Shown: one piece after another, positions 1-49,525 of the stretch
Layout of the letters: every line of letters starts with the position of its first letter
Position numbering within the stretch: position 1 is the stretch's first letter
NCBI GenBank assembly: GCA_026398275.1
Contig: JAPLTF010000029.1
Span: forward strand, 1-49,525
Length of the DNA stretch: 49,525 bases
Source of the DNA: Verrucomicrobiota bacterium
GTDB lineage: Bacteria > Verrucomicrobiota > Verrucomicrobiia > Chthoniobacterales > Terrimicrobiaceae
Direction of reading: 5' to 3'
The notes under the pieces: generated by a model
Database searches by the model: none
What the model was told of the DNA's origin: nothing
What the model saw: only the letters and a program-made list of their open reading frames with translations
Program-made: the position numbers and the translations under genes

Positions 1-2
1 CC

Positions 3-131
3 GCACCGCTCGCCGCGGCAGGCGTTCGGGGGGAACTCAAGAAATGGCGCTTCGCGCCTGAAACCGCAACGACTCGTTACCTCAACGCGTCGCAGGCCCT
101 CTTTTTTTTGTTGACCGATTCGGCTTCATAG
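3..131 (+). CDS. C-terminal end of a gene cut by the window edge
   Basis: Frame 3 is open from the window edge to a TAG and gives 42 residues ending in FFLLTDSAS. It contains a WRFAPET stretch and looks like real coding sequence rather than a shadow. It converges on the lipoprotein gene with a 6-bp overlap of the two stops, a normal arrangement in this compact genome. The family is not recognised from so short a piece. The other two frames close with less protein-like translations. The sequence left of the window would settle it. Confidence 0.35.
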   Translation, partial: APLAAAGVRGELKKWRFAPETATTRYLNASQALFFLLTDSAS

Positions 132-680
132 CAGGGAGGGATACTCTGCGAGCGATTGGTTCAGCGTGGCAAAGCCCGGGGTTTCCGGCAGCAGGATCGC
201 ACTATCGAGGCAGCCAAAGGACCGGGCCCATTCTTCCTCAGTATCCGGATAGTAAACAGCGCTCTCGGCCTGGAGAAACGCGTGGTAGGCGGTTGCCAGT
301 GCCTGCCCCTCCTTGGAAAGATCGGTATCAACGGCGGGGTTGATCCATGCAATCAGGCCCTCGAGCCGGACAACTTCATCCAGCGCGTCCAGGGCGGCCG
401 CGTGAATCAGCTCCGCATTTCCCTGGGCCGCCTCTGCAGATGGGTCGGAGGCCACCTTCGCGCTCCGGGCCGCCGCAGCGGAGATGGAAGCTGAGGATGC
501 GGCGGAGGATGGGGTCGGACTGGGCGTTGCGGTGGGAGACGGCGAGGGCGAGGGGGTCGGGGTGGGGTTGCCGTTGGAAGAATCTTTCCGGCATCCGCTC
601 GCAAGGAGAGTTGCCATCACGACGAGGAGTCCGATTGCGATCCGGGCACGCCGGGATTTTGGAGGTGAAACGGAGTCCAT
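126..680 (-). CDS. hypothetical lipoprotein with Pro/Ser/Thr-rich linker
   Basis: This 184-residue protein starts with a basic N-terminus (SKRRAR-like), a hydrophobic stretch and a lipobox LLASGC around residues 25-30, so it should be lipidated by Lgt and anchored in a membrane. A low-complexity linker of repeated PTP/PSPSP units (about residues 38-60) follows, then an Ala-rich helical region. The C-terminal ~90 residues contain Trp and Glu clusters but no family I recognise. It stands alone, transcribed away from rpmH and convergent with the partial gene at the window edge. The function is unknown. Confidence 0.6.
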   Translation of the reverse strand: MDSVSPPKSRRARIAIGLLVVMATLLASGCRKDSSNGNPTPTPSPSPSPTATPSPTPSSAASSASISAAAARSAKVASDPSAEAAQGNAELIHAAALDALDEVVRLEGLIAWINPAVDTDLSKEGQALATAYHAFLQAESAVYYPDTEEEWARSFGCLDSAILLPETPGFATLNQSLAEYPSLL

Positions 681-781
681 TGGGATGAATGCCTACCCCA
701 CCCTACGATCGTAACGGAGGATCTGCAAGCCCGCCCCGGGTGCGGGCCAGGCGAATTCCGCGAAAATCCTGGGAAAAGGGA

Positions 782-809
782 TTGACTGGCAGGCCGGATA
801 GGTTAATTT
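782..809 (+). promoter_or_regulatory. putative sigma70-type promoter of the rpmH operon
   Basis: TTGACT at 782-787 is followed after 16 nt by TAATTT at 804-809, about 25 nt before the rpmH ATG. The -35 box is good and the -10 box weak. A GC-rich inverted repeat (GCCCGC...GCGGGC, about 729-747) lies upstream in the same gap. This is inferred from motif and position only. Confidence 0.4.
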
Positions 810-833
810 CCTCGGCTCCACCGATCACTTTTT

Positions 834-1007
834 ATGAAACGCACCTACCAGCCTTCCAAACGTACGCGCAAGCAGCAGTTTGGTTTCCGCGCGCGCATGG
901 CGACCAAGGCCGGGCGCGCAACCCTGAGCCGCCGCCGCCAGCGGGGACGCAAGCGCCTCCTGCCGAAGGGTGTCGAGATTCATTTTGCCCGCCACACCGC
1001 CGCCTGA
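834..1007 (+). CDS. rpmH: 50S ribosomal protein L34
   Basis: L34 is a small basic protein of the large ribosomal subunit. The reading frame begins [20 protein letters not shown] and carries the conserved [22 protein letters not shown] core. At 57 residues it is about ten longer than the usual 44-47. The extra C-terminal tail (roughly [14 protein letters not shown]) is encoded where the gene overlaps the start of rnpA. It is first in the rpmH-rnpA-yidD-yidC-jag order that is conserved across bacteria. No clear Shine-Dalgarno sequence precedes the ATG. Confidence 0.95.
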
Positions 1008-1371
1008 GCGAAAAAGGCTGCGTTTTCCCAGGGAGGCACGCCTCCGGGAAGGTCGGGAATTTTCCCAGGTCCGTGAAAACGGCCGGGTGTCACAGGGTCG
1101 GTTGCTGAGGGTCGCCCTTCTTTGTCTTGAGAGCGGCGCGCCCGCAAAGGCCGGAATCATCACCTCCAAACGTGTCGGCGGCGCGGTCGTCCGCAACAAA
1201 GTCCGCCGCCGCCTGCGCGAGTTGATCCGGGCCTCGCGGCCCGATTTTCCGGCCGGTGCCCTGGTGGTCGCCATCGCAAAACCTGCCAGCGCGAGCGCCT
1301 CATTTGAAGAATTGAAAGGGGAATGGTTGCTTCTTGCCCGCCGACTTTCTATTTTGCCGCCTCCTGCATGA
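970..1371 (+). CDS. rnpA: ribonuclease P protein component
   Basis: RnpA is the protein subunit of RNase P and helps the RNA subunit bind pre-tRNA 5' leaders. The GTG start at 970 gives 133 residues, a normal size. The N-terminal [16 protein letters not shown] matches the usual R-L-x(4)-EF region, and the conserved basic helix is [13 protein letters not shown] (about residues 76-88). The start lies 38 nt inside rpmH in another frame, so the two genes overlap. Partial or extensive overlap of these genes is known in several bacterial groups. The end overlaps yidD by ATGA, suggesting translational coupling. The GTG is chosen because the conserved N-terminus begins soon after it. No stronger start is visible downstream. 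Confidence 0.93.
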
Positions 1372-1616
1372 CCTCGTTGCTTGTCTTTATCATCCGGATT
1401 TACCAGCTGGCGCTTTCGCCCGCCCTGCGCGCGTTGTGCGGGCCGGGGTGCGGATGCCGCTACGAGCCGTCGTGTTCGGAATATTTTATCCAGGCCCTGC
1501 GCGGGCATGGATTTTTCAAAGGGCTCTGGCTGGGAACCAGCCGGATCGCCCGCTGTCACCCGTGGGGCGGATGCGGGTATGACCCCGTGCCCTCCGCCTT
1601 CAAATCTCTGAACTGA
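1368..1616 (+). CDS. yidD: membrane protein insertion efficiency factor YidD
   Basis: YidD is a short membrane-associated protein thought to assist YidC-dependent insertion. The 82-residue product has the family pattern: a hydrophobic N-terminus ([15 protein letters not shown]), then C-rich segments with [14 protein letters not shown] and [17 protein letters not shown] near the end. The ATG at 1368 overlaps the rnpA stop as ATGA and matches the family start. An earlier in-frame ATG at 1323 would add an unlikely extension. The stop overlaps the yidC ATG as TGATG, so all three genes should be translationally coupled. Confidence 0.93.
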
Positions 1617-3385
1617 TGGACCGTAAAGCCTGGATCGCAATCACACTCTCCGTTGTCGGGCTCGTCGCCTGGCAGTGGTATGTCGGAAAATATATCACGC
1701 CCGCCCAGCAGGCTGCTGCCGCCGCGGCAGCGGCCGCATCACCGGCGGGAAAGGCTCCAGAGACAGCCGCCTCCCCGGCAGGCAACGCCCCGGCTCCTGC
1801 GGCGACCGCGACCCCCGGAGCCGCCACTCAGGCCGCCCCGCCGCCCCAGCAGGTAATGACTGCCCGCGCGGAAAGCCTTTCGGCACCGGGGGCCGAGTTT
1901 GTTTTCAACAACGACTCCGGCGGCATCGAGCAGGTGATCCTGCTGATGCACCAGGGGGAAAACCAGCAGAGCGTCTCGATCAACCGCGACCGTGGAATGC
2001 CGATCGGGGCGTTGGGGTTCACCCCCGGCGAGGTCTTCGGCGGATTTGAAATGACCGCGGACCGCGCGAAGGGCGAGGTCACATTCTCGAAAACGGCCGC
2101 CGATGGGTTGGAGATCACCAAGCGGTTCGTCCTGCCGCCTGCCACGGAAAAAGACCGCCTCTACATCGTGAACCTCGAGGTCACGTTCCGGAATCCCGGC
2201 GCCTCCGCGCTTCAGGTCCCGCCATTTTTTGTCGGCACCGGCGGAGCGGCCCCGATCCACCAAAAAGACCTGCCGATGTATACCCGGTTTGACTGGTCAT
2301 CCGGCGGGAAGATGACGACGATCGACGTGAATTGGTTTTCCGCCAGCACGATCCCGTTCATCGGCATCCAGACCCGCGGCGAGCGGCCGCTTTATCAGGA
2401 GAACAAGCCCGATGTGCAATGGGCGGCGGTGGCGAGCCAGTATTTCTGCACGGTCGTGACATCCAAGGATCCGGCCGTTGCGGTCTGGGCCCGGAGGTTC
2501 GACACCAGGAAGCAGAACGATGCGCCGGTCTTCGGAATCCAGGGCGCGGTCGGGCTCGCCGGGTTTTCCGTGGCTCCCGGCGCGACGGTCACAAAGTCCT
2601 TTGAAATCTACGCCGGGCCGAAGGAGCTCGCCCGCCTCCGCAAGATAGGCGGCAACCAGGATGCCGTGCTGAATTTCGGAATGTTCGGCTTCATCAGCGA
2701 GTTCCTGCTCTGGGCGATGAACACCCTGCACGGCTGGCTCGGCAGCTACGCCGCCGCGATCATTGTCCTCACCCTCATCATCAAATCCGGCCTCTGGCCG
2801 ATCCAGAACAAGGCGACCAACGAGATGCGGAAGATGTCCTCGCTCTCGCCGAAGATGACCGAGCTGAAGGAGAAATTCAAAGACGACCCTCAGAAGATGA
2901 ACGAGGAGACGATGAAGCTCTACCGCGAATACGGGGTCAACCCGTTCAGCGGCTGCCTCCCGATGCTCATCCAGATCCCGATCTTCTTCGGGTTCTACTC
3001 GATGCTCGGCACCGCGATCGAGCTCCGCAACAGCTCGTTCTTCTGGATCCACGATCTCTCGCAGCCGGACACTGTCGGGCATTTCCTCGGATTCCCGATC
3101 AACCTCCTCCCGCTGATCATGTCCCTGACCATGGTCTGGCAGATGGTGATCACGCCGAAAAGCGGCGACGCCGCCCAGCAGCGGATCCTCTACTTCATGC
3201 CGGTCATCTTTCTGACGTTCGCCTACAATTACGCCAGCGGGCTCGCACTTTATTGGACAACCCAGAATATTTTTTCTATTGTCCAGCTTTACCTGACCCG
3301 CAACCGGCCATTGCCCACGCTGGAAAAAAAGAGCGTGATCGCCAAGCGGGAAGCCGCCAAAAATCCCAAGAAAAAGCGACCATGA
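1616..3385 (+). CDS. yidC: membrane protein insertase YidC
   Basis: YidC (Oxa1/Alb3 family) inserts and folds inner-membrane proteins alone or with SecYEG. The 589-residue product has an N-terminal membrane anchor (about residues 5-25), an Ala/Pro-rich linker (28-75), a large periplasmic beta domain (about 80-345) and the C-terminal five-helix insertase core (about 360-570). The core contains NPFSGCLPMLIQIPIFFGFY and ends in a basic tail KNPKKKRP. The Arg usually found in the hydrophilic groove appears to be Lys here (LTLIIKSGLWP). It overlaps yidD and jag by 1 and 4 nt, placing it in one cotranscribed unit. The Gram-negative long form is consistent with a Verrucomicrobiota host. Confidence 0.97.
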   Translation: MDRKAWIAITLSVVGLVAWQWYVGKYITPAQQAAAAAAAAASPAGKAPETAASPAGNAPAPAATATPGAATQAAPPPQQVMTARAESLSAPGAEFVFNNDSGGIEQVILLMHQGENQQSVSINRDRGMPIGALGFTPGEVFGGFEMTADRAKGEVTFSKTAADGLEITKRFVLPPATEKDRLYIVNLEVTFRNPGASALQVPPFFVGTGGAAPIHQKDLPMYTRFDWSSGGKMTTIDVNWFSASTIPFIGIQTRGERPLYQENKPDVQWAAVASQYFCTVVTSKDPAVAVWARRFDTRKQNDAPVFGIQGAVGLAGFSVAPGATVTKSFEIYAGPKELARLRKIGGNQDAVLNFGMFGFISEFLLWAMNTLHGWLGSYAAAIIVLTLIIKSGLWPIQNKATNEMRKMSSLSPKMTELKEKFKDDPQKMNEETMKLYREYGVNPFSGCLPMLIQIPIFFGFYSMLGTAIELRNSSFFWIHDLSQPDTVGHFLGFPINLLPLIMSLTMVWQMVITPKSGDAAQQRILYFMPVIFLTFAYNYASGLALYWTTQNIFSIVQLYLTRNRPLPTLEKKSVIAKREAAKNPKKKRP

Positions 3386-3843
3386 ACCAGACTCCCGTTG
3401 AAGTCCTCGACACGATTCTCGGATACCTCGGCTTCGTCGTGGAAATCCAGGAGCAGGAGCGCGACGGACACGGGGTTCTGCAGATCCTCACCCACGAGCC
3501 CGAGCGCCTGATCGGACGCCATGACGTCGTGATCGACGACCTTCAATACCTCGTCAACCGGGTCCTCGCAGCACAAAACCCTCCCGGCCCGCGCGTGATC
3601 GTCGACGTCGAGCACCACCGCGCGATGCGCGATGACGTGCTCGTCGAAAAGGTCCTCCACCTCGCGCTGGCGGTCCGCTCCACAGGACGGCCGATCCAGA
3701 CCGAGCCGCTCAATTCCTACGACCGCCGGATCGTCCACAACGCGTTCAAGGACGATCCCGAGATCGCCACCTGGAGCCCGCAGGACGACGCGCGCGTCAA
3801 ACGGATCACCATCCGCCCGCGCAAAAAATCCGGGGATTCTTAA
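3382..3843 (+). CDS. Jag/KhpB-like single-stranded nucleic-acid-binding protein
   Basis: The 153-residue protein combines a KH-like region (about residues 35-60, with LIGRHDVVIDDLQYLV) and a C-terminal R3H domain with LNSYDRRIVHNAF, where the R-x3-H signature is present. Members bind single-stranded RNA or DNA and, as KhpB/Jag, influence cell division and RNA metabolism. It lacks the long N-terminal Jag-N domain of Firmicutes. The KH loop reads GRHD rather than the usual GKRG/GxxG, so RNA contact by that domain may differ. The ATG overlaps the yidC stop by ATGA, the typical position of jag. It converges with pheA across 6 bp. Confidence 0.88.
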   Translation: MNQTPVEVLDTILGYLGFVVEIQEQERDGHGVLQILTHEPERLIGRHDVVIDDLQYLVNRVLAAQNPPGPRVIVDVEHHRAMRDDVLVEKVLHLALAVRSTGRPIQTEPLNSYDRRIVHNAFKDDPEIATWSPQDDARVKRITIRPRKKSGDS

Positions 3844-3849
3844 GCCGCT

Positions 3850-4698
3850 CTACGCTGCGGTATCCGGCGCCTCGCTTTTCGGATAGCTGCCGAGGACTTT
3901 GACGGCGCGGCATTTTTTTGAGAGCTCGCGGAAGAGGTCGGACAGCTGGAGTTCCTTCGTATGGCCCTCGGCCTCCAGGAAGAAAAAGATGTCGTTGCTG
4001 CCCTTCATGGCGGGGCGGCTGGCGAAGTGGTTGAGGTTGATGCCTAGTTCCTTGAACGGCTCGAGGGCGGCGACGAGCGTCCCCGGCTTGTCCTCGATCC
4101 GGAGCATGAGCATCGTATGGTCGTTTCCTGATGAGGCATTCGGCTGGCGTCCCAGAACAAGATACCGGGCCCGGGACCGTTCGTCTTCGGAGGAGGAATC
4201 CGGAACGATCTCGGCGCACACGGAAACTTCGTTCGCTGCCAGCGCGTCGAGGGTCTGGTTGACGAGCCCGTGCGCAGGATCTTCGAGCGGCACAACCCCG
4301 CAATCGGCCCGGTCGGCCGCGACCTCTTCAAAAACCCCGGCGATTTCTGCGGAGAATGTATAGCGGACGCTCGAACCGAATTTCGCCAATGCCGCCTGGT
4401 AGGACGAGCTGCCGATCGGTCCGACGCAGGCGATCGCGACGTCCTTTTCCACGGCGAGCGCGGCGGACATGATCTCGCGGTAGATCGCGCGGATCGCCTC
4501 CGGTCGGAGCGGGCCCTGGCTTCGATCGATCAGGCTCCGCAGCAGCTTCATCTCGCGGTCGGGCGAGTAGATCGGGAGGCTCTCCCGGCTTTTGATCACC
4601 CCGATTTCCTGGGCGATGGTCGTCCGCTCGTTCAGGAGCTTCAGCAACTCGCCGTCCAGGGCGTCGATCCTTTCCCGCAATTCGGTGAGGGCGCTCAT
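3850..4698 (-). CDS. pheA: chorismate mutase / prephenate dehydratase (P-protein) with a shortened dehydratase domain
   Basis: The 282-residue product has an N-terminal AroQ-type chorismate mutase helix bundle (residues 1-85), part of a prephenate dehydratase domain (88-182) and a C-terminal ACT domain (194-275) with GTLVAALEPF and ASRPAMKG, the usual Phe-sensing motifs. P-proteins are normally about 350-390 residues. Here the second dehydratase lobe, which carries the SHPQ-type motif, is missing in frame, the catalytic TRF motif reads ARY (178-180) and PIEN reads PLED. Mutase and regulatory functions look intact, while dehydratase activity is doubtful. It is the last gene of hpf-scpA-scpB-pheA and overlaps scpB by 4 nt. 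The identity of the family is sure; the activity is not. Confidence 0.8.
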   Translation of the reverse strand: MSALTELRERIDALDGELLKLLNERTTIAQEIGVIKSRESLPIYSPDREMKLLRSLIDRSQGPLRPEAIRAIYREIMSAALAVEKDVAIACVGPIGSSSYQAALAKFGSSVRYTFSAEIAGVFEEVAADRADCGVVPLEDPAHGLVNQTLDALAANEVSVCAEIVPDSSSEDERSRARYLVLGRQPNASSGNDHTMLMLRIEDKPGTLVAALEPFKELGINLNHFASRPAMKGSNDIFFFLEAEGHTKELQLSDLFRELSKKCRAVKVLGSYPKSEAPDTAA

Positions 4699-5423
4699 GT
4701 GGGTTCCTCGCTTCCGGCTTCGGCGGGGGGTTCCTCATGGGACTCATGGGAGGTATGGGAGTTATGGGACTCTATTGCGGGCTCCTCGCCAAAGGGAAGC
4801 TCGGGCGGCTTTTCTTCGGGGGGAGGGGTGGCTGTCGGGAGCGACACCTTGCGGAGCTCCGCGGCATTCGGCAGCTCATCGAGATCTTTCAGGCCGAAGT
4901 GCTCCATGAAATACTGCGTGGTATCGTAGAGGAGCGGACGGCCCGGGACTTCCGCACGGCCGGCAATCCGCACCAGCCCCCGGTCGAGCAGCGTCTGCAT
5001 GACGCCATCCACGGCAACCCCCCGGACGGCTTCCAGGTCGGCTCGCGTGATCGGCTGGCGGTAGGCGATGATGGCGAGGGTCTCGAGCGCGGGCGCGCTC
5101 AGCTTGGCGGAGCGGTTCTCCGGGAACAGCTGCCTGAGCCACGGTGCGAAATCCGCGCGCGTCACGAGCTGCCATCCGGCCGCGCTCTCGCGGACTTCGT
5201 ATGCGCGTCCGGTTTCGAGGAATTCCGCCTCAAGCTTCTGGATCGCTTCGGAGATCTCCTCGTGCTTCACCTTGGCATGGCAGGCCACAAGGGGATTTTC
5301 CTTGGCGGCGTCGGCGGCGCCTTTGAAAATTGCGGCCAGCTCCTTGAACGAGACCGGTTTTTGCGAGGCGAACAGGATCGATTCGACGATGCGGTGGAGG
5401 GGAAAGGGTGACTCTTCGCTCAT
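4695..5423 (-). CDS. scpB: segregation and condensation protein B
   Basis: ScpB dimers join ScpA and SMC in the bacterial condensin complex. The 242-residue protein has the winged-helix core with LHRIVESILFASQKPVS at the N-terminus and the diagnostic LETLAIIAYRQPITRADLE segment around residues 120-140, followed by GRPLLYDTTQYFMEHFGL. The last ~50 residues are an acidic, Pro- and His-rich tail of low complexity that is not part of the fold. It overlaps scpA upstream and pheA downstream by ATGA, so expression is probably coupled. Confidence 0.95.
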   Translation of the reverse strand: MSEESPFPLHRIVESILFASQKPVSFKELAAIFKGAADAAKENPLVACHAKVKHEEISEAIQKLEAEFLETGRAYEVRESAAGWQLVTRADFAPWLRQLFPENRSAKLSAPALETLAIIAYRQPITRADLEAVRGVAVDGVMQTLLDRGLVRIAGRAEVPGRPLLYDTTQYFMEHFGLKDLDELPNAAELRKVSLPTATPPPEEKPPELPFGEEPAIESHNSHTSHESHEEPPAEAGSEEPT

Positions 5424-6172
5424 GCTCTTGAAAACAATGGTGTGGTGTTCTCGGCGCGATCGATCCAGATCTCGCCAAAATGGGAATCCTGCCGGACGCA
5501 GAGCTGCTTCATGCGGATCAGCTCCAGCATGGCAAGAAACGTGACCACGATCTCCGCGCGGCTGGCCACGTCGGCAAACAGTTCCTCGAATCGCATCGCT
5601 ACCCCACTCGACGTGACCTTCAGGAGGTAGTCAATCTTATCGGAGACCGTGAAATTTTCCTCGAAGATCTCACGCAGGTTCTCTGGCTGCTTTTCGAGGC
5701 GCTTGAGGATCTTTTGAAATGCATGGATCAGGTCGAAGATCCCGACCTCCTCGACCAGCAGGTTCTCCGCGGGCGCGAGGTCGGGCACGACCGGGACCCG
5801 CGGGAAAAGGTTTTCCATGAGGGCTTCCTTGTCGCGCAGCCGGGCGGCCGCCTCCTTGAATTTTTTGTATTCGATGAGCTGCCGGATGAGCTCCCAGCGG
5901 GGATCATCTTCCTCGGCGTCCTCCTCGGCCATCTGCTGGTCGACGGGAAGAAGCGTCCGGCTCTTGATGTAGAGCAGGTTGGCGGCCATCACGATGAACT
6001 CGCCCGCGAGCTCGATGTTCAGCACATGGAATGCCTCCATGTAGCTGAGGTATTGCTTCGTGATGCGTTCGATCGAAATGTCGTAGATGTCCACCTCATC
6101 GCGCTTGATGAGGTAGAGCAGCAGATCGAGCGGCCCCTCGAAGACGTCGAGCTTGACCTTGTAGTCGTCCAC
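5420..6172 (-). CDS. scpA: segregation and condensation protein A
   Basis: ScpA is the kleisin that bridges the SMC heads in bacterial condensin. The 250-residue protein begins YKVKLDVFEGPLDLLLYLIK, the hallmark of the family, followed by IYDISIERITKQYL. The C-terminal winged-helix segment includes VVTFLAMLELIRMKQL. Length is normal. It begins 6 nt after the hpf stop and overlaps scpB by 4 nt, giving an hpf-scpA-scpB-pheA operon on the minus strand. Confidence 0.95.
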   Translation of the reverse strand: MDDYKVKLDVFEGPLDLLLYLIKRDEVDIYDISIERITKQYLSYMEAFHVLNIELAGEFIVMAANLLYIKSRTLLPVDQQMAEEDAEEDDPRWELIRQLIEYKKFKEAAARLRDKEALMENLFPRVPVVPDLAPAENLLVEEVGIFDLIHAFQKILKRLEKQPENLREIFEENFTVSDKIDYLLKVTSSGVAMRFEELFADVASRAEIVVTFLAMLELIRMKQLCVRQDSHFGEIWIDRAENTTPLFSRA

Positions 6173-6178
6173 CAGGCC

Positions 6179-6532
6179 TTAGCGCCGCTTGAATCCCCGC
6201 TTGGCGGCCTCGCGCTCGAGCTGGGTCAGGTGTTTCTTGTGATCCTTCCGGCGGGTTTTCCGCTTGCTGAGCTGGGCGGCAAGCTTGTGGACGACCTTGT
6301 CGATCGCCGCGTAGAGATCGGCCTCGGCATCCTCGCAATAAATGTCGGGCCCCGGAATCGCCAGGTGGACCTTCACCACAAACGGCTTCTTCTTGTTCTG
6401 GTCGTGAAGGAGGACGACGTGCGCGGCCAGGATCTGCTCGCCGTGCTCTTCGAGGTGCGTGATTTTTTCTGCGATGAACGCGTGGATCGCCCCTGTCAGG
6501 GCGATGTTGCGGGGACTCAGGTGGATTTGCAT
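6179..6532 (-). CDS. hpf: ribosome hibernation promoting factor, short HPF/YfiA family
   Basis: The product binds the 30S decoding region and stabilises idle ribosomes. The ATG at 6532 gives 117 residues starting MQIHLSPRNIALTGAIHAFI, which matches the family beta-alpha-beta start. A longer frame with an upstream ATG would add 13 unrelated residues. DIYCEDAEADLYAAIDKVV and a basic C-terminus (KRKTRRKDHKKH) are typical. The C-terminal dimerisation domain of long HPF is absent. It is first in the operon with scpAB. Confidence 0.9.
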   Translation of the reverse strand: MQIHLSPRNIALTGAIHAFIAEKITHLEEHGEQILAAHVVLLHDQNKKKPFVVKVHLAIPGPDIYCEDAEADLYAAIDKVVHKLAAQLSKRKTRRKDHKKHLTQLEREAAKRGFKRR

Positions 6533-6587
6533 AAGTTGATTTTGGCGCGGAGCGGGGCTGCGTGCCAGCAAAAAGCGGTGGCGGACC

Positions 6588-7331
6588 TCAGCCCGCCAAA
6601 ATCAACCGGAGCCCGCCAGCGAGCGAAAACACGATCATCAGCCACTCGAAGGCCTGCTGGTTGATCTTCCCGAGGAGGAACCGTCCGGCAACCACCCCCA
6701 CCGCGATGCCGGGAATCAAAAGAAAATTCAGCCAGAGCGACGGGCCGTTGATCAGCCCCAGCGAGGCGCTGAACGGGACCTTGATCACGTTCACGATGAA
6801 AAAAAACCATGCGGCCGTACCGACAAACTCATACTTCGGCAGCCGGCAGGCCAGCAGGTAGACGGTCATGACCGCCCCGGCGGCATTCGCGAGCATCGTG
6901 GTCACGCCGGCGGTCCAGCCCAGCGGCCACGCGATCGAAGGATGCTCGGCGGCGCTCGCCGAAAGCCGGCCGGACAGCTTTTGAGCGACCGTCAGCACAA
7001 CCAGCGCGAGGACCATCCAGCCGATCAGTGGACCGAAGAACCGTGCGGAGATGTGCGGCATCAGGAGCCAGCCCGACACAATCCCCAAGACCGCCGGCGG
7101 CAGCATTTTTACAAGATGCCTCCAAACCGTGAAGCGCCTGAACGTATATACGGCAAAAATATCCGCGACGATCAGCAGCGGGAGCACGGCCCCGGTGGAC
7201 TCGCGGGGCGGCATCACCTGGGCCATGAGCAGGACCGCGACCATGCCGACGCCGCCAAACCCGGTCTTGCTCAGACCGATGCAGACCGCCGCCGCATACG
7301 CGCAGGCCCATTGCCATGAAGAATCCAGCAT
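6588..7331 (-). CDS. TauE/SafE (TSUP) family membrane transporter
   Basis: This is a multi-helix membrane protein of 247 residues, with about eight hydrophobic segments. The TSUP signature G-hSKTGFGGVG lies near the N-terminus and a related repeat (GWTAGVTTMLANAAGAVM) in the second half. Family members export sulfite, sulfonates or other small anions, or import them, and the substrate cannot be told from sequence. The ATG at 7331 is preferred because the family motif starts soon after it. The frame is open upstream but without TSUP similarity. It is divergent from the YkgJ-type gene, sharing an 83-bp intergenic region. Confidence 0.85.
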   Translation of the reverse strand: MLDSSWQWACAYAAAVCIGLSKTGFGGVGMVAVLLMAQVMPPRESTGAVLPLLIVADIFAVYTFRRFTVWRHLVKMLPPAVLGIVSGWLLMPHISARFFGPLIGWMVLALVVLTVAQKLSGRLSASAAEHPSIAWPLGWTAGVTTMLANAAGAVMTVYLLACRLPKYEFVGTAAWFFFIVNVIKVPFSASLGLINGPSLWLNFLLIPGIAVGVVAGRFLLGKINQQAFEWLMIVFSLAGGLRLILAG

Positions 7332-7414
7332 GGCAAAGCCTGTCGGGATTTCGCGCCCGTGTCCAATACGGTCGTTCTTGTCCCGCCGGACCTGCCGGTG
7401 TTTATTGGCGGCCG

Positions 7415-7747
7415 ATGAAGCATTACCTCTGCCAGCGCTGCACAAATTGCTGCCGGTGGCCGGGGTTCGTGAAGGTCAGCAGCGACGATATCACAGCGAT
7501 TGCCGCCCACCTGGGCATGGACGAACGGGAATTCGTCGAAAATTTCACCCGCCTGCGCCCGTCGCGGGACGGCCTCGCCCTCATCGACCAGTCGGACGGG
7601 GCCTGCGTCTTCCTCGAGGGCCGGGACTGCCGGATCCAAGCGGTCAAACCGCACCAGTGCAAAGGCTTCCCGAACACCTGGAACTTCCCCGGCTGGCGGG
7701 ACGTCTGCGAGGCGATCGAGGTGCCGGACGGGGATTCTTTGATCTGA
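7415..7747 (+). CDS. YkgJ-family cysteine-cluster protein
   Basis: The 110-residue protein has the CxxC-xx-CC arrangement at its start (CQRCTNCC, residues 5-12) plus further cysteines in CVFLEGRDCRIQ and HQCKGFPNTW. This is the UPF0153/YkgJ pattern, thought to bind zinc or an iron-sulfur cluster, with no settled role. Start chosen at ATG 7415, because the first Cys motif follows at once. Upstream in-frame sequence is not family-like. An MFS half-gene follows 36 bp downstream. Confidence 0.8.
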   Translation: MKHYLCQRCTNCCRWPGFVKVSSDDITAIAAHLGMDEREFVENFTRLRPSRDGLALIDQSDGACVFLEGRDCRIQAVKPHQCKGFPNTWNFPGWRDVCEAIEVPDGDSLI

Positions 7748-7783
7748 TACTACCTTCGATGGCCCCATTCCTGAAACAAGGTT

Positions 7784-8492
7784 ATGTCAAAGAGCAAGGA
7801 CCGACACCTTTACCACGAGGAGATAATCGACGAACTCCAATCCCTGCTGGGCCATCGCCTACACAATGGGAGTGTTCAACGTGTTTCTTCAGAGATCCAT
7901 CGGCCTCGACCTCGCACAGATCGGCTTCATCACCGGGATGGTCAGCGGCGTCAACATGGTCCTGACCTATCCCGCCGGCGCCCTGGGAGACCGGTTCCAT
8001 CCCCTTCGCGTTCTCGTCTGGGTCAAGATCGCCAACATCGCCTTCCTTCCGCTGGGGCTGATCTGGCTGTTTTTCGACTTTGCGCCCGTCACGGCTTTCA
8101 AGGTCGCGCTGTCGATCAGCGTGATCAACATCCCGTTCGGCGTACTCACCGAGGCGATGATGATCCCGATGTATATGCGGGTGCTGCCGCGCGAGCGCTA
8201 CGGTCAGTTCTGCTCGGCCAATGCCCTGGTGCGGTCGTTCGGCGTGATCTGCGGCGGCTTTTTTGCGGGGCTCTTTATTGACCTGATCAAGCGCTTCTAC
8301 AACGGTAGCGACTACGCCTACCGCTTCATTCCGATCTGGACGATTTTCTGGAGCGCGGCCGCCCTCTTCTTCCTCTGGCGGCTCTATCAGGCATGGAAAA
8401 CGCGGCCTCGACATTTTGGGATCGAAACTCGCGTTGATCCAAACCCGGCTGCTGTCAACCAGCGGGCGGATTCTCTCCAGCCACCAGCTTGA
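7784..8492 (+). pseudogene. MFS transporter remnant: C-terminal half, frameshifted
   Basis: The frame from 7866 encodes six hydrophobic segments with an MFS motif-A-like loop (YPAGALGDRFHPLR), typical of the second half of a 12-helix MFS protein. The N-terminal half is not present, since only 36 bp separate it from the preceding gene. Upstream in another frame, MSKSKDRHLYHEEIIDELQ resembles the central cytoplasmic loop, and it joins naturally to the later frame if a frameshift near 7840 is assumed. The last dozen codons run into the convergent vapC-like gene. I read it as a decayed transporter. A short six-helix protein starting at 7866 cannot be excluded. Confidence 0.6.
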
Positions 8493-8862
8493 GTCCGAGG
8501 GGCGTAAAAAGTTTGAAGTCGTCTCCATCCGCGGTGAGCAATTCCGCGTCCTGCTCGATGGCGTTGGCGGCAATAAAGCAATCGGCGGTGGATGCGCGAC
8601 GGCGGCCAGTGGCGTTGAACAAGCGGGCAGCCAGTTCCGACGTGCTCCGGCTCACGGGCTGGACCCGGGCACCAACCACCCGCTCGACGCGCAGAAGTTC
8701 ATCCGGCATCAGTGGACCGCGCACAAATTCATGCCAGGCCACCGCGCTGGCGGCGGGGAGCATGCCCGATTGGACGCGATCGCGCACAAGCTTCACGACT
8801 ACTCCCGCCGGATCGGCCAGGGCGATAAGGGCATTCGTATCAAGATGGAGCAGGCTCCTCAT
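8455..8862 (-). CDS. PIN-domain ribonuclease toxin, VapC-like
   Basis: PIN toxins are Mg2+-dependent RNases that cut tRNA or rRNA when freed from antitoxin. The 135-residue product starts LLHLDTNALIAL, giving the first catalytic Asp. A conserved Glu lies in VAWHEFVRGPL and the later acidic pair is in ASTADCFIAANAIEQDAELLTADGDDF. The four-acid PIN site is therefore complete and the toxin is probably active. It overlaps the antitoxin gene by ATGA, as in typical toxin-antitoxin operons. Its 3' end overlaps the convergent MFS remnant by 38 bp. Confidence 0.88.
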   Translation of the reverse strand: MRSLLHLDTNALIALADPAGVVVKLVRDRVQSGMLPAASAVAWHEFVRGPLMPDELLRVERVVGARVQPVSRSTSELAARLFNATGRRRASTADCFIAANAIEQDAELLTADGDDFKLFTPLGLKLVAGENPPAG

Positions 8863-9146
8863 TTATCCGCTCCCTCCCGACCCCACCCCTCGGAGCGCAG
8901 CCTGCGGGCTTCGGCCTGCAGGCCGGCAATGCGTCCGGCAGGCAGTGGCGGACAACGCAGGATGTCATCCAAGGCTTCCAGGACCCGGTTCGTTTCCTTC
9001 TTGTCATCTGCAGTGTTCACAGGATGTGCCGTCAGCACTACGCGCAACCCTTCGGATACCAAGTCTTTGATCTTTCTGTTTTGCGAGGCGGCCCGGGTTT
9101 TCGCCTGGCGATAGAGCTCGTCGGGCATTTCGAGAGTTGTCTTCAT
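8859..9146 (-). CDS. antitoxin partner of the PIN toxin, VapB/ribbon-helix-helix type
   Basis: The 95-residue protein begins MKTTLEMPDELYRQAKTRAA, a classic ribbon-helix-helix N-terminus (one beta strand then helix) that binds DNA as a dimer. The rest is charged and likely wraps the toxin. It precedes and overlaps the PIN gene by 4 nt. An in-frame ATG two codons upstream (9152) is an alternative start. A perfect 10-bp palindrome ATATGCATAT (9145-9154) overlaps both starts and could be an autoregulatory operator. The operator is inferred from TA biology, not shown. Confidence 0.8.
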   Translation of the reverse strand: MKTTLEMPDELYRQAKTRAASQNRKIKDLVSEGLRVVLTAHPVNTADDKKETNRVLEALDDILRCPPLPAGRIAGLQAEARRLRSEGWGREGADK

Positions 9147-9175
9147 ATGCATATATATGGCGTTAATATGGTTTT

Positions 9176-9283
9176 ATGGCAATTGATTTGAATTCTCTCC
9201 TCCGGCAATTCGTCGCATTCCTGAAAAGTTCGCACAAATCCTGCTGGATGCCGGTCATCGGGGCCGGTAATGTTCCGGCGTGA
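9176..9283 (+). CDS. possible 35-codon leader ORF coupled to dnaX
   Basis: An ATG at 9176 opens a 35-residue frame (MAIDLNSLLRQFVAFLK...) whose TGA overlaps the dnaX GTG as GTGA. The overlap has the same form as other coupled genes in this window. There is no recognised family, and a chance frame in a 127-bp gap is quite possible. It is listed only because it may influence dnaX translation. Confidence 0.2.
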   Translation: MAIDLNSLLRQFVAFLKSSHKSCWMPVIGAGNVPA

Positions 9284-10938
9284 GCTACCGAGTCTTTGCC
9301 AGAAAATACCGTCCGCAGACGTTTGACGAAGTTGTCGGGCAGGACCACATCACGCGCACGCTCCAGAATGCCGTCTCGGCGAACCGCCTTGCGCAGGCCT
9401 ACCTGTTTGTCGGGCCGCGCGGGATTGGCAAGACCTCGACTGCGCGCATCCTGGCCAAGGCGCTGAACTGCGTGGACGGTCCCACGACGACCCCCTGCGG
9501 GGTTTGTGACGCTTGCAAAGAAATCACCGACGGGCGCAGCCTGGACGTGATCGAGATCGATGGCGCGAGCAACAACGGCGTCGAAAACATCCGCGACCTC
9601 CGCGACAATGCCGCCTACGCCCCGGCCCGCGGGCCGTTCAAAATCTATCTCATCGACGAGGTTCACATGCTGAGCACCGGCGCCTTCAACGCGCTGCTCA
9701 AGACGCTCGAGGAGCCGCCTCCGCACGTGAAGTTCATCTTCGCCACGACCGAGGCCCAGAAGCTCCCGGCCACGATCACGAGCCGCTGCCAGCGGTTCGA
9801 CCTCCGCCGGATCCCGACCGCGCTGATCGCGAAGCACCTGACATTCATTGCGGACAGCGAGAAGATTTCCCTCGATCCGGCCGCCGCCGAGGCGATCGCC
9901 CGCGGGGCCGAAGGCGGGCTCCGCGACGCGGAGAGCATGCTCGACCAGATGGTCGCGTTCTGCGGCGAAAAAATCCTGGCGCAGGACGTGATGGACGTCT
10001 TCGGGTTCACCTCAAAGGAGACGGTCGTCGGGCTCACAGATCATCTCTTTGCGCGCAATGCGGCCGGCGCGCTGGGAATCATCTCGGAGCAATCGGATGC
10101 CGGCAAAGACCTCTCCCGCCTCACTTCGGATCTGATTGCCCACCTGCGCGATCTGCTGGTCTCGGCGGCCACCGGCCAGCCATCGCCAGTCCCGCAGGGA
10201 AAACTTCTGGATCTCGTGGACCATTTCGGCGAGGCGGAGACCCGGATGAAATGGGTGGCCGACAAAAAGCTGCAGCTCGATGTCGCGGTCATCAAGGCGC
10301 TCCATCTTCTGGACGAGACGAGCCTCACGGATGTCATCGAGACTCTCACCAGCCTTGGTGGCGGAAGTCCCGCACCGAGGCCGACGCCGGCACCCGCCCC
10401 GGTCGCCCGTCCGGAACCTGCAGCGGCACCCGCGCCAAGACTCCAGGAAAAGCCCGAGCCCGCGCCCAAAGTCTCCGCCCCGCCAGCTCCTGCTGACCCC
10501 GATGATGCCGAAGTCTCTGCCGCCACGACCTGGGAGAAGACCGCCGAGTCTTTTGCAAAGGAATCCTTCATCCGCTACGGGTGGCTCCGCGAGGGGCTGT
10601 TCGAACGGTTTGAGGACGGGAAGCTATTTGTCCGCTTCCCCGCCTCGTCGAAGGAAAACTCTGAGAGCATCTGGATGGAAAAGGGCATCAAGGATCTGGA
10701 AACGTCGCTCACCCGTGCGCTGTCGCGCACCACGCGGCTCGTCCTTGAATGGGACGAAAGCCTGGTGGAGCAGCCGGAGCCGGTCCTGGAGACCAATCCC
10801 TCCCGCGAAGAGCCCGCCGCCTCCGCTCCTCCGGAACCCGCCCCGCCCGCGGATCCGATGGAGGACTTCAAAAACGATCCCCTGATCAAGAAAGCCCTCG
10901 AACTTTTCAAAAGCACACTACAAACTACCCCCGCATGA
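9280..10938 (+). CDS. dnaX: DNA polymerase III subunits gamma and tau
   Basis: DnaX is the AAA+ clamp-loader ATPase that loads the sliding clamp and, as tau, links polymerases. The 552-residue product has Walker A GPRGIGKTS (45-53), zinc-binding cysteines at 64, 73, 76 and 79, Walker B LIDEVH (124-129) and the SRCQRF sensor (about 167-172). A Pro/Ala-rich linker (about 365-400) leads to a divergent C-terminal domain. Start is GTG at 9280, giving the standard SYRVFARKYRPQTFDEVVGQ N-terminus. No obvious slippery A-run for the short gamma form was noticed. It overlaps ybaB by ATGA, the conserved dnaX-ybaB pairing. Confidence 0.96.
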   Translation: MSYRVFARKYRPQTFDEVVGQDHITRTLQNAVSANRLAQAYLFVGPRGIGKTSTARILAKALNCVDGPTTTPCGVCDACKEITDGRSLDVIEIDGASNNGVENIRDLRDNAAYAPARGPFKIYLIDEVHMLSTGAFNALLKTLEEPPPHVKFIFATTEAQKLPATITSRCQRFDLRRIPTALIAKHLTFIADSEKISLDPAAAEAIARGAEGGLRDAESMLDQMVAFCGEKILAQDVMDVFGFTSKETVVGLTDHLFARNAAGALGIISEQSDAGKDLSRLTSDLIAHLRDLLVSAATGQPSPVPQGKLLDLVDHFGEAETRMKWVADKKLQLDVAVIKALHLLDETSLTDVIETLTSLGGGSPAPRPTPAPAPVARPEPAAAPAPRLQEKPEPAPKVSAPPAPADPDDAEVSAATTWEKTAESFAKESFIRYGWLREGLFERFEDGKLFVRFPASSKENSESIWMEKGIKDLETSLTRALSRTTRLVLEWDESLVEQPEPVLETNPSREEPAASAPPEPAPPADPMEDFKNDPLIKKALELFKSTLQTTPA

Positions 10939-11240
10939 ATATCGCCAAGATGATGAAGGAGGCCCAGCGCATGCAGGAGCGCATGGCCGAGACCCAGAAC
11001 GAACTCGCCGCACGCACGGTCGAAGCCACGGCCGGCGGCGGAAAAATCAAGGTCACCGCCACCGGCGCGGGCGACATCGTCTCGATCAAAATCGACCCGC
11101 AGGTCGTGGACCCGCAGGACGTGGAATTTCTCGAGGACCTCGTCCTCACCGGGGTCAAGCAGGCGCTCGAAGATGCCAAGGCGCTCGCGGGCGCCGAGAT
11201 GGGCAAACTCACCGGCGGACTCAAAATCCCGGGATTTTAA
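10935..11240 (+). CDS. YbaB/EbfC nucleoid-associated protein
   Basis: YbaB-family dimers bind DNA and contribute to nucleoid structure. The 101-residue product begins [19 protein letters not shown], has the [21 protein letters not shown] core and ends in TGGLKIPGF, all typical, with normal length. It is coupled to dnaX by a 4-nt overlap. A broken dcd gene follows 4 bp later. Confidence 0.95.
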
Positions 11241-11244
11241 ATTT

Positions 11245-11731
11245 ATGTCAGTCTGTTCCGACAAATGGATCCGCCGCATGGCGGTTGAGAAGGGCATGAT
11301 CGAGCCGTTCGTGGACGGCCAGATCAAGCAGAACGAAGATGGCAGCCGCGTCGTGAGCTACGGGCTCTCAAGCTACGGCTACGACCTCAGGGTTTCGGAT
11401 GAGTTCAAGGTCTTCACCAACGTCTTCAACACGATGGTCGACCCGAAGGCGTTCGATGAGAAGTCGTTCGTCGACATGCAGACCGATGTATGCATCGTGC
11501 CGCCGAATTCCTTCGCCCTCGCCCGCAGCGTGGAATATTTCCGTATCCCGCGTGAGGTCCTCACGATCTGCGTCGGAAAATCCACCTACGCCCGCTGCGG
11601 GATCATCGTGAACGTCACAGGGCCTCGCCCAAGTCGTCTTCTTTCTGGCATCGGAAATCTGCGAGACCAGCTACGCCGACCGCGCCGGAAAATACATGCG
11701 CCAGCGCGGGATCACGATCCCGCGGCTCTGA
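11245..11731 (+). pseudogene. dcd: dCTP deaminase gene with an internal deletion and frameshift
   Basis: Codons 1-125 (11245-11619) encode a well-conserved dCTP deaminase N-terminus, including [13 protein letters not shown] and [15 protein letters not shown] with the Ser and Arg of the active site. One nucleotide later the frame shifts, and 11621-11731 encode the normal C-terminus: GLAQVVFF, then [20 protein letters not shown], then a stop. The intervening ~28 residues, which hold the WEG-VTLE segment with the catalytic Glu, are absent. This corresponds to about 83 missing nt. Reading on in the first frame gives an unrelated tail. As drawn the gene cannot make active enzyme. An assembly error is the main alternative. 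Confidence 0.85.
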
Positions 11732-12075
11732 AAGACTCCACACCAGCGCTTCGTGCCTCCTGTCGGCTGCATGTCATCTTTTGATCGCACCCATGGCAAT
11801 ATCGGACGGGCCATCCTGAATCGGATGGGCGGCGGGGCAGGCGGCATTCATGGGCGCGGCTCCGGATTTCACCGTTCCGGCACCCAAGTGGGGGCGCCCT
11901 GACGGGCGCACAAAAAGATACAGGCCGCCGCAGCGAATGCTACGACGGCCTGTTGTTCCCCCCAGAACAATCTTTAATGCCGTTAAGTTAATGCGTCGTT
12001 AATATATTGCAAGGGGTTTTTTGAAAAAAAAGCCGTAGTTTTTCTTATCTCATTTGTCGGGAACTAGTTGCAATA
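11732..12075. other. intergenic region without a gene
   Basis: This is 344 bp between the broken dcd and the Nudix gene. It contains a GC hairpin (GCGCCC at 11894, TGAC loop, GGGCGC), a second hairpin listed separately and an AT-rich stretch. In the AT-rich stretch TTAATGCCGTTAA (11974-11986) is nearly repeated as TTAATGCGTCGTTAA (11988-12002), followed by T and A runs. No open frame looks protein-like. The AT-rich part could hold a regulatory site or be the edge of a lost element. Confidence 0.5.
11921..11952. terminator. possible bidirectional terminator hairpin
   Basis: CAGGCCG (11921-11927) pairs with CGGCCTG (11946-11952) around an 18-nt loop. An A-rich stretch lies on the left (CAAAAAGATA) and TTGTT on the right. 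It sits between two convergent genes, where a shared terminator is expected. The U-tract is short, so this is only a candidate. Confidence 0.4.
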
Positions 12076-12558
12076 TCATTTATTTGACCAGATCACGTCA
12101 TATGTCAGCATTTTTTCTCCGTCAAAGTGGAAAAATCCACGGAAATTGCCCCCCGAAATCACGCCCGGGAGCCAGTGGATATCGTCATCCCACATTTCGT
12201 GATAGGGGATTTGATCGAGCGGCGTCCAGAGCGGCGCAGCCTCGTCCGTCTCGTGGGGTTCGCCGATGTAGTCCGAGGCCACGAAGACCGCGCAGTGGAG
12301 CGCGTAGCCATCGGCAAATTGGAAGTGGAGTTCGCCTCGATCCTCGACTCCTGTGGGCGTGATTCCGAGTTCCTCCTGCGTCTCGCGAATGGCGGCAACG
12401 AGCGCCGTCTCTCCGGCCTCGAGCCGTCCGCCAGGCGCATTGATCTTGCCGGCCCCAAGACCTCGTTTTTTCCGGATGAGCAGGATCTCTCCGCCGCGGA
12501 TGACAAAGCAGAGCGTCGCCCGCTCGGTCGGCTGCCAGGATTTCCAAAATTCAGTCAT
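12076..12558 (-). CDS. Nudix hydrolase, MutT-like
   Basis: Nudix enzymes cleave nucleoside diphosphates linked to another moiety, and MutT-like ones clear oxidised dNTPs. The 160-residue protein has a complete Nudix box from G43 to I66: GGRLEAGETALVAAIRET then QEELGI, fitting GX5EX7REUXEEXGU. Flanking features such as KKRGLGAGKINAPGG and the C-terminal HFDGEKMLTYDV are like MTH1/8-oxo-dGTPase relatives. The exact substrate is inferred only from this resemblance. Length is normal. Confidence 0.85.
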   Translation of the reverse strand: MTEFWKSWQPTERATLCFVIRGGEILLIRKKRGLGAGKINAPGGRLEAGETALVAAIRETQEELGITPTGVEDRGELHFQFADGYALHCAVFVASDYIGEPHETDEAAPLWTPLDQIPYHEMWDDDIHWLPGVISGGNFRGFFHFDGEKMLTYDVIWSNK

Positions 12559-12620
12559 CCCGCGACTGTAGCGGCCCGCCGCAAACTTGCCAGTCTGCGG
12601 ATTCGGGAGCGCACGATGGG

Positions 12621-12755
12621 GGCGGGATCAAAGGTGGGTGCGGTTGCAAATAGGAGCAGGGCGGGACGTCCCCGGCCCGCTGCTTTCTTCCTTCGGGCAG
12701 CCCGGAGGTCTGCCCCTGCCTTTCACGGAAAACCTCACCCACACTTCATCACACC
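12621..12755 (+). repeat. MITE-like dispersed repeat, copy 1
   Basis: About 135 bp bounded by imperfect terminal inverted repeats: GATCAAAGGTGGGTGCGGTT on the left and the complement of GATGAAGTGTGGGTGAGGTT on the right (16 of 20 positions agree). The interior holds GGGCGGGACGTCCCCGGCCC and CAGCCCGGAGGTCTG, both shared with the copy near 28.3 kb in opposite orientation. Possible degenerate flanking repeats are GCGCACGATGG and GCGCGATGG. It is non-coding. Confidence 0.7.
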
Positions 12756-12807
12756 TGCGCGATGGAATCCGCGCGACTTGTGCGGGATTCTTTGATGAGA
12801 TCCACCC

Positions 12808-15531
12808 ATGTCTGCGAAGCCCCCGGTCACGATCCTGCACACGGAGATGGTCCCGCTTCCGCAGGCGGTGGCCGCGCATCTCCGCTCAAAAAATGTGAGC
12901 ACATGGGATCACATCCTTGTCGTGCTTCCCACGATCGAGGCCGGCCGGCGCGTGGTCGGGGCGCTGCTCGAAGGCATTGACGTGATCTTTCCGCCGCAGT
13001 TTGCGACGCCGCTGACCCTGGTTCCCTTCGGCGAAGGCGAGGGCGTGGCCACGACCGCGCAAGCCGGGATGGCCTGGCACGCGACCCTCTCTGAAGCGAA
13101 GGACTGCCCGCTGACATTTGGCGGGCACTCTGGAACCAAGCTCGCGGCCAGTTTTGTCACGCTCACACGCGATCTGGCGGCGGGTGCTTGCAACATCCCG
13201 GGCGCCGCAAAAATCCTTTCCGCACGCGATCCGCGCTGGCTCGAATGGTGCGGGCTTTGGAAATCCTACATGGCGCGCCTGGCCTCGGCCGGCCTGAGCT
13301 GCCCGGCCGAGGTCCAGATCGGGGCGGCTGAACATTTTCTCCCGCCGCCGGGAATCACCAACATCCTCGTCGCCGGGGTGGCGGACCTTCCCCCTTTGGC
13401 CCGGATGGCGATTCAAAATTGCGAGGCCGAGATCCTCATTCATGCGCCGGGGTTGGACGCCGGGGCATTTGATGAATTTGGATGCGCGGTGCCGGAATTC
13501 TGGTCTCCGGCCACCCTGCCGGTTCGCGACTCCCAGATCCAGGTTGTCAGCGATCCCGCGGAGCTTGGGAGGGCTGTTGTTGAAATCGAGTCCTCCTCCC
13601 GGATCGCGGTTTTCTCGGGCGATGCGGGCCTCTCGACGGATATTGCGTGCGCGCTGGAGGAATCCGGACGCGAGGGATTCATGCCCGAGGGAAATCCGCT
13701 GAACCGGCATCCGGTCACCCGCCTCGCGACGCTCATCGCACGCCTCCCGGGGGATGGATCGTGGGGCCACCTCGAATCGCTGGTTTTTCATCCGGATTTT
13801 TTCCAATGGATCAAAGCCCTCCTCCCTCGGGAGGCGCACAAGGACTGGAACCGGCTCGGAGCGCTCACGTTTTGTGCGGACCTCAGGGAGATCGCGGATC
13901 GCCTCGGCACCAGCCGGTCGAGCGGCGATGAGCGGGACAGGAAGCGTCTTCTGAAAACATTTTCTCCACTCGTGGAGAAGCTTCTGGATCTGAGACAATC
14001 CATGTCCTCTCCCCATGCCGCCCCGGCATTGAGAAAAATCCTGTCCGACATCTACGGTCCGCGCGACATGGGCCGCCGTCCGGGGGACAAGGAGGCCGCA
14101 AAAGCGGTCATCGCGCTTCTCGACGAGATCTCCGCATTTCCCGGCCTCGCGCAAATGGATGCCGCAGCGTTGCTGACGATGCTCGAGGCCGTGCCGGGAA
14201 CGTGGACCCCGGCGCACGAATCCGGCGCGATCGAAATTGAAGGCTGGCTGGAGCTTGCGGGCGAAGATGCTCAAGTGATCGTGCTTGCCGGGCTGAACGA
14301 GGGGCTTCTTCCAAGCAAGAGGCGGGTGGATGCCCTCCTGCCCGATGCCGCCCGCGCCGCCCTGGGTCTGGATGACGCGGTTTCCCGGCATGCCCGCGAT
14401 GCCTCCATCCTGCACGCGGCGCTTGCGGTCCGCGATCCGCAGAGCGTGCGGATCCTGTCGCTCCGGCAGGCTGCGGACGGAAGCCCGCTCAAGCCCTCGC
14501 GGCTCCTGCTCCGTGTGCCGGACAAGGACCTCCCGCAGCGGGTCAGGAACCTCGTCACGTCGTCGTCCGCCCATGTGGAGGCGCCGCTCAGGAAGTTTTC
14601 CGATGAGCCATTTCGCGTGGCCCGCCCCGCCGGTCCCATCCTTTCGCTCAGCGCCACGGCTTTCAAATCCCATCTTTCATGCCCGCTCAGATTCTATCTC
14701 TCCAACCGCCTGGGATTTTCCGAACCCGGAACCGGAAGCCCGTGCCTCGGGGCCGATGGCTTCGGGAGCTGGATCCACGATGTTCTTCAGCAGTTCGGGG
14801 ACGACCCTGTCCTCTCGTCATCGCAGAATGCCGACGAAATCCGGTCCTGGCTCCTCCCCCGGTGGGACGCGCTGTTTCATGGGCTGGATGACGATGTGAC
14901 GCTCATGCTGCAGCGGGAGTCGGGGCGTCTGCGACTCGAGGAATTTTCCACCGCGCAGGCGGCGATGCGGGCGGATGGCTGGAGGACGAAACTTGTGGAA
15001 TGGAAATTCTCCATCACGCCTCCAGACTGGCCGCTGGCCTTGAGGGGAAGAATTGATCGCGTGGATGTGCGCGACGGAGCGATCCTGCTCATCGACTACA
15101 AAACCGGATCCCTGAACAAATCCAACCCCGCCCGTTCGGCCCACCTCAAGCGGGCGCGCCCGCCGGGGAGGTTCGGGGTCAGGCCGGAGTATGCGCTGCT
15201 CGGCACGGACGTCTGGTGCGATCTCCAGCTCCCGCTCTATGCCATGGCGATCTCGCAGGAGAAACCGATCGAGATCCCGAAGGAAATCCGGCTCGCCTAT
15301 TTCCTCATCGCTGACGACGTCGCGCAGACCGGGCTGTGCGAGTGGGCGGACGCCGACATGGAAAGCGCGGCCCGGTGTGCGCGGGGTGTGGCGGATGAAG
15401 TCGCTTCGGACGCCGTTTTGGAATGGATCGCGGCGAAGGATTTCAGCCGGTTCGCAGTTGATCCCGACTATGATGATTTTGAGCCGCTCGCGCTCTCACA
15501 CTACATCGAGGGGGGGGCGCTCGTCGTATGA
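12808..15531 (+). CDS. AddB/RecB-type PD-(D/E)XK nuclease family protein
   Basis: The 907-residue product resembles AddB, the partner subunit of the AddA helicase in double-strand-break end processing. The N-terminal two thirds is a degenerate helicase-like region with no intact Walker A. The C-terminal nuclease domain starts at SATAFKSHLSCPLRFYL (about 618-634) and contains GRIDRVD and IDYKTG (about 747 and 762), the PD-(D/E)XK residues. The Cys triad that forms the Fe-S cluster with the first Cys in Bacillus AddB is not apparent near the C-terminus. It overlaps the helicase gene by ATGA. The AddB identity comes from the pairing and nuclease motifs. Overall sequence is divergent. Confidence 0.85.
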   Translation: MSAKPPVTILHTEMVPLPQAVAAHLRSKNVSTWDHILVVLPTIEAGRRVVGALLEGIDVIFPPQFATPLTLVPFGEGEGVATTAQAGMAWHATLSEAKDCPLTFGGHSGTKLAASFVTLTRDLAAGACNIPGAAKILSARDPRWLEWCGLWKSYMARLASAGLSCPAEVQIGAAEHFLPPPGITNILVAGVADLPPLARMAIQNCEAEILIHAPGLDAGAFDEFGCAVPEFWSPATLPVRDSQIQVVSDPAELGRAVVEIESSSRIAVFSGDAGLSTDIACALEESGREGFMPEGNPLNRHPVTRLATLIARLPGDGSWGHLESLVFHPDFFQWIKALLPREAHKDWNRLGALTFCADLREIADRLGTSRSSGDERDRKRLLKTFSPLVEKLLDLRQSMSSPHAAPALRKILSDIYGPRDMGRRPGDKEAAKAVIALLDEISAFPGLAQMDAAALLTMLEAVPGTWTPAHESGAIEIEGWLELAGEDAQVIVLAGLNEGLLPSKRRVDALLPDAARAALGLDDAVSRHARDASILHAALAVRDPQSVRILSLRQAADGSPLKPSRLLLRVPDKDLPQRVRNLVTSSSAHVEAPLRKFSDEPFRVARPAGPILSLSATAFKSHLSCPLRFYLSNRLGFSEPGTGSPCLGADGFGSWIHDVLQQFGDDPVLSSSQNADEIRSWLLPRWDALFHGLDDDVTLMLQRESGRLRLEEFSTAQAAMRADGWRTKLVEWKFSITPPDWPLALRGRIDRVDVRDGAILLIDYKTGSLNKSNPARSAHLKRARPPGRFGVRPEYALLGTDVWCDLQLPLYAMAISQEKPIEIPKEIRLAYFLIADDVAQTGLCEWADADMESAARCARGVADEVASDAVLEWIAAKDFSRFAVDPDYDDFEPLALSHYIEGGALVV

Positions 15532-17789
15532 AAACCCTGCACCTCCGGATCCGCGCCTCGGCCGGCACCGGAAAAACCTTCCGGCTGACCGACCGGATTG
15601 TCGAGCTCCTGCTTCTCGGGGCGGACCCGGGAAAGATCATCGCGCTCACGTTCACGCGAAAAGCGGCGGGGGAATTTCTTGTGAAAACCCTGCGAAAGTT
15701 GGCCGACCTCTCTTCAAGCGCGGATCAGGTCGCGGCATTCTGCGAGCGCCGCGGGATCTCCGCCAAGCTCGCCCCGAAGGATTTTCTTCCGCTCCTGCGG
15801 AAGCTGGCCGATGCGCTGGATCACATCGAATTCGGAACGCTCGACAGCTTTTTTTACCGCATCGTCTCCGCCTTCGGAGCGGCGCTGGGCCTTGGCGCAT
15901 CACCCAGGCTGCTCGACGAAACCTCTGCCGCGCGTTCTGAACGGGAGATTCTGCAGCACGTGGCGGACGGGCTCTCACCGCTGGACCTTGTCGCCGAGCT
16001 CATCCGCGGTCCCGCCCGCGCGAAGCTTAATCCCCTCGCTCCGGATTTTGATCTTCTCGAACGGATCGAGTCGCTTTACGCGCTCCACCCCGGCGCTGCG
16101 GCCTGGGGAGATGAGCGCGCGATCTGGGGGCCGGGCGGATGCCCGTGGAAAATGTTTGCGGCCCCGGAAGATACGTCCGAATGCACGGAGAGAATCGCCG
16201 AAGCGATCGCCCAGCTGAATGCGATGCGCCCGGGATTCGGCAAGCTGGGAACTATTGCGGAGCAACTGTTGAGCGAGGCTGAAAACCTCCGCGCCGGAAA
16301 TCCTGTAACCGTCGAATACCGGAAAAAAGGGATCGCACTGACCACACACGAACGCACGCTCGCCCTGCAATCCGTCGGGGCCTGCCTGTGGAGAATCCTT
16401 GCCCCGCGCCTGATCCAATCGCGGCGCTGGCTGCAGATGGCGGAGGCACTGCGCGCTGCGCGCGACCTCCGCCTCGTCAACGAGGGAACGCTCCGATTTG
16501 CGGATCTGCCGGTTCTCCTCTCGCGGATCACGGACTCCGGAATCGGGCCCGGTGAACTGCAGTTCCGCCTCGACGGATGGTTCGACCACTGGCTGCTCGA
16601 CGAGTTCCAGGATACGAGCCGGATCCAATGGCGGGCGATCCAGCCATTGCTCGACGAGGTTCTCCAGGACGCCTCGGGAGTGAGGTCGTTTTTTTACGTC
16701 GGAGATGTGAAGCAGTCGATCTACGGATTCCGCGACGGAGACCCGACGCTTTTCGGAGAAATATTCGACCACTACACCCGGCATGCACCCGGCCACATCG
16801 GGGAGGAATCGCTCGGGGAATCGCGACGGTCGTCGAAGGAGGTCATCAGTCTCGTCGGCCGCACGTTCGACCCGGATTCACTCGCGGCCGCCGGGATTCC
16901 GGCTCCGGTCGTCGAACGCTGGCGGCAGGCCTGGACGGAACACACCGCCCACGAGAGCAATCCTGCGCCGGGATTTGTGCATCAGATCGTCTGCGACGAG
17001 GAGGACTGCTGGAACCGGATCGCGGAGATCGTCCGCTCCTCGGAGATCCTCCGCCGCCCGGCGCTCACGATCGCCGTGCTGGTCAGGACGAACGATCACG
17101 CCCGCGAGGCGGTCGGCGAACTCGGCCGGCTTGGGATTCCCGCGACCACCGAATCCAACCCGCTCATCGCGACCGATAACCCGCATGGCATCGCCATCCT
17201 CATGGCCGCGCGCCAGGTGGCCGATCCGGCGGATGACTTTGCTCGCCAGGCGCTCGCACAGTTTTCCGTTTTCAGTGATGCGGATTTCGGCGAGGAGGCG
17301 CTTCAACTTTTCCACCTCCAGGGCGCACGGGGGATGGTGCATGCGTGGCTGAAAAAACTTCCCGTCACCCCGCGCCACGCGGCACTGCGCAGAGCGGCCC
17401 GGGAGTTTGATGACAACGTGCAGGGCTCGCCGCGCGAATTCGCGGAGTTCCTGGCCGGGTATGCCGACCCGACATCCGCGCGTCCGGGCACCGTGCAGAT
17501 CATGACGATCCACAAATCCAAGGGGCTGGAATTTGACCTGGTCTTTCTACCGCTGAAAAAGGACACCCGGATGGACAAGCGCCACTCCGACTCGCCGTAT
17601 TGCCCGGATGGCGAGGCGGCCTGGATCCTCCAGCTCCCTTCAGAAAATCTCTGCGCGGCGGATCCTGTCCTGCGGGCCGCCGGGGAACACCTCCGCGAGG
17701 CCGCCGCGTTCGACAGCCTCTGCGGACTTTACGTGGCGGAGACCCGCGCCAAGCGGGCGCTGGTGGTCCTCAGCCAGCCGGCGAAATAG
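15528..17789 (+). CDS. UvrD/Rep-family helicase, AddA-like, without a nuclease domain
   Basis: This is a superfamily 1A DNA helicase of 753 residues. Walker A is SAGTGKTF (11-18), motif Ia is ALTFTRKAAGEF, motif II is LLDEFQDT (about 356), motif III is GDVKQSIYGFRDGD (about 391) and motif V is TIHKSKGLEFDLVFLP (about 659). The motif VI region is LYVAETRAKRAL (about 734). It should pump DNA ends with the AddB-like subunit encoded just upstream. AddA proteins usually exceed 1,000 residues and end in a PD-(D/E)XK nuclease domain, but this one stops about 10 residues after motif VI. A short downstream frame (SRDVIYGLYREIL) may be a decayed continuation. The helicase itself looks complete. Confidence 0.85.
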   Translation: MKTLHLRIRASAGTGKTFRLTDRIVELLLLGADPGKIIALTFTRKAAGEFLVKTLRKLADLSSSADQVAAFCERRGISAKLAPKDFLPLLRKLADALDHIEFGTLDSFFYRIVSAFGAALGLGASPRLLDETSAARSEREILQHVADGLSPLDLVAELIRGPARAKLNPLAPDFDLLERIESLYALHPGAAAWGDERAIWGPGGCPWKMFAAPEDTSECTERIAEAIAQLNAMRPGFGKLGTIAEQLLSEAENLRAGNPVTVEYRKKGIALTTHERTLALQSVGACLWRILAPRLIQSRRWLQMAEALRAARDLRLVNEGTLRFADLPVLLSRITDSGIGPGELQFRLDGWFDHWLLDEFQDTSRIQWRAIQPLLDEVLQDASGVRSFFYVGDVKQSIYGFRDGDPTLFGEIFDHYTRHAPGHIGEESLGESRRSSKEVISLVGRTFDPDSLAAAGIPAPVVERWRQAWTEHTAHESNPAPGFVHQIVCDEEDCWNRIAEIVRSSEILRRPALTIAVLVRTNDHAREAVGELGRLGIPATTESNPLIATDNPHGIAILMAARQVADPADDFARQALAQFSVFSDADFGEEALQLFHLQGARGMVHAWLKKLPVTPRHAALRRAAREFDDNVQGSPREFAEFLAGYADPTSARPGTVQIMTIHKSKGLEFDLVFLPLKKDTRMDKRHSDSPYCPDGEAAWILQLPSENLCAADPVLRAAGEHLREAAAFDSLCGLYVAETRAKRALVVLSQPAK

Positions 17790-17896
17790 CCGCGACGTCA
17801 TCTACGGGCTCTACCGGGAGATTCTGTCGCTGAAATCCCCCCGCTGAAAAACAAGAGCCCTCGTCGGGACGCCTGGAGACATTTTTGGGCGTGATC

Positions 17897-17954
17897 GGGA
17901 CGACCGCCGTGTCGTCCGTGGATGAAGACAGACCGGATAGCGCCGGTCCCTCCA
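17897..17954 (-). repeat. REP-like palindromic repeat, family B copy 1
   Basis: About 58 bp with ends GGGACGACCG and CGGTCCCTCC, containing a dyad around GTCGTCCGTGGATGAAG. Its reverse complement matches 41327-41388 almost base for base (for example CATCCACGGACGACAC is shared exactly). It lies between the convergent helicase and glyS genes and may act as a terminator-like structure. Confidence 0.75.
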
Positions 17955-17970
17955 AACTTCAGGAAACGCC

Positions 17971-19332
17971 CTACGCGATCCGTTCGAGGAGGAAGGGCTT
18001 GAGGTCGGCGATGGCGACACGTTCCTGCTGCATGGAATCGCGGTGGCGCAGCGTGACTGTCCCCTCTTTTTCCGGGCCGTTTTCGCCAACGGTGTCGAAG
18101 TCGACCGTGATGCAAAACGGGGTGCCGGCCTCATCCTGGCGGCGGTAGCGGCGGCCGATCGCGCCGGATTCGTCGTAGAATACGTTCATGTCGCCGCGGA
18201 GCGCCTGGACGATCGCGCGGGACGCCTCGACGAGGGCGGGCTTGTTTTTCATGAGCGGGAAGACGCCGCATTTGATCGGGGCCATGCGCGGGTGGAAGCG
18301 CATGACGTTGCGGGCCTCGGATTTCCCGTTGTCGTCGGTGACGGTCTCCTCGGCGTAGGCCTCGCAGAGGAGGGCAAGGACGGTGCGGTCGGCACCGGCG
18401 CTCGGCTCGACGACGTGGGGAACGAAGCGTTCCTTGGTCGCCTCGTCGAAGTAGTCGAGCGGCTTGCCGCTGTGCTCGATGTGCTTCGAGAGGTCGTAGT
18501 CGGTCCGGTAGGCGATGCCTTCGAGCTCGCTAATGCCGAACGGAAACTCGTATTCGAGGTCGTAGGTCTTTTTGGAATAGAACGCGCGGTCGCCGTCCGG
18601 GATGTCGTTGATGTGGATCTTCGAGCGGGGGATCCCGATGTCCTCATAAAATTTCAGCCGCTGTTCGAGCCAGTAGTCGGTCAGTTTGAGGCCGTCCTCC
18701 GGGCGGCAGAAGTATTCGATTTCCATCTGCTCGAATTCGCGCGATCGGAAGATGTAGTTGCGGGGGTTAATCTCGTTGCGGAATGCCTTGCCGATCTGGG
18801 CGATCCCGAACGGGAGCTTCTGGCGCGAGGTGTCGAGGACATTGCGGAACTGGACGAACATCGCCTGCGCGGTCTCGGGGCGGAGGTAGACCATGTTGTC
18901 GTCGCTCTCGACCGGACCGGCGTAGCTCTTGAACATGAGGTTGAAGGCGCGCGGCTCGGTGAGGTCGCGGCTGCCGCAGTTCGGGCAGTATTTCGCGCCA
19001 TCCTTCTCCGGCAGCTGGTCCGCGCGGTGGCGGGCCTTGCAGGCGCGGCAATCGACCATGGGGTCGGAGAACGTCTCCTCGTGGCCGGACGCCTTCCAGA
19101 CCGCGCGGTTCATGATGATCGCACCGTCCATCCCCTCCATGTCGTCGCGCTCGCGGACGTTTCGCTTCCACCAGAAGTCCTTGAGGTTCCGCTTCAGCTC
19201 GACCCCGAGCGGACCGTAGTCCCAGAATCCGTTCAGCCCGCCGTAGATTTCGGAGGATTGAAAAATAAATCCGCGCCTCTTGCAGAGGCTCACAATTTTT
19301 TCCATGCGCAGGGAAGACTCGTCTTTGGCCAT
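17971..19332 (-). CDS. glyS: glycyl-tRNA synthetase, single-chain class II type
   Basis: Charges tRNA-Gly with glycine. The 453-residue alpha2-type enzyme (not the alpha/beta GlyQ+GlyS pair) starts with the family SLCKRRGFIFQSSEIYGG and WDYGPLGVELK. It has zinc-type cysteines in CRACKARH...KYCPNCGSRDL and class II motif 2 (GIAQIGKAFRNEINPRN). The C-terminal anticodon-binding domain ends RHRDSMQQERVAIADL. Length is normal for bacteria carrying this form, which include many non-proteobacterial phyla. It is separated by 59 bp from the M50 protease gene on the same strand. Confidence 0.96.
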   Translation of the reverse strand: MAKDESSLRMEKIVSLCKRRGFIFQSSEIYGGLNGFWDYGPLGVELKRNLKDFWWKRNVRERDDMEGMDGAIIMNRAVWKASGHEETFSDPMVDCRACKARHRADQLPEKDGAKYCPNCGSRDLTEPRAFNLMFKSYAGPVESDDNMVYLRPETAQAMFVQFRNVLDTSRQKLPFGIAQIGKAFRNEINPRNYIFRSREFEQMEIEYFCRPEDGLKLTDYWLEQRLKFYEDIGIPRSKIHINDIPDGDRAFYSKKTYDLEYEFPFGISELEGIAYRTDYDLSKHIEHSGKPLDYFDEATKERFVPHVVEPSAGADRTVLALLCEAYAEETVTDDNGKSEARNVMRFHPRMAPIKCGVFPLMKNKPALVEASRAIVQALRGDMNVFYDESGAIGRRYRRQDEAGTPFCITVDFDTVGENGPEKEGTVTLRHRDSMQQERVAIADLKPFLLERIA

Positions 19333-19391
19333 AATGAGAACCGCCCATCAAACCCGACCGCCGCCGGATCGTCAACGCAGCAGTCGCGTGC

Positions 19392-20420
19392 TCAACCCTG
19401 GACGGCCAGCAGGCCCACAATCTGGCCGGATGGATTTTCCACAACAACAGGAACGCGCGGAGGGATGGTCGCCATGGCGGCTGTGAGGAGGGCATTGCCT
19501 TGGATCCGGGCGACCGGCTGGGCCAGGTCGTCCGCCGGATGGCCGCCGAAGCCGTCGGCCATGGCCTTTTCCAGCGATTGGACGCTGACGATTCCGATGG
19601 CGCGGAGCTGGTGGTCGACGATAGGAAAAACCCCCTGCCGGCTCGCCTTGGCCAGCGCCAGCGCATGGGCGATCGGGGTTTCTGTCGGAATCGAGGAGTA
19701 GCCGGAAAACATCACGTCCGAAACCCTGCGACTGCCTCCCCCGGAGCGGAAGCGCGCGTAGGCAAGCTCCTGCTGGGCACCGGCAAAGACAAAAAAAGCA
19801 ATGAAGAGCAGCATTGTCGGACCCCCGGAGAAGCTCCACACCGCGAAACCCACAGCCAGCACCTGGCCGACGCGGGCCGCAATTAGGGTGGCCTTGGTAT
19901 GATCCATCACCATTGCGAGCAGAGCGCGCAGGACGCGGCCCCCATCCATTGGGAAAGCGGGAATGGCATTGAATGCCACCAGCATGACATTCATCGCCAG
20001 CAGGCTCTCCAGCAGGCCGCCTTGATCGAGCTCGGTGATATCCGACATCCGGACTTTTGTGGCCAGGAACGCGAGGAGCCCGAGGGCGATCACCACGTTC
20101 ACCGCAGGCCCGGCGATCGCGACTACAAATTCCTGAACCGGCTTATCCGGCATGCGCTCCAGCCGGGCGACCCCCCCGATGGGCAGGAGCGTGATGTCCG
20201 GGGTGCGGATCCCGTAGAGCCTCGCCGCAAAGGCATGGCCGAACTCATGGAGAAGCACGCAGAGAAAAAGAAGCAGCGTGAATCCGACCCCCTCCACCGC
20301 GCCAGCAAGCCCGCCCTGGCGCCAGTAAATCGCTCCAAAATACGCCAGAACCAGCAGGAATGTGACGTGGATTTTGACGTCAATTCCCGCCACCCGGGCG
20401 ACTTTATATGACCAGCGCAT
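19392..20420 (-). CDS. site-2 protease family M50 metalloprotease with CBS domains
   Basis: This is an intramembrane zinc protease of 342 residues. HEFGH at 58-62 supplies two zinc His and the catalytic Glu. NAIPAFPMDGGR at 151-162 supplies the third ligand Asp159. About five to six membrane segments span residues 15-215. The C-terminal part (about 222-342) carries two CBS motifs (SDVMFSGYSSIPTETPIAHAL... and a second, shorter one) that may sense adenosine nucleotides. The substrate is unknown. It is divergent from serA across a 105-bp promoter region. Confidence 0.92.
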   Translation of the reverse strand: MRWSYKVARVAGIDVKIHVTFLLVLAYFGAIYWRQGGLAGAVEGVGFTLLLFLCVLLHEFGHAFAARLYGIRTPDITLLPIGGVARLERMPDKPVQEFVVAIAGPAVNVVIALGLLAFLATKVRMSDITELDQGGLLESLLAMNVMLVAFNAIPAFPMDGGRVLRALLAMVMDHTKATLIAARVGQVLAVGFAVWSFSGGPTMLLFIAFFVFAGAQQELAYARFRSGGGSRRVSDVMFSGYSSIPTETPIAHALALAKASRQGVFPIVDHQLRAIGIVSVQSLEKAMADGFGGHPADDLAQPVARIQGNALLTAAMATIPPRVPVVVENPSGQIVGLLAVQG

Positions 20421-20525
20421 AAAAATTTGGTTTTCCGTGGGAGCGGTTTGGCATTATCACACGCTTTCGCGCAGGACTGCCGCAACCGTCCGTCCAACAG
20501 ATAATTCAGAATTCTAAAAAAGAAA

Positions 20526-22124
20526 ATGCCATTACCAAAAGTGCTCGTAGCTGATCCGATCTCCCAACGTGGCGTCGAAGAACTCGCCGCCGGCGGCTCC
20601 CTAGAAGTTGTCGTGAACACCGGGCTCAAGGAAGCCGAACTCATCGCGATCATCCCGAAATTCTCGGCCCTCGTCGTCCGCAGCCAGACGAAGGTGACCG
20701 CCGCCGTGCTCGACGCCGCGAAAAAGTTGAAGGTCGTCGGCCGCGCCGGTGTCGGGGTGGACAATGTGGATGTGGACGCCGCGACCCGCCACGGGGTCAT
20801 CGTGATGAACACGCCGGGCGGCAATACGATCTCGACTGCCGAGCATGCGTTTTCGCTCCTCATGAGCATCGCCCGCAGCATCCCACAGGCGGATGCCAGC
20901 GTGAAGGCCGGCAAGTGGGACCGCAAAAAGTATGAGGGCGTCGAGCTTTACAACAAGACGCTCGGCATCCTGGGAATGGGCCGGATCGGCACCGAGCTCG
21001 CCCGCCGCGCGATCGCCTTCGGCATGCGCGTCGTCGCCTACGATCCGTATCTCTCGGTCAGCCGCGCCCGCAGCCTTCAGGTCGAGCTCGTGGAAGACCT
21101 CGATGCGCTCGTGCCACAGGCGGATTTTATCACGATGCACATGCCGCTCACTGACGAGACCCGCCACATGCTCGACGCCCGCCGGCTGGCGCTCTGCAAA
21201 AAAGGCGTGCGGATCGTGAACTGCGCACGCGGCGGACTCATCGACGAGGCCGCGCTCGGCGAAGCCCTCAAATCCGGCCATGTGGCCGCCGCAGCCCTTG
21301 ACGTTTACGAGGTCGAGCCTCCTCCGGCTGAGTTCGCGCTGCGTTCGCTCCCGAACATCGTCTTCACTCCGCACCTCGGCGCCAGCACGGCCGAAGCCCA
21401 GGAAAACGTGGGCATCGAAATCGCGCAGGCGATCCGTGCCGCCCTCCTCGAAGGGGAGATCCGCAACGCCGTCAACATGCCGAGCATCGACGCCAAGACC
21501 GCGGCCGTCGTGAAGCCGTACCTCACGCTCGGAGACAAACTCGGACGCTTCGCCGCCCAGCTCGCGCCAAAGCGCAACGACCGGATCGTCATCACCTATG
21601 GCGGAAAAGCCGTCGAGATGCCGACCGAGGCGATCAGCCGCGCGATCCTCACCGGGTTTTTGAAAAATGCCGGAGGCGAGGAGGTCAACAGCGTCAACGT
21701 CCGCACAATGGCCGTCACGCTCGGACTCAATGTCGAGGAGATCCGCTCGAGCGAGCAGACCGACTTCAACGAATGGCTCCACGTCGCCGTCTTCAGCGGA
21801 GAAAACAAGATCTCGATCGGCGGAACATTTTTCGGCGCGAAGAACGACCCCCGCATCGTCCGGGTCAACGGCCGCCCGGTCGAGGTCACGCCCTCCGGTG
21901 TCGTCCTGCTCCTCGAGAACAAGGACCGCCCCGGCATCGTCGGCCACATCGGAACCCTCCTCGGCAAGGAGAACATCAACATCGCCAGCATGAGCCTCTC
22001 CCGCACCGAACAGGGCGGCAGCGCACTCACCCTCCTCAACCTCGACAGCCTTCCGGACGCCGCCGTCCTCGCACGCCTCGCCGCCGACGACGACATCATC
22101 ACCGCCCAGGTCATCTCGCTGTAG
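20526..22124 (+). CDS. serA: D-3-phosphoglycerate dehydrogenase
   Basis: Catalyses the first step of serine synthesis, oxidising 3-phosphoglycerate with NAD+. The 532-residue type-1 enzyme has the Rossmann motif GILGMGRIG (147-155), catalytic Arg in NCARGGLID (232-240), Glu in the DVYEVEP region (259-265) and His in TPHLGAS (281-287). The intervening allosteric-substrate-binding domain and a C-terminal ACT domain (about 455-532, with NKDRPGIVGHIG) are both present, so feedback by serine is likely. The stop is 10 bp before the restriction gene, a different compositional region. Confidence 0.96.
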   Translation: MPLPKVLVADPISQRGVEELAAGGSLEVVVNTGLKEAELIAIIPKFSALVVRSQTKVTAAVLDAAKKLKVVGRAGVGVDNVDVDAATRHGVIVMNTPGGNTISTAEHAFSLLMSIARSIPQADASVKAGKWDRKKYEGVELYNKTLGILGMGRIGTELARRAIAFGMRVVAYDPYLSVSRARSLQVELVEDLDALVPQADFITMHMPLTDETRHMLDARRLALCKKGVRIVNCARGGLIDEAALGEALKSGHVAAAALDVYEVEPPPAEFALRSLPNIVFTPHLGASTAEAQENVGIEIAQAIRAALLEGEIRNAVNMPSIDAKTAAVVKPYLTLGDKLGRFAAQLAPKRNDRIVITYGGKAVEMPTEAISRAILTGFLKNAGGEEVNSVNVRTMAVTLGLNVEEIRSSEQTDFNEWLHVAVFSGENKISIGGTFFGAKNDPRIVRVNGRPVEVTPSGVVLLLENKDRPGIVGHIGTLLGKENINIASMSLSRTEQGGSALTLLNLDSLPDAAVLARLAADDDIITAQVISL

Positions 22125-22134
22125 AGAAATCACA

Positions 22135-22779
22135 ATGGTTGAAGTTCAAAGTCACGGATTCACATTTGAAAAGTGGGTTCGTGATGCCCTATTTGAGGGA
22201 TATACCGGCAATTACATGCAGAAATGGGACATCCCTCCGGAACTCAATCGCCACGAACTTATCCCTCCGGACTTACGGAACATCCCGGTATCGGTAAAGA
22301 CCGCAAAATATGGTTCGCCGATTGCTTTGGGCGATGTTCTCAGGCAGCGAAGCATTGACGAACCATTTCTGCTGATCGCTGGTTTCTGGAAACAACGCAC
22401 CCCTTCGGAAAAATGGTTCGAAGACATCGGATGGGTGAAATTTACTCCTGCCGTATGGGGCCCACTATGGGGAACACTGAGTCTGAGCCAAATCACCGAG
22501 ATTGATCGGATCGTGAAAAATCAAGAGGGACTCTATTCTGTCGTCCGAGCACAAGCCCAAGAGTGGAAAACCCGCGTGGCGTCCAGCTCAGGCAGCCGAA
22601 TTGTCGTCAATCCCAAAATTGATTCCAAGAAACAGAGACGCATCCAGTGTTCACTCCCTTTCCAAATATTTTGGAATGCTGTTGGACGAAATGCGCAGAT
22701 TCACGAAAGCCCTCTGTTATTCGGCATTCCTTTTGATAACCCTGTGATTTCGTCATCGCGGTCGTTTAGCCAAGGCTGA
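22135..22779 (+). CDS. probable type II restriction endonuclease of the R-M cassette
   Basis: The 214-residue protein is not confidently matched to a known family. It is called a restriction enzyme because it is paired, tail to tail with a 14-bp overlap, with a DNA methyltransferase and shares its lower GC (26 of 60 G+C in 22141-22200). A possible PD-(D/E)XK-like segment is PPDLRNIPVSVK followed by TAKYGSPIALGDVLRQR (about residues 43-72), though the usual acidic residue before x-K reads Ser. FLLIAGFWKQRTP follows as a likely core strand. Start ATG 22135 is the first in the frame. Function is inference from context. Confidence 0.5.
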   Translation: MVEVQSHGFTFEKWVRDALFEGYTGNYMQKWDIPPELNRHELIPPDLRNIPVSVKTAKYGSPIALGDVLRQRSIDEPFLLIAGFWKQRTPSEKWFEDIGWVKFTPAVWGPLWGTLSLSQITEIDRIVKNQEGLYSVVRAQAQEWKTRVASSSGSRIVVNPKIDSKKQRRIQCSLPFQIFWNAVGRNAQIHESPLLFGIPFDNPVISSSRSFSQG

Positions 22780-23830
22780 ATTCTGGGGAAGCAAGGATTC
22801 GCGCCATTCTCTTTTTTGTGATCTCGCAGTAGTCGGGGTTGAGTTCGATGCCAGTCCATTGTCTGCCCAGTTCCTCGGCGGCTGCCGCAGTGGTCCCACT
22901 TCCAAGAAACGGGTCGAGCACGGCATCTCCCTTCCGGCTGCTCGAGAGAATAAGTTGCTGGATGAGTGCGATGGGCTTTTGCGAGGGATGCCCGATCTTT
23001 TCCTTCGAGGAGCCTTTCAAAGAAGGGATACGCAGGATATTCGTAGCATACTTGCCTTTCCTGAGATGCAGCTCCCGAGCGTCCTTGTCTTTGTATCGCT
23101 TGTCCTTGAGATACGACTGGATTTTCTCCTCTTCATAAGGAAGCCGCACGGCATCCTTGTCAAAGTATGGCGTTGAATTAGCCGAATGACGGAGTGCAAG
23201 GACCATTTCGTATTGAGGCGTGAATGAATCGTAGCGTTCGTTGTATCCTACAGCCCTGTCCCAGACGATCATGTCGTGAAATTGCATCTCTTTCGCCAGC
23301 ATCGCGCAGGTGTGCAGCCAAACATGCTCCCTCTTCCCGAGCTGGCCGAAGACGTAGAGGAGGCCGTCGGGGCGAAGAACTCTTTTGCATTCGCGCACCC
23401 ATTTAAGAGTCCATTCCAGATAATCATCAGGCGATTTCCAAGTGTTGTCCCAACTTTCCTCCAATAGAACCTGGAAGTATGGCGGATCAGCGATGATCAG
23501 CTGGAACTTGCGGTCACCAAGTTTCGGGAGAACTTCCAGCGCGTCTCCAATAATGATTTCACCATTTCCAACCGTGGTTTTGTCCAAGTGCGACGTGTGA
23601 TACATAGGCGCATCTTCCATTACTATTGCGCGCGCGCAACCTTTTTCTGTCGGGCGGCCTTTATTTTTTCTTCCATGTCGAATAAAATGTGCAAGATCAG
23701 ATTCTTGAATGAGGTGGTCTCTTCCCCTTTTTTCCGCAGGAATTCGGCCATCTTTGATCAGCTTTCTGACTCTCGCCTTGCTGACCCCAAGATAAGTTGC
23801 AGCAGCCTCTGTCGTAAAATGGTCTCGCAT
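22766..23830 (-). CDS. site-specific DNA methyltransferase (N6-adenine or N4-cytosine) with N-terminal helix-turn-helix
   Basis: Transfers methyl from S-adenosylmethionine to DNA and should protect host sites from the neighbouring endonuclease. From ATG 23830 the product has about 354 residues. Residues 4-50 are an excisionase/MerR-like helix-turn-helix (FTTEAAATYLGVSKARVRKL), motif IV is DPPY (115-118) and motif I is DPFLGSGTT (about 306-314). The IV-then-I order marks the beta class, and DPPY favours adenine. The fused HTH may bind DNA or autoregulate the operon. A TTG two codons upstream (23836) is an alternative start. Lower GC than its neighbours and isolation from metabolic operons suggest horizontal acquisition. 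Confidence 0.88.
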   Translation of the reverse strand: MRDHFTTEAAATYLGVSKARVRKLIKDGRIPAEKRGRDHLIQESDLAHFIRHGRKNKGRPTEKGCARAIVMEDAPMYHTSHLDKTTVGNGEIIIGDALEVLPKLGDRKFQLIIADPPYFQVLLEESWDNTWKSPDDYLEWTLKWVRECKRVLRPDGLLYVFGQLGKREHVWLHTCAMLAKEMQFHDMIVWDRAVGYNERYDSFTPQYEMVLALRHSANSTPYFDKDAVRLPYEEEKIQSYLKDKRYKDKDARELHLRKGKYATNILRIPSLKGSSKEKIGHPSQKPIALIQQLILSSSRKGDAVLDPFLGSGTTAAAAEELGRQWTGIELNPDYCEITKKRMARILASPEFSLG

Positions 23831-23842
23831 GCGCAATGTTTA

Positions 23843-23934
23843 TTAACGGTCGCCCTTCTTGCCTGCAAGATCGAACTGATCCCACAAGCGCGGGACAAAC
23901 TCGAACCGGATCGTCGTCTTCCGGAAGCAGTGAT
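23843..23934 (-). pseudogene. possible C-terminal gene fragment upstream of the methyltransferase
   Basis: One frame gives about 30 protein-like residues (RKTTIRFEFVPRLWDQF then DLAGKKGDR) ending in a double stop TAATAA, about 12 nt before the methyltransferase ATG. An in-frame TGA lies immediately upstream and no start codon precedes the conserved-looking part. It is therefore at most a fragment, perhaps cut off when the R-M cassette or the neighbouring repeat arrived. It may be a chance frame. Confidence 0.2.
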
Positions 23935-23942
23935 CAGGTCAG

Positions 23943-24091
23943 GTGTGATGAAATGTGGGTGAGGTTGAAAGGTTCGTGCGCGGGTGGATCGCGACCTCCG
24001 GGCGCGATGGGAAGAAGTGGCGGCGAAACCGCGTAGGTGCAGGGTGCGAGTCAAAGCGCCCGATCCGCCGCCCCCACATTTGATCACACCC
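23943..24091 (-). mobile_element. MITE-like element, copy 2, with flanking 11-bp direct repeat
   Basis: A 149-bp non-coding element. Its ends GTGTGATGAAATGTGGG and CCCCACATTTGATCACAC are near-perfect inverted repeats. The 11-bp sequence GATCAGGTCAG stands directly on both sides (23932-23942 and 24092-24102), as expected for a target-site duplication. The right copy contains the stop codon of the GNAT gene, so insertion happened at that gene's 3' end without changing its protein. The interior shares GCCCGGAGGTC (reverse orientation) with copies 1 and 3. It encodes no transposase, so it would depend on one elsewhere. Confidence 0.8.
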
Positions 24092-24093
24092 GA

Positions 24094-24786
24094 TCAGGTC
24101 AGCTGCTTGATCGCGGTCGTTAGGTAGACGGCCTCGGGGTGCTTGCCGCGGTATTTTGTGATCTCCTTTTTCTCGATCACGCGGAATCCGAACCGCTCGA
24201 GAACCTTGGCCCCGCGGCGGGATTCGAAAGTGACCATCTGGCCGAAGACCGCCTTCTCCCCGCGCGACTTGAGGTAGTCGAAGTAGGCGTTCAGCATCAC
24301 ATGCGTCCCGGCGATGCTCTGCGCCTCGGGGAGGACGTTGAAATGGAAGTGGGCGGTTTTTCTGGGTGCGGCCGGGACCTCGCGCCAGGAGTTCTTCAGG
24401 ATCCAGTGGATGAATTCCCGTGTGGCCGGATTGTAGCGGCGGTATCGCGCGAGGCCGGTGGCAAATAGGCTGAGGTTGTGGAAGAAGCTGTGCCACTGCT
24501 GGCGCAGCGGGCGCCGCGAGCCGAGCAGGTAGCCTTTCACCACGCCGTCCTGTTCGAGGACAAAAGCGGATTCGGGCTCGATGTCGGTGTAGTAGGCCGT
24601 GAGATAGTCCGCGAAGAGTTCGCGGTCCTCGAAGATCGGATCGATCGGCTTGCCCAGGAACCCGGTCTCGCAACAAAGCCGGCGGACGGCACCGCGGTCG
24701 CGGGGTTCGTAATGTCGGATCGAAATTCCAGAGGGCAGGGCCACGGCCCATTTTGTAGGCGGGAATCCCGTTTTCGACAAGTTCAA
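24094..24786 (-). CDS. GNAT-like acetyltransferase
   Basis: The 230-residue protein starts a GNAT-like beta-alpha fold at GISIRHYEPRDRGAVRRLCC (residues 19-38). It has the central VVKGYLLGSRRP strand and ends with GAKVLERFGFRVIEKKEITKYRG, the usual last strand-helix-strand of the fold. The acetyl-CoA P-loop (R/QxxGxG/A) is not clear, so the acyl donor and substrate are open. The gene stands alone, divergent from the small membrane protein gene. Its stop codon lies inside the direct repeat flanking the MITE-like element. Confidence 0.65.
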   Translation of the reverse strand: MNLSKTGFPPTKWAVALPSGISIRHYEPRDRGAVRRLCCETGFLGKPIDPIFEDRELFADYLTAYYTDIEPESAFVLEQDGVVKGYLLGSRRPLRQQWHSFFHNLSLFATGLARYRRYNPATREFIHWILKNSWREVPAAPRKTAHFHFNVLPEAQSIAGTHVMLNAYFDYLKSRGEKAVFGQMVTFESRRGAKVLERFGFRVIEKKEITKYRGKHPEAVYLTTAIKQLT

Positions 24787-24899
24787 CCGCCGCGGGTCCC
24801 GGTCGAGTCGCTGCTTTTCATGTGGTCCAGGCTCTGCTAGTATGCTCGGTTAATCTGCTGCTTCTGAACTCTCAAAGCCATAACGAAGGACACGCCGGC

Positions 24900-25478
24900 A
24901 TGGCGGGGCCCGCGAAAAACCGGCGGGCAAACATTCGCGGAGTGCTCTCGGCCGAGGCGCTTGCGGCCATCGGGGCATGCGTTGTTCTGGTCGTTCTCGT
25001 GGCGCTGACCATGCGGGACAAAAAGCCGCGCTTCCGCTTCGATCCCACGCCGACTCCAGCGCCCGCCGCAACCGCGCCGCCGGGCTCCGCCTCGGCAACG
25101 CCGGTTTCTGCGCCGGATTTGGATGCCCTGTTTGTCCAGGGCCGGGCGGAGAGCCAGCTCATCGCCCCGGTGGGCGAGCCGCTCAGCCCCCCCTTTGTCC
25201 CGAATACCGATTACGCAAAACCACCGCTCTATCGCGAGATCCGGGAAACCGACCTGAGCGGGATGTATGCGAGCGCACCCAAGAAGGACAAGCGGGCGAT
25301 CGGCAAGGTCGCGAAGCTCGGCGGCTTCGGCACGCCGGAGGCCATGGCCCGGGCGTTCGGCTATCCGTCGGTGGATCAGATGATTTGGAGTTGGGACCAG
25401 ACGATCGCCACCACCCCGCAGTTTCAAGCCGGCAATTTCGGCACCAACTCCGCGCCCCCGCTTCCCTGGCAGGATTAG
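24900..25478 (+). CDS. hypothetical single-pass membrane protein
   Basis: A 192-residue protein with a basic N-terminus (GPAKNRRANIRG), one membrane helix (AALGACVVLVVLVAL-like, about residues 20-40), a Pro/Thr/Ala linker and an exported or cytosolic tail. The C-terminal ~80 residues contain KLGGFGTPEAMARAFGYPS and VDQMIWSWDQTI, which look conserved but match no family I know. The start at 24900 fits the basic-then-hydrophobic pattern. The frame is open further upstream. Its stop is adjacent to that of the convergent thiol protein gene. Confidence 0.6.
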   Translation: MAGPAKNRRANIRGVLSAEALAAIGACVVLVVLVALTMRDKKPRFRFDPTPTPAPAATAPPGSASATPVSAPDLDALFVQGRAESQLIAPVGEPLSPPFVPNTDYAKPPLYREIRETDLSGMYASAPKKDKRAIGKVAKLGGFGTPEAMARAFGYPSVDQMIWSWDQTIATTPQFQAGNFGTNSAPPLPWQD

Positions 25479-26069
25479 TTATTCACCGTATTTGACCGAG
25501 CAGCCGTAGGCTTCGGTTTGCGGCGTGCTCACCGGCTTGCCTGCAAGAACGTCATCGAGGGCGGCTGCCACATAATTTTTCGCCCCGGCGATGTCCGCGG
25601 GATCGGGAGTCTTTTTGTCATCGATGGCGCCGTGGTAGACGAGGGTTCCGTCTTTGTTGATGACATACATCTCCGGAGTGCGCTTGGCACCGTAGAGCTG
25701 GCCGACCTTGCCGTCCTCGTCGAGGAGGTAGGCGGTGGCGGCGGAACCATTTTCCGCGCTGGCCTTGGCGGCGTCGCCGGCGGACATGTTTCCCTGCTTG
25801 CCGGGGGCCGAGGAGCAGATCGAGAGCCAGACGACCCCCTTGGCGGTCGCGTCTTTCTGGAGCTTCTGCATGTTGCCGGAGCCGTAGTGCTTCTTGACAA
25901 ATGGACATCCCGGGTTCGTCCACTCCAGCACGACGACCTTGCCTTTGAAGTCCGACAGCGAGACCTCCTTGCCGGCTGCGCTTTTCAAGGTGAAATTCTG
26001 CGCAGGCTCGCCGACTTCCGCATAGACGGCACTGACGAGAACAATGAGGAGGGCGAGGGCTTTTTTCAT
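25479..26069 (-). CDS. exported peroxiredoxin-like/thioredoxin-fold protein
   Basis: The 196-residue protein has a signal peptide (MKKALALLIVLVSAVYA) and an AhpC/TSA-like domain. The N-terminal strand region is VGEPAQNFTLKSAAGKEVSL. The active region is TNPGCPFVKKHYGSGNMQKL, with a single Cys followed by P-F-V-K-K, as in the PRX-like branch of thioredoxin-fold proteins. A second Cys near the C-terminus (EAYGCSVKYGE) could be resolving. It is expected to act in the periplasm as a thiol peroxidase or reductase. It lies 56 bp after dsbD on the same strand, whose product could reduce it. That pairing is inference. Confidence 0.85.
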   Translation of the reverse strand: MKKALALLIVLVSAVYAEVGEPAQNFTLKSAAGKEVSLSDFKGKVVVLEWTNPGCPFVKKHYGSGNMQKLQKDATAKGVVWLSICSSAPGKQGNMSAGDAAKASAENGSAATAYLLDEDGKVGQLYGAKRTPEMYVINKDGTLVYHGAIDDKKTPDPADIAGAKNYVAAALDDVLAGKPVSTPQTEAYGCSVKYGE

Positions 26070-26125
26070 GATGGCGGGAAGATAGACGACAATTGCCTCC
26101 GCGCAAGGGGCGCGGATCGGACAGC

Positions 26126-28174
26126 TCAGGGAAGCTTCTTCAGCGCATCCACCAGGATCGATTCCGTCAGAAGCTCCGGCAGGACCACCGGGTCGCCGGC
26201 CCGACCGGCAGGGTAAATCACATAGAACGGAACCCCGACGCGCCCGAAACTTTTCAGGGCGGCGGTGATCTCGGGATTGGCATTCGTCCAGTCCGCCCTC
26301 ATCGGCACCACGCTTTTCTCGCGGAGGAGCTGCTGGACAGCCGGGGTGTCGATGGCCGTCCGCTCGTTGAACTTGCAGGTGATGCACCAGTCGGCGGTGA
26401 AATCGACGAAGACGGATTTTCCGGAAGCCTGCAGCGCGGAGAGGGATTTTGCTGAGAACGGCACCCATTCGATCCCGCCGGGTTCCTGGCTGCCCGCATA
26501 GGCGAACTTCTGCCCGAGGAAATACCATCCGCCGCCGCCGCCAATCAGCACCGCGAGGAAGATGGCGGTCGCGCGCGAGCGGGTTTTGGAAAGCGGTCCG
26601 CAGAAGCTTCCGTAAAGCCAGCACGAGATCGAGAGGCAGAGCAGAAAACAGAGGAACCAAAAGACTCCGTCCGTCCCGCGCTGTCCCCCGACGATGCTCA
26701 GAATCCAAACCAGGGTGGCCATGAGGGGGAACCCCATGAGTTGCTTCAGCCGCTCCATCCATGCGCCGGGGCGCGGGAGGAATTTCATCCAGCCCGGACG
26801 CGCGGTGAGCAGGAGATAGGGAAATCCCATGCCGGTCGCCACCGCGGCGAACATGGCCAGAATCACGATCGCGGATTGACTGAACGCGAAACCCAGCGCG
26901 GTTCCGAGGAATGGTGCCGTGCAGGGGGTCGCGAGCAGGGTGGCAAAGAGGCCCTGAAAGAATGATCCGGCGAACCCGCTGGACGAAGCGGCGGATTCCA
27001 GCGCCGTGCTCGCCCGGCCCGGCAGGACCAGTTCGAACACCCCGAACAGGTTCAGCGCAAAAACAAAGACCACCGAGCCGATGGCAACATTGAACCACGG
27101 ATTCTGGAATTGAAACGCCCATGTGACCTCGGTGCCGCCGGATTTGAGGATGACCACGAGGATGCCCAGGCCGAGGAACCAGGTGAAGATGCCCCCGATA
27201 AATGCGAGGCCATGCGCGAAGATCTTCCGCGGCGACTCGCCGGCCTGCTTGATAAAGCCGAAGATTTTCAGCGAGATGACCGGAAGCACGCAGGGCATGA
27301 GATTCAGGATCAATCCACCAAGAAACCCGTAGAACAGAGCGAGCCAGAGGCCCTGCTTGGGAGCGGGAGCAGGGGCGGAGCTCTCAACAAGCCAGGCCCT
27401 CTTTTCTGATCCCTCACCGACTGCCAGGACGCCGCGGAACGCGCCATGCATATCAATCTGAAATTGTCCGGGATCGCCAGCCACCGGATGCCCGACGGAT
27501 TGATCGTCGAGCGGCAGAGGGAAGAGCGCGGCCTTCGCCCCGGCAGGCAGGTTCGGGATCTTGAGAGTCCAGCCGCTGCCGCTGTTCGCCCAGTTGAGAG
27601 TCAGAGGCGGCGGGCCAGCGGAGGGGATCAGGGACCGGAATTCCGCGAAGAGCGCCTGATTTGCCGCCGTTGAAGCCGCTGCGACAGGGAGTTTTAATTC
27701 CAGCTCGGCGGACCCCGGGATGCACATGTCCTTGCAGGTGAGCCACGAGGCCTTCGCGCGAAGCGTGACCGTCTTCCCGGCCGGGAGGTCCGACGGCGGA
27801 ATAATCGTCGTGATGAGCAGGACCTTCCCGTCGTATCCGTAGGTCCAGATCTCTCCCGGCTCGATCATCAGATGCGGCGCAGGCCATTGAATCGGTCCGC
27901 TCTGAAACCCCGACGGCAGCGCCCAGGCAATCTTTGTCGGAAGCCCCGCATCCCCGCTGTATTCCCAATAGGTGTGCCAGCCGGGAGCCATTTCGAGCAG
28001 AAGCCCAACCTCAAACGGCTGGCCCGGAACGATCGCGGTCGTTGACGGAATCAGCCTGGCCGACACCAAAATCTGACCATCAAGCACCTGCGCCTGCGAC
28101 GAGGCCAGCGTCAGCATCAAAGCGGCGGGCAGGAGAAAACCGCGAAGGAGATTTCCAAAAACTGGTTTCTGCAT
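26126..28174 (-). CDS. dsbD: protein-disulfide reductase DsbD family
   Basis: Carries electrons from cytosolic thioredoxin across the membrane to periplasmic thiol proteins. The 682-residue product has a signal peptide and a periplasmic N-terminal domain with the C-x3-C pair in SWLTCKDMCIPGS (about residues 144-154). A membrane domain follows with the redox cysteines in LNLMPCVLPVISLKIFGF and LATPCTAPFLGTALGF. The C-terminal thioredoxin-like domain has DWCITCK near residue 600. All three redox pairs are present, so it should be functional. The start at 28174 gives the best signal peptide, and another ATG 9 codons upstream is possible. It is followed by its likely client, the peroxiredoxin-like protein. 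Confidence 0.92.
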   Translation of the reverse strand: MQKPVFGNLLRGFLLPAALMLTLASSQAQVLDGQILVSARLIPSTTAIVPGQPFEVGLLLEMAPGWHTYWEYSGDAGLPTKIAWALPSGFQSGPIQWPAPHLMIEPGEIWTYGYDGKVLLITTIIPPSDLPAGKTVTLRAKASWLTCKDMCIPGSAELELKLPVAAASTAANQALFAEFRSLIPSAGPPPLTLNWANSGSGWTLKIPNLPAGAKAALFPLPLDDQSVGHPVAGDPGQFQIDMHGAFRGVLAVGEGSEKRAWLVESSAPAPAPKQGLWLALFYGFLGGLILNLMPCVLPVISLKIFGFIKQAGESPRKIFAHGLAFIGGIFTWFLGLGILVVILKSGGTEVTWAFQFQNPWFNVAIGSVVFVFALNLFGVFELVLPGRASTALESAASSSGFAGSFFQGLFATLLATPCTAPFLGTALGFAFSQSAIVILAMFAAVATGMGFPYLLLTARPGWMKFLPRPGAWMERLKQLMGFPLMATLVWILSIVGGQRGTDGVFWFLCFLLCLSISCWLYGSFCGPLSKTRSRATAIFLAVLIGGGGGWYFLGQKFAYAGSQEPGGIEWVPFSAKSLSALQASGKSVFVDFTADWCITCKFNERTAIDTPAVQQLLREKSVVPMRADWTNANPEITAALKSFGRVGVPFYVIYPAGRAGDPVVLPELLTESILVDALKKLP

Positions 28175-28235
28175 GGCTTTCACTATCACCGGATCCTTCA
28201 TTCGGCAAACGCAGGGTTTTCACCCCGGAGACCAC

Positions 28236-28377
28236 GGGTGTGATCAAATGCGGGCGAGGTTTCCTTGGTGCGAGAAAGGATCGGGTCAGACCTCCGGGCT
28301 GACCGTTCCCCACGCGGCGGGCCGGGGACGTCCCGCCCTACCACTCATCGCGTCCAACCTCACCCAGTTTTGCAATC
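28236..28377 (-). repeat. MITE-like dispersed repeat, copy 3
   Basis: About 140 bp. The left end GGGTGTGATCAAATGCGGGC and right end (CAACCTCACCCAGTTTTGCA) form imperfect inverted repeats. The interior, read on the minus strand, contains AGGGCGGGACGTCCCCGGCC and CAGCCCGGAGGTCTG, as in copy 1. No clear target duplication is seen, so it may be older. It sits in the gap between dsbD and the second TSUP gene. Confidence 0.7.
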
Positions 28378-28411
28378 GCGATACGGCAATCAGGTGATGG
28401 CGCAGGCGGGT

Positions 28412-29203
28412 CTATCTGGCGAGAAACTCCCGCCAGAAGAAGACGAGGGAGAGGAATACCCCGATGACACCGACGATATTCCGCACCTGCTGCTGGCTGA
28501 TTTTTTGCGCCATGTGCGACCCGAGGAAGTAGCCGAGCGTGGCACCGAGCGTCATGACGACCGCCTGCGGCCAGATGACGAGGCCGGCAAAAATGAAGTA
28601 TGTTGCCGCGACGATGTTGATGAGCGAGGCGAGCACGGTTTTGATCGCATTCATCTCGTGGATGTGATGGAGGCCGAGAAGGCCCATGGTGGCGAGCATG
28701 AGGATGCCGATGCCCGCCCCGAAATACCCGCCATAGACGGCCACGCCGAACTGCAGGACCAGCGCGGCGGTTGTCCCCGCCGCGCGGGTCTGCCGGCCGG
28801 TGGCGACCGCCTCGATGCCGGCCAGGCGGCGGAAGACGTTGTTCAGCAGGAAAAGCGCGGTTGCGAACAGGATCAAGAACGGCACGAGCTGGTCGAAGAC
28901 CTTTTCGTTGGTGCGGGTGAGCAGCCATGCGCCCAGAAGCCCGCCCGCGATGCTCACCGGCGCAAAGTTTTTCAGCCACGGCTTCACGGCGGAGAGGTGG
29001 CTGCGATAGCCGTAGAGGCTGCCGATGATCCCAACGAGGAGCGCGAGCGTGCTCGTCGCGTTCGCCTGAATCGACGGCATGCCAAAGGCCAGGAGCGCTG
29101 GAAACGTGAGGATCGTGCCCCCGCCGGCCACGGCATTCATCCCACCCGCCAGACAGGCGACAGCGAACAAGACCAGAATTTCCGTGGTGCCGGGCGTATG
29201 CAT
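28412..29203 (-). CDS. TauE/SafE (TSUP) family membrane transporter
   Basis: A 263-residue protein with about eight membrane helices. The N-terminal motif AGGMNAVAGGGTILTFPALL is the classic TSUP signature, and the second half has GGYFGAGIGILMLATMGLLG, the other repeat motif. Family members move sulfite, sulfoacetate or similar anions, and the substrate here is unknown. ATG 29203 is chosen because the upstream in-frame extension is encoded by the dispersed repeat at 29221 and is not family-like. It is distinct in sequence from the TSUP gene at 6.6 kb. Confidence 0.85.
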   Translation of the reverse strand: MHTPGTTEILVLFAVACLAGGMNAVAGGGTILTFPALLAFGMPSIQANATSTLALLVGIIGSLYGYRSHLSAVKPWLKNFAPVSIAGGLLGAWLLTRTNEKVFDQLVPFLILFATALFLLNNVFRRLAGIEAVATGRQTRAAGTTAALVLQFGVAVYGGYFGAGIGILMLATMGLLGLHHIHEMNAIKTVLASLINIVAATYFIFAGLVIWPQAVVMTLGATLGYFLGSHMAQKISQQQVRNIVGVIGVFLSLVFFWREFLAR

Positions 29204-29220
29204 TCCAGAAATTCCGTTCA

Positions 29221-29359
29221 AACCACGGATGAACACCGATGAACACAGATATTCTGGCTGTCGCAACCCCCACCGGTTTTACGTGCGCCGCGATCTGTCT
29301 GACCAGCATGTCCGCTCATGGCATTCAGCATCCGTGTTTATCAGTGTTCATCCGCGGTT
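29221..29359. repeat. dispersed repeat with long inverted ends, family C
   Basis: The left arm AACCACGGATGAACACCGAT (29221 on) and right arm (29329-29359, reading ATCAGTGTTCATCCGCGGTT at its end) are inverted copies over about 30 bp. The 77 bp between them show no coding sense. A half copy lies at 46500-46521. The right arm overlaps and encodes the last codons and stop of thiE, so the repeat has replaced or extended that gene's end. Confidence 0.7.
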
Positions 29360-29997
29360 CCTTCCACAGCAAAATTTCCGATGAGCGCCCGGCATTTTTT
29401 GCAGTAGCCCAACACATCCGCCGCCTGGAGGATGCCGGAAACAATCACGACGCGCATTGCTCCAGCCGCGAGAACGGCTGGCAGATTTTCCAGCTTGATT
29501 CCCCCGATGCAAAATACCGGCAGGGCGACCTGTTCGTGCACGCGGCGGATCTCGTCAACTCCGATGGGCGCGTAATCGGGTTTGGTCGGCGTCGAAAACA
29601 ACGGGCCGAAGCCGATATAGTCCGGCCCTGCCTGCGTGGCGGACACAGCCTGATCGAGACTGTGCGTGGAGAGGCCGATGATGGCATCCGGCCCGACGAT
29701 TTTCCGCACCTGCGGGACCGGTAAGTCGTCCTGCCCGACATGAACCCCGTCCGCGCCGGTCAGGGGAACGAGATCCGGATGGTCATTGAGAATGAGCGGC
29801 ACCTCGAATTCGCGGCAGATTGGAAGGATTTCGCCCGCAAGCGCGCGGATCTCCCCGGGCAGGAATTTTTTCGCGCGAAGCTGAAGGATGTCGACTCCGC
29901 CCTCCAACATCCGCCGCGTCATTGAAGTCGCGCCCCCGGCAGCGACATAGCCGAGGTCAAGGATCCCATAGAGGTGGCGGTCGGAGAGGTTCTTCAC
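29341..29997 (-). CDS. thiE: thiamine-phosphate synthase
   Basis: Joins the pyrimidine and thiazole phosphates to give thiamine phosphate. From GTG 29997 the product has 218 residues of TIM-barrel type. RHLYGILDL is the first strand, GGVDILQLRAK, LILNDHPDL, GADGVHVGQDDLP, IIGLSTHSLDQA and YIGFGPLFSTPTKP follow in order, and GGI and VVIVSGI bind the phosphate. All diagnostic motifs are present. The frame extends upstream to an ATG at 30063, which would overlap the channel gene, so the GTG is preferred. The final residues (EGTADEH) are encoded by the family C repeat. No TPP riboswitch was recognised. Confidence 0.9.
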   Translation of the reverse strand: MKNLSDRHLYGILDLGYVAAGGATSMTRRMLEGGVDILQLRAKKFLPGEIRALAGEILPICREFEVPLILNDHPDLVPLTGADGVHVGQDDLPVPQVRKIVGPDAIIGLSTHSLDQAVSATQAGPDYIGFGPLFSTPTKPDYAPIGVDEIRRVHEQVALPVFCIGGIKLENLPAVLAAGAMRVVIVSGILQAADVLGYCKKCRALIGNFAVEGTADEH

Positions 29998-30031
29998 GGT
30001 CTGGAAATTCCGAAATCTACAAGGTGAGACA

Positions 30032-30751
30032 TCATTTTCTGGAATCCGTTTCCTGCGCCACATGCATGCCGACCAGCCGCGCGATCTGGACCATGAGGAT
30101 CACCTGGCCGATCACAGCCACGAGGACCGAGGCACTGCGTGCGACGGCGCTGGCGGGCAGGACATCGCCGTAGCCAACGGTCGTCAGCGTCACGAAGCTG
30201 AAGTAAACCAGCCAGCCCGGATCCTCAATGAACGAGGCCTGCTGGGCAGCGGCATCGGTCGTCCAGTTGCTGACCCGGAAGCTTCCCGGAGCATAATATT
30301 CGATCAGCACGAACATCAGTCCGGCCAGAACCCCGACGAGCAGATAGACCGCGACCGCGCCGCAAAGGATGTCGCTCGTGACGATCTTCGCCTTGAAAAC
30401 CGAGCGGACCACGATCCCCAGGACGTAGCCGAGAAAGAGGATCTGGATGATGAGCTGGACCGGAATCCACTTGTGGTGGGTGATCACGCTGCCAAGCACG
30501 AGAACAATCAGGACAACCGCCCCGGCGAACATGTGCCGCGCGTGGTGGTTGGCGCGCTTCCAGAGCGTGAGCATCGAGGCCCCGATCACGAAAAGGCTGA
30601 GGGGGGCGAGCGTCACCATGCCATGAAAGTTGGGAAGCCACTTTCCAAACAGGGAAGTGCTCGGGGCGAGAACAAGCATCAGAAACAGCGCCAGCAGGAG
30701 CACGCCGAACGGGTGGCGGCTGATTGTGTTCCAAAAGCCTTGTTTGGTCAT
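30032..30751 (-). CDS. potassium-channel-like membrane protein
   Basis: The 239-residue protein has about five or six membrane helices. Near the end a pore loop carries the K+ selectivity filter TTVGYGD (190-196) between two helices (about 133-152 and 203-225). No RCK/TrkA-N nucleotide-binding domain is attached and no charged S4-like voltage sensor is obvious, so gating is unclear. It is probably a homotetrameric K+ channel in the inner membrane. It lies 34 bp upstream of thiE on the same strand with no functional link apparent. Confidence 0.85.
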   Translation of the reverse strand: MTKQGFWNTISRHPFGVLLLALFLMLVLAPSTSLFGKWLPNFHGMVTLAPLSLFVIGASMLTLWKRANHHARHMFAGAVVLIVLVLGSVITHHKWIPVQLIIQILFLGYVLGIVVRSVFKAKIVTSDILCGAVAVYLLVGVLAGLMFVLIEYYAPGSFRVSNWTTDAAAQQASFIEDPGWLVYFSFVTLTTVGYGDVLPASAVARSASVLVAVIGQVILMVQIARLVGMHVAQETDSRK

Positions 30752-30849
30752 CCTGTGAATCTGCCACCGATCCGCGGAGATTGGCCAGCACGTTTGTCTT
30801 CAATCCCGGGTTGTCAACCAAGCCTCCGGGAAATACAAATTTCATCGCC

Positions 30850-32697
30850 ATGCCGACCACCACATCCTCCGCCTCCGGACTCGAAGCATTTTCTGCGAAC
30901 GAACGACTTCTCTCGCCGGAGGACAAGGCGCTCGCGGAATGCCTGATCGCCGAAAATCAGCACCATCTTTATTCGGGCTGGAAAAACCCGGGGGTAGATG
31001 ACGATAAGAAACTGGCCTTTCTGAAATGCCTGCGGTCCGCGGATCAGTCATATCCTGGCGGACTGCCGGGCTACATTAAAAATGCCCGCGTGCTGCTGGC
31101 TGCCGCCGCCACCGGCAGCAATCCCTACGAAGGCTACACGCCGGAGCAGCCCGACATCGTCGACCTCTCGGGGTTCGGCGCTGACTACGCCGCGGCCGAA
31201 GAGGCGGGCCTGGCCGCGTTCGCACACACGGCTGTCGTTATTGTTGCCGGCGGGCTCGGCGAGCGGCTGGGCTACAACGGCATCAAGCTCGACATCCCGG
31301 TCGAGGTCACGCAGGACACCACCTACCTTGCCCACTATGCGAGCGTCATCCGAGCCGCTTCCCACAAGCTCGGCAGGCGGATCCCGCTGGTGATCATGAC
31401 CAGCATGGATACCAACGCGGGAACGTTGGCCACGCTGGCTGCGAACAACAATTTCGGTCTCGAAGCCGACCAGATCACGATCCTGCGCCAGGAGTTGGTT
31501 CCAGCGCTCGCGGATATCGATGCACACCTCGCCCTCGAAAACCCCTGCGAGCTGATCATGAAGCCGCACGGGCACGGGGACATCCACATGCTCCTGCATT
31601 CCACCGGCACGGCGAAGAAGCTCGCGCAGGATGGCGTGCGCTATCTGCTGTTTGTCCAAGATACGAACGGCCAGGCCTTCAATGCCGCGCTGGCGGCCAT
31701 CGGCGTTTCCGAACAGCGGGGATTTGATTTCAACTCGATCGCCGTCAACCGCGTGCCCGGCGAGGCGGTCGGAGGGGTCACCACGCTTGTCAAACCCGGC
31801 AGCCCGAACCTGACGATCAACGTCGAATACAACCAGCTCGATCCCCTTCTGCGCGCCACCGTGAGCCCGGAGGGGGATGTTCCGAACGAGCGCGGGTTTT
31901 CACGTTTTCCGGGAAACATCAACCTGCTGGTGATCCGCATGGAACCTTATCTGCGCGTGCTCGAATCGTCGCAGGGGATCATCGCCGAGTTCGTAAATCC
32001 GAAGTTCGCTGATGCCTCCCGCACGAGCTTCAAAAAGCCCGCCCGCCTCGAGACGATGATGCAGGACCTGCCCAAGCTCTTCACGAGCGGCGAGAAAGTC
32101 GGCGTCACCATCTTTGACCGGGCTTGGTGCTTCAGCGCCTGCAAAAACAATCTCACCGAAGCTGCGGACAAGGCCGCGAAAAATGGTCCGCCGGAAAGCG
32201 CCTCAAGCGCGGAGAACGACTACTACCTCGCGGGGCGCATGAAGCTCCGGTTTGCGGGAATGGCCGTCACCGACGAGCCGGAGATCCCGATCTGCGGAAT
32301 CCCGTTCACACCCGGTCCACGCGTGATCCTCAGGCCGTCATTCGCCCTGACGCTCGCCGAGGTCAACGAACGCATCAAAGGCGGAACCATCTCCGGAGCC
32401 AGCACGCTGGTTCTCGATGGCGATGTCCGGTTGGAAAATGTCTCCGTCTCCGGCGGCGCCTCGCTTGTGATCTCGGCAGTTCCCGGTGCCAGGGTGACTG
32501 TCAAAAATCTGAATGTTTCATCGGGGCCGGGCTATCTTTTGGAGCAGCTCAGCGCTGACGAAATGGCATCGGCCGATGTCCCCGAGTATCTGCGGATTCG
32601 CGGATACCGGATCACCGATCGGGGGGCCAAAAAGTTTGTGGTTGGCGAAGAAGGCCGGTGGGAGATTGACGCGGGGGGAGTGCGGAGGGCCGGCTGA
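30850..32697 (+). CDS. UDP-sugar / UTP-glucose-1-phosphate pyrophosphorylase family protein
   Basis: Makes UDP-sugars from sugar-1-phosphate and UTP. The 615-residue protein carries the nucleotide-binding loop AGGLGERLGYNGIKLDIPVE (133-152), which is the form found in plant-type broad-specificity UDP-sugar pyrophosphorylases rather than bacterial GalU. Later motifs are KPHGHGDIHMLL (guanidine/uridine region) and YNQLDPLLRATV. The C-terminal ~150 residues form a left-handed beta-helix-like tail. Start at ATG 30850, preceded by no family-like sequence. It probably feeds polysaccharide or surface glycan synthesis. Which sugars it uses cannot be read from sequence. Confidence 0.85.
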   Translation: MPTTTSSASGLEAFSANERLLSPEDKALAECLIAENQHHLYSGWKNPGVDDDKKLAFLKCLRSADQSYPGGLPGYIKNARVLLAAAATGSNPYEGYTPEQPDIVDLSGFGADYAAAEEAGLAAFAHTAVVIVAGGLGERLGYNGIKLDIPVEVTQDTTYLAHYASVIRAASHKLGRRIPLVIMTSMDTNAGTLATLAANNNFGLEADQITILRQELVPALADIDAHLALENPCELIMKPHGHGDIHMLLHSTGTAKKLAQDGVRYLLFVQDTNGQAFNAALAAIGVSEQRGFDFNSIAVNRVPGEAVGGVTTLVKPGSPNLTINVEYNQLDPLLRATVSPEGDVPNERGFSRFPGNINLLVIRMEPYLRVLESSQGIIAEFVNPKFADASRTSFKKPARLETMMQDLPKLFTSGEKVGVTIFDRAWCFSACKNNLTEAADKAAKNGPPESASSAENDYYLAGRMKLRFAGMAVTDEPEIPICGIPFTPGPRVILRPSFALTLAEVNERIKGGTISGASTLVLDGDVRLENVSVSGGASLVISAVPGARVTVKNLNVSSGPGYLLEQLSADEMASADVPEYLRIRGYRITDRGAKKFVVGEEGRWEIDAGGVRRAG

Positions 32698-32724
32698 GGG
32701 CGAGGCGGCTTTTCTCGAGTCCGC

Positions 32725-32837
32725 CCTGACACAGGGCGGCTACATCGGGGGCGGTTTGTGAGGAGCTGGAGCGGTTTGTGACTTCGATGGGCCTGTGGCA
32801 CGAAGCGATGTGGCCACGGCGCTGAGTCGTCGTGTGG
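32725..32837 (+). repeat. dispersed repeat family D, copy 1
   Basis: Contains GACACAGGGCGGCTACATCG and, ~80 bp later, TGTGGCCACGGCGCTGAGTC. The reverse complement of 35368-35450 has both blocks in the same order with a few mismatches and a shorter spacer. It fills most of the 169-bp gap after the pyrophosphorylase gene. No gene is seen in that gap. Confidence 0.65.
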
Positions 32838-32866
32838 AGGTGGCGAGGCTGCCCGATGGCGCCGAA

Positions 32867-33598
32867 TTAATCCACAGGCACGCCGGATTCCTTGAGCGTT
32901 TTTTTCAGGAAGATGCCCCATTCGTCCGGGTGGAGTCGTCGTGCCTCGGCGAGGATTGCCGCGCACTGGGGTTCATTCCCCTCATGGTGGGACATGGCCG
33001 CGTAGGCGGCATAACCTGCGGCTGAGATCGGCGGCCACTCGGGAAGCTGACGACGCGCGGAGGCCTCGTCGTCGCTCCGCAGGTCGATGAGGAGGAGTTT
33101 GAGGGCGAGGAGTTCTTTTTGTGCGGGATCCTGCGGGGTGATTCCCACAAAATGCTTCCGCGCCAGCGCGAGGTTGCCATCCATCAAGGCGAGCTCTGCG
33201 AGATTGTATCGCGCCCAGAAATGAGCGGGATCGCCATCAAGCGCCCACTCGAACATCGCGGCGGCCTCTTTCTTGCGCCCGAGCTCCGAAAGCACCGCCC
33301 CGCGCATGTTGAGGATCTCGGGATGCGGGGCCGATCCGGTTTCCAGAATTTTCAAGCAGTCGGTGTAATTCCCACGCTCAAATTCCGCACACGCTTTCTG
33401 CAATGCCTCGGTTTCTTCTGGCAAAAGCGGGCGGGGGTCAGTTGCTGCGGACCTGGCGGAGGCAGAGATCGGAATCGCGCCCTCCGGCTCGATCCCCGGA
33501 ATCAATACCGACGCCAAGAGGCCGAATCCGACAACCGGGGAAAGAAAAAGCTCCCGCGGCCAGTGTCTGCGGGAGCTTTTTGGAATTCGCACGGTCAA
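32867..33598 (-). CDS. TPR-repeat protein
   Basis: The 243-residue frame has an N-terminal basic-hydrophobic segment (about residues 18-38), then tetratricopeptide-like repeats: CAEFERGNYTDCLKILETG, LNMRGAVLSELGRKKEAAAM and ARYNLAELALMDGNLALARK (about 69-150). TPRs mediate protein contacts, and the role here is unknown. The ATG at 33598 would put codons 6-18 inside a strong terminator hairpin. A TTG at 33517 would avoid this but lose the membrane segment. It lies directly downstream of two PEP-CTERM genes on the same strand. Confidence 0.7.
   Translation of the reverse strand: MTVRIPKSSRRHWPRELFLSPVVGFGLLASVLIPGIEPEGAIPISASARSAATDPRPLLPEETEALQKACAEFERGNYTDCLKILETGSAPHPEILNMRGAVLSELGRKKEAAAMFEWALDGDPAHFWARYNLAELALMDGNLALARKHFVGITPQDPAQKELLALKLLLIDLRSDDEASARRQLPEWPPISAAGYAAYAAMSHHEGNEPQCAAILAEARRLHPDEWGIFLKKTLKESGVPVD
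33545..33581 (-). terminator. strong rho-independent terminator, bidirectional sequence
   Basis: A perfect 13-bp inverted repeat, AAAAAGCTCCCGC and GCGGGAGCTTTTT, encloses an 11-nt loop and ends in T runs on both strands. It lies 27 bp after the stop of the PEP-CTERM gene at 33609 and probably ends its transcript. It overlaps the apparent start of the TPR gene. Confidence 0.8.
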
Positions 33599-33608
33599 TG
33601 CCGCAGAA

Positions 33609-34250
33609 TCAGGAGATGCGCCGACGGCGGAGGACCATCACCATTGTCAAGCCGCCTGCGAGGAGCGCCCACGTGGAGGGCTCGGGGACGACGGTGAATG
33701 TAGCGGTTGGATTCGTGCCACTCACAAAGCCAAAGATATTTCCCGCTGTGTTGACGCCATTCGTGTAAGACTCGGTATAAATTTCCATCGTGTAGTTCCC
33801 GTTGGAAAGGCCGCTCAGCAGATTCGTGCTTCCGTTGGTTACCTGCCATGTCTTGTTGTTTCCACTGACTGACAAGGGAGTGTCGGTCTGTATCTGAGTA
33901 AAGCTACCGCTGGGCGTTCCACTGTAGATACGATAATACAGGTTCGCGTGTGTGACGTTGGAGCTATTGTCATTGAACGTCTTGTATTCAAAACCCTTAA
34001 GCGTGAGATTCGACGAACTGTTCAAGGTTCCGAAAGATAGAAACTGCGGATTTACCCCATCGGCAGCAAGGTTATAGCCTGAAGCAGCTCCAGTTCCAGG
34101 GGTGGTTCCCGTTCTCACTTGGTTGAAAACATTGCCTGCCCCGTTGAGATTCGTAACCACATACAAGTAACTAAAGAATCCGGTGGCTGCCTGGGATGCC
34201 GTTGTCAGCGCGATGACGCAAATGGCGATTGCTGCGATTTGTTTTTTCAT
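33609..34250 (-). CDS. PEP-CTERM sorting-domain protein
   Basis: The 213-residue exported protein has a signal peptide (MKKQIAAIAICVIALTTASQA) and a Ser/Thr/Asn/Gly-rich beta body. It ends in the tripartite C-terminal signal VPEPSTWALLAGG, a hydrophobic stretch and RRRRIS. This tail is recognised by exosortase (EpsH/XrtA type), which is not in this window. The body has no known domain and its composition, rich in Asn and Ser, is typical of surface or matrix proteins. Only 30 bp separate it from the next PEP-CTERM gene upstream, suggesting cotranscription. Confidence 0.9.
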   Translation of the reverse strand: MKKQIAAIAICVIALTTASQAATGFFSYLYVVTNLNGAGNVFNQVRTGTTPGTGAASGYNLAADGVNPQFLSFGTLNSSSNLTLKGFEYKTFNDNSSNVTHANLYYRIYSGTPSGSFTQIQTDTPLSVSGNNKTWQVTNGSTNLLSGLSNGNYTMEIYTESYTNGVNTAGNIFGFVSGTNPTATFTVVPEPSTWALLAGGLTMVMVLRRRRIS

Positions 34251-34280
34251 GGTTCTGTTTTTCTGAGGTTGTTTTTGGGT

Positions 34281-35066
34281 TCAGGAAACTTTTGTTTTCC
34301 GGCGGAGGGCGAATGCCGCGAGGCCGAGGCCCAGCAGCGCGAATGTCGACGGTTCGGGGACGACGCTGAGGCTGTTCACGTAGAGGTTGTTCTGAGCCGC
34401 GCCGCCGGCGTCCGTGCCCGCGACGTAGAAGCCGATGCCGGTCGGGCCCTGGGTGAGGCCGCTCACATTACCGCTGAAAAGTGTCCCTTGCGTGCCCAGA
34501 GAAGATGTCCTGCTGATGTCGTAGGAGAAGGCAGAGCTGGAGGTCATCGTGAGTGTGACGTTGAAAACAGCGTTGTTGCCACCGTAGTCATAAACAACGC
34601 TGGTCCCCGGGGTCAGGGTCTTTGAGGATGACACGCCAGCCCCGCTTCCCACATTGAAGTTCAAAACCGTTCCGTCCCCCCCGGCAAAGAAGTCGAAGCC
34701 CTTGTTGCCGTTGTCGAAATTCAGCGCGAGCTGGAAAGTAAAGATGTTGCCCGAGGAAAGGGAGACAGCAAACGCCCGGTTCGCATTAACCGACGCCGCC
34801 GCCGGATTTGCGTAAAGACCGAACGCAACGCCGCCGGTGTTGATATTCCCGGCACCGGAAGTCGAATCGCCGAGGAAGTTTCCAGCAAAGATGCTCGTCC
34901 CGTTGTTGTTATTCGTGATGTTCCACGCGAGAAACCCGGTGCCCCCATTCGAGCCATTCGTCCAGCTTCCGCCGTAGTTCGAAGCATTATCCGTAGCGAT
35001 TTGGGCATGTGCGCCAGCCGTCGCGAGAGCGATCGCCAACCCGGAAATGAGGACAAGTTTTTTCAT
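34281..35066 (-). CDS. PEP-CTERM sorting-domain protein
   Basis: The 261-residue protein has a signal peptide (MKKLVLISGLAIALATAGAHA) and a Gly/Asn/Ser/Thr-rich body of likely beta structure (NGGTGFLAWNITNNNNGTSI). The PEP-CTERM tail is VPEPSTFALLGLGLAAFALR followed by RKTKVS. The body resembles other Verrucomicrobiota surface proteins with concanavalin-like strands, though that is a loose impression. It is probably processed by an exosortase and attached to, or released from, the cell surface. The frame is open upstream of ATG 35066 but lacks signal-like sequence. Confidence 0.9.
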   Translation of the reverse strand: MKKLVLISGLAIALATAGAHAQIATDNASNYGGSWTNGSNGGTGFLAWNITNNNNGTSIFAGNFLGDSTSGAGNINTGGVAFGLYANPAAASVNANRAFAVSLSSGNIFTFQLALNFDNGNKGFDFFAGGDGTVLNFNVGSGAGVSSSKTLTPGTSVVYDYGGNNAVFNVTLTMTSSSAFSYDISRTSSLGTQGTLFSGNVSGLTQGPTGIGFYVAGTDAGGAAQNNLYVNSLSVVPEPSTFALLGLGLAAFALRRKTKVS

Positions 35067-35247
35067 GTTTGCGGAGCCAAGTTCTGGGGACTCGTGAATG
35101 TTGCGTATATGGCACTCGGGGCCGGGGCTGTCAACGGGGAGAGTGGCGGCCCGGGGGCGGGGCGCCCGCTGTGAAAGTCCGCAGAGCCTGATTCTGCAAT
35201 GGCTTGAACGATTCAATAATGTTCCTTGGCAACCGGTTCCGCGGCGA

Positions 35248-35276
35248 TTGACGCGGGGCGTGTGAGGCGGGATAGT
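35248..35276 (+). promoter_or_regulatory. putative sigma70-type promoter for the amylase gene
   Basis: TTGACG at 35248-35253 and GATAGT at 35271-35276 are separated by 17 nt, the best promoter spacing in this gap. It would yield a long leader of about 200 nt before ATG 35493, or a short one before ATG 35289/35310. Confidence 0.45.
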
Positions 35277-35367
35277 GCGGGCCTTCGGATGATCAATCGG
35301 AAACGAGCCATGACGAATATCCTCCCGGAAAATCAAATAATCAGCGCACTTCGTGCGGAGGAGCACG

Positions 35368-35450
35368 AACACGGCGACGCAGCGCCGTGGCCACAACGCG
35401 AACGCCCCTCTCACGCTGCTCTCGGTGTAGCCGCCCCGCTGTGTCGGGGC
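35368..35450 (-). repeat. dispersed repeat family D, copy 2
   Basis: Inverted relative to copy 1 at 32725. On the minus strand it reads GACACAGCGGGGCGGCTACA and then TGTGGCCACGGCGCTGCGTC. The two copies bracket the TPR gene and both PEP-CTERM genes. It lies in the leader of the amylase gene. Confidence 0.65.
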
Positions 35451-35492
35451 GTGAACGCGCGAAGCGCCAATTACCTCCCGCGAGCGGCGCGG

Positions 35493-37361
35493 ATGGCTCT
35501 CCTTTGTGCAGGCCTGTCGATTTGCCCGCCATCCGCGCAGGCCGCAGGGGAAAACGTGCCCGCATGGGCGAAGGAGGCGGTGTGGTATCAGATTTTCCCC
35601 GAGCGGTTCCGCGACGGGGATGCGTCGAACAATCCGGGGCGGACGTCATTGGAGTGGCCGATCGTTCCCTCGGAGAAGTGGAAGTTGTCGCGGTGGACGG
35701 CGGACTGGTATGCGCGGGACGATTGGGAGAAGGAGCAGGACCGGGCGGGGAAGCCTGATCCCGCTCCCGCATTTTACAAAGGCGGCGTGCTCGACCGCCG
35801 ATACGGCGGCGACCTGCAGGGGGTCGTGGACAAGCTCGATTACATCGCGGACCTCGGGGTCAACGCGATCTACTTCAACCCGGTCTTCTACGCGCGGTCG
35901 CTGCACAAGTATGACGGGAACAGCTACCACCACATCGATCCGTATTTCGGCCCGGATCCGAAGGGCGACTTCGCGATCATGGACAAGGAGACGTCCGACC
36001 CGGCAACGTGGCAGTGGACGTCCGCCGACAAGCTGTTTCTCGAGCTGATCAAAAAGGCGCACGAGCGCGGGATCCGGGTGGTGATCGACGGGGTCTTCAA
36101 CCACACCGGGCGCGACTTTTTTGCATTTGAGGACCTGCGGAAGAACCAGGATAAATCCCCCTACACCGGATGGTATCAGGTCAACTCATTCGACGAACCG
36201 GCGACGACGCGGAACGAGTTCGACTACCGCGGGTGGTGGGGGCACAAGACGCTCCCGATCTTTGCCGCGACCGCCGACAAGAAGGACATGGCGGCCGGGC
36301 CGAAGGATTACATCTTCAACTCCACGAGACGCTGGATGGATCCCGACGGCGACGGGAAGCCCGACGACGGGATCGACGGATGGCGGCTCGATGTCGCCGA
36401 CGAGCGGCCGGCAAAATTCTGGGCCGACTGGAACGCGCTGGTGCATTCGATCAACCCGGACGCCTACACGACGGCCGAGGTCTGGGGCAGCCCGCTCGAG
36501 ATGCTCAATCACGGGAATTTTTCGGCGTGCATGAACTACTACGGGTTTGCAATGCCGGTGAAGGGGTTCCTTGTGGACCGCGTCGTCCCGCCCTCGAAGT
36601 TTTCGCGGCTCCTTGACGAGCGGCGCAACGCGATTCCGCCGGCTACCGCGTATGCGATGATGAACCTGATGGATTCGCACGACACCGACCGGCTCGCCTC
36701 GATGATCGTCAACGGCGAGGGCACGGTCTACCCCGATCCGAACCAGATCGAGTTCAACGCCAAAAACAGCGCGGCCCTTTCAAAAACCTACCAGATCCGG
36801 AAGCCGGATGCCCGCGAGCGTGCGATCCAGCGGCTCGTCGCTCTCTTTCAAGCCACGTATGTCGGTGCCCCGATGATCTACTACGGCACCGAGGCCGGGA
36901 TGTGGGGCGGGAACGATCCGGACGAGCGGATGCCGATGGTCTGGGCGGACATGAAGTTCGACCCGCAGGCGATCGACCCGCGCGGGGGCACGCGGAAGCC
37001 GGACGAGGTGAAATTCGACGATTCGCTCTTCGCGTTTTACAAATCCGCCGTCGCCTTCCGCAAGGCGAACCGCGTCCTGAGCCACGGCGAATACCGCGCG
37101 CTCGGAGCGTTCGACAAGGAACAGACGTTCGTCTTTCTGCGCAAGCTCGACGACAAGGCGCTGGTTGTTGCGCTGAACCGCAGCGATTCGCCCCAGACCG
37201 TCGAGGTCGACCTCGCGCCGGGAGACGCCTCCCTCGTCGCGGGTGCCAAACCGCTCTTCTTCACCAGCCCGGATGCCGCTGGGATCTCCAGCTCGCTGAG
37301 CGGTGACAAAATGAAAATCTCCCTTCCGGCGCTGACCGGCGCGGTTTTCGGGAAACTTTGA
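35493..37361 (+). CDS. secreted alpha-amylase family (GH13) glycoside hydrolase
   Basis: Hydrolyses alpha-glucans or cyclomaltodextrins outside the cytoplasm. From ATG 35493 the product has 622 residues. After a signal peptide (MALLCAGLSICPPSAQA) comes AWAKEAVWYQIFPERFRDGD, the start of the GH13 barrel. GH13 region I reads VVIDGVFNHTG, region II (nucleophile Asp) GWRLDVADE, region III (acid Glu) TTAEVWG and region IV (Asp) MDSHDTDR. All three catalytic acids are present. The form with a long N-terminal insert resembles neopullulanase/cyclomaltodextrinase relatives. A C-terminal beta domain follows. An upstream start at 35310 is possible but would place a dispersed repeat inside the protein. 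Confidence 0.9.
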   Translation: MALLCAGLSICPPSAQAAGENVPAWAKEAVWYQIFPERFRDGDASNNPGRTSLEWPIVPSEKWKLSRWTADWYARDDWEKEQDRAGKPDPAPAFYKGGVLDRRYGGDLQGVVDKLDYIADLGVNAIYFNPVFYARSLHKYDGNSYHHIDPYFGPDPKGDFAIMDKETSDPATWQWTSADKLFLELIKKAHERGIRVVIDGVFNHTGRDFFAFEDLRKNQDKSPYTGWYQVNSFDEPATTRNEFDYRGWWGHKTLPIFAATADKKDMAAGPKDYIFNSTRRWMDPDGDGKPDDGIDGWRLDVADERPAKFWADWNALVHSINPDAYTTAEVWGSPLEMLNHGNFSACMNYYGFAMPVKGFLVDRVVPPSKFSRLLDERRNAIPPATAYAMMNLMDSHDTDRLASMIVNGEGTVYPDPNQIEFNAKNSAALSKTYQIRKPDARERAIQRLVALFQATYVGAPMIYYGTEAGMWGGNDPDERMPMVWADMKFDPQAIDPRGGTRKPDEVKFDDSLFAFYKSAVAFRKANRVLSHGEYRALGAFDKEQTFVFLRKLDDKALVVALNRSDSPQTVEVDLAPGDASLVAGAKPLFFTSPDAAGISSSLSGDKMKISLPALTGAVFGKL

Positions 37362-37447
37362 CTGCCGCACCGCTTGAAAATAATCCGGAATCCTTCTTGC
37401 ACCCGCGGCCGGACCGTTCATAGTGGTCAGTTCCAGTTTTTCAAGCC

Positions 37448-37801
37448 ATGACCATCATTGAGAAGATCGAAAGCGAACAGTTGAAGAAGGACGTTGCGGC
37501 CTTCAAAGTCGGCGACACCGTCAAGGTCCACACCCGCGTTGTCGAAGGCGACAAGGAACGCATCCAAATTTACTCCGGCATCGTGATCGGTCGCAAAGGT
37601 GCGGGCTTGAATGCCAATTTCACCGTGCGACGGGTTTCCTACGGCGAGGGCGTCGAGCGGGTGTTCCCCCTCCATTCCCCGCGCATCGCGAAAATCGAAG
37701 TCGAGCGCCAGGGCGCCGTCCGCCGCTCGAAGCTGAACTTCCTGCGCGACCGCAAGGGCAAGTCGGCGACGACGGTGAAAGAAAAGGCCGAGCGGGCATA
37801 A
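37448..37801 (+). CDS. rplS: 50S ribosomal protein L19
   Basis: L19 sits at the 30S-50S interface. The 117-residue product starts [15 protein letters not shown] and has the family core [40 protein letters not shown] and [20 protein letters not shown]. Length is normal. It is followed without a gap by rnhB, which starts at the base after the stop. The usual rimM-trmD neighbours are not upstream, where the amylase stands instead. Confidence 0.97.
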
Positions 37802-38416
37802 ATGCCCTGCTCCTTCGAGCAGGAAAGCCTCCTTTTCGCCCGCGGCATTTTTCCTGTCGCGGGCATTGATGAAGCGGGTCGCGGGCCATTGGCCGGCCCG
37901 GTTGTTGCTGCGGCGGTCGTTCTGCCGCGCGACTTCCGCCTCCCCGGCCTCGACGACTCGAAAAAACTGCCGCCGGCCAGGCGCGAGAGCCTGTATGAAG
38001 CCCTGACCGGGAATCCCGATGTGATCTGGGCCTCCGCCCGCCTGGACAACCTCGAGATCGACAGGTGGAACATCCTCGGGGCCACCCACCGGGCCATGAG
38101 CAAAGCCTTTCTCTCGCTCGATCCCCGGCCGGTCCATGCCCTGATCGACGGGCTGCCGGTCCCGAATTTTCCCTGCCCGCACACCGCGCTTGTTGGAGGG
38201 GACGGGCGCAGCCTCAGCATCGCCGCAGCCAGCATCATCGCCAAGGTCGAACGCGATCGCGCGATGCTCGAGCTCGACCGGATGTATCCGGCCTACGGAT
38301 TTTCCAAACACAAAGGCTATCCAACGCCCGATCATCTTGCCAGACTCCGCGAGCATGGCCCCTGTCCGGTTCATCGCAGAAGCTTTTCGCCGGTTGCGCA
38401 ATCCGGGCTCCTCTGA
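37802..38416 (+). CDS. rnhB: ribonuclease HII
   Basis: Removes RNA from RNA-DNA hybrids and single ribonucleotides from DNA. The 204-residue product has GIDEAGRGPLAGPVVAAAVV with the first Asp-Glu pair (residues 22-23), LDDSKKL, ASIIAKVERDRAM and the Asp in LELDRMYPAYGFSKHKGY, and ends PCPVHRRSFSPV. All metal-binding acids are present. It follows rplS directly, and its 3' end overlaps yraN by 62 nt in a different frame. Confidence 0.95.
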   Translation: MPCSFEQESLLFARGIFPVAGIDEAGRGPLAGPVVAAAVVLPRDFRLPGLDDSKKLPPARRESLYEALTGNPDVIWASARLDNLEIDRWNILGATHRAMSKAFLSLDPRPVHALIDGLPVPNFPCPHTALVGGDGRSLSIAAASIIAKVERDRAMLELDRMYPAYGFSKHKGYPTPDHLARLREHGPCPVHRRSFSPVAQSGLL

Positions 38417-38792
38417 GGCGGCCCACATCCGCCTCGGGCGCGAAGGCGAGGGCATCGCCGCGCGGCACCTGCGCCAAATCGGCTACAAGATCCTCCGGAA
38501 AAATTTCCGGGCCCCGCACGGCGGCGAAGTCGACCTTGTCTGCCGGCACGGGAAGGAGCTCGTCTTCGTCGAGGTCAAAACGCGCTCGACCGAAGAATTC
38601 GGACGCCCGTTCGCCGCTGTGGATCAGAAGAAGCGCCGCCTCATCATCCGCGGCGCGATGAAATGGCTCCGCCTGCTCGACATGCCGGACATCACCTTCC
38701 GCTTCGATGTCGTCGAGGTCCTCACCGGGCCGACCCCCGAGGTGCACGTCATCGAGAACGCGTTTCAGCTTCCGGACAGCTATTCCTACTGA
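38355..38792 (+). CDS. YraN family (UPF0102) nuclease-like protein
   Basis: The 145-residue protein has the UPF0102 core: LGREGEGIAARHLRQIGYKI, then NFRAPHGGEVDLVCRHG and ELVFVEVKTRS, where E/D-x(n)-E-x-K matches the PD-(D/E)XK nuclease fold. The biological role is unsettled. The rplS-rnhB-yraN order is conserved in many bacteria. Start ATG 38355 lies within rnhB. It is chosen because other in-frame starts are either far upstream or cut the core. It converges with the DUF167 gene with a 7-bp overlap. Confidence 0.92.
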   Translation: MAPVRFIAEAFRRLRNPGSSEAAHIRLGREGEGIAARHLRQIGYKILRKNFRAPHGGEVDLVCRHGKELVFVEVKTRSTEEFGRPFAAVDQKKRRLIIRGAMKWLRLLDMPDITFRFDVVEVLTGPTPEVHVIENAFQLPDSYSY

Positions 38793-39049
38793 TTGCGGCT
38801 GGCAGCTTTCTCGAGCGCTTCCCGCGTGAGCCCGTCGGCTTCGACGATTTTTTTGCGCGAGGAAAATCCCGAGGCGATCCGGACCGCGCTTTTCGGCAGC
38901 CCGAATTCCGCGGCGAGAAATTCGCAGAGCGCATCGTTGGCCTTGCCGTCGGAGGCAGGGGCCTGGATGCGGATTTTCAAATCGTCGCCCAGCCAGCCGA
39001 CAATCCCGCTGCGCGAGGCGCCCGGGACGGCTTTGACGGGGAACTTCAC
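38786..39049 (-). CDS. DUF167/YggU family protein
   Basis: An 87-residue small alpha/beta protein with the family motifs VKAVPGASRSGIVGWLGDDL and IRIQAPASDGKANDALCEFL, then SRKKIVEADGL. Function is not established. The gene follows the cbpA-like gene by 6 bp on the same strand and may be cotranscribed with it. It overlaps yraN tail to tail by 7 bp. Confidence 0.9.
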   Translation of the reverse strand: MKFPVKAVPGASRSGIVGWLGDDLKIRIQAPASDGKANDALCEFLAAEFGLPKSAVRIASGFSSRKKIVEADGLTREALEKAASRNQ

Positions 39050-39055
39050 GGGCCT

Positions 39056-40003
39056 CTACCGCTTCTTCGCCGCGAGCTGCTCCCAGAGCTTTTTGTCTTC
39101 GTCGTCCAGAGCAGTCGGAACCGTGACGGCGACGACCGCGTAGAGGTCGCCGCGCTTTCCTCCGCCGACCGGGAGCCCCATGCCGGGAAGGCGGAGCTTT
39201 TTTCCGGATTGCGTGCCCGGCGCGAGTTTCATCTTGGCGCGGCCTTCGAGCGTCGGGACGTGGACCGTGCAGCCGAGCGCGGCATCCCATGCGGGAACCT
39301 CCAAATCGTAATTGAGGTCGGCTCCCTCGATTTCGAAATCCGGGTGCCGCTGGAATTTAACCCTCAGAAAAAGATCGCCCTTGCCAGCAGAGCCGCTCTC
39401 GCCCTGCCCGGCGAGCCGGATCTTCTGCCCTTCCCGGATGCCCTTCGGGATTTTGACCGTGTAGGTCTCGACCTTGCCGGATTCCCCGCGCCGGAACGAA
39501 ATCTGGCGGGTTGAGCCGTGGAAGGCTTCCTCCAATGTGACCATGATGTCGGCCTCGACGTCCTCGCCCTTCTGCGGCGGTTCCTCGTAACCGCCGAATC
39601 CACCAAAGCCCTGCCCTCCACCACGGCGTCCGCCGCCGAACATCTGCTCAAAAAAGTCGCTGAACCCGGTGCCGCCGAATTCGAATTCCACCCCTCCGCC
39701 GCCGGGACGCGCCCCGCCGCCGCGGCGTGCACCTCCCCCGGCCTGCTGCCAGCCCGGAGGCGGACCGCCGGCCTGCTGCCAGCCGGCACCGTATTCGTCG
39801 TATTGCTTCCGCTTCTCGGGATCGCCGAGCACCTCGTAGGCCTCGTTGATCTCCTTGAATTTCTCCTCGGCCTCCTTTTTGTTCTTCGCCGTATCCGGGT
39901 GGAATTTGCGGGCGAGCTTTCGGAAGGCGCTCTTGAGTTCGTCGGCTGCGGCGGTTTTCGGGACCCCGAGCGTTTGGTAATAATCGCGGAATTGCGCTGC
40001 CAT
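39056..40003 (-). CDS. cbpA: CbpA-type DnaJ co-chaperone
   Basis: Stimulates DnaK ATPase and delivers clients. The 315-residue protein has a J domain (residues 1-72) with the essential HPD in [10 protein letters not shown] Gly/Gln/Arg-rich region (about 75-150) follows, then two C-terminal substrate-binding domains (about 150-310, with [15 protein letters not shown] and [20 protein letters not shown]). There is no CxxCxGxG zinc finger, so it is the CbpA class, not DnaJ. It is divergent from serS across 51 bp. Confidence 0.92.
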
Positions 40004-40054
40004 GTAAAATTTTGCTTATCCCATTGTGCCGATTTTGTTCATTCTGTCCAACTC

Positions 40055-41314
40055 ATGCTCGATATTCGACTCATTCGCGAAAATCCCGACTCGGTCAAAG
40101 CCCGCCTCGCCACGCGCGGACCCGGCCACGAATCCGCCGTGGACGCCGTCCTCGCCATCGACGGGGAACGCCGCGCCGCGGACACCAGCCTCCAGGGCCT
40201 GCAAGCCGAACGCAACCGCCTCAGCAAGGAAATCGGCAAGCTCCGCGCCTCAAAGCAGGACAGCTCGGCGCTCGAGGCCGGGGTGAAATCCTTCGGGAGC
40301 CGGATGGAGGAGCTGAACGCGGCGGTCACCGTGCTCGATGCCAGGCAGCGCGATCTGCTGCTCAACATCCCGAACCTTCCGTCGGAAACAACGCCGGTCG
40401 GCAGGGATGCTGCGGACAATCCGGTGCTGCGCGAATGGGGAACCAAGCCGGCTCTCGAGCGCGTCGAGGACCACGTCGCCATCGGCGAGCGGCTCCGGCT
40501 GTTTGATTTCGAGCGCGGCGGAAAGATCAGCGGCAGCGCGTTCGTCGTCTACACCGGCGCCGGCGCAAGGCTGGAGCGCGCGCTCATCAACTTCCTGCTC
40601 GACCTCCACACCACGAAGCATGGCTACACGGAAATCCTGCCGCCGCTGGTCGTGAAGCCCGAGTCGCTGTTCGGCACCGCCCAGCTCCCGAAATTTGCCG
40701 ACCAGCAATACCGCTGCGCAAACGACGAGCTTTACCTCATCCCCACCGCCGAGGTCCCGGTGACGAATCTCCACCGGGAGGAGATCCTCCCGCTCGCGTC
40801 GCTGCCGGTCAAATATGCCGCCTATACACCGTGCTTCCGCCGCGAGGCAGGCTCGGCCGGCCTCGGCACGCGCGGACTCATCCGCATGCACCAGTTCGAC
40901 AAGGTCGAGCTGGTCAAAATCACCACGCCGGAGACCTCGGACGCCGAGCTGGAATCCCTCACCGCCGACGCGGAGCGCGTGCTCCAGCTCCTCGGCCTGC
41001 ACTACCGCGTCATCGAGCTCTGCACCGGCGACATCGGGTTCGGATCCGCGAAAACCTACGACATCGAAGTCTGGGCGCCGGGACAGAATGCGTATCTCGA
41101 AGTTTCGAGCTGCTCGAATTTCGGCGACTACCAGGCCCGCCGGATGAACCTCCGCTTCAAGGGCGAGAAAAACCGCTTCTGCCACACGCTCAACGGATCC
41201 GGCACCGCGCTGGCGCGGCTCTACGTCGCGCTCCTCGAGTCCGGCCTCCAGCCCGACGGATCGGTCGCCCTGCCTCCGGCGCTCCATAAATATTTTGGTG
41301 CCGAAACGATCTGA
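40055..41314 (+). CDS. serS: seryl-tRNA synthetase
   Basis: Charges tRNA-Ser and tRNA-Sec. The 419-residue enzyme begins MLDIRLIRENPDSVKARLAT, then the long antiparallel coiled coil that reads tRNA (about residues 28-100). The class II core includes TAEVPVTNLHREEIL, motif 2 (PCFRREAGSAGLGTRGLIR) and motif 3 (NGSGTALARLYVALLES). Start ATG 40055 matches the family. The frame is open far upstream through the antisense of cbpA, which is an artefact. A repeat B copy follows 12 bp after the stop. Confidence 0.97.
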   Translation: MLDIRLIRENPDSVKARLATRGPGHESAVDAVLAIDGERRAADTSLQGLQAERNRLSKEIGKLRASKQDSSALEAGVKSFGSRMEELNAAVTVLDARQRDLLLNIPNLPSETTPVGRDAADNPVLREWGTKPALERVEDHVAIGERLRLFDFERGGKISGSAFVVYTGAGARLERALINFLLDLHTTKHGYTEILPPLVVKPESLFGTAQLPKFADQQYRCANDELYLIPTAEVPVTNLHREEILPLASLPVKYAAYTPCFRREAGSAGLGTRGLIRMHQFDKVELVKITTPETSDAELESLTADAERVLQLLGLHYRVIELCTGDIGFGSAKTYDIEVWAPGQNAYLEVSSCSNFGDYQARRMNLRFKGEKNRFCHTLNGSGTALARLYVALLESGLQPDGSVALPPALHKYFGAETI

Positions 41315-41326
41315 AGCTCGCGGCCC

Positions 41327-41388
41327 TGGAGGGACCGGCGCTGTCCGGTCCGACTTCATCCACGGACGACACAGCGGTCGTCCCTCCA
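41327..41388 (+). repeat. REP-like palindromic repeat, family B copy 2
   Basis: 62 bp with terminal inverted repeats TGGAGGGAC and GTCCCTCCA and an internal CATCCACGGACGACAC shared with the inverted copy at 17897. It fills the gap between serS and tilS and ends 2 bp before the tilS start. Its translation in the upstream-extended tilS frame is not family-like. Confidence 0.8.
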
Positions 41389-41390
41389 GC

Positions 41391-42356
41391 GTGAAATCAG
41401 CGCCCAGTGATGGCTCGAGTGCTTTGGAAGCGAGCCTTTCGACTGCCCTGGCCGGACACTCGCGCAGCCGGACCTATCTCGTCGGCGTCTCGGGCGGCCG
41501 GGATTCGATGGCCCTGCTCCATGCCTTGAAGCGGCTCGGATTTGAAAAGCTCGTCGTCTGCCACCTCGATCACGGGCTGCGCGGAAAATTCTCGCGCGCC
41601 GATGCGAAATTTGTTGCCCGAGAGGCGGCCCGGCTGGGTTTTGAGGTCGAATCCGCGCGGTCAAGGACGAAGGAATTCGCCATGGCAACCGGACGTTCGA
41701 TCGAGACCGCGGCCCGCGAGCTCCGGCGCGCATTTTTCCTCGAATGCTCGAAGCGCCGGCGCTGCCGCACCCTCCTGCTGGCCCACCATGCGGACGATCA
41801 GGTCGAGACCTGCCTCTTCAATTTTCTGCGCGGCTCCGGTGCCGCCGGCCTCGCGGGCATGAGGCCGGAGAGCAGGCAGAACGGGCGGCGCATCATCCGC
41901 CCGATGCTGGAGATCCCCCGCAAAGCGATCAGCAGCTTCGTGGCCGACAATAAAATCCCGTTCCGCGAGGATCACACCAATGCGGAATCCGGGCACACGC
42001 GGAACCGGATCCGGAATCTCGTGATCCCCGCGATCGACCGGGCGTTCGGCGAAAGCTTCCGCCAGGCCGTGCTCCGCGCCTCGCAGATTTTCCGGCAGGA
42101 GGACGACTGGATGGAATCCCTCACGCCGGAGGTTTCGGAGAAACTTTCCTGCTCCCGGCTCCGCGCGATGCCGGACGCCCTGCGGCACCGCACCGTCCTG
42201 CGCTGGCTCCGTCAGAGCGGCGTGCCAGAGCCGGGCTTCGCGGAAACCCGCCGGGTGCTCTCGCTTCTCGACGTCACCGGTCCGGCCAGGGTGAGCCTGC
42301 CGGGCAGCCTCCACGCCCGCCGCCGCGCCGGGGAAATTTTCCTCGGACACGAATGA
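41391..42356 (+). CDS. tilS: tRNA(Ile)-lysidine synthase
   Basis: Modifies C34 of the CAU-anticodon tRNA-Ile to lysidine, which changes both amino acid and codon identity. From GTG 41391 the product has 321 residues. The PP-loop is VSGGRDSMALL (about residues 28-38), followed by VCHLDHGLRG, the LLAHHADDQVETCLFNFLRG segment and RPMLEIPRKAI. The C-terminal substrate domain of E. coli TilS is absent, as in other short forms. The GTG is chosen because an upstream ATG (41295) would translate through repeat B. It overlaps the next gene by ATGA. Confidence 0.93.
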   Translation: MKSAPSDGSSALEASLSTALAGHSRSRTYLVGVSGGRDSMALLHALKRLGFEKLVVCHLDHGLRGKFSRADAKFVAREAARLGFEVESARSRTKEFAMATGRSIETAARELRRAFFLECSKRRRCRTLLLAHHADDQVETCLFNFLRGSGAAGLAGMRPESRQNGRRIIRPMLEIPRKAISSFVADNKIPFREDHTNAESGHTRNRIRNLVIPAIDRAFGESFRQAVLRASQIFRQEDDWMESLTPEVSEKLSCSRLRAMPDALRHRTVLRWLRQSGVPEPGFAETRRVLSLLDVTGPARVSLPGSLHARRRAGEIFLGHE

Positions 42357-43042
42357 AAAATTTCCGCCAATCCATCCGCATGGCCGGGGCCGCCGCGAAG
42401 GCGAACCTTCTTCCCGGGCTCCTGCTCCAGTGCCTGATGCTGGCGTTTTTCTCGCTCTACATCGCCCACGAGGGGACGAGGCATTTTCTCGGCGAGGTGG
42501 CCGCGGTCAAGCAGGAGGCCGGATACGGGTTTTCGTTTTTGTCGTATGTGATCGCCGGTGCCGTGCTGCCGGAGCTTCTCCGGATCGCATTTTTCCAGTC
42601 GGGGAAGCCGACCCGGCGGAATCTCTGGCTCCTCCTCACTGCGGCACCGTTTTGGGGGCTCCTGGGTGTCATCATCGATCTGCTCTACCGCCTGCAGGCG
42701 GTCTGGTTCGGGACCGGGCACGATTGGTTCACACTCCTCCGCAAAGTCCTCGTCGATCAGTTCCTCTTCGCCCCGATTATCTCCGCCCCGCTCATCGTCG
42801 GATGGTTCCTGCTCCGGGATGAAGGGTTCCGCCCGTCCGCGTTCCGGAAAATTTTCCGCGTGGACTTTTTTCCCGACAAGGTCTTTCCCGTCGTGGTCGC
42901 GGGCTGGTGCGTGTGGATTCCGGGCGTGATCCTCGTCTATTCCATGCCGCCCCTGCTGCAAATCCCGGTGGCTGTATTCATCCAGGTCTTCTGGGTTTTG
43001 ATCTTCACGACGATGGAGGAATCCATGCGGCGCAAAACATGA
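42353..43042 (+). CDS. membrane protein, possibly Mpv17/PMP22-like
   Basis: A 229-residue membrane protein with four to five hydrophobic segments. The pattern LVDQFLFAPIISAPLIVGWF followed by FPVVVAGWCVWIPGVILVYS and a later Trp in VFIQVFWVLIF resembles the Mpv17/PMP22 family, in which a DQ-x-FAP helix precedes the W-x-W/V-P motif. The resemblance is moderate and there is no known function for bacterial members. Its ATG overlaps the tilS stop, so the two are probably cotranslated. Confidence 0.5.
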   Translation: MKNFRQSIRMAGAAAKANLLPGLLLQCLMLAFFSLYIAHEGTRHFLGEVAAVKQEAGYGFSFLSYVIAGAVLPELLRIAFFQSGKPTRRNLWLLLTAAPFWGLLGVIIDLLYRLQAVWFGTGHDWFTLLRKVLVDQFLFAPIISAPLIVGWFLLRDEGFRPSAFRKIFRVDFFPDKVFPVVVAGWCVWIPGVILVYSMPPLLQIPVAVFIQVFWVLIFTTMEESMRRKT

Positions 43043-43046
43043 CGCC

Positions 43047-43538
43047 TCAATCCCGGAAATTCTGGTAGCCCAGCGCGACGCCGAAGTCCCGGCTTTTGCA
43101 GAAGCCGATCACGCTCTGGAGGTCGTCGCGGCTCTTGCCGGTCACGCGGATCTGCCGGTCCTGGAGCGCGCTTTGGACCTTGAACCCGCTGGCTTTGATC
43201 TCCTTCACGATCTCCTTGGCCTTGTCTCCGTCGAGCCCCTGCTTGATGATGAAATCCTGCGTCGCATGTCCGAGCGGGGAGATGGCGGGATCCTTGCGCT
43301 CGACGTTCCGCAGGTCGATGCTCCGCTTCGCCAGCTTGCCGGTGACCATGTCGTGCAGGGACTTGAGCCGCGTGGCGTCCTCCGCCTTCAGCGCGATTTT
43401 TGAGTCCTTCGCGACCCACTCGATCGTCGCGATGCTCCCCTTGAAGTCGAACCGCGTGGCCAGTTCCTTCACCGCCTGGTTCACCGCGTTGTCGATCTCC
43501 TGCTTGTCGATTTCCGAAACAATGTCGAACGATGGCAT
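43047..43538 (-). CDS. YajQ family (UPF0234) nucleotide-binding protein
   Basis: A 163-residue protein with the full family pattern: MPSFDIVSEIDKQEIDNAVN, ATRFDFKGS, RSIDLRN, QDFIIKQGLDGDKAKEIVK and the C-terminal VALGYQNFRD. Members bind nucleic acid or nucleotides, and some bind cyclic di-GMP. The role in this organism is not known. It is convergent with the Mpv17-like gene by 4 bp and divergent from hppA. Confidence 0.96.
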   Translation of the reverse strand: MPSFDIVSEIDKQEIDNAVNQAVKELATRFDFKGSIATIEWVAKDSKIALKAEDATRLKSLHDMVTGKLAKRSIDLRNVERKDPAISPLGHATQDFIIKQGLDGDKAKEIVKEIKASGFKVQSALQDRQIRVTGKSRDDLQSVIGFCKSRDFGVALGYQNFRD

Positions 43539-43655
43539 GCGGAAGTCCTAGCACCCGGGGTGCGGGCCGGTCAATTTCCGGATGTTCTCCGTGAATGTTT
43601 CCGTCCGCGTTTTTGTGCAAGGTCATGGTCTGCTTTGTATAACATTGAATAATCG

Positions 43656-43684
43656 TTGACTGAGCCTTGAGGGTAATATAAGCT
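43656..43684 (+). promoter_or_regulatory. putative sigma70-type promoter of hppA
   Basis: TTGACT at 43656-43661 is followed by TAAGCT at 17-nt spacing (43679-43684) or TATAAG at 15-nt spacing (43677-43682). The local sequence is AT-rich compared with its surroundings, which supports a promoter. It would give a leader of roughly 115 nt. Confidence 0.5.
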
Positions 43685-43689
43685 TTTCT

Positions 43690-43807
43690 TATGAGCGACT
43701 TGCCGTCACCGATTCTCTCGGGCGGTCCGCTTTTTCCCTGTCGCGACTCCCGGGCCGATTCGCAGGCCGGGCGATTCCCTTTTCCAACCAATCCAACATC
43801 CATAACC
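43690..43807 (+). other. long leader of the hppA transcript
   Basis: The ~118 nt between the likely transcription start and ATG 43808 contain a GC-rich hairpin, CCCGGGCC (43749-43756) with GGCCGGG (43765-43771), before a pyrimidine-rich run. An in-frame ATG at 43691 would translate this leader, but the product is not PPase-like. No known riboswitch class was recognised. Confidence 0.35.
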
Positions 43808-46273
43808 ATGAAACCCACGCGCCTTATTCCACTCCTGATGCTCCTTTGTCCCGCCGTTCTGCGGGCCAGCGAATCCGACCTCGCCCTGCCGACCGACCGC
43901 TCGGCGGTCTTCCAATTGCCCGGCTTTGCACTGCCGAGTGAGATGATCCTGTGGATCGGTCTCGGCGTGGCCCTGCTGGGGATGCTGTTCGGCTGGGCGG
44001 AATGCCGGAGCCTCCGGAAGCTCCCTGCCCACAAGAGCATGCTGGATATTTCCACCCTGATCTACGGCACCTGCAAAACCTACCTCCTCCAGCAGGGCCG
44101 CCTGCTCCTGATGCTGGAAATCTTCATCGGCGCGACGATGGTTTACTACTTCGGGTTCCTGAAGCATGCCGCTCCCTCGACCGTGGTCCTCATCATCGTC
44201 TGGTCGCTCATCGGCATCGGCGGATCGTTTGCCGTCGCCTGGTTCGGCATGCTGATCAACAACATCGCAAACAGCCGCATGGCTTTTGCCGCGCTTCGCG
44301 GACGGGCCCTTCCGGTCTCGGAAATCCCGACCCGCTCGGGCATGAGCATCGGCGTGCTCCTCATCAGCACCGAGCTGCTGCTGATGATCGCCATCCTTCT
44401 CTTTGTCCCGCCGGCCCTCGCCGGATCCTGCTTCATCGGCTTTGCGATCGGTGAATCCCTCGGCGCGAGCGTGCTGAGAATCTGCGGCGGCATCTTCACG
44501 AAGATCGCCGACATCGGCAGCGACCTCATGAAGATCGTCTTCAAGATCAAAGAGGACGATGCCCGGAATCCCGGCGTGATCGCCGACTGCGCGGGCGACA
44601 ATGCTGGCGACAGCGTCGGCCCCACGGCGGACGGGTTCGAGACCTACGGCGTCACGGGCGTGGCTCTGATCACGTTCATCCTCCTCGCCGTTCTGCCCCA
44701 GTATATGTGGACGTTCATCGTGTGGATCTTCGCGATGCGCATCGTGATGATCCCGACCTCGATCCTCTCCTGGAAAATCAACACGTGGATCACGAAGGGC
44801 GTCTTCGGCAAGCACAGCCATTTTGATTTCGAGCACCCGCTCACGATCCTGGTCTGGCTGACATCCCTGATGTGCGTGGCGGTGAGCTACATCGTCAGCT
44901 ACTTCATGCTGGCCCCGCACTTCCCGACCCTCTGGTGGAAGCTGTCGACGATCATCAGCTGCGGCACGCTCGCCGCTGCGATCATCCCCGAGCTGACCCG
45001 CGTGTTCACGAGCACGCGGAGCGCGCATTGCCACGAGGTCGTCAACGCGACGACCGAAGGCGGCGCCGGGCTGACGATTCTGTCCGGCCTCGTCGCCGGC
45101 AACTTCTCCTGCTTCTGGAAAGGCCTGACCCTCGCCACCCTGATGCTGGTCGCCTACCTCACCAGCCTCTCCACCCTCGGCGACTACATGGCGTTCCCCG
45201 CCGTCTTTGCCTTCGGCCTCGTGGCCTTCGGAATGCTCGGCATGGGACCGGTGACGATCGCCGTGGACAGCTACGGCCCGGTCGCCGACAACGCGCAGTC
45301 GGTCTTCGAGCTTTCGACGATCGAGCAGATCCCGGGCATCGGGGCCGAGGTCCAGCGCGACTTCGGGTTCACCCCGGACTTCGAAGTCGGCAAGCTCCTG
45401 CTCGAGGACAACGACGGGGCCGGCAACACGTTCAAGGCCACCGCCAAGCCGGTGCTGATCGGAACGGCGGTCGTCGGTGCGACCACGATGATCTTCTCGC
45501 TGATCCTCATGCTCAAAAACCACTTCGGGTGGACGGACATGTCGAACCTGAGCATCGTTGATCCCCGGATCATCCTCGGGCTGATGATGGGCGGAGCGGT
45601 TGTCTACTGGTTCGCCGGCGCATCCCGCCAGGCAGTGACCACCGGCGCCTACCGCGCGGTCGATTACATCAAGCGCAACATCAAGCTCGGCAACTCGGAC
45701 CGCGCATCGGCCGAGGACAGCAACGCGGTTGTGAAAATCTGCACGAAGTATGCCCAGCACGGCATGGTCAACATCTTCGCGGTCGTCTTCTCGCTGACCC
45801 TCGCGTTCGCCTGCTTCGACCCGATCTTCTTCGTCGGCTACCTGATCTCGATCGCGATGTTCGGCCTCTACATGGCGATCAACATGGCGAACGCCGGCGG
45901 ATGCTGGGACAACGCGAAAAAGATCGTCGAGGTTGAGCTGAAGCAAAAAGGCAGCGCCTTGCATGATGCGACCGTGATCGGCGACATCGTCGGCGATCCG
46001 TTCAAGGACACCTCCTCGGTCGCGCTGAACCCGATCATCAAGTTCACCACCCTGTTCGGAATCCTCGCCGTGGAGATCGCGGTCAACACCGAGCGGATGC
46101 TCGCCGCCGGAATCGGCGTCGCGTTTTTCCTCATCGGCATCTTCTTCGTCCTCCGCTCGTTCTACGGGATGCGCATCTCCACCCTGCACCCGCAGGCCCA
46201 CATCGACTTCAACGACAAGCGTGACGCCGATGTGGCGGCGGCAGATGCAGCGGCGGCGAGGAACGCGGCCTGA
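43808..46273 (+). CDS. hppA: membrane-bound ion-pumping pyrophosphatase
   Basis: Hydrolyses pyrophosphate and pumps H+ and/or Na+ across the inner membrane. The 821-residue protein has a signal-like N-terminus and about 16 helices. The substrate-binding region GGIFTKIADIGSDLMKIVFK (about residues 228-247) continues as EDDARNPGVIADCAGDNAGD, with the paired DxxxD acids. In the common form this region reads GADLVGKVE, so the protein belongs to a divergent subgroup. At the position deciding K+ dependence the motif reads GNTFKATAK, with Lys in place of Ala, predicting K+-independent activity. ATG 43808 gives the best N-terminus. A strong terminator follows. Which ion is moved cannot be decided here. 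Confidence 0.95.
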   Translation: MKPTRLIPLLMLLCPAVLRASESDLALPTDRSAVFQLPGFALPSEMILWIGLGVALLGMLFGWAECRSLRKLPAHKSMLDISTLIYGTCKTYLLQQGRLLLMLEIFIGATMVYYFGFLKHAAPSTVVLIIVWSLIGIGGSFAVAWFGMLINNIANSRMAFAALRGRALPVSEIPTRSGMSIGVLLISTELLLMIAILLFVPPALAGSCFIGFAIGESLGASVLRICGGIFTKIADIGSDLMKIVFKIKEDDARNPGVIADCAGDNAGDSVGPTADGFETYGVTGVALITFILLAVLPQYMWTFIVWIFAMRIVMIPTSILSWKINTWITKGVFGKHSHFDFEHPLTILVWLTSLMCVAVSYIVSYFMLAPHFPTLWWKLSTIISCGTLAAAIIPELTRVFTSTRSAHCHEVVNATTEGGAGLTILSGLVAGNFSCFWKGLTLATLMLVAYLTSLSTLGDYMAFPAVFAFGLVAFGMLGMGPVTIAVDSYGPVADNAQSVFELSTIEQIPGIGAEVQRDFGFTPDFEVGKLLLEDNDGAGNTFKATAKPVLIGTAVVGATTMIFSLILMLKNHFGWTDMSNLSIVDPRIILGLMMGGAVVYWFAGASRQAVTTGAYRAVDYIKRNIKLGNSDRASAEDSNAVVKICTKYAQHGMVNIFAVVFSLTLAFACFDPIFFVGYLISIAMFGLYMAINMANAGGCWDNAKKIVEVELKQKGSALHDATVIGDIVGDPFKDTSSVALNPIIKFTTLFGILAVEIAVNTERMLAAGIGVAFFLIGIFFVLRSFYGMRISTLHPQAHIDFNDKRDADVAAADAAAARNAA

Positions 46274-46319
46274 GAAATCCATTCACCAGGCCAGGGACGC
46301 TGAACCCGGCAACCCTGCA

Positions 46320-46356
46320 AAAAAAGGACCGTGGAAACACGGTCCTTTTCTTTTTG
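46320..46356 (+). terminator. rho-independent terminator after hppA
   Basis: A 12-bp perfect stem AAAAGGACCGTG / CACGGTCCTTTT with a GAAA tetraloop is followed by CTTTTT, 48 bp after the hppA stop. It is a textbook intrinsic terminator and the A-run on the left makes it potentially bidirectional, serving hisI as well. Confidence 0.92.
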
Positions 46357-46412
46357 GCAGGCCGTCCTGTTTCTCGCCCGCATGCCTCACACTCCGGTTT
46401 GAGAGGCCACAG

Positions 46413-46488
46413 GTTGTAGCCGGGGTCTGTGACCCCGGGTCGCCCGGCAGGCACGCTGGAATGGGCGCTCATAGAGCACCCCTACAAC
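46413..46488. repeat. palindromic intergenic repeat, family E, plus half of family C
   Basis: A 76-bp unit with ends GTTGTAG and CTACAAC and an inner hairpin CCGGGGTCTGTGACCCCGG (46420-46438). At its right, 46500-46521 carries ATCCGCGTTCATCCGTGTTT, a half copy of family C that ends at the hisI stop. Only one copy of E is in the window. Its structure suggests a REP-like element. Confidence 0.55.
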
Positions 46489-46520
46489 GGCGACCGCCGG
46501 ATCCGCGTTCATCCGTGTTT

Positions 46521-46910
46521 CTACTTTTTATAAACGGAAGCGTCGTCGAAGAGCTTCTCTTCCGCGACGGGAAGCGGGTTGCCCTTGGAGTCGAGCTCCT
46601 GAAAGAAGCAGCTCTCGTAGCCGGTGTGGCAGGCCCCGCTTGTCTGCTCGACCTCGAAAAGGAGCACGTCCTTGTCGCAGTCCACAAACCACCGCACCAC
46701 CTTCTGCGTGTTCCCGCTCGTCTCGCCTTTCAGCCAGAGCTTCTTGCGCGAGCGGCTCCAGTAGGTCATCAGCCCGGATTCGAGCGTCTTCGCGAGCGAC
46801 TCGCGGTTCATCCAGGCAAACATCAAAACGCGGCCGGTCGGGCGCGTGGTCTGGCTGGCCTCTTGAACGATGACGGGGATCAGCCCGTCCGAAGTAAATA
46901 GAAATTCCAC
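46521..46910 (-). CDS. hisI: phosphoribosyl-AMP cyclohydrolase
   Basis: Opens the adenine ring of PR-AMP in step three of histidine synthesis. The 129-residue product is a stand-alone cyclohydrolase, with no fused PRA-PH domain. Diagnostic motifs are [30 protein letters not shown] and the zinc/magnesium site [20 protein letters not shown] followed by [11 protein letters not shown] 46910 is chosen since the family-like sequence begins right after it. The long upstream frame is antisense to the Roadblock gene. The gene is divergent from that gene with 43 bp between the starts. Confidence 0.95.
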
Positions 46911-46953
46911 AGGATTGCTTTGAGTGAGAATCTGGGATAATCGGAAAGTGGCG

Positions 46954-48468
46954 ATGAATGAACAGAAAGAAATGCCGGTCGTAATAAATTCCCCCGCTCC
47001 GAGGTTCCGGTATTGGTTCACCCCGCCGGAATCCCTGACGATCAATGTGGCGGACATCGAGCCGTTCGTGCCCAGGGCCAACTGGAAGGTCCCGGCTCCC
47101 GCGGGGCTGACGGTGGAAATCCCCGCAGAGAAGGTGCTGGCAAAGAATGTTCCGAGGATTCCCCTGCGGCTGCTCGCCGAGCTGCTGCCGGACCACATTT
47201 CCTCCTCCGACGGGCTGGTCAAGCTGCCCGCATCCAAGCTTGCCGCCACATACCGGCTGGTCGAGCACATGGAGGAGCTGATCCCGGAACCCCCTCCCGA
47301 GCCGGAGCCGCTCCCGGAGGCCGTAATCGCCCCGGAACCCGTCACACTTCCTGCGCCGGCACCGGAGGCCCCGGCGCCGGAGCCCGCTGCCGAGCCGGAG
47401 GAAAATTTTGGCACGCTGAAGCCGCTTCCGCCATTCATCAATCTCTCCCGCCCTGCCGTCGCCCCGGCTGCGCCGCCGGCCATCGAGGAGACAGCCCCCG
47501 TGACGGACAACGATCCGGCTCCCATTTCCGAACCCTCCGTTTCCTCAGTCCCTGCGATTGAGCCGCCGTCGCCGGCCGTTCAAGACCCGATCCCCGTGGC
47601 TCCCCCTCCGCCTGCGGCACCGGAAACACATGTCGCCTCGGGAAAATTCCCGCCCCGCCGGACTGGTTCGTTCGTGGGCCTGCCGCTCTTCCGGCGCAAG
47701 ACCCCGGCCGCCATCCCGCCGCAGGTTCAACCGCCCATCCCCCACCCTGCGACGGACCTCCCGCCGGTCGAGCCCCCGCAGGAAAAAAGTGTCCCGGCAT
47801 TTGTCCTGCCGGAGATCCCCCTTCCGCCCCCGCGTCCGGCTCCCGAGCCGCCGGTCACCGTGCCGCTCCACATTCCGGAACCCGCCCCCGAGCCGGTCGC
47901 GGAACTCGTCGCGGAGCTCGTCGCGGAGCCGGAGCCTGTCTCGGAAATTGTTCCCGAGCCTACCCTGCCGCCTCCCGTTGCCACGCCGGTCCGGATGCTC
48001 CGGACAGAGCACTTTCCCACGCAGTCAAAAAACCAGGAGATCGTTGAGCAGGAGCCGCTCCAGGCGCTTTTCCTCACCGAGGAGACCATGACGGTGAACC
48101 GCGTCATCGAGCTCTGCGGCGGGCTCCCGGGCATCAACTCCTGCGTCCTTGCACACGGGTCGATCGTTGTCGCCTCGCACAATGTCCCCGAGAGCGTCGA
48201 TCTTGTCTCCATGAGCGCCCACGCGTCGGACATGCTCAAGGCGATGCGCGACTCTTCCGCACGCATGGGCGTCGGCACCGTGCCGGCCGTCACCCTCCAC
48301 ACCGAAAAGGGCGTCATCAGCTTCTTCAACCGCGAAGACCTCACCATGCTCGTCTTTCACAAGGACCGCGGCTTCGTTCCGGGCGTCCGCGAAAAAATGG
48401 CCGCAGTCCTCGGCGAACTGACCAAAGCCCGCCTCACGCTCCCGGTCGGCGGCGACGAGGCGGACTGA
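46954..48468 (+). CDS. Roadblock/LC7-domain protein with long Pro/Glu-rich linker
   Basis: The 504-residue protein has three parts. Residues 1-115 form an unassigned module with [40 protein letters not shown] and [20 protein letters not shown]. Residues 115-370 are a low-complexity Pro/Glu/Ala/Val linker. Residues 385-504 resemble a Roadblock/LC7 (MglB-like) domain with [20 protein letters not shown] and [20 protein letters not shown]. Roadblock proteins regulate small GTPases of the MglA type or act as scaffolds, but no GTPase gene is nearby. ATG 46954 has GGAAAG upstream. A GTG at 46924 is an alternative start. Confidence 0.75.
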
Positions 48469-48809
48469 TATACTCCCCAACACCACTATTTCGGAAAACG
48501 GCGTGGAGGAATTTGGAACAAATTTCTTGGGGTTGAGGCTCTGGAAAAAGAAACATGTTCCGTAACTGCTCAGGAGGCATCCTGAAGCAGGAAGCCCCCG
48601 GAGGGACGTGGGCGGCCCCGCGCTGGTCTGCCCGCCTTCAGGTTTCACGTTTCCAGTTTCAGAAATCTTCAGCTTCCTCCCCCTCCGCCAGCCAGTGATC
48701 CCGTTCGCGCGGAAAATCTTCGCCAACTCCGTCGCCTTGTTGCCTCGCGAGCGGATGCAGGACATCACCTCGGACCGCTTGTTCTTTGTGAAGACGCCAG
48801 CCCCTTGCC
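48469..48809. other. intergenic region with a vsr remnant
   Basis: 341 bp between the Roadblock gene and the two-gene unknown unit. The left part has a short dyad AATTTG-GAA-CAAATT (48510-48524), possibly a weak terminator. Around 48598-48660 a GC-rich stretch (GGAGGGACGTGGGCGGCC) resembles the dispersed repeats. The right part is the Vsr-like fragment listed separately. No intact gene is seen. Confidence 0.5.
48679..48798 (-). pseudogene. fragment of a Vsr-like very short patch repair endonuclease
   Basis: One frame reads VFTKNKRSEVMSCIRSRGNK then ATELAKIFRANGITGWRRG, matching the N-terminal region of Vsr/very-short-patch-repair endonucleases. There is no start codon before it, and after GWRRG the sequence turns into unrelated repeat-like DNA. 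The catalytic part (PDFVF..., DGCFWHG...) is missing. Vsr genes often accompany restriction-modification or methylase genes, and here nothing of the kind remains next to it. Confidence 0.65.
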
Positions 48810-49082
48810 CTATGCCGCGACGAGTTCCACGCGGGGCACAAACCCGAGTTCGGCAAGGATCTCCTCGCAATCCTCCCACGCCAACCCGAAGGCCCGCACG
48901 TCCGCGACTCCGAGGCGGGCGACAACCCGCGCAAGCAACTCGGATTCGCGCTCGTCGAACTCCCCCTCCATCAATGTCTGCTCCGACCAATCCACCAAAT
49001 CGGGCAGCGCGATCTCATGCCGGAGATACGCCGCAATTTTTCCGGCGACATGCTGTCTGGTGATCGTCATGATTTTTGACAT
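48810..49082 (-). CDS. conserved hypothetical small acidic protein
   Basis: A 90-residue acidic protein: VAGKIAAYLRHEIALPDLVD, WSEQTLMEGEFDERESELLA and a C-terminal ADVRAFGLAWEDCEEILAEL. The pattern looks conserved (regular helices, W-E-D-C-E motif) and I recall similar pairs in other Verrucomicrobiota and Planctomycetes, but with no assigned function. The ATG at 49082 overlaps the stop of the preceding gene as TAATG, showing an operon. An ATG four codons later (49070) is an alternative. Confidence 0.6.
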   Translation of the reverse strand: MSKIMTITRQHVAGKIAAYLRHEIALPDLVDWSEQTLMEGEFDERESELLARVVARLGVADVRAFGLAWEDCEEILAELGFVPRVELVAA

Positions 49083-49318
49083 TAAACTTTCTTGTGCCCT
49101 TTATCCAGCGGGTATTTCTCGTGGATTTCAACGAGCCGACCCTGATCGTCGTAAATCTCCTGCCAAAACCGAATGGTCGCCTCCCCGGCGTCCACTTCCT
49201 TTTTGTAGCGGGCGAGCCAACCAAGCCGTCCCCTCACTTCCAGCCGGTAAAGCCGCCCTCCGCCGGGCAACTCCTCCCATTGTTCAAACTTCTTCTCGTT
49301 TTGTGTTCGCCTGCTCAA
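49082..49318 (-). CDS. conserved hypothetical small basic protein
   Basis: A 78-residue protein rich in charged and aromatic residues: RRTQNEKKFEQWEELPGGGR, LYRLEVRGRLGWLARYKKEV and ATIRFWQEIYDDQGRLVEIH. It is probably one beta-rich fold. It is followed, with a 1-nt overlap, by the acidic 90-residue protein. The basic-acidic pairing in one operon resembles small toxin-antitoxin or inhibitor pairs, but no known toxin fold is recognised. Function unknown. Confidence 0.6.
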   Translation of the reverse strand: MSRRTQNEKKFEQWEELPGGGRLYRLEVRGRLGWLARYKKEVDAGEATIRFWQEIYDDQGRLVEIHEKYPLDKGHKKV

Positions 49319-49525
49319 TTCGCTTTCTCCCGGTCACCGGACATTCTCGTGGTCCGGCCAGCCGACATCAAGCCGACAAATTACCCTAAATGGGAAAATG
49401 AAAAGATCGCGCGGATGGCGCAACTGACGCAAAGTCAGCGGGATGGAGAAGCTTTCCGAGGTCCTATCTGTTCACCCTGCGGGTGAGAGTAAAAAAGTGG
49501 ATGGCGGCGGTGCAAAATCGTGGCC
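49319..49525. other. right edge of the window, no gene recognised
   Basis: No convincing coding frame. A small dyad CTGACGCAAAGTCAG occurs near 49427-49441, and CCCTGCGGGTGAGAG follows. It probably contains the upstream region of the 78-residue gene. Confidence 0.4.

What the first reader, a model, noticed from the sequence alone, without database searches (positions are those of the whole stretch)
22135..23830. Lower-GC R-M cassette with an unrecognised endonuclease and an HTH-fused methyltransferase
The two genes converge with a 14-bp overlap, sit between serA and a MITE-like element and differ in base composition from neighbours. The methyltransferase has an N-terminal excisionase-like HTH, which may double as the controller. 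The presumed endonuclease has only a weak PD-(D/E)XK-like segment in which the acidic residue reads Ser, so it may be a new subtype.
Basis: partly seen in the sequence, partly recalled or inferred. Interest (0 to 1): 0.5.

Follow-up and report, generated by a model that had tools for sequence, protein, structure and literature searches.

The report
GTAC restriction enzyme with exported relatives
The window holds an acquired restriction-modification pair that very probably acts at the DNA word GTAC; most bacterial relatives of its cutting enzyme carry export signals and have no methylase gene beside them, and the sampled DNA of the genomes that carry them contains little or almost no GTAC.

Summary
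In detail: R (22135-22779, +) and M (22766-23830, -) converge with a 14-bp overlap and are compositionally foreign (GC3 0.50/0.56; neighbours 0.75-0.87). M is an m6A-type methyltransferase with an HTH. R is not unrecognised: it matches PADLOC's type II REase model PDLC03460 (1.9e-9) and its model resembles PD-(D/E)XK nucleases; Pfam has nothing. E12, D32 and K55 are conserved; Ser53 is usual in viral relatives (78/80), Asn in bacterial ones (76/80). Unexpectedly, 77 of 79 readable bacterial relatives carry an export leader, and none of 80 has an M relative nearby; the window R is the only full-length bacterial copy found leaderless beside M. M orthologues lie unlinked in 33/80 of those genomes. 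GTAC is the depleted word: O/E 0.05 (R, no M found), 0.45 (R and M), 0.83 (non-carriers), 0.09 (this genome); Tyr codons shift to TAT only after G. Cyanophages carrying R also avoid GTAC more than non-carriers. Conclusion: a GTAC type II R-M cassette from a family whose exported members coexist with site-purged DNA. Specificity, methylation and export are inferred. A lineage effect is not excluded: few independent contrasts, and some genomes without detected R (same genus, G429) also lack GTAC.

The parts
22135..22779 (+). R: leaderless PD-(D/E)XK-type endonuclease, 214 aa, PDLC03460 / PHROG 6892 family
   Evidence: PADLOC 1.9e-9, PHROG 6892 7.2e-15, AF2 model pLDDT 95.9, listed structural matches all PD-(D/E)XK; no in-frame start upstream of 22135
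22168..22299 (+). stretch from E12 (22168) through D32 (22228) and S53 (22291) to K55 (22297): proposed active site
   Evidence: E12 and D32 in 160 of 160 relatives, K55 in 159 (one truncated row); position 53 Ser in 78/80 viral, Asn in 76/80 bacterial. Catalytic role inferred
22766..23830 (-). M: m6A-type DNA methyltransferase with N-terminal HTH, 354 aa
   Evidence: PF01555 2.5e-52, DPPY; best known structure M.RsrI 2.5e-37
23675..23818 (-). HTH_17 / excisionase-like domain of M (residues 5-52)
   Evidence: HTH_17 3.6e-12; excise 8e-11
22766..22779 (.). 14-bp convergent overlap of R and M
   Evidence: ORF coordinates
22122..22134 (.). left edge of the cassette, at the serA stop codon
   Evidence: DNA identity with three of three same-genus genomes ends at 22123; the right edge could not be set, since the gene to the right was not found beside serA in them
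23931..24101 (.). repeated inverted-repeat (MITE-like) element flanking the cassette on the right; neighbour, not shown to belong to it
   Evidence: 34-nt arms, 79% complementary; 21 matches in own genome

Best explanation
22125-23836 is a horizontally acquired type II restriction-modification cassette. R cuts unmodified GTAC; M methylates the adenine (GTm6AC) so that R spares own DNA; the HTH of M probably binds DNA, perhaps its own control region. R comes from a family that elsewhere works without a linked relative of M: in Verrucomicrobiota as an exported protein (Sec-type leader ending just before the EVQxHG start of the nuclease), in T4-like cyanophages as a leaderless protein. There self-damage is held down by export and/or by loss of GTAC from the genome, with an unlinked M in about two fifths of the bacterial genomes. 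Shown: anatomy, homology, a confident model, conserved residues, leaders (from sequence), unlinked co-occurrence, GTAC depletion at synonymous sites. Inferred: GTAC as the site of R and M, m6A as the product, cleavage activity, export, role of the HTH.
For: Type II REase model match; model and structural matches; foreign composition and a second chromosomal site in a same-genus genome. GTAC is the most depleted of 136 tetramers in R-carrying bacterial loci: 33 observed for 685 expected without M, 200 for 445 with M, 598 for 725 in non-carriers (rank 5), 15 for 176 in this genome. Tyr = TAC after a codon ending in G against other codons: 4.5% / 73.8% (R, no M), 58.2% / 56.2% (non-carriers), 3.8% / 72.2% (own). 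Independently, of 16 palindromes GTAC differs most between 8 cyanophages with R and 10 without (0.24 / 0.58, one-sided p 0.0034); none at all in 80 kb of S-SM1 and Syn1. M orthologue in 33 of 80 exported-R genomes against 2 of 367 genomes without R. M.CviQI of a chlorovirus, whose kind of REase the family model may describe (recall), makes GTm6AC (PMC4357717, passages).
Against: No cleavage, methylation or export measured. M presence and depletion are clustered on the R tree; 5 independent pairs on supported branches, b goes the same way in 1.8 and the other in 0.2 on average, no significance possible. Same-genus G387 (0.25) and G388 (0.04), where neither gene was found, and G429 (M, no R; 0 of 26 expected) are depleted too; non-carrier G048 is at 0.27, and G313 and G125 have none in samples under 6 kb. 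The window's genome is depleted although it has M. Some R+M genomes are as depleted as R-only ones (G091, G271, G417). Carriers L045, L114 and L086 without detected M keep 15, 8 and 5 GTAC. In phages, non-carrier syn9 (0.27) is lower than carriers S-SSM5 (0.47) and ACG-2014f (0.59); the family-wise permutation figure is 78 of 5000. VIA-align Z is below 8 and Foldseek finds nothing at 1e-3.
Confidence: 0.7

Rival explanations
1. GTAC depletion is an old lineage trait (trace of other or lost R-M systems) not caused by this R; the window pair is an R-M system of unknown specificity.
For: Depleted genomes without detected R: G387, G388, G429, G048, and G313 and G125 in tiny samples; clustering on the tree; traces of lost R-M systems are described for other sites (PMC4687349, passages). 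No non-carrier Opitutaceae of useful length was available (G010: 2.9 kb, nothing expected).
Against: The same word comes out first in cyanophages and in bacteria; the P-HM1 / P-HM2 contrast within one genus, 71 against 203; weaker depletion where M is present.
Confidence: 0.2
2. The exported relatives are scavenging (nutritional) nucleases; export alone protects the cell and GTAC depletion is a by-product of leakage into the cytoplasm.
For: Leaders in 77 of 79; no widely shared neighbourhood (largest cluster other than R and its antisense reading: 22 of 80 loci); resident composition (mean GC difference to flanks -0.005, 61 loci).
Against: A scavenging enzyme need not keep a four-base specificity, and depletion goes nearly to zero. 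For the window itself this rival is compatible with the best explanation.
Confidence: 0.35
3. The window R is a decayed or inactive nuclease and M acts alone as a solitary methyltransferase.
For: In G389 R is a fragment (residues 107-213) while M is full length; M without R in G187, G199 and G429.
Against: The window R is full length and keeps the conserved residues; model pLDDT 95.9.
Confidence: 0.08

Closest known systems
PADLOC PDLC03460 (REase_II, type II restriction enzyme, 298 positions)
   Same: R matches it at 1.9e-9 over residues 2-174, and 62 of 66 aligned members match
   Different: The model has about 84 further N-terminal positions; its source enzymes are not named in the tool, so its specificity is not known here
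Chlorovirus R-M systems (M.CviQI, GTm6AC)
   Same: Virus-encoded short-site R-M; REases packaged without their MTases and thought to degrade host DNA (PMC7019647, passages); M.CviQI makes GTm6AC (PMC4357717, passages). BFVD's best structural match to R is A7RBT9, 298 aa, TM 0.84, 24% identity, which I recall as a chlorovirus accession (unverified)
   Different: Their R and M genes are said to be always adjacent; homology of R.CviQI itself to the window R was not tested
PHROG 6892 (function unknown)
   Same: R matches at 7.2e-15, cyanophage relatives at up to 7e-104
   Different: Found in phages, no M-type partner in most records looked at (3 of 16 match M); annotated hypothetical
M.RsrI and CcrM-like m6A methyltransferases
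   Same: PF01555 domain, DPPY; best solved relative M.RsrI 2.5e-37, CcrM model 1e-31, far below that model's cut-off
   Different: Fused to an excisionase-like HTH; RsrI's site (GAATTC, recalled) is not the one inferred here
HpyAXII of Helicobacter pylori
   Same: R-M system at GTAC said to limit uptake of exogenous DNA (only the title, in the reference list of PMC12707154)
   Different: The paper is not held; homology not tested; nothing seen here about export

Membership tests
Type II R-M system | REase related to known type II restriction enzymes | tested here: met
   PDLC03460 1.9e-9; 62 of 66 members
Type II R-M system | Separate DNA methyltransferase encoded next to the REase | tested here: met
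   M overlaps R by 14 bp; PF01555 2.5e-52
Type II R-M system | R and M act on the same sequence | tested here: inconclusive
   GTAC depletion tracks R and is weaker with M, but clustered on the tree
Type II R-M system | Cleavage of unmodified and protection of methylated DNA | not testable with these tools
   Needs protein and methylation data
PD-(D/E)XK nuclease fold | Core fold shared with known members | tested here: inconclusive
   All 50 listed structures are PD-(D/E)XK enzymes, best NhoI Z 7.5, rmsd 3.1, 116 aligned, but Z is below 8 and Foldseek finds none at 1e-3
PD-(D/E)XK nuclease fold | Asp ... (D/E)-x-K triad | tested here: not met
   D32 and K55 conserved, but position 53 is Ser or Asn instead of D/E in nearly all relatives; E12 is invariant and may replace it (inference)
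m6A (beta-type) DNA methyltransferase | PF01555 with DPPY before the SAM-binding FxGxG segment | tested here: met
   Domain at residues 110-340; DPPY and later DPFLGSGTT read in the sequence; the beta-class order is recalled
R-M controller (C) protein | DNA-binding regulator acting on the R-M operon | not tested
   Only the presence of an excisionase-like HTH is known
Exported nuclease (as in the bacterial relatives) | N-terminal hydrophobic leader before EVQxHG | tested here: not met
   Window R starts MVEVQSHG with no in-frame start upstream. In the relatives it is met by sequence: 77 of 79, against 4 and 6 of 79 in shifted frames

The most novel reading that the evidence does not exclude
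Restriction without modification: many Verrucomicrobiota export a GTAC-specific restriction endonuclease and mark 'self' not by methylation but by having purged GTAC from the chromosome, so that the enzyme outside the cytoplasm destroys incoming or environmental DNA while kin DNA passes. The window shows the same nuclease inside the cell, leaderless and paired with an HTH-fused methyltransferase as a mobile R-M cassette.
Probability: 0.45. Interest if true: 0.92.

Novelty: new variant of a known kind. Interest (0 to 1): 0.8.

Why it matters
Type II restriction enzymes are understood to need a modification partner in the same cell (general knowledge). A family that is exported, has no linked partner, and lives with DNA nearly free of its target word would be another solution to self against non-self, with the signal written in the genome sequence. 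It is directly testable with one purified protein, one cell fractionation and one deletion. It also proposes a function (GTAC endonuclease) for PHROG 6892, a cyanophage family of unknown function, and a four-base prediction for the window's own R-M system.

Tried and rejected
Direction of change: in the R tree the window protein falls at the base of the bacterial clade, unresolved, so loss or absence of the leader stays open. Linked MTase in the 80 exported-R loci: no relative of M at E <= 1e-3 within the flanks held, up to 6 kb and shorter at contig ends; unrelated methyltransferases were not sought there. Conserved neighbourhood: none beyond 22 of 80 loci. MTase near viral R: 17 of 85 viral loci hold a relative of M; of five frames read, four have SPPY, m4C-like by recall; 3 of 16 larger virus records match M at 1e-6; no general phage partner is claimed. 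Plasmids: no R. Single-sequence viral scan: none. PDB sequence searches with R or its profile: best E 0.34 and 0.48. Foldseek against PDB: none at 1e-3. I had recalled MspI (N-x-K) and HinP1I (Q-x-K) as likely relatives; neither is among the 50 rows, and the review passage I saw names N in MspI at the lysine position (PMC4081073), so I dropped the comparison. Six-base palindromes and gapped five-base words gave weaker phage contrasts than GTAC; GGCC was second in phages (0.19 against 0.36) but near expectation in the bacteria. Empty site: only the left edge is conserved. Paper searches for a secreted restriction enzyme, GTAC avoidance, or a Verrucomicrobiota or cyanophage GTAC enzyme showed nothing relevant among the rows listed (15 of 214; 12 of 226; 12 of 61; 2 of 2; 0; one search was too broad to use); the library lacks most subscription papers, and REBASE was not available. 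One search's printed 'R only' group and its two p-values are wrong because G388 was put in by a label slip; the corrected comparison (5 R-only genomes, median 0.00; 17 non-carriers, median 0.77) is and leaves out G313 and G125, whose samples are under 6 kb and hold no GTAC.

Full report
The observation. The window holds two convergent genes that overlap by 14 bp: R at 22135-22779 (+, 214 aa) and M at 22766-23830 (-, 354 aa). They lie between serA, which ends at 22124, and an inverted-repeat element at 23931-24101 with 21 matches in this genome. Their composition is foreign: GC3 0.50 and 0.56 against 0.75-0.87 for five neighbours. DNA identity with three of three same-genus genomes stops at 22123. 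A same-genus genome, G389, carries a 75%-identical M with the same HTH beside a fragment of R (residues 107-213), convergent as here but between other neighbours; that M has GC 0.47. This is what a moving R-M cassette looks like.

What the proteins are. M has an N6_N4_Mtase domain (2.5e-52) with DPPY, an excisionase-like HTH at residues 5-52, and M.RsrI as best relative of known structure. R has no Pfam or NCBIfam match, and the 66 members of its alignment have only scattered weak Pfam hits, best 0.0047. PADLOC's type II restriction enzyme model PDLC03460 matches R at 1.9e-9 and 62 of 66 members, reaching 8e-50 on a phage relative. The AlphaFold2 model has mean pLDDT 95.9. The 50 structures listed by VIA-align are restriction enzymes, MutH or the resolvase Hjc, best NhoI Z 7.5, rmsd 3.1, 116 aligned. 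Z below 8 proves nothing alone; with PDLC03460 and the conserved residues, a PD-(D/E)XK-type nuclease is the clear reading. Across 160 relatives E12 and D32 never vary and K55 is missing only from one truncated row.

The relatives look exported. A scan of one genome per species confirmed 99 relatives and kept 80 loci; 76 of the 80 titles name Verrucomicrobiota or a group within it, L059 and L116 name other phyla, L075 and L106 only 'bacterium'. Of 79 loci with enough upstream sequence all have an in-frame start 15-70 codons before EVQxHG. In 77 the 30 codons before it hold a strongly hydrophobic stretch, against 4 and 6 of 79 in the two shifted frames and 0 of 79 on the other strand. The leader ends directly before the nuclease, as a Sec signal peptide would. 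No relative of M was found in any of the 80 loci. The copies have the composition of their surroundings (mean GC difference -0.005, 61 loci), and in the 10 Verrucomicrobiaceae-type loci that I checked, chosen because the upstream reading looked like a tRNA, R follows a tRNA-Ala gene, so they look long resident. In the viral loci the nearest in-frame start is 1-2 codons before E3 in 77 of 80 and 8 codons in 3; the phage records that I read annotate the protein as hypothetical (PHROG 6892). The window protein, starting MVEVQSHG, is leaderless too and is the only full-length bacterial copy found beside M.

M is elsewhere in the same genomes. In 387 genomes of the phylum, M orthologues (E <= 1e-90) occur in 8; 6 of these also have R (one, G190, interrupted by a stop), against 20 of 387 with an R match in all (6/20 against 2/367, Fisher 2e-7). 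Among the 80 exported-R genomes, 20 of 50 and 13 of 30 have an M orthologue, none of them near R. Among 9 genomes with M in 58 relatives, own included, 8 have R or a piece of it; G429 has none. These sets share some genomes, and assembly gaps may hide some M genes.

GTAC. I asked which word carriers avoid. In 8 cyanophage genomes with R against 10 without (80 kb each; presence checked), GTAC differs most of 16 palindromes: O/E 0.24 against 0.58 (one-sided p 0.0034). A shift as large for any palindrome came in 78 of 5000 label permutations. S-SM1 and Syn1 have no GTAC in 80 kb; P-HM1 and MED4-213 have 71 and 80, P-HM2 of the same genus without R has 203. The ranges overlap: syn9 without R is at 0.27, ACG-2014f with R at 0.59. 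In 71 viral loci of at least 5 kb there are 405 GTAC for 1958 expected from base composition, 23 loci at or below 0.1 and none at 0.7 or more (some loci are near copies). The bacteria gave the same word independently. GTAC is the most depleted of 136 tetramers: 33 observed for 685 expected in 47 loci with R and no M found (40 of 47 have none), 8 for 233 at distant places in five such genomes, 200 for 445 in 33 loci with both, 15 for 176 in the window's genome; in 17 non-carriers it is 598 for 725, rank 5. Selection shows at synonymous sites: Tyr is TAC in 4.5% of cases after a codon ending in G and 73.8% otherwise in R-without-M loci, 26.2% and 64.4% with both, 58.2% and 56.2% in non-carriers, 3.8% and 72.2% in this genome. 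An M that methylates GTAC would explain why genomes with M keep more of it.

Limits. M presence and depletion are clustered on the R tree: of 79 rows, 40 without M are depleted and 6 not, 29 with M are not depleted and 4 are, but only five independent pairs on supported branches exist, too few for a test. Same-genus G387 and G388, in which neither gene was found, and G429 (M only) are depleted too, non-carrier G048 partly, and G313 and G125 have no GTAC in samples under 6 kb. Such traces after loss of a system are known from other sites (PMC4687349, passages). The window's genome is depleted although it has M, so its depletion probably predates the cassette. Some R+M genomes are as depleted as R-only ones (G091, G271, G417). 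A few carriers without detected M keep GTAC (L045 15, L114 8, L086 5). I had no non-carrier Opitutaceae of useful length. Cleavage, methylation and export were not measured.

Reading. The cassette most likely restricts unmodified GTAC and protects own DNA as GTm6AC. M.CviQI of chlorella virus NY-2A makes exactly that mark (PMC4357717, passages), and the best viral structural match to R is the 298-residue A7RBT9, which I recall, without proof, as a chlorovirus entry. In the wider family two other protections seem to be at work: export from the cytoplasm, and removal of the site from the chromosome. A phage relative in L157 lies convergent with a different type II methyltransferase (PDLC03255, 1.1e-57) in a locus with 1 GTAC for 20.4 expected, another pairing of the same nuclease. 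What the exported enzyme is for, a barrier to incoming DNA, attack on phage, or scavenging, is open.

Noticed in passing
window 23925-24105: Inverted-repeat element with 21 matches in the window's genome, most of them partial; the full 181 bp matches only itself.
   Followed up: partly
L224 (G389) 4936-6250: Same-genus M with HTH beside a fragment of R, at another chromosomal place: a decayed copy of the cassette.
   Followed up: partly
L157 4944-6443 (same sequence in L158): Phage relative of R convergent with a different type II methyltransferase (PDLC03255, 1.1e-57); 1 GTAC for 20.4 expected in the locus.
   Followed up: partly
G387, G388, G429: GTAC strongly depleted although R was not found; an older or undetected GTAC system is possible.
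   Followed up: no
L070, L071, L072, L088, L090, L091, L095, L096, L105, L112: A tRNA-Ala(ggc) gene directly precedes the exported R gene in all ten loci checked.
   Followed up: partly
L038 (G190) and L078: R is interrupted by a stop in G190, whose genus has two other species with M and no R; in L078 the reading frame ends after 43 residues.
   Followed up: no
all 18 cyanophage samples, L329-L400: CCGG is almost absent from most of the cyanophage samples irrespective of R, and CTAG is also low in the R-carrying bacteria (0.41 without M).
   Followed up: no
window 24094-24786 and 24822-25475: The two genes to the right of the cassette have no Pfam match at 1e-3.
   Followed up: no

What the first reader, a model, noticed from the sequence alone, without database searches (positions are those of the whole stretch)
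23932..24102. MITE-like element with 11-bp direct repeat at the end of a GNAT gene
A 149-bp non-coding unit has near-perfect inverted ends (GTGTGATGAAATGTGGG and its partner CCCCACATTTGATCACAC) and is framed by GATCAGGTCAG on both sides. The direct repeat contains the GNAT stop codon, so the insertion re-created the gene's end. Two related copies (12.6 and 28.3 kb) share interior blocks. I know no named family with these ends. Seen: ends, repeats, copies. Inferred: mobility.
Basis: partly seen in the sequence, partly recalled or inferred. Interest (0 to 1): 0.6.

Follow-up and report, generated by a model that had tools for sequence, protein, structure and literature searches.

The report
Verrucomicrobial MITE family of ISKra4 transposons
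The 151-base element beside this acetyltransferase-like gene is a real non-coding hitch-hiking transposon, one of about 45 in the genome, whose ends match those of a known transposon family (ISKra4) found in related bacteria; it is a new member of an ordinary kind of mobile element.

Summary
The assembly holds 31 paired copies and about 15 strong single ends. Across the 31 pairs, 9 bp is the register at which flanks match (12 of 31 at 8/9 or better; 0 of 930 mismatched pairings). A congener lacks the element at the same gene end, beside the GNAT-like stop codon.

The partner transposon was found. The same 24-28 bp ends (GGGTGTGATTAAAAGTGGGTGAGG...) bound a decayed 1401-bp ISKra4-family insertion sequence with a 9-bp (8/9) duplication. 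They also adjoin ISKra4-type transposase C-termini in six contigs of a second Verrucomicrobiota MAG and two of a third. Best explanation: a MITE family mobilised in trans by a Mutator-like (ISKra4/p-MULT4) DDE transposase. No matching transposase was found in the window's own assembly, so the copies are probably stranded now.

Most copies carry a GTAG-tagged palindrome pair inside, like a REPIN; the window copy has a different interior. New member of a known kind; interest modest.

The parts
23932..23940 (.). Left copy of the 9-bp target-site duplication, GATCAGGTC
   Evidence: Exact match to 24092-24100; 9 bp is the register shared by the family
23941..23968 (+). Left terminal inverted repeat, AGGTGTGATGAAATGTGGGTGAGGTTGA (family consensus GGGTGTGATCAAATGTGGGTGMGGTTG)
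   Evidence: Consensus of 68 ends; weight-matrix score 38.9
23969..24063 (.). Non-coding interior of minority type, sharing blocks with dispersed repeats elsewhere in the genome; no transposase coding
   Evidence: Related blocks at C72, C30, C36, C111, C63 and C95 of the same genome, several of them without these ends; no Pfam match for the overlapping 23758-24087 ORF
24064..24091 (-). Right terminal inverted repeat (22 of 28 matches to the left arm)
24092..24100 (.). Right copy of the 9-bp duplication, GATCAGGTC; holds the GNAT-like stop codon (TGA, complement of 24094-24096)
24094..24786 (-).
12620..12756 (.). Second copy of the MITE family in the window, REPIN-like interior; degenerate duplication GCACGATGG / GCGCGATGG
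28236..28382 (.). Third copy in the window; one good end at 28236, the other end decayed (right boundary approximate), REPIN-like interior

Best explanation
The element is a MITE: a short non-coding DNA with the terminal inverted repeats of an ISKra4-family (p-MULT 4, Mutator-like DDE) insertion sequence. A transposase made by a full-length element bound the GGG...CCC ends, moved the DNA and joined it to a staggered cut, so that 9 bases of target were duplicated. In this case the target was GATCAGGTC at the stop codon of a GNAT-like gene, so the gene was kept intact. Shown: shared ends, 9-bp duplications, many copies, an empty site in a congener, and the same ends directly abutting ISKra4 transposase genes in other Verrucomicrobiota. 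Inferred: mobilisation in trans, the staggered-cut mechanism itself, and that the copies in this genome are now immobile because no matching transposase was found in its assembly.
For: 31 paired copies, mostly 141-151 bp. Flank identity peaks sharply at 9 bp (0.64 against 0.26 null), 12 of 31 pairs match at 8/9 or better against 0 of 930; outside this genome 12 of 19 against 0 of 342. Congener G001 lacks the element at the GNAT-like gene end. L200 is a 1401-bp element with the same ends, a GAGCCGCC-containing duplication and a decayed transposase matching NF033572 ISKra4 at 1.2e-11. In six AV7 contigs and in two contigs of F1-120-MAGs170 the ISKra4 C-terminus stops at the inner edge of the same end, and F1-120-MAGs170 also holds 163-bp MITEs with the same ends and perfect 9-bp duplications. 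IRs of 18-39 bp, a conserved terminal C and 8-9 bp duplications are the published features of this group (PMC3942029).
Against: No intact transposase with exactly these ends was seen; the one full-length copy is decayed, and the AV7 copies are cut by contig ends. No transposase with these ends was found in the window's own assembly, so mobilisation there is not shown. The L200 transposase fragment scores well below the NF033572 curated cut-off. The empty site in G001 is not letter-for-letter the pre-insertion sequence: it has about 20 extra bases after the stop and lacks the GATCAGGTC 9-mer.
Confidence: 0.93

Rival explanations
1. It is a REP/REPIN-type element moved by a RAYT (Y1 tyrosine) transposase, and the inverted ends are only part of a large palindrome.
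For: Most family copies hold a GTAG-tagged inverted palindrome pair (GGTAGGGCGGGACGTCCCCGGCCCGCCGC ... GGTCAGCCCGGAGGTCTGCCCCTACC); Y1_Tnp genes are present in the genome; GTAG repeats are known in Verrucomicrobia (PMC3733652).
Against: To my knowledge REP/REPIN elements make no target duplication, whereas this family has a clear 9-bp register. The ends move with interiors of at least three types in this genome, and the window copy lacks the GTAG pair. The same ends flank ISKra4 transposases. The palindrome motif was not found within the Y1_Tnp loci L343 and L351.
Confidence: 0.03
2. It is a functional hairpin (3' UTR or terminator element) kept in place by selection and not a transposon.
For: The + strand folds far better than shuffles (z -5.6). 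Many copies sit within 30 bp of a stop codon; 12 of 15 copies between tandem genes are nearer the upstream gene's 3' end by crude gene calls.
Against: The fold is mostly the inverted ends. There is no Rfam match, no T-tract follows it, the interiors are unrelated between copies, target duplications are present, and the element is absent from the same gene end in other members of the family.
Confidence: 0.03
3. Chance inverted repeats and a chance 11-bp direct repeat.
For: None found.
Against: 75 end motifs against 6 for the control pattern, 31 paired copies, and the statistics on 9-bp duplications.
Confidence: 0.005

Closest known systems
ISKra4 family / p-MULT 4 group of Mutator-like DDE transposons (Guerillot et al. 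2014, PMC3942029)
   Same: Ends of 24-28 bp beginning GGG and ending CCC, 9-bp target duplication, and ISKra4-type transposases directly abutting the same ends in related genomes
   Different: The window element has no transposase; the group's published phyla did not list Verrucomicrobiota. Insertions here sit mostly beside gene ends and not in a fixed place upstream of a promoter, as reported for part of the ISKra4 group (not tested formally)
Bacterial MITEs in general (RUP and NEMIS, named in the background of PMC3733652; Nezha, in its reference list)
   Same: Non-coding, short, multi-copy, TIR-bounded, moved in trans by the transposase of a related IS
   Different: Other transposase families and other ends; to my knowledge none of these is an ISKra4-family MITE
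GTAG-tagged REPs / REPINs (PMC3733652)
   Same: The majority interior type is a pair of inverted GTAG-tagged palindromes; such repeats are reported in Verrucomicrobia
   Different: Here they lie nested between ISKra4-type ends; they also occur without those ends; a RAYT link was not shown; the window copy itself lacks the GTAG pair

Membership tests
MITE | Short (about 70-300 bp), no coding capacity | tested here: met
   151 bp; the overlapping 23758-24087 ORF has no Pfam family and the element carries no transposase
MITE | Terminal inverted repeats and target-site duplication | tested here: met
   22 of 28 over the arms, GATCAGGTC on both sides; family-wide 9-bp register
MITE | Multiple dispersed copies and an empty site in a relative | tested here: met
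   31 paired copies; G001 lacks it at the same gene end
MITE | Ends match those of an autonomous element | tested here: met
   L200, AV7 contigs and L261/L268 carry the same ends beside ISKra4-type transposases; no intact full-length copy seen
ISKra4 family (p-MULT 4) ends | IRs of 18-39 bp with conserved terminal C | tested here: met
   About 26-28 bp ends, GGG...CCC; criterion from PMC3942029
ISKra4 family (p-MULT 4) ends | 8 or 9 bp duplication | tested here: met
   9 bp
ISKra4 family (p-MULT 4) ends | ISKra4-family transposase between the ends of the autonomous element | tested here: met
   NF033572 matches at L200 (1.2e-11 for one fragment; 2.4e-26 for the C-terminal part), AV7 and F1-120-MAGs170; decayed or contig-cut copies only, below the curated cut-off
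ISKra4 family (p-MULT 4) ends | Intact DDE catalytic triad in the partner transposase | not tested
   No intact partner transposase was recovered
REP/REPIN (RAYT-mobilised) | No target duplication; palindromes with a GTAG-type tag; RAYT gene in the genome beside the repeats | tested here: not met
   Clear 9-bp duplication; the window copy has no GTAG pair; Y1_Tnp genes exist but not beside the motif in L343 and L351

The most novel reading that the evidence does not exclude
In this genome the ISKra4-type ends carry a REPIN-like palindrome pair as their standard interior (24 of 31 copies, plus two close variants), and other Verrucomicrobiota have other palindromic interiors between the same ends. 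The composite may thus spread repeats of one transposition system by means of another, as a generic carrier for palindromic DNA.
Probability: 0.3. Interest if true: 0.5.

Novelty: new member of a known kind. Interest (0 to 1): 0.33.

Why it matters
It gives a named parent family to an abundant, probably unannotated repeat of Verrucomicrobiota genomes and, to my knowledge, a first MITE family for ISKra4/p-MULT 4; no paper in the searched library holds the end sequences, and the library holds only part of the literature. In bin_182 these ends sit close to many contig ends, so they probably limit assemblies of such genomes. Otherwise it is ordinary mobile DNA.

Tried and rejected
Rfam found nothing. 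An autonomous element in the own genome: no pair of ends at 0.7-3 kb and no match to the L200 transposase fragment in 39 relatives; the single ISKra4 match in G000 (C97, 26.7 bits) is a C-terminal scrap of a different lineage without these ends. The intact 475-aa ISKra4 transposase of G007 also has other ends (reads ...GTCCTGCACCC at its 3' side) and was rejected as the partner. Phage and plasmid collections had no match to the element and viral contigs none to the ends. A phylum sample of 387 genomes at one mismatch matched only the own genome, so the family is patchy; the larger named collection gave 90 stretches, mostly in Verrucomicrobiota MAGs. REP/RAYT origin and functional-hairpin origin were considered and rejected as the main explanation (see rivals). 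Literature: four papers hold both ISKra4 and MITE; two of these were not opened, and the one read in part, PMC9208149, does not link the two.

Full report
Setting. The window is contig 42 of a 4.66-Mb, 117-contig assembly (98.7% complete). The organism is therefore a Verrucomicrobiota bacterium, probably of the Terrimicrobiaceae (inference).

Observation. The ends, the framing direct repeat and the other copies are real. Aligning 68 ends gives the consensus GGG[T/C]GTGATCAAA[T/A]GTGGGTG[A/C]GGTTG, with random sequence outside GGG. The arms match at 22 of 28 positions.

Copies in the own genome. A 15-base end motif with up to two mismatches hits 75 times against 6 for the reversed control; a 24-base motif with up to three mismatches hits 53 times against 0. 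In the fetched stretches a weight matrix gave 31 paired elements, most of 141-151 bp, and about 15 further strong single ends. Comparing the left and right flanks of the 31 pairs, identity is at background for 5-7 and 11-12 bases but 0.64 at 9 bases (null 0.26); 12 of 31 reach 8/9 or better against 0 of 930 cross-pairings. Nineteen paired elements in other genomes give the same result, 12 of 19 against 0 of 342, several with perfect 9-mers. By crude gene calls nearly all copies lie between genes; of 15 between tandem genes, 12 are nearer the upstream gene's 3' end. This may simply be selection against damage.

The site. The host gene on the minus strand ends ...CTG ACC TGA, and the TGA lies in the duplicated 9-mer, so the frame is unchanged by the insertion. 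The gene is found in 25 of 26 genomes of the family. In the congener G001 the gene is followed directly by the same downstream sequence (CTTTCGGAATACGACGATCCGGTT...) without the element. That site has about 20 bases (GGCTGTCCGCACGGACAG...) that the window lacks, so it is an empty site but not the exact pre-insertion sequence.

Parent family. An exact scan of 84,980 species genomes with the 24-base end motif gave 90 stretches, mostly in MAGs labelled Verrucomicrobiota or unlabelled 'bacterium'. One, L200, holds two such ends 1401 bp apart with a duplication matching at 8 of 9 bases. Between them is a frame-shifted transposase gene; one intact 153-aa fragment matches NCBIfam NF033572 (ISKra4 family transposase) at 1.2e-11 and the C-terminal part at 2.4e-26. 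In MAG AV7 six contigs with different flanks read from the same end into ...GLPIGSGMIESGHRHVLQARLKKAGAAWLIENADHIANLRVLRANGQWLSLWN-stop, with the stop codon at the inner edge of the end; two contigs of MAG F1-120-MAGs170 do the same with ...RWLSIWN-stop. F1-120-MAGs170 also holds 163-bp MITEs with these ends and perfect 9-bp duplications, so parent remnants and MITEs coexist in one genome. Guerillot et al. (PMC3942029) give IRs of 18-39 bp with a conserved terminal C and 8-9 bp duplications for this group, proposed to move through a circular intermediate.

No transposase at home. The own genome and 38 relatives show no match to the L200 transposase fragment, and the ISKra4 profile finds only a 41-position C-terminal scrap of another lineage. 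The genome is a draft, so a collapsed repeat could be missing.

Interiors. In this genome 24 of 31 copies, plus two close variants, hold GGTAGGGCGGGACGTCCCCGGCCCGCCGC ... GGTCAGCCCGGAGGTCTGCCCCTACC, an inverted pair of GTAG-tagged palindromes; mean pairwise identity of the 24 is 79%. The same block occurs without these ends at C12 and twice in C86, so it is a repeat in its own right. A third interior type (AGGCGGGACGCCTGT) is at C13:150, C51 and C58. The window copy has yet another interior whose pieces are also scattered. GTAG repeats are known in Verrucomicrobia (PMC3733652). A link to a RAYT was not shown.

Mechanism. Shown: ends, duplications, copies, empty site, linkage of the ends to ISKra4-type genes. 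Inferred: transposase acting in trans, staggered 9-bp cut, possible circular intermediate (from published relatives), present immobility in this genome.

Verdict. A MITE family of the ISKra4 group in Verrucomicrobiota: a new member of a known kind.

Noticed in passing
G000 C12:169 and C86:1914 and 9136 (L314, L330, L331); inside most family copies, e.g. window 12620-12756: A GTAG-tagged inverted palindrome pair occurs both inside the MITE and without its ends: an independent REPIN-like repeat. In L331 it sits between other terminal sequences (GGGTGCAG... and ...GTCCTGCACCC).
   Followed up: partly
L142 1144-1891 (G005 C123:17643-18390): A 748-bp stretch between the same ends holds a broken reading frame ([34 protein letters not shown]...) that resembles GxxExxY proteins by eye; no target duplication.
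   Followed up: partly
L168 5686-5743 (G005 C51): A 58-bp element made of two ends almost back to back, without a target duplication.
   Followed up: no
MAG bin_182 (JAIFLJ), loci L163-L251: Dozens of ends lie within about 100-200 bp of contig ends, with at least six different interiors: high-copy repeats that probably break the assembly.
   Followed up: partly
L252 (G007 C46:16324-17475): An intact 475-aa ISKra4-family transposase of another lineage in a family member; a related C-terminal scrap is in the own genome (C97:18671-18793) and at G010 C249.
   Followed up: partly
window about 23870-23933 (+): The last codons (...KRGTNSNRIVVFRKQ-stop) of a convergent gene that is longer in the congener G001 (L306); only this stub seems left in the window, next to a different DNA methylase gene (22766-23836, minus).
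   Followed up: partly
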